A stretch of 9,374 nucleotides of DNA from Candidatus Scatomorpha stercorigallinarum (lineage in GTDB: Bacteria; Bacillota_A; Clostridia; Oscillospirales; Oscillospiraceae), in the NCBI GenBank assembly GCA_018713375.1, contig DVOV01000081.1, forward strand, positions 1-9,374, read 5' to 3'. The notes under the pieces are model-generated. The model did no database searches and was not told the origin of the DNA. It worked only from the letters and a program-made list of their open reading frames with translations. Each line of letters opens with the position of its first letter. Within the stretch, counting starts at the first letter, position 1. Shown here one piece after another: positions 1 through 9,374 of the stretch. A program made the translations under genes and the position numbers.

Positions 1-2
1 GG

Positions 3-35
3 TTTCAGGGCCATTTCAGGTCGGCGCGCTATCCT
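3..35 (+). promoter_or_regulatory. Direct-repeat promoter of the first two-component operon
   Basis: Two perfect TTTCAG hexamers lie at 3-8 and 14-19, an 11-bp period. After exactly 10 bp comes TATCCT (30-35), a four-of-six match to the -10 consensus. No good -35 hexamer is present, as expected for an OmpR/PhoB-type activated promoter in which the repeat replaces the -35. The same arrangement precedes the second regulator and the ABC operon. The predicted transcript start would fall at or next to the GGGAGG ribosome site (42-47), giving a leader of only about 13 nt. Sequence before base 1 is not available. Confidence 0.6.
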
Positions 36-54
36 TGATGCGGGAGGGAACTTC

Positions 55-732
55 ATGAGGATACTGATCGCGGAAGACGAGGCCAGCATCGCCCGGGCGC
101 TGAAGGTCATGCTGGAAAAGAACAAGTACACGGTGGACATGGTACACAACGGCGCGGACGCGCTCGAACACATAATGTCGTCCGTGTATGACGCGCTGGT
201 GCTGGACATCATGATGCCCGGCATGGACGGCATCGAGGTGCTGACCACCGCGCGGGCGCAGGGCGTAACGGCGCCGGCGCTCTTCCTCACCGCCAAGGGC
301 GAGGTGGAGGACCGCGTCGCGGGGCTCGACGCCGGGGCGGACGACTATCTGCCCAAGCCCTTCGCGGCCAGCGAATTCCTGGCGCGGGTGCGCGCCCTCG
401 TGCGGCGCAGCAACGCCTGGGCGCCGGCGGTGCTCAGCTTCGGCGGCGTGGAGCTTGACTGCGACCGGTACATCCTCCGGGTGGGCGGCGGCGAGACCCG
501 GCTCAACAACAAGGAATACCAGCTCATGGAGCTCTTCATGCGCCACCCGCGGCAGGTGTTCTCCACCGCGCGGTTGATGGAGAAGGTCTGGGAGCTGAAC
601 TCCGAGTCGGACATGGACGTGGTGTGGACCTATATCGGCTTCCTGCGGCGCAAGCTGCGGCAGCTGGGCGCGGACGTTGAGATAAAGACCATCCGCGGCG
701 CGGGCTATGTATTGGAGCGGGCGGGATGCTGA
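55..732 (+). CDS. OmpR/PhoB-family response regulator (first pair)
   Basis: This is a DNA-binding response regulator of 225 residues, the usual length for the family. The receiver domain covers about residues 1-118. Acidic residues D8 and E9 follow the opening MRILIAEDE, the phosphoacceptor is D51 within LVLDIMMPG, the switch threonine is T79 and the conserved lysine is K101 in the KPF motif. A winged-helix DNA-binding domain follows (about 126-223), with the typical RGAGYVL end. The start is the ATG at 55, preceded by GGGAGG at 42-47. The kinase gene downstream begins inside its last codons (ATGCTGA overlap), so the two are translationally coupled and very probably cognate. The TTTCAG direct repeat directly upstream fits autoregulation, which is inferred. 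The signal and regulon cannot be named from sequence, so no gene symbol is given. Confidence 0.96.
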   Translation: MRILIAEDEASIARALKVMLEKNKYTVDMVHNGADALEHIMSSVYDALVLDIMMPGMDGIEVLTTARAQGVTAPALFLTAKGEVEDRVAGLDAGADDYLPKPFAASEFLARVRALVRRSNAWAPAVLSFGGVELDCDRYILRVGGGETRLNNKEYQLMELFMRHPRQVFSTARLMEKVWELNSESDMDVVWTYIGFLRRKLRQLGADVEIKTIRGAGYVLERAGC

Positions 733-1871
733 AGCGTATGTCCCGGCGCTTTATAGGCGCGGCCATGGCGGCCATAACGGCGGTGGTACTCGTGCTGCTC
801 TGCTGCCTGAACCTGTGGAACTACCGCGGCGTCGCGGACCAGCTCGACAGCACGCTGGACCTGCTCGCCGCGGCGGACGGGAGCTGGCCGGACTTTGCCC
901 TCCAGCAGCCGGCGCCGCCGCGCGGCGGCGGGCCCTTCTCCGGCGAGATGCCGTACATGATACGCTTTTTCGCCGTCCACTACGACGCCGGCGCGCTGGC
1001 GGGCGGCCGGACGCGCGGCTTTTACAAGGGCTACCGCTACCTCGTCCGCGGGGACGGCGGGGCGAAGAGCGTCATCTTCCTCAACGCGGAGCGCGAGCTG
1101 GGCGCGGTGCGCAGCCTGCTCGCCACGACGGCGGCGGTGGCCGCGCTCTGCCTCGCGGCGGTATTCATACTGGTGCTGCTGCTCGCGCGCCGGGCCGTCA
1201 AGCCCTATATGCGCAACCTGGAGATGCAAAAGCAGTTCATCACCAACGCCGGGCACGAGCTCAAGACCCCCCTGACGGCGATATCCACCAGCGCCGACGT
1301 GCTGGCGCTGGATCTGGGGGACGACGAGTGGGTGCGCAACATCCAGACGCAGAGCGCCCGGCTATCGAAGCTGGTCGCCGGGCTGGTGACGCTCTCGCGC
1401 CTGGACGAGGAGGACCCCCTGCCGGAAAAGGCCCGCTTCTCCCTCAGCGACGCGCTCTGGGAGGCCGCCGACCCCTTCGCCCCGCTGATAAAGGCCGGGG
1501 GCAAGTCCTATTCGCAGCGCATCGAGGATGGCCTCACCGTGACCGGCGACCGCGCCGCCGTGCAGCAGGTGGTGAGCATACTGCTCGACAACGCCGTCAA
1601 ATACTCGCCCGAGGGCGGCGAGATAAGCCTGCGCGCCTTCCGCAGCGGCAGGAGGGCCGTCATAGAGGTGTACAACACCTGCGAGGGCCTTGATGAAACG
1701 GACCTGGAGCGGCTTTTCGACCGCTTCTACCGCGCCGACAAGTCCCGTTCCGGCGCGGTAAAGGGCAGCGGCATCGGCTTCTCCATCGCGAAAGCCGCGG
1801 TCGAGGCCCACGGCGGCAGGATACGGGCCGAAAAGAGCGCGCACGGCATAATGTTCCAGGTGACGCTGTAG
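726..1871 (+). CDS. Sensor histidine kinase (first pair)
   Basis: This membrane sensor kinase of 381 residues is the probable partner of the regulator encoded just upstream. Membrane segments lie at about residues 11-30 and 131-153, enclosing an extracytoplasmic sensor of about 100 residues. The HisKA domain carries the H-box AGHELKTPL with phospho-accepting H177. The catalytic domain has an N-box with N289 (LLDNAVKYS), an F-box LFDRFYR and a glycine loop GSGIGFSIAK. The G1 position reads VYNTCEGLDE, with asparagine where the textbook DxGxG aspartate would stand. I recall similar forms in related clostridial kinases, so it is probably active. The sensor is compact: the segment between FFAVHYD and YRYLV is shorter than in relatives I remember. 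The start ATG overlaps the regulator stop and has GGAG at 714-717. An alternative ATG lies at 738. The ligand is unknown. Confidence 0.95.
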   Translation: MLKRMSRRFIGAAMAAITAVVLVLLCCLNLWNYRGVADQLDSTLDLLAAADGSWPDFALQQPAPPRGGGPFSGEMPYMIRFFAVHYDAGALAGGRTRGFYKGYRYLVRGDGGAKSVIFLNAERELGAVRSLLATTAAVAALCLAAVFILVLLLARRAVKPYMRNLEMQKQFITNAGHELKTPLTAISTSADVLALDLGDDEWVRNIQTQSARLSKLVAGLVTLSRLDEEDPLPEKARFSLSDALWEAADPFAPLIKAGGKSYSQRIEDGLTVTGDRAAVQQVVSILLDNAVKYSPEGGEISLRAFRSGRRAVIEVYNTCEGLDETDLERLFDRFYRADKSRSGAVKGSGIGFSIAKAAVEAHGGRIRAEKSAHGIMFQVTL

Positions 1872-1879
1872 AATGTCCC

Positions 1880-1918
1880 GCCCCGGCACGGCGTGGCGCT
1901 CGGGGCCCGCAGTTTTTT
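1880..1918 (+). terminator. Possible weak terminator after the first kinase gene
   Basis: GCCCCG (1880-1885) can pair with CGGGGC (1901-1906) around a 15-nt loop, and a run of six T follows at 1913-1918. The six-base gap between stem and T-run and the short stem make this imperfect. The T-run overlaps the first TTTCAG hexamer of the next operon's promoter. Read-through into the second operon is possible. Confidence 0.35.
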
Positions 1919-1948
1919 CAGTTTCATTTCAGCTTTGGGGTGTATGAT
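1916..1948 (+). promoter_or_regulatory. Direct-repeat promoter of the second two-component operon
   Basis: Perfect TTTCAG hexamers lie at 1916-1921 and 1927-1932, an 11-bp period. Exactly 10 bp later comes TATGAT (1943-1948), a five-of-six match to the -10 consensus. Spacing is identical to the site at 3-35 and to the - strand site at 7350-7382. The predicted start near 1955 would leave a leader of about 10 nt before the ATG at 1965, which is unusually short. Confidence 0.65.
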
Positions 1949-1964
1949 CAGTCTGGTGAATCAT

Positions 1965-2636
1965 ATGAACATACTGGTGATAGAAGACGAACAGCTCCTC
2001 AGCGGGTCGCTCCGCGAACTCCTCGCTCAGCACGGCTTTGCCGCCGAGGCGGCGTATGACGGGCCGCTGGGGCTGGAGCTCGCCCTCACGGGCGTCTACG
2101 ACCTCATCATTCTCGACGTGATGCTTCCCGGCATGGACGGCTATGAGATCGCGCGGCGGCTGCGCTCGAAGCGCGTGGGGACGCCGATACTGATGCTGAC
2201 GGCGCGCTCGGGGCTCGACGACCGCGTGGAGGGCCTCGACGCCGGGGCCGACTACTACCTCGCCAAGCCCTTCGAGACGCGCGAGCTCCTGGCCTGCATC
2301 AACGCCATACTGCGCCGCCAGGGCGCGCAGGTGGAGGAGCTCAGATACGGCGACGCGGCGCTCGACCTCGCCTCGGCGGAGCTGGTGCGCGCCGAGCGGC
2401 GCGTGCGCCTCTCGGCACGCGAATTCGAGCTGGCGCGCTGCCTCTTTTCGGCCGGCGGACGCATCGTCAGCAAGGAGACGCTGCTCGTCAAGGTCTGGGG
2501 CTGGGAGAGCGAGGCGGTGGAGAACAACGTCGAGGTCTACGTCGGCTTCCTGCGCAAAAAGCTCGCTGCGCTCGGCTCGAAGGTAAAAATAAAGGCCCAG
2601 CGCTCGCTGGGCTACCACCTGGAGGCGGGGACATGA
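1965..2636 (+). CDS. OmpR/PhoB-family response regulator (second pair)
   Basis: This is a second DNA-binding response regulator, 223 residues from the ATG at 1965. The frame stays open upstream to a GTG at 1893, but the canonical receiver opening MNILVIEDE begins at 1965. GGTGA lies six bases before that ATG, and the upstream extension would run through the promoter repeats, so 1965 is preferred. The receiver domain has D8, phosphoacceptor D51 in ILDVMLPGMDG, T79 and K101. The winged-helix domain (about 128-222) ends in RSLGYHLE. It is clearly a paralogue of the regulator at 55-732 but quite diverged from it. Its stop codon overlaps the start of the kinase gene (ATGA), so they form a coupled pair. 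Its promoter shares the TTTCAG repeat architecture, so autoregulation or cross-regulation between the two pairs is plausible but inferred. Confidence 0.95.
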   Translation: MNILVIEDEQLLSGSLRELLAQHGFAAEAAYDGPLGLELALTGVYDLIILDVMLPGMDGYEIARRLRSKRVGTPILMLTARSGLDDRVEGLDAGADYYLAKPFETRELLACINAILRRQGAQVEELRYGDAALDLASAELVRAERRVRLSAREFELARCLFSAGGRIVSKETLLVKVWGWESEAVENNVEVYVGFLRKKLAALGSKVKIKAQRSLGYHLEAGT

Positions 2637-3868
2637 TAAAGCGCCTGCGGCTCAAATTCGTGGCCATCAACATGACGCTCGTCACGCTGCTGCTCTGCGT
2701 GATACTCGGCCTCGTTTACTACTCCACGGCGGCGGATCTTGAGACCGACTCCATAAACATGCTGCGCAGCGTGGCCCTCAACCCGCCGCGGCCCGCCCCG
2801 GGCGAGGCGGCGGAGGACGTGCAGCTGCCCTTTTTCGCCGTGCTGCTGGGCCCGGACGGCGGCATCGCCGAGGCCGCCGGCGGCTACTTCGACCTCACGG
2901 ACGCCGAGGCGCTCGCGGAGCTGGTCAGCGAGGCCGTGGGCTCGCCGGGCGACATCGGCGTCGTCCCCGGGCGCGCGCTGCGCTTTTACCGGGCCGACCT
3001 GCCGGGGCGCCATGTTATCGTCTTTGCGGACATCTCCAGCGAGCAGGCCACGCTCGCGGGCCTTGTGCGCACCTGCGCCGTCATCGGCGCGCTGGGCTTC
3101 CTCGCCTTCCTCGCGCTGAGCGTCGCCCTCTCGCGCTGGGCCGTGCGGCCCGTCGAAAAGGCCTGGCGCGAGCAGAAGGACTTCGTCGCCGCCGCCTCGC
3201 ACGAGCTCAAGACGCCGCTGACGGTCATCATGACCAGCGCCGAGCTCGCCGCGCCCTCCAGGCAGACGGAACGCATACAGTCCGCCGCCGGGCGCATGAA
3301 GGCGCTCATCGAGCAGCTCCTGGCCCTCGCGCGGGCGGAAAACGAGGGCGAAAAGGCCGGTGGCGGGCCGGCCTGCCTCAGCGCGGCCGTCGAAAACGCG
3401 GTCATGGAGTTCGAGCCGCTCTGCTTTGAGAGCGGCCACGCGCTCACGAGCGAGATAGCGCCGGGCATAAATGTGCGGGGGGACGCCGAGGCGTTCACGC
3501 AGCTGGCGGAGATATTGCTCGATAACGCCGTCAAATACTCGCGCCCCGGCGGTGATATCGCCGTCACACTGAGGGCCATGGGCCCGCGCCGCTGCGCCCT
3601 CACGGTCGCCGACGAGGGCGAGCCGATAGAGCAGGAGGAGCTCGCGAATCTCTTCAAGCGCTTCTACCGCGCCCCCCGGCACCGGCAGGCCCAGGACGCC
3701 GCTTCGCGCGCCGCGGGCGAAAGCCTGCCTTGCCGGCAGGAGCAGCCCGCGGGCTTCGGCCTCGGGCTGGCCATCGCCGAGAGCATATGCAAGCGCGCCC
3801 GCGGCAGGATACGCTGTGAGAGCGCGGACGGCTGGAACCGTTTCACCGTCGAGCTGCCAAGGGCATAG
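2633..3868 (+). CDS. Sensor histidine kinase (second pair)
   Basis: This is a 411-residue membrane sensor kinase coupled by an ATGA overlap to the regulator upstream, with GGAGG at 2621-2625. Membrane segments are at about residues 9-30 and 147-169, with an extracytoplasmic sensor of about 115 residues between. The H-box is ASHELKTPL with H190. The N-box is LLDNAVKYS with N298, the G1 region ADEGEP keeps the aspartate, the F-box is LFKRFYR (to R346), and the glycine loop is GFGLGLAI. The ATP lid between FYR and the glycine loop is unusually long: about 27 residues (347-373) against about 10 in the neighbouring kinase. The insert is rich in Ala, Arg and Gln, and its DNA holds CCGGCAGG twice. 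Core residues are intact, so it is probably an active kinase. The signal is unknown. The gene ends within the first 36-bp terminator repeat. Confidence 0.94.
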   Translation: MIKRLRLKFVAINMTLVTLLLCVILGLVYYSTAADLETDSINMLRSVALNPPRPAPGEAAEDVQLPFFAVLLGPDGGIAEAAGGYFDLTDAEALAELVSEAVGSPGDIGVVPGRALRFYRADLPGRHVIVFADISSEQATLAGLVRTCAVIGALGFLAFLALSVALSRWAVRPVEKAWREQKDFVAAASHELKTPLTVIMTSAELAAPSRQTERIQSAAGRMKALIEQLLALARAENEGEKAGGGPACLSAAVENAVMEFEPLCFESGHALTSEIAPGINVRGDAEAFTQLAEILLDNAVKYSRPGGDIAVTLRAMGPRRCALTVADEGEPIEQEELANLFKRFYRAPRHRQAQDAASRAAGESLPCRQEQPAGFGLGLAIAESICKRARGRIRCESADGWNRFTVELPRA

Positions 3869-3898
3869 CAAAAGCCGGCCGGGAGACCCGGCCGGCTC
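3863..3898. repeat. 36-bp direct repeat, copy 1 (stop codon plus terminator)
   Basis: This 36-bp stretch is identical to 5787-5822 and in the same orientation. It starts with GCATAG, supplying the last alanine base pattern and TAG stop of the gene before it, continues through AAAA and holds the whole hairpin described separately. The two copies bracket the aldo/keto reductase and LysR genes. Confidence 0.9.
3873..3897 (-). terminator. Strong hairpin terminator between convergent genes
   Basis: AGCCGGCCGGG (3873-3883) pairs perfectly with CCCGGCCGGCT (3887-3897) around an AGA loop, an 11-bp stem. Read on the - strand it is followed by TTTTGC and lies six bases past the reductase stop, so it terminates that gene. 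On the + strand it follows the second kinase gene by four bases, but the next bases are CAATTG rather than a T-run, so termination of the kinase operon here may be weaker. Confidence 0.85.
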
Positions 3899-3903
3899 AA
3901 TTG

Positions 3904-4770
3904 TTATTCGTGTATCTTCATATTGCACAAGGCCTTGACAAAAGCGGGGTCGTCGTGGTCGACGATCTCGCTGTGCCCCAGGTCCTTGGCCGCAACGGCG
4001 GCCATTTCATCGTCCGTCAACGTAAAGTCCCAAATGTCAATGTTCTGCTCCATGCGCTCTACATGGACGGATTTGGGTATCACGGAGACGCCGCGCTGCG
4101 TGTTCCAGCGCAGGACGACCTGCGCGGCGCTTTTGCCGTACTTTGCGCCGATCTCCGTCAGGACGGGATCGGTGAAGATGCCGTGCTTGCCCTCGGCCAG
4201 CGGGCCCCAGGCCTGGGGCGCTATGCCATAGGCGCGCATATTGGCTATCGCCTTCTCCTGGGCGAAGAACGGGTGCAGCTCCACCTGGCAGACGGCGGGG
4301 ACGGCCTCCACCGTCTCACAGAGGTTAGTGAGCGGACCGGGGTAGAAGTTCGCCACGCCAACGGCGCGCGTCAGGCCCTCTTTATGCGCGCGCTCAAGAC
4401 CGCGATAGGCCGCGAAATAGTCGCCCATCGGCTGGTGCAGCAAAACAAGGTCGACATAGTCGAGCCCCAGCCTGCCGAGCGACGCCCTGACGGCCTCACA
4501 GGCCGAGTCCTCGTCCCTGTGGTCCTGCACCCAGGTCTTGGTGGTGATGAAGAGTTCCTCCCGCGATACGAGCCCGTCCGCGATCGCGCGCGATATCGCC
4601 CGGCCGACGGCCTCCTCGTTGTAATACGCCGCCGCCGTGTCGATCAGGCGGTAGCCGGTGCGGATGGCGTCGTAGACCACGCGCTCGCACTCCGCGTGTT
4701 CAGGGATCTGGAACACGCCGAAGCCCTCAAGGGGCATTTTCGCGCCGGTGTTCAAAGTGACATACTCCAT
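3904..4770 (-). CDS. Aldo/keto reductase (diketogulonate-reductase-like)
   Basis: This is a soluble NAD(P)H-dependent oxidoreductase that reduces carbonyl groups. Its length (288 residues) and sequence fit the short bacterial branch related to 2,5-diketo-D-gluconate reductases. The catalytic tetrad is complete: D44 and Y49 in GYRLIDTAAAYYNE, K78 in TTKTW, and H112 in LLHQP. The IPKSV motif near residue 231 is the usual cofactor phosphate-binding site. The start ATG at 4770 is preceded on the - strand by GGAGG with seven-base spacing. It is transcribed divergently from a LysR-type gene, a common arrangement in which the regulator controls the enzyme. That link is inferred. The physiological substrate cannot be read from sequence, because members of the family are promiscuous. 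It ends six bases before a strong hairpin. Confidence 0.94.
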   Translation of the reverse strand: MEYVTLNTGAKMPLEGFGVFQIPEHAECERVVYDAIRTGYRLIDTAAAYYNEEAVGRAISRAIADGLVSREELFITTKTWVQDHRDEDSACEAVRASLGRLGLDYVDLVLLHQPMGDYFAAYRGLERAHKEGLTRAVGVANFYPGPLTNLCETVEAVPAVCQVELHPFFAQEKAIANMRAYGIAPQAWGPLAEGKHGIFTDPVLTEIGAKYGKSAAQVVLRWNTQRGVSVIPKSVHVERMEQNIDIWDFTLTDDEMAAVAAKDLGHSEIVDHDDPAFVKALCNMKIHE

Positions 4771-4869
4771 GGCAATTCCTCCGTATCCGCCTCTTGCGCG
4801 GCGCCGCTATTCCTGATATGATGAACAGCGGTGAGCCGGCAAGCGGCCTAAAATATTTTTCACGCCTCT

Positions 4870-4899
4870 ATAATAGGCCGTTTTGGGGCAAAAGTACAA
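4870..4899 (-). promoter_or_regulatory. Promoter of the aldo/keto reductase gene
   Basis: Read on the - strand, TTGTAC (4899-4894) and TATTAT (4875-4870) are separated by 18 bp, a reasonable sigma-70/sigma-A pair. It gives a leader of about 90 nt. The candidate LysR site at 4881-4893 lies inside its spacer. Confidence 0.5.
4881..4893. promoter_or_regulatory. Candidate LysR-type operator (T-N11-A)
   Basis: TTTTG-GGG-CAAAA is a 13-bp inverted repeat that fits the T-N11-A pattern bound by LysR-family regulators. It lies in the spacer of the reductase promoter and over the -35 region of the regulator promoter, where one protein could control both directions. The arms are only five bases, so this is suggestive. 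Confidence 0.4.
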
Positions 4900-4910
4900 T
4901 GCTAAAGGTG

Positions 4911-4916
4911 TATAAT
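4911..4916 (+). promoter_or_regulatory. -10 element of the LysR-type gene
   Basis: A perfect TATAAT lies 33 bases before the ATG at 4950. No recognisable -35 is found 16-18 bp upstream, where the sequence overlaps the candidate operator. This is consistent with a regulator-dependent or weak promoter. Confidence 0.45.
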
Positions 4917-4949
4917 ACTATAAATTGAAATCATACTGAGGTGGAGGTC

Positions 4950-5792
4950 ATGGATCTATACGAGCTGCGGCAGCTGGCGGCTTTTGCCGAGCGCGGCACG
5001 CTCTCTGCCGCTGCGGAGACGCTGCATCTCTCGCAGCCAGCGCTCAGCCGGAATATGAAAAAGCTGGAGGAGGAGCTGGGTGTGGCTCTCTTCGAGCGGC
5101 GGAAAAACCGCCTGGCACTGAATGAAAACGGCGAGTATGTCCTCCGCATCGCCCGGGAACTGCTGTCCTCGGCGGACGGGCTGCCGGCGAGGGTGCAGGA
5201 ATTCGACCGCAGGCACCGCGCTATTACTGTCGGCCTCTGTGCGCCTGCCCCCGGCTGGCTGCTGACGCCGCTGCTGAGCAGCATTTATCCCGGCCGCATG
5301 CTGCAAACAGAGATTTTGCCGTGGAACAAGCTGCTCGAGGGGCTCGACAGCGGGCGTTTCCAGCTGGCTGTCCTCGCGCGCGAGCCGGAGAGCGGGCGCT
5401 ATTTCTCGCGCGAGTGCGGGCGAGAGTCGCTGATGTTCGCCCTGCCCCCCTCTCACAGGTTTGCCCGGCGCGAGAGCCTCTCTTTTGCGGACATGGACGG
5501 CGAGACCATGCTGCTGATGGACGATATCGGCTTCTGGGACTTCGTGCGCACGGAGAAGCTTCCGCACACGCGATTTTTGATGCAGAATGACCCCGCCGAC
5601 TTCAACGAGCTCATCGCCTCTTCGACCCTGCCCTCCTTCACGACGGATCTCGCGAAAAAATACCTCGGCGGCGGCGCGGGCCGCGTCGAGGTGCCCATCT
5701 CTGACCCGGAGGCGTCGGTGACGTATCGCCTTGCCTGCCTGCGGGAAAATCGGGGCAAATACCGCGCGCTGTTTTCAGCGCTGGATGCATAG
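4950..5792 (+). CDS. LysR-type transcriptional regulator
   Basis: This is a DNA-binding regulator of 280 residues, slightly short of the usual 290-300. The N-terminal winged helix-turn-helix (about 1-60) is canonical: MDLYELRQLAAFAE, then LSAAAETLHLSQPALSRNMKKLEEELGVALFER. An effector-binding domain follows from about residue 88, with a typical LPSFTTDLAKKY stretch near its end. The frame allows a GTG start at 4941, but the ATG at 4950 gives the standard family N-terminus and has GAGGTGG at 4938-4944, so it is chosen. It is divergent from the aldo/keto reductase, which is its likeliest target. Inferred role: control of that gene in response to a small metabolite. Its stop codon lies in the second copy of the 36-bp repeat. 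The co-inducer is unknown. Confidence 0.93.
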   Translation: MDLYELRQLAAFAERGTLSAAAETLHLSQPALSRNMKKLEEELGVALFERRKNRLALNENGEYVLRIARELLSSADGLPARVQEFDRRHRAITVGLCAPAPGWLLTPLLSSIYPGRMLQTEILPWNKLLEGLDSGRFQLAVLAREPESGRYFSRECGRESLMFALPPSHRFARRESLSFADMDGETMLLMDDIGFWDFVRTEKLPHTRFLMQNDPADFNELIASSTLPSFTTDLAKKYLGGGAGRVEVPISDPEASVTYRLACLRENRGKYRALFSALDA

Positions 5793-5822
5793 CAAAAGCC
5801 GGCCGGGAGACCCGGCCGGCTC
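5787..5822. repeat. 36-bp direct repeat, copy 2 (stop codon plus terminator)
   Basis: This copy is identical in all 36 bases and in orientation to 3863-3898; the two start 1924 bp apart. As in copy 1, it contains the TAG stop of the + strand gene before it and a perfect hairpin. Confidence 0.9.
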
Positions 5823-5826
5823 TTTT
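5797..5826. terminator. Bidirectional hairpin terminator between convergent genes
   Basis: The same 11-bp perfect stem as the earlier copy (arms 5797-5807 and 5811-5821, loop AGA) is followed on the + strand by C and a run of six T ending at 5828, a good terminator for the LysR gene. On the - strand it lies five bases past the DUF4340 stop and is followed by TTTTGC, so it serves that gene as well. Confidence 0.88.
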
Positions 5827-6762
5827 TTATCCGAGCACGACGGCGTTGACCGCTTCGATGAGGTCTACGGCCTGGCTTCTCGGCACATAGCCGATGCCCT
5901 CGCCGTCCACCTCGGCGTAGCAGCTCTCGCCGTCCGCGCGGTAGAGGCTCAGGGCGATCTCATCGCCGGAAGCGAGCGTGGCGCGGAGGCTTATCTCCTC
6001 CTCGCCGGAGGCCCCGCCGCCGTCGAACCGGCTGGCGGAGAGCGCCGCGAGCGCGGTGCTGATGTCCGTGACGCTCGTCTCTTCGCCTTCATAGTACCAC
6101 TGCGTCCCCTCGTCCTCCGCCTCCGCGCCCTCGGGCGGCGTGGTGGTGAACTCATAGGTCCCGCCGTCGAGCGTGACGGAGAGGCTCGCGACGTCCTCCA
6201 CCTCCGCCGGGAAGATCTCCGTGTGCCGGAGGTCGTCGTAGGAGCACGCCATGATGGCCTTGAAGGTGTCGTAGCCGATCTCGTAGATGATGGCGCTCTC
6301 GCCCACGCGCAGGTAGGCGACGGCGTCCTCGTCCGTGGGCTCGGCGGTCTCCTCGGCGTCCTCGGACTCCTCCTCCAGGGCCGCGAGCACCTCGTCCCAG
6401 TCCGTGAGCTTATCCGTGGCGCTGCGGGAGAAGGATATCGTGAACGTGAGTATTTCCGCATCCTCCTCGCCGGACTCGGGGTAGTCTATGGTGACGGTGA
6501 GCTCGGGCTCGTCAAGGCCGGTCTCGGCCAGGTCGGCCTCCGTGGCGTCGTAGGTGTAATAGTCCTCAAGGCCGAGGGCGGCGATATAGGTGACAAAGTC
6601 GTTGACGCTGTCCGTGTCCAGCACCTCGCCGTTTTCCGTGTAGTAGACGTCGCCGGCGCGGTAGCTGCCGCCGTTTTCGTCGCGCTCTATCACGTAGTTC
6701 TCCGCGCCGGAGAACTCCACGCGCTCAACATCGACGAAGGCCGGTATCGTGTCGTCGAGCAT
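5827..6762 (-). CDS. DUF4340-family protein, N-terminally truncated
   Basis: This acidic protein segment has up to 311 residues from the first ATG. It resembles the later part of DUF4340 proteins, which in Clostridia usually follow an ABC ATPase, an ABC-2 permease and a GldG-like auxiliary protein. Full-length members begin with a membrane anchor and an earlier repeat of the domain. Neither is present here. The opening MLDDTIPAFVDVERVEFSG looks like an internal stretch of such proteins, so its Met is probably not a real start, and no ribosome site precedes it. Residues about 125-150 form a Glu/Asp/Thr-rich low-complexity linker. The reading frame overlaps the broken end of the ATPase gene in another frame. 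As it stands this is likely a 5'-truncated gene or an artefact of assembly. Recognition of the family rests on memory and is moderately sure. Confidence 0.7.
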   Translation of the reverse strand: MLDDTIPAFVDVERVEFSGAENYVIERDENGGSYRAGDVYYTENGEVLDTDSVNDFVTYIAALGLEDYYTYDATEADLAETGLDEPELTVTIDYPESGEEDAEILTFTISFSRSATDKLTDWDEVLAALEEESEDAEETAEPTDEDAVAYLRVGESAIIYEIGYDTFKAIMACSYDDLRHTEIFPAEVEDVASLSVTLDGGTYEFTTTPPEGAEAEDEGTQWYYEGEETSVTDISTALAALSASRFDGGGASGEEEISLRATLASGDEIALSLYRADGESCYAEVDGEGIGYVPRSQAVDLIEAVNAVVLG

Positions 6763-7319
6763 ATGAGCACGGTGCGGCTCTCGCCGAGCTGGCCGATGAG
6801 CGCGCGTATCTCCAGTATCTGGATGGGGTCGAGGCCGACGGTCGGCTCGTCGAGTATCACCGTGTCCGGCTCGCCGAGCAGGGCCTGGGCGATGCCCACG
6901 CGCTGGCGGTAGCCCTTGCTGAGCGCGGAGATGCGGCGGTTTTTCATGTCGCCGATGCCCGTCTCGTCGATGACGGAGGCCATCTGGCGCTTCAGCTCCG
7001 CGCCGCGCAGCCCCTTGGCCTCGCCGACGAAGCGCAGATACTCCTCCGGCGTCTCACCCAGATAGAGCGGCGGCTGCTCGGGCAGGTAGCCCACGCGCCG
7101 CTTGGCCTCGCGCGGGTCTTCATAGATGTCATAGCCGGAGATCTTCACCGTGCCGCGCGTGGCGGAAAGGCAGCCGGTCATGATGTTCATGGTGGTGCTC
7201 TTCCCCGCCCCGTTGGGCCCCAGGAAGCCGTAGACCCCCGCGCCCGCTATCTCGAAGCTGAGGTCGTCCACCGCCGTCACCGCGCCGTAGCGCTTGGTGA
7301 GATGTTCAACTTGCAGCAT
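6690..7319 (-). CDS. ABC transporter ATP-binding protein, C-terminally truncated
   Basis: This is the nucleotide-binding subunit of an exporter-type ABC system (GldA/CcmA-like class). The start at 7319 gives MLQVEHLTKRYG and has AGGAGG at 7331-7326. The frame stays open further upstream, but that part crosses the promoter. Visible motifs are Walker A GPNGAGKS (34-41), Q-loop Q82, signature LSKGYRQR (133-140), Walker B VILDEP (154-159) and D-loop GLD (162-164). The sequence is normal to about residue 187 (SRTVLI). There an STH H-loop should follow, but the frame instead reads about 20 unrelated residues, from about residue 188 to a stop at 6690. The H-loop histidine and the C-terminal part are missing, so the product should not be functional. 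The break coincides with the start of the DUF4340 segment. It is expressed, if at all, from the TTTCAG-repeat promoter. Confidence 0.88.
   Translation of the reverse strand: MLQVEHLTKRYGAVTAVDDLSFEIAGAGVYGFLGPNGAGKSTTMNIMTGCLSATRGTVKISGYDIYEDPREAKRRVGYLPEQPPLYLGETPEEYLRFVGEAKGLRGAELKRQMASVIDETGIGDMKNRRISALSKGYRQRVGIAQALLGEPDTVILDEPTVGLDPIQILEIRALIGQLGESRTVLICSTTRYRPSSMLSAWSSPARRTT
6757..6768. other. Probable deletion or assembly junction inside an ABC operon
   Basis: On the - strand the ATPase coding sequence is recognisable up to about 6762, and DUF4340 coding sequence is recognisable from 6762 onward in a different frame. The junction itself reads GAGC-ATAT-GAGC on the + strand, a small direct repeat. 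The rest of the ATPase, a permease, a GldG-like gene and the DUF4340 N-terminus would normally lie here. Confidence 0.65.
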
Positions 7320-7349
7320 ACAATGCCTCCTTGCGTAGTTGCTGCGGTC

Positions 7350-7382
7350 ATTGTACAACGCGAAGCTAAAACTAACCTGAAA
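7350..7382 (-). promoter_or_regulatory. Direct-repeat promoter of the ABC/DUF4340 operon
   Basis: Read on the - strand, TTTCAG (7382-7377) and TTTTAG (7371-7366) have an 11-bp period. Exactly 10 bp further comes TACAAT (7355-7350), a five-of-six match to the -10 consensus. This repeats the spacing of the two regulator promoters. The leader to the ATG at 7319 is about 24 nt and contains an ideal AGGAGG (7331-7326). Confidence 0.65.
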
Positions 7383-7404
7383 GCCGGCCGCCCCGCCGGC
7401 TTTC
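7379..7404 (-). terminator. Second hairpin between the MATE and ABC genes
   Basis: GAAAGCCGGC (7379-7388) pairs perfectly with GCCGGCTTTC (7395-7404) around a 6-nt loop. On the - strand it is followed by AGG with no T-run beyond the three T in the stem, so it is at best a back-up terminator for the MATE gene. Its end overlaps the first TTTCAG of the ABC promoter by four bases. Confidence 0.4.
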
Positions 7405-7425
7405 GCGCTTCTGCCGCCGGCAAGC

Positions 7426-7463
7426 AAAAAGCGGAGGCCGCTGGACAGCGGCCCCCGCTTTTT
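7426..7463 (-). terminator. Terminator of the MATE exporter gene
   Basis: A 17-bp stem with a single mismatch (7426-7442 with 7447-7463, loop GGAC) ends in five T when read on the - strand. It begins 17 bases after the MATE stop codon. Confidence 0.85.
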
Positions 7464-7480
7464 CGCGCCCGCGGCGCGCT

Positions 7481-8878
7481 TTATCCCCTGCTCTCCCGCA
7501 GCCTCCCGCCGCGCAGCATCGCCGGCCGGGCCTTCAGATAGACGGCCAGGGACAGGATAACCGTCAGGCTGTCGGCGGCCACCTGCGACCACACGAGCCC
7601 GTACATACCGGCGGCCGCGTTGAGGATGTACAGCATGGGGATATTGAAGCCCAGCCAGCGCACCACGCCCAGCAGGAGCGATATGTTGCCCTTGCCCAGG
7701 GCCTGGAACAGGAAAACGGTGAAAAAGCTCATGAACATCAGCGGCGTGGCCAGCACGCGCACCCTGAGGAACGACGACGCCAGAGCCACGGTCTGCGCGT
7801 CATCGAGGAAAAGGCTGATAAGCGGCGTTGCGAGGAGCTCATATAGCAGGATGCTCAGCGCGGCGGTCACCAGCCCGGACGCCAGGGAGAGGCGCATCGT
7901 CCTGCGCAGCCGTTCACTGTCGCCGGCGGAGTAGTTATAGCCCACGAGCGGCATCATGCCCTGGCAGATGCCGACGCCCACGTTCAGCGGGAAGCGTTCC
8001 ACCTTGAGCACGATGCCGATGGCCGCCAGCGCCAGGTCGTGGTACGAGACCATCAGCCGGTCGAGCACCACGTAGTCGAGGTCGAACAGGAAGGTCGCCA
8101 CCGCCGAGGGCACGCCCACGGCGAACACCCCGGCGATGCTCCGCCGCTCCGCCAGCCCCACGCGCGGGTCGAAGGTTATCACGGCGCCCTTCCCGCTGCG
8201 TGCGAGCACGGCGCAGAAGAAACCGCAGGCGATGACGTTGGAGAGGCAGGTCGCCGCCCCCGCCCCCAGCACCTCCAGCCCGTCCGGCAGCAGGACGAAC
8301 ATGAAAAGCGGGTCGAGCGCGATGTTCAGCAGCCCGCCGAGCACGATGCCGAAGCCCGCCGCGGACGAGCGGCCGATGCTCCGCAGCAGGTTCGACAGCA
8401 CATTCGAGAGCACCGTGGGCACGCCGCCGGCGACGATGACGCAGAGCGCGTACTGCCTGGCAAATTCAAAGGTGTTTTCCCCCGCGCCCAGCAGCGCCAG
8501 TATGGGGCGCATGAAAACGCCCATGGCGAGGGAGAAGAGCGTCGCTATGGCCAGGCCCAGGTATATGGAGAACGTGCCCACGCGGCGCGCCTCGTCCTCC
8601 CTGCCCTGCCCCAGCAGGCGCGAGACCAGCGAGCCCCCGCCGACGCCGGCCAGCCCGGCCAGGCAGGTGCTGATATTGAATACGGGCAGTATGAGCGAGG
8701 TGGCGGCGACCATGTAGGGGTCGTCCGTCTGCGCAACGTAAAACGTGTCCGCCATATTGTATATGAGCACGATGAGCTGGCTGACGACGGCCGGCAGCAC
8801 CATTATCCTCAGCGCCCGCGGCACCGGCAGGCTGCGGAACACTTCTTCCCTTGAGGGCTTTTCTCTTTTCAGGCTCAT
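7481..8878 (-). CDS. MATE-family multidrug/cation antiporter
   Basis: This is an integral membrane exporter of 465 residues, within the usual 440-470 for MATE transporters, which expel drugs or metabolites in exchange for Na+ or H+. The sequence shows the family pattern of about 12 hydrophobic segments in two homologous halves. The first half contains ADTFYVAQ near residue 43, then GVGGGSLVSRLLGQG (about 78-92), which is typical of the family start. The second half includes the QGMMPLVGYNYSAGD region (about residue 307). The basic N-terminus and Arg-rich C-terminus are cytoplasmic. The start at 8878 has only a weak GGTG ribosome site but places the family N-terminus correctly. It has its own promoter (8919-8947) and terminator (7426-7463), so it is monocistronic and independent of the ABC operon. 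The substrate is unknown. No frame disruption is seen. Confidence 0.95.
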   Translation of the reverse strand: MSLKREKPSREEVFRSLPVPRALRIMVLPAVVSQLIVLIYNMADTFYVAQTDDPYMVAATSLILPVFNISTCLAGLAGVGGGSLVSRLLGQGREDEARRVGTFSIYLGLAIATLFSLAMGVFMRPILALLGAGENTFEFARQYALCVIVAGGVPTVLSNVLSNLLRSIGRSSAAGFGIVLGGLLNIALDPLFMFVLLPDGLEVLGAGAATCLSNVIACGFFCAVLARSGKGAVITFDPRVGLAERRSIAGVFAVGVPSAVATFLFDLDYVVLDRLMVSYHDLALAAIGIVLKVERFPLNVGVGICQGMMPLVGYNYSAGDSERLRRTMRLSLASGLVTAALSILLYELLATPLISLFLDDAQTVALASSFLRVRVLATPLMFMSFFTVFLFQALGKGNISLLLGVVRWLGFNIPMLYILNAAAGMYGLVWSQVAADSLTVILSLAVYLKARPAMLRGGRLRESRG

Positions 8879-8918
8879 TTTTCACACCGGGCTTTCCGAT
8901 TTTTTAGCACTGCCTGTA

Positions 8919-8947
8919 ATTATGGCACTCCCCCACCGCAAATTCAA
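8919..8947 (-). promoter_or_regulatory. Promoter of the MATE exporter gene
   Basis: Read on the - strand, TTGAAT (8947-8942) and CATAAT (8924-8919) are separated by exactly 17 bp, with a TGC extension just before the -10. The predicted start near 8912 leaves a leader of about 34 nt. Confidence 0.6.
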
Positions 8948-8980
8948 GCCTCCTGAATCGGGCCGCCGTTCGGCGAAGGC

Positions 8981-9020
8981 AAAAAAGAGCCGGCTGATAG
9001 CATACATCAGCCAGCTCTTT
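8981..9020 (-). terminator. Strong terminator upstream of the MATE promoter
   Basis: Arms 8984-8998 and 9006-9020 pair over 15 bp with one mismatch around a 7-nt loop. On the - strand the stem runs into six T (8986-8981). In the + direction it is also followed by a T-rich stretch. It must end a - strand transcript that begins beyond 9020, since no + strand gene precedes it closely. Confidence 0.82.
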
Positions 9021-9263
9021 GCTTTTGGATAAGAGATTTTGTTGCCGCAAAGCCGTTCGGGCTCCGAAAACAGCGTAATTACAGGGGTTTCACCGCTCCT
9101 GAGATTATTCCCACTCCTCAAGCGAAACCTCGGCTTAAACACTTTTGTATTTGCCATTTAGCTCCGTTTGTATTTGATAGCTCGTATTATCCTCAACCTG
9201 CACGTTCTCCGACTTTTGGCTATCGTTTTGCTATCGGCTGGGTGCTATCAGCGATGCAAAACC
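8981..9263 (-). ncRNA. Candidate non-coding RNA or attenuated leader, about 280 nt
   Basis: A good promoter (9270-9299) and a strong terminator (8981-9020) define a transcript of about 280 nt on the - strand. I see no recognised protein in it. A small frame starts at 9157 (MANTKVFKPRF), with GGAG just upstream, but it runs through the terminator stem and the MATE promoter. The predicted RNA has GATAGC three times near its 5' end. It has a hairpin with GGTTTC/GAAACC closing arms (about 9128 to 9085). A 10-nt 5' segment (9252-9243) is perfectly complementary to the terminator loop and 3' arm (9002-8993). I cannot match it to a known RNA family such as 6S, tmRNA, SRP, or the T-box and common riboswitches. 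It could also be a decayed element end. Confidence 0.35.
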
Positions 9264-9271
9264 TTTTGCAT
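9254..9271. promoter_or_regulatory. Palindromic candidate operator at a predicted transcript start
   Basis: ATGCAAAA-CC-TTTTGCAT is a perfect inverted repeat with 8-bp arms. It begins within the -10 hexamer of the - strand promoter and is centred on the predicted start near 9263, a classic repressor position. Confidence 0.5.
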
Positions 9272-9299
9272 TGTATCACAAAAGACATGAACAACGCAA
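9270..9299 (-). promoter_or_regulatory. Extended -10 promoter at the right end
   Basis: Read on the - strand, TTGCGT (9299-9294) and TACAAT (9275-9270) are separated by 18 bp, and TGA precedes the -10 to give an extended TGnTACAAT. Bases 9300-9374 beyond it are AT-rich, and I see no gene or motif there. Confidence 0.6.
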
Positions 9300-9374
9300 G
9301 TGTTCTGCTGCATCAATGACTTCTGACAACAGCGAACTTATTGGAACTCAATTCACATTTTTCGTATTCGATTT

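What the first reader, a model, noticed from the sequence alone, without database searches (positions are those of the whole stretch)
3..7382. Three promoters share one TTTCAG-N5-TTTCAG-N10-(-10) design: a possible local regulon
Seen: at 3-35 (+), 1916-1948 (+) and 7382-7350 (-), two TTTCAG or TTTTAG hexamers with an 11-bp period are followed after exactly 10 bp by TATCCT, TATGAT or TACAAT. The sites sit before both response-regulator operons and the ABC/DUF4340 operon, and I see none before the reductase, LysR or MATE genes. Known: OmpR/PhoB-family regulators bind direct repeats with an 11-bp period, and pho boxes lie about 10 bp upstream of the -10. Inference: one or both regulators here recognise TTTCAG repeats and control themselves, each other and the ABC system.
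Basis: partly seen in the sequence, partly recalled or inferred. Interest (0 to 1): 0.72.

Follow-up and report, generated by a model that had tools for sequence, protein, structure and literature searches.

The report
Shared operator of two gut regulators
A repeated DNA word in front of three operons of a gut bacterium is very probably the landing site of its two-component regulators, which appear to switch on themselves and a neighbouring membrane-transport operon; the design resembles the known CiaR system of streptococci, with one letter of the word changed.

Summary
No own genome is held, so relatives were tested. In the nearest genus, 9 of 13 genomes hold 14 sites, 0 for the pattern read backwards; 14 of 14 precede RR2 (7) or the ABC ATPase (7). 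In 250 family genomes: 123 sites, 4 backwards; 84 precede a response regulator, kinase, GldA-like ABC, Cthe_2159, VTC, HtrA or HlyD gene. In an order sample 24 of 32 N10 sites and 0 of 16 N9/N11 sites do. Unseeded positions repeat with the 11-bp period. Geometry and recognition helix resemble streptococcal CiaR (TTTAAG-N5-TTTAAG, ten bases to the -10; PMC3091779), with TTTCAG for TTTAAG. RR1 orthologues in genomes without RR2 keep a TTTCAR box, so RR1 probably reads the same class. Binding, direction of control and cross-regulation are untested, and the window's ABC operon is internally deleted. New variant of a known kind.

The parts
3..35 (+). Box 1: half-sites 3-8 and 14-19, -10 element 30-35, before the RR1-HK1 operon
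   Evidence: similar boxes before RR1 orthologues
55..732 (+). RR1, OmpR-type response regulator (receiver + Trans_reg_C); recognition-helix stretch DVVWTYIGFLRRKL
   Evidence: PF00072, PF00486; helix read in the translation, same stretch in orthologues
726..1871 (+). HK1, sensor histidine kinase
   Evidence: HisKA, HATPase_c
1916..1948 (+). Box 2: half-sites 1916-1921 and 1927-1932, -10 element 1943-1948, before the RR2-HK2 operon
   Evidence: box (TTTNAG twice, at most 1 mismatch) before 9 of 9 RR2 orthologues of at least 60% identity in the genus
1965..2636 (+). RR2, OmpR-type response regulator; recognition-helix stretch NNVEVYVGFLRKKL
2633..3868 (+). HK2, sensor histidine kinase
7350..7382 (-). 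Box 3: half-sites 7382-7377 (TTTCAG) and 7371-7366 (TTTTAG), -10 element 7355-7350, before the ABC ATPase
   Evidence: orthologous boxes
6756..7319 (-). ABC transporter ATPase, GldA-like, cut off at its C-terminal side by a junction at about 6756-6762
5827..6762 (-). C-terminal part of a DUF4340 protein; the relative in L123 is 490 aa, here about the first 174 aa are missing

Best explanation
The three sequences are operators for a CiaR-like clade of OmpR-family response regulators. Each is a tandem half-site, TTTCAR-N5-TTTCAR (here with one TTTTAG), whose 11-bp period puts two DNA-binding domains side by side on one face of the helix. The second half-site ends exactly 10 bp before the -10 element, so the bound dimer occupies the place of a -35 box and should recruit RNA polymerase (activation). 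Phosphorylated RR2 reads boxes 2 and 3: it activates its own RR2-HK2 operon and the convergent neighbour operon, which in intact relatives is ABC-ATPase/permease/GldG-like/DUF4340. RR1, encoded next to it, most likely reads box 1 and activates RR1-HK1; because box 1 is a perfect match to the RR2 consensus in this window, cross-activation is plausible. The regulon is very small (1 to 4 sites in the family genomes that have any) and most classified targets are envelope or cell-surface genes. Shown here: sites, conservation, spacing, target genes. Inferred: binding, phosphorylation dependence, activation, which protein reads which box.
For: Genus: 9 of 13 genomes, 14 places, 0 control places; 14 of 14 before RR2 (7) or the ABC ATPase (7) (L166 and L173 read by eye). 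Order of G001: 37 of 295 genomes, 48 places, 1 control place; N10 sites: 24 of 32 before RR (14), ABC (4), HtrA (2), HlyD (2), VTC (1) or HK (1) genes; N9+N11: 0 of 16 places, one of them not judgeable. Freeing the gap to the -10 (N2-N20, TATNAT): 27 places, 2 control places; 9 of 27 at N10, no other gap more than 3 (hand count). Family: 72 of 250 genomes, 123 places, 4 control places; 84 of 123 before the gene classes named, 57 of them RR, HK or ABC, the classes that the window itself predicts. 20 of 24 genomes with an N10 site carry an RR2 relative (E<=1e-52) against 59 of the other 271, p=2e-9. Among regulators in loci fetched by protein search only, the box (<=1 mismatch) precedes 6 of 6 with at least 80% identity to RR2, 9 of 12 at 60-80%, 18 of 60 at 46-60%, 0 of 62 below 46% (3 RR1-like ones apart); upstream regions read backwards gave 1. 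Positions not used in the search repeat with the box: T at +8 (72%) and +19 (70%) in 54 sites, which are partly related to each other; a third TTCA core lies at -11 in 9 of 54 and at most in 2 at any other offset from -45 to -6. CiaR geometry and helix: PMC3091779 passages.
Against: No binding or expression data exist here. 36 of 123 family sites precede none of the gene classes tested, one has only a weak hit and 2 could not be judged, so some are chance or other targets. The looser first scan of 10 relatives gave 13 places but also 3 control places. Several RR2 relatives with 54-67% identity show no clear box (L002, L006, L007, L084, L241, L242, L244). Gene classes other than RR, HK and ABC were defined after seeing the first sites, and their reference proteins are counted among the 84. 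RR1 and RR2 have different recognition helices, so one box class for both is not fully explained. The genomes bear no stated completeness.
Confidence: 0.85

Rival explanations
1. RR2 alone reads all three boxes: a top-level regulator that controls itself, the RR1-HK1 operon and the ABC operon.
For: Box 1 of the window fits the RR2/ABC consensus perfectly. RR2 has the CiaR-like helix VEVYV...RKKL, RR1 has VVWTYI...RRKL. In G306, with an RR1-like protein (56%) and no close RR2, no box was found.
Against: In G791, G739, G814, G292, G611 and G700 no RR2 relative above 43% identity was found, yet RR1 orthologues in four of these keep a box at -53 to -60, and further boxes precede Cthe_2159 or VTC genes.
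Confidence: 0.25
2. The boxes bind the regulators as repressors, or the sites are a mix of activated and repressed promoters.
For: CiaR itself represses one operon, manLMN (PMC8317062 passages). Many OmpR-family proteins do both (recalled).
Against: The box ends exactly 10 bp before a -10-like hexamer and occupies the -35 region; no -35 hexamer can be read at 17 bp because those positions are box letters (by inspection). This is the arrangement used to find CiaR-activated promoters.
Confidence: 0.1
3. The hexamers are part of a promoter class for an alternative sigma factor, without a response regulator.
For: Fixed distance to the -10; two family sites precede sigma-70-like genes.
Against: Two, and sometimes three, in-phase copies with an 11-bp period; co-occurrence with RR2-type genes, p=2e-9; the commonest target is a regulator gene itself; TTTAAG copies in relatives match a known OmpR-family operator.
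Confidence: 0.03
4. Chance resemblance of three promoters.
For: Short words; one half-site is TTTTAG.
Against: 0 of 200 shuffles; conservation before orthologues; 123 against 4 control places.
Confidence: 0.01

Closest known systems
CiaRH two-component system of streptococci (CiaR box TTTAAG-N5-TTTAAG)
   Same: Direct repeat with N5 spacer, second half-site ten bases before the -10, feedback on its own expression, htrA among targets (PMC3091779 and PMC8317062, passages). Recognition helix VVEVYVSKVRKKL against RR2 NVEVYVGFLRKKL: 9 of 13 positions equal (by eye). Some RR2 relatives carry TTTAAG boxes.
   Different: Half-site TTTCAG instead of TTTAAG; hosts are gut Clostridia; targets include ABC/DUF4340, VTC-DUF4956 and Cthe_2159 genes; 1-4 sites per family genome that has any, against 15 CiaR promoters in S. 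pneumoniae. Whole-protein orthology with CiaR was not tested.
PmrA/BasR (NF007928, PDB 4s04 and 8jo2)
   Same: OmpR-family regulator with a tandem-repeat operator of similar period (box consensus recalled, not looked up); RR2 matches the chains over nearly its whole length.
   Different: RR2 scores 162.5 bits against a cut-off of 330; half-site and targets differ.
PhoB and the pho box
   Same: OmpR family, 11-bp direct repeats upstream of the -10 (recalled).
   Different: RR1 183.3 and RR2 160.8 bits against a cut-off of 296.2; the target classes found are not phosphate-uptake genes, though VTC (polyphosphate polymerase family, recalled) is among them.
GldA/GldF/GldG-type ABC systems
   Same: Relative L123 has ATPase, ABC-2 permease, ABC_transp_aux (PF09822) and DUF4340 genes in a row.
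   Different: The window's ATPase scores 222.6 against the GldA cut-off of 402.6 and is truncated; gliding in such Clostridia is not known to me (recalled).

Membership tests
OmpR/PhoB-family response regulator | Receiver domain PF00072 | tested here: met
   RR1 and RR2, 101.6 bits each, cut-off 30.2
OmpR/PhoB-family response regulator | C-terminal winged-helix domain PF00486 | tested here: met
   RR1 75.6, RR2 63.8 bits, cut-off 26.2
CiaR | Direct repeat of hexamers with N5 spacer, ten bases before the -10 | tested here: met
CiaR | Half-site TTTAAG | tested here: not met
   window has TTTCAG/TTTTAG; TTTAAG only before some distant relatives
CiaR | Recognition helix VVEVYVSKVRKKL | tested here: inconclusive
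   RR2 9 of 13, RR1 6 of 13 positions equal to the helix printed in PMC3091779 (compared by eye)
CiaR | Orthology of the whole protein with streptococcal CiaR | not tested
   no CiaR sequence was fetched; no CiaR model is among the 25 of 37 NCBIfam models listed for RR2
CiaR | htrA in the regulon | tested here: inconclusive
   HtrA-like trypsin+PDZ genes follow the box in some relatives; none in the window
PhoB | Score above the NCBIfam equivalog cut-off (TIGR02154) | tested here: not met
PmrA | Score above the NCBIfam equivalog cut-off (NF007928) | tested here: not met
Response-regulator operator | Specific binding by the regulator | not testable with these tools
   needs purified protein

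The most novel reading that the evidence does not exclude
An undescribed regulon of gut Clostridia: a CiaR-like operator, TTTCAR-N5-TTTCAR-N10, ties two tandem paralogous two-component systems to a small interchangeable set of surface genes of unknown role (ABC/DUF4340, VTC-DUF4956, Cthe_2159, HtrA, HlyD), which would place these families in one envelope-stress or surface-polymer response. The paralogues RR1 and RR2, with different recognition helices but nearly one operator, would be a natural case for how cross-talk arises or is avoided.
Probability: 0.5. Interest if true: 0.6.

Novelty: new variant of a known kind. Interest (0 to 1): 0.47.

Why it matters
It gives uncultured gut Clostridia a concrete, testable regulon with exact operators, and it links protein families whose roles are poorly known (DUF4340/GldG-type ABC, VTC-DUF4956, Cthe_2159) to one signalling system. 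The same N10 rule can be used to look for the targets of this regulator clade in other genomes.

Tried and rejected
Own-genome scan: no genome held for the window; relatives were used. Rfam: no match at gathering threshold in the window. PhoB/pho box as the closest known system: rejected on model cut-offs and because CiaR has the same N5/N10 geometry. Sites with N9 or N11: treated as background, 0 of 16 places before the gene classes, although L089 from the scan (N9) and 4 regulators (N9) are exceptions.

Scan of the inter-repeat gap N0-N15 in the order of G005: 108 of 295 genomes matched, but the control also had about 73 places (hand count). In the places listed (the list was cut), N5 had 19 by hand count against 2, 3 and 4 for N4, N7 and N8, 7 for N11 and 9 for N13; the codon-phase gaps N3 and N6 had 18 and 20. 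N5 stands out only against out-of-phase gaps, so this scan is weak evidence.

Boxes in RR1-only and genus genomes: 21 places in 10 of 11 genomes, 2 control places; besides RR1, RR2, ABC, Cthe_2159 and VTC genes there were misses: L329 precedes a kinase-like reading frame 190 bp away, L333 no long frame, L334/L336 and L337 frames without a family or not scanned.

Papers: no paper of the held library contains the written-out motif in the four spellings tried, none contains DUF4340 together with 'two-component'; the listing for CiaR homologues in Clostridia and the one for VTC/CotH/Cthe_2159/DUF4956 gave nothing on this box (listings only); the listing for TTTCAG with response regulators was followed up only for PMC7726353, and PMC2879425; both were looked at in passages, which do not describe this box. 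The protein search with RR2 gave no informative names in the 120 rows listed. In one search the box search missed L176-type RR1 boxes because their -10 starts with GA.

Rows dropped before counts: from the 84 I left out the weak regulator hit L392 (90 bits, 243 bp away); weaker hits (L358, L372, L407, L382) fell below the 60-bit limit. The first tally was redone with stricter rules, sequence downstream of the box only.
Full report
What was claimed. Three promoters of the window share TTTCAG-N5-TTTCAG-N10-(-10), and the two response regulators may read it.

The pattern TTTYAG-N5-TTTYAG-N10-TANNNT is found at 3-35 (+), 1916-1948 (+) and 7382-7350 (-), and in 0 of 200 shuffles. The downstream genes are two OmpR-type response regulators with their kinases and an ABC ATPase. 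No whole genome is held for the window. The best of the 80 RR2 relatives kept from genome contigs is from Candidatus Scatomorpha stercoravium, 87% identical, a genus of the Clostridia.

The motif is a rare and precisely placed element in relatives. A first scan of 10 genomes with RR2 relatives, gaps N9-N11 and TTTYAG, gave 13 places in 8 genomes and 3 control places. In the genus of the nearest relative, 9 of 13 genomes have 14 places, 0 for the pattern read backwards. All 14 lie before RR2 (7) or the ABC ATPase (7), with start codons 18 to 33 bp after the -10 (L166 and L173 were read by eye). In 295 genomes of the order, TTTCAG with gaps N9-N11 gives 48 places in 37 genomes, 1 control place. 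Split by gap, 32 places are N10, 7 N9 and 9 N11. Of the 32 N10 places 24 precede a regulator (14), ABC ATPase (4), HtrA-like (2), HlyD (2), VTC (1) or kinase gene (1); of the 16 others none does, one of them having too little sequence to judge (two identical N9 places counted once there). When the gap may be 2 to 20 and the -10 is TATNAT, there are 27 places and 2 control places; 9 of 27 have gap 10 and no other gap has more than 3 (hand count). In 250 genomes of the family, TTTCAR-N5-TTTCAR-N10-TANNNT gives 123 places in 72 genomes and 4 control places. Of these 123, 84 precede a regulator (38), ABC ATPase (18), Cthe_2159 (12), HlyD (6), VTC (5), HtrA (4) or kinase gene (1); 36 precede none of these classes, one has a weak regulator hit that I did not count, and 2 had too little sequence. 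Only the regulator, kinase and ABC classes (57 of 123) were predicted by the window; the other classes were defined from the first sites seen, and their reference proteins are among the counted sites. Some of the uncounted sites carry other surface or stress genes: of ten such frames scanned, one is a subtilase, one a PpiC-type foldase, one a VTT-domain protein, one an NPCBM-associated protein, two are sigma-70-like, one has a weak beta-helix match and three match no family.

The repeat is longer than the seed. In 54 distinct TTTCAG sites, some closely related, positions that the search left free show T at +8 (72%) and +19 (70%), 11 bp apart, and C-T-T (64, 55 and 70%) after the second half-site. 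A third half-site core, TTCA, lies exactly 11 bp upstream in 9 of 54 sites, and at no other offset from -45 to -6 in more than 2. This is what side-by-side binding of identical domains would leave.

Who reads it. 20 of 24 genomes with an N10 site have an RR2 relative at E<=1e-52, against 59 of the other 271 (p=2e-9). Using only loci fetched by protein search, the box (at most 1 mismatch) precedes 6 of 6 regulators with at least 80% identity to RR2, 9 of 12 at 60-80%, 18 of 60 at 46-60% and 0 of 62 below that; backwards it was found once. In distant members the box reads TTTAAG-N5-TTTAAG or mixed. RR1 orthologues (65-94% identity) carry a box TTTCAR-N5-TTTYAR 52-60 bp before the start in L175, L176, L178, L295, L296, L297 and L298, and not clearly in L299; L300 had too little sequence. 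Among less similar RR1 relatives (48-57%) no such placed TTTCAR box was seen. Six genomes with RR1 but no RR2 relative above 43% identity still have boxes, before RR1 itself in four of them (G791, G739, G814, G292), and elsewhere before Cthe_2159 genes (G739, G611, G814, G700) or VTC-DUF4956 (G292). So both regulators most likely read this class of box; whether they also read each other's is open.

How it works. The second half-site ends 10 bp before the -10, so a bound dimer covers the -35 region; no -35 hexamer is present there. This is the arrangement of streptococcal CiaR promoters, for which TTTAAG-N5-TTTAAG with the -10 at distance ten was used as search pattern and the recognition helix is given as VVEVYVSKVRKKL (PMC3091779, passages read). 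RR2 has NVEVYVGFLRKKL. A review reports feedback of CiaRH on itself and htrA among its targets (PMC8317062, passages). I therefore infer activation from the -35 region by phosphorylated RR2 (and RR1), autoregulation, and control of a neighbouring envelope operon. Binding and direction of control are not shown.

Setting of the targets. In G310 and G316 the RR2 box and the ABC box lie 6.7 kb apart and face each other; G305 has the same order at 6.9 kb. In the order sample, 6 of 8 genomes with two N10 places have them within 2.1 kb on one contig (G203, G124, G161, G242, G080, G065). It is mostly a local regulon.

Limits. The genomes bear no stated completeness, and most that are named are assembled from metagenomes. 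The gene classes rest on Pfam or phmmer matches. The window's own ABC operon is deleted inside, so box 3 may today drive a broken operon. Several counts are hand tallies of printed lists, as marked.

Verdict. Very probably a real, conserved operator of a CiaR-like regulator clade; new half-site and new targets, known kind of mechanism.

Noticed in passing
6756-6762 (junction between ABC ATPase and DUF4340 fragments): About 3.2 kb present in the relative L228 (ATPase end, ABC-2 permease, GldG-like gene, DUF4340 start, as annotated in L123) are missing in the window. G313 (L232) has a different ATPase/DUF4340 junction and in G307 (L227) similarity to the ATPase ends near L227:1104; either recurrent loss or assembly error.
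   Followed up: partly
3863-3898 and 5787-5822: Two identical 36-bp terminator-like stretches flank the aldo-keto reductase and LysR genes, which lie between the convergent RR2-HK2 and ABC operons in the window; in L228 and L234 these operons are adjacent. Looks like an insertion next to a terminator.
   Followed up: partly
L323, L326, L327, L330 and others: The box precedes genes for Cthe_2159-type surface proteins in 12 of 123 family sites; together with VTC-DUF4956 this suggests a shared surface function.
   Followed up: partly
L419, L425: Two sites precede sigma-70-like proteins, a possible second tier of control.
   Followed up: no
Upstream regions of L236-L264: Half-sites drift between TTTCAG and TTTAAG (and a CTTGAG-like form in L245) along the regulator family while N5 and the gap to the -10 mostly stay; useful for mapping recognition residues.
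   Followed up: no
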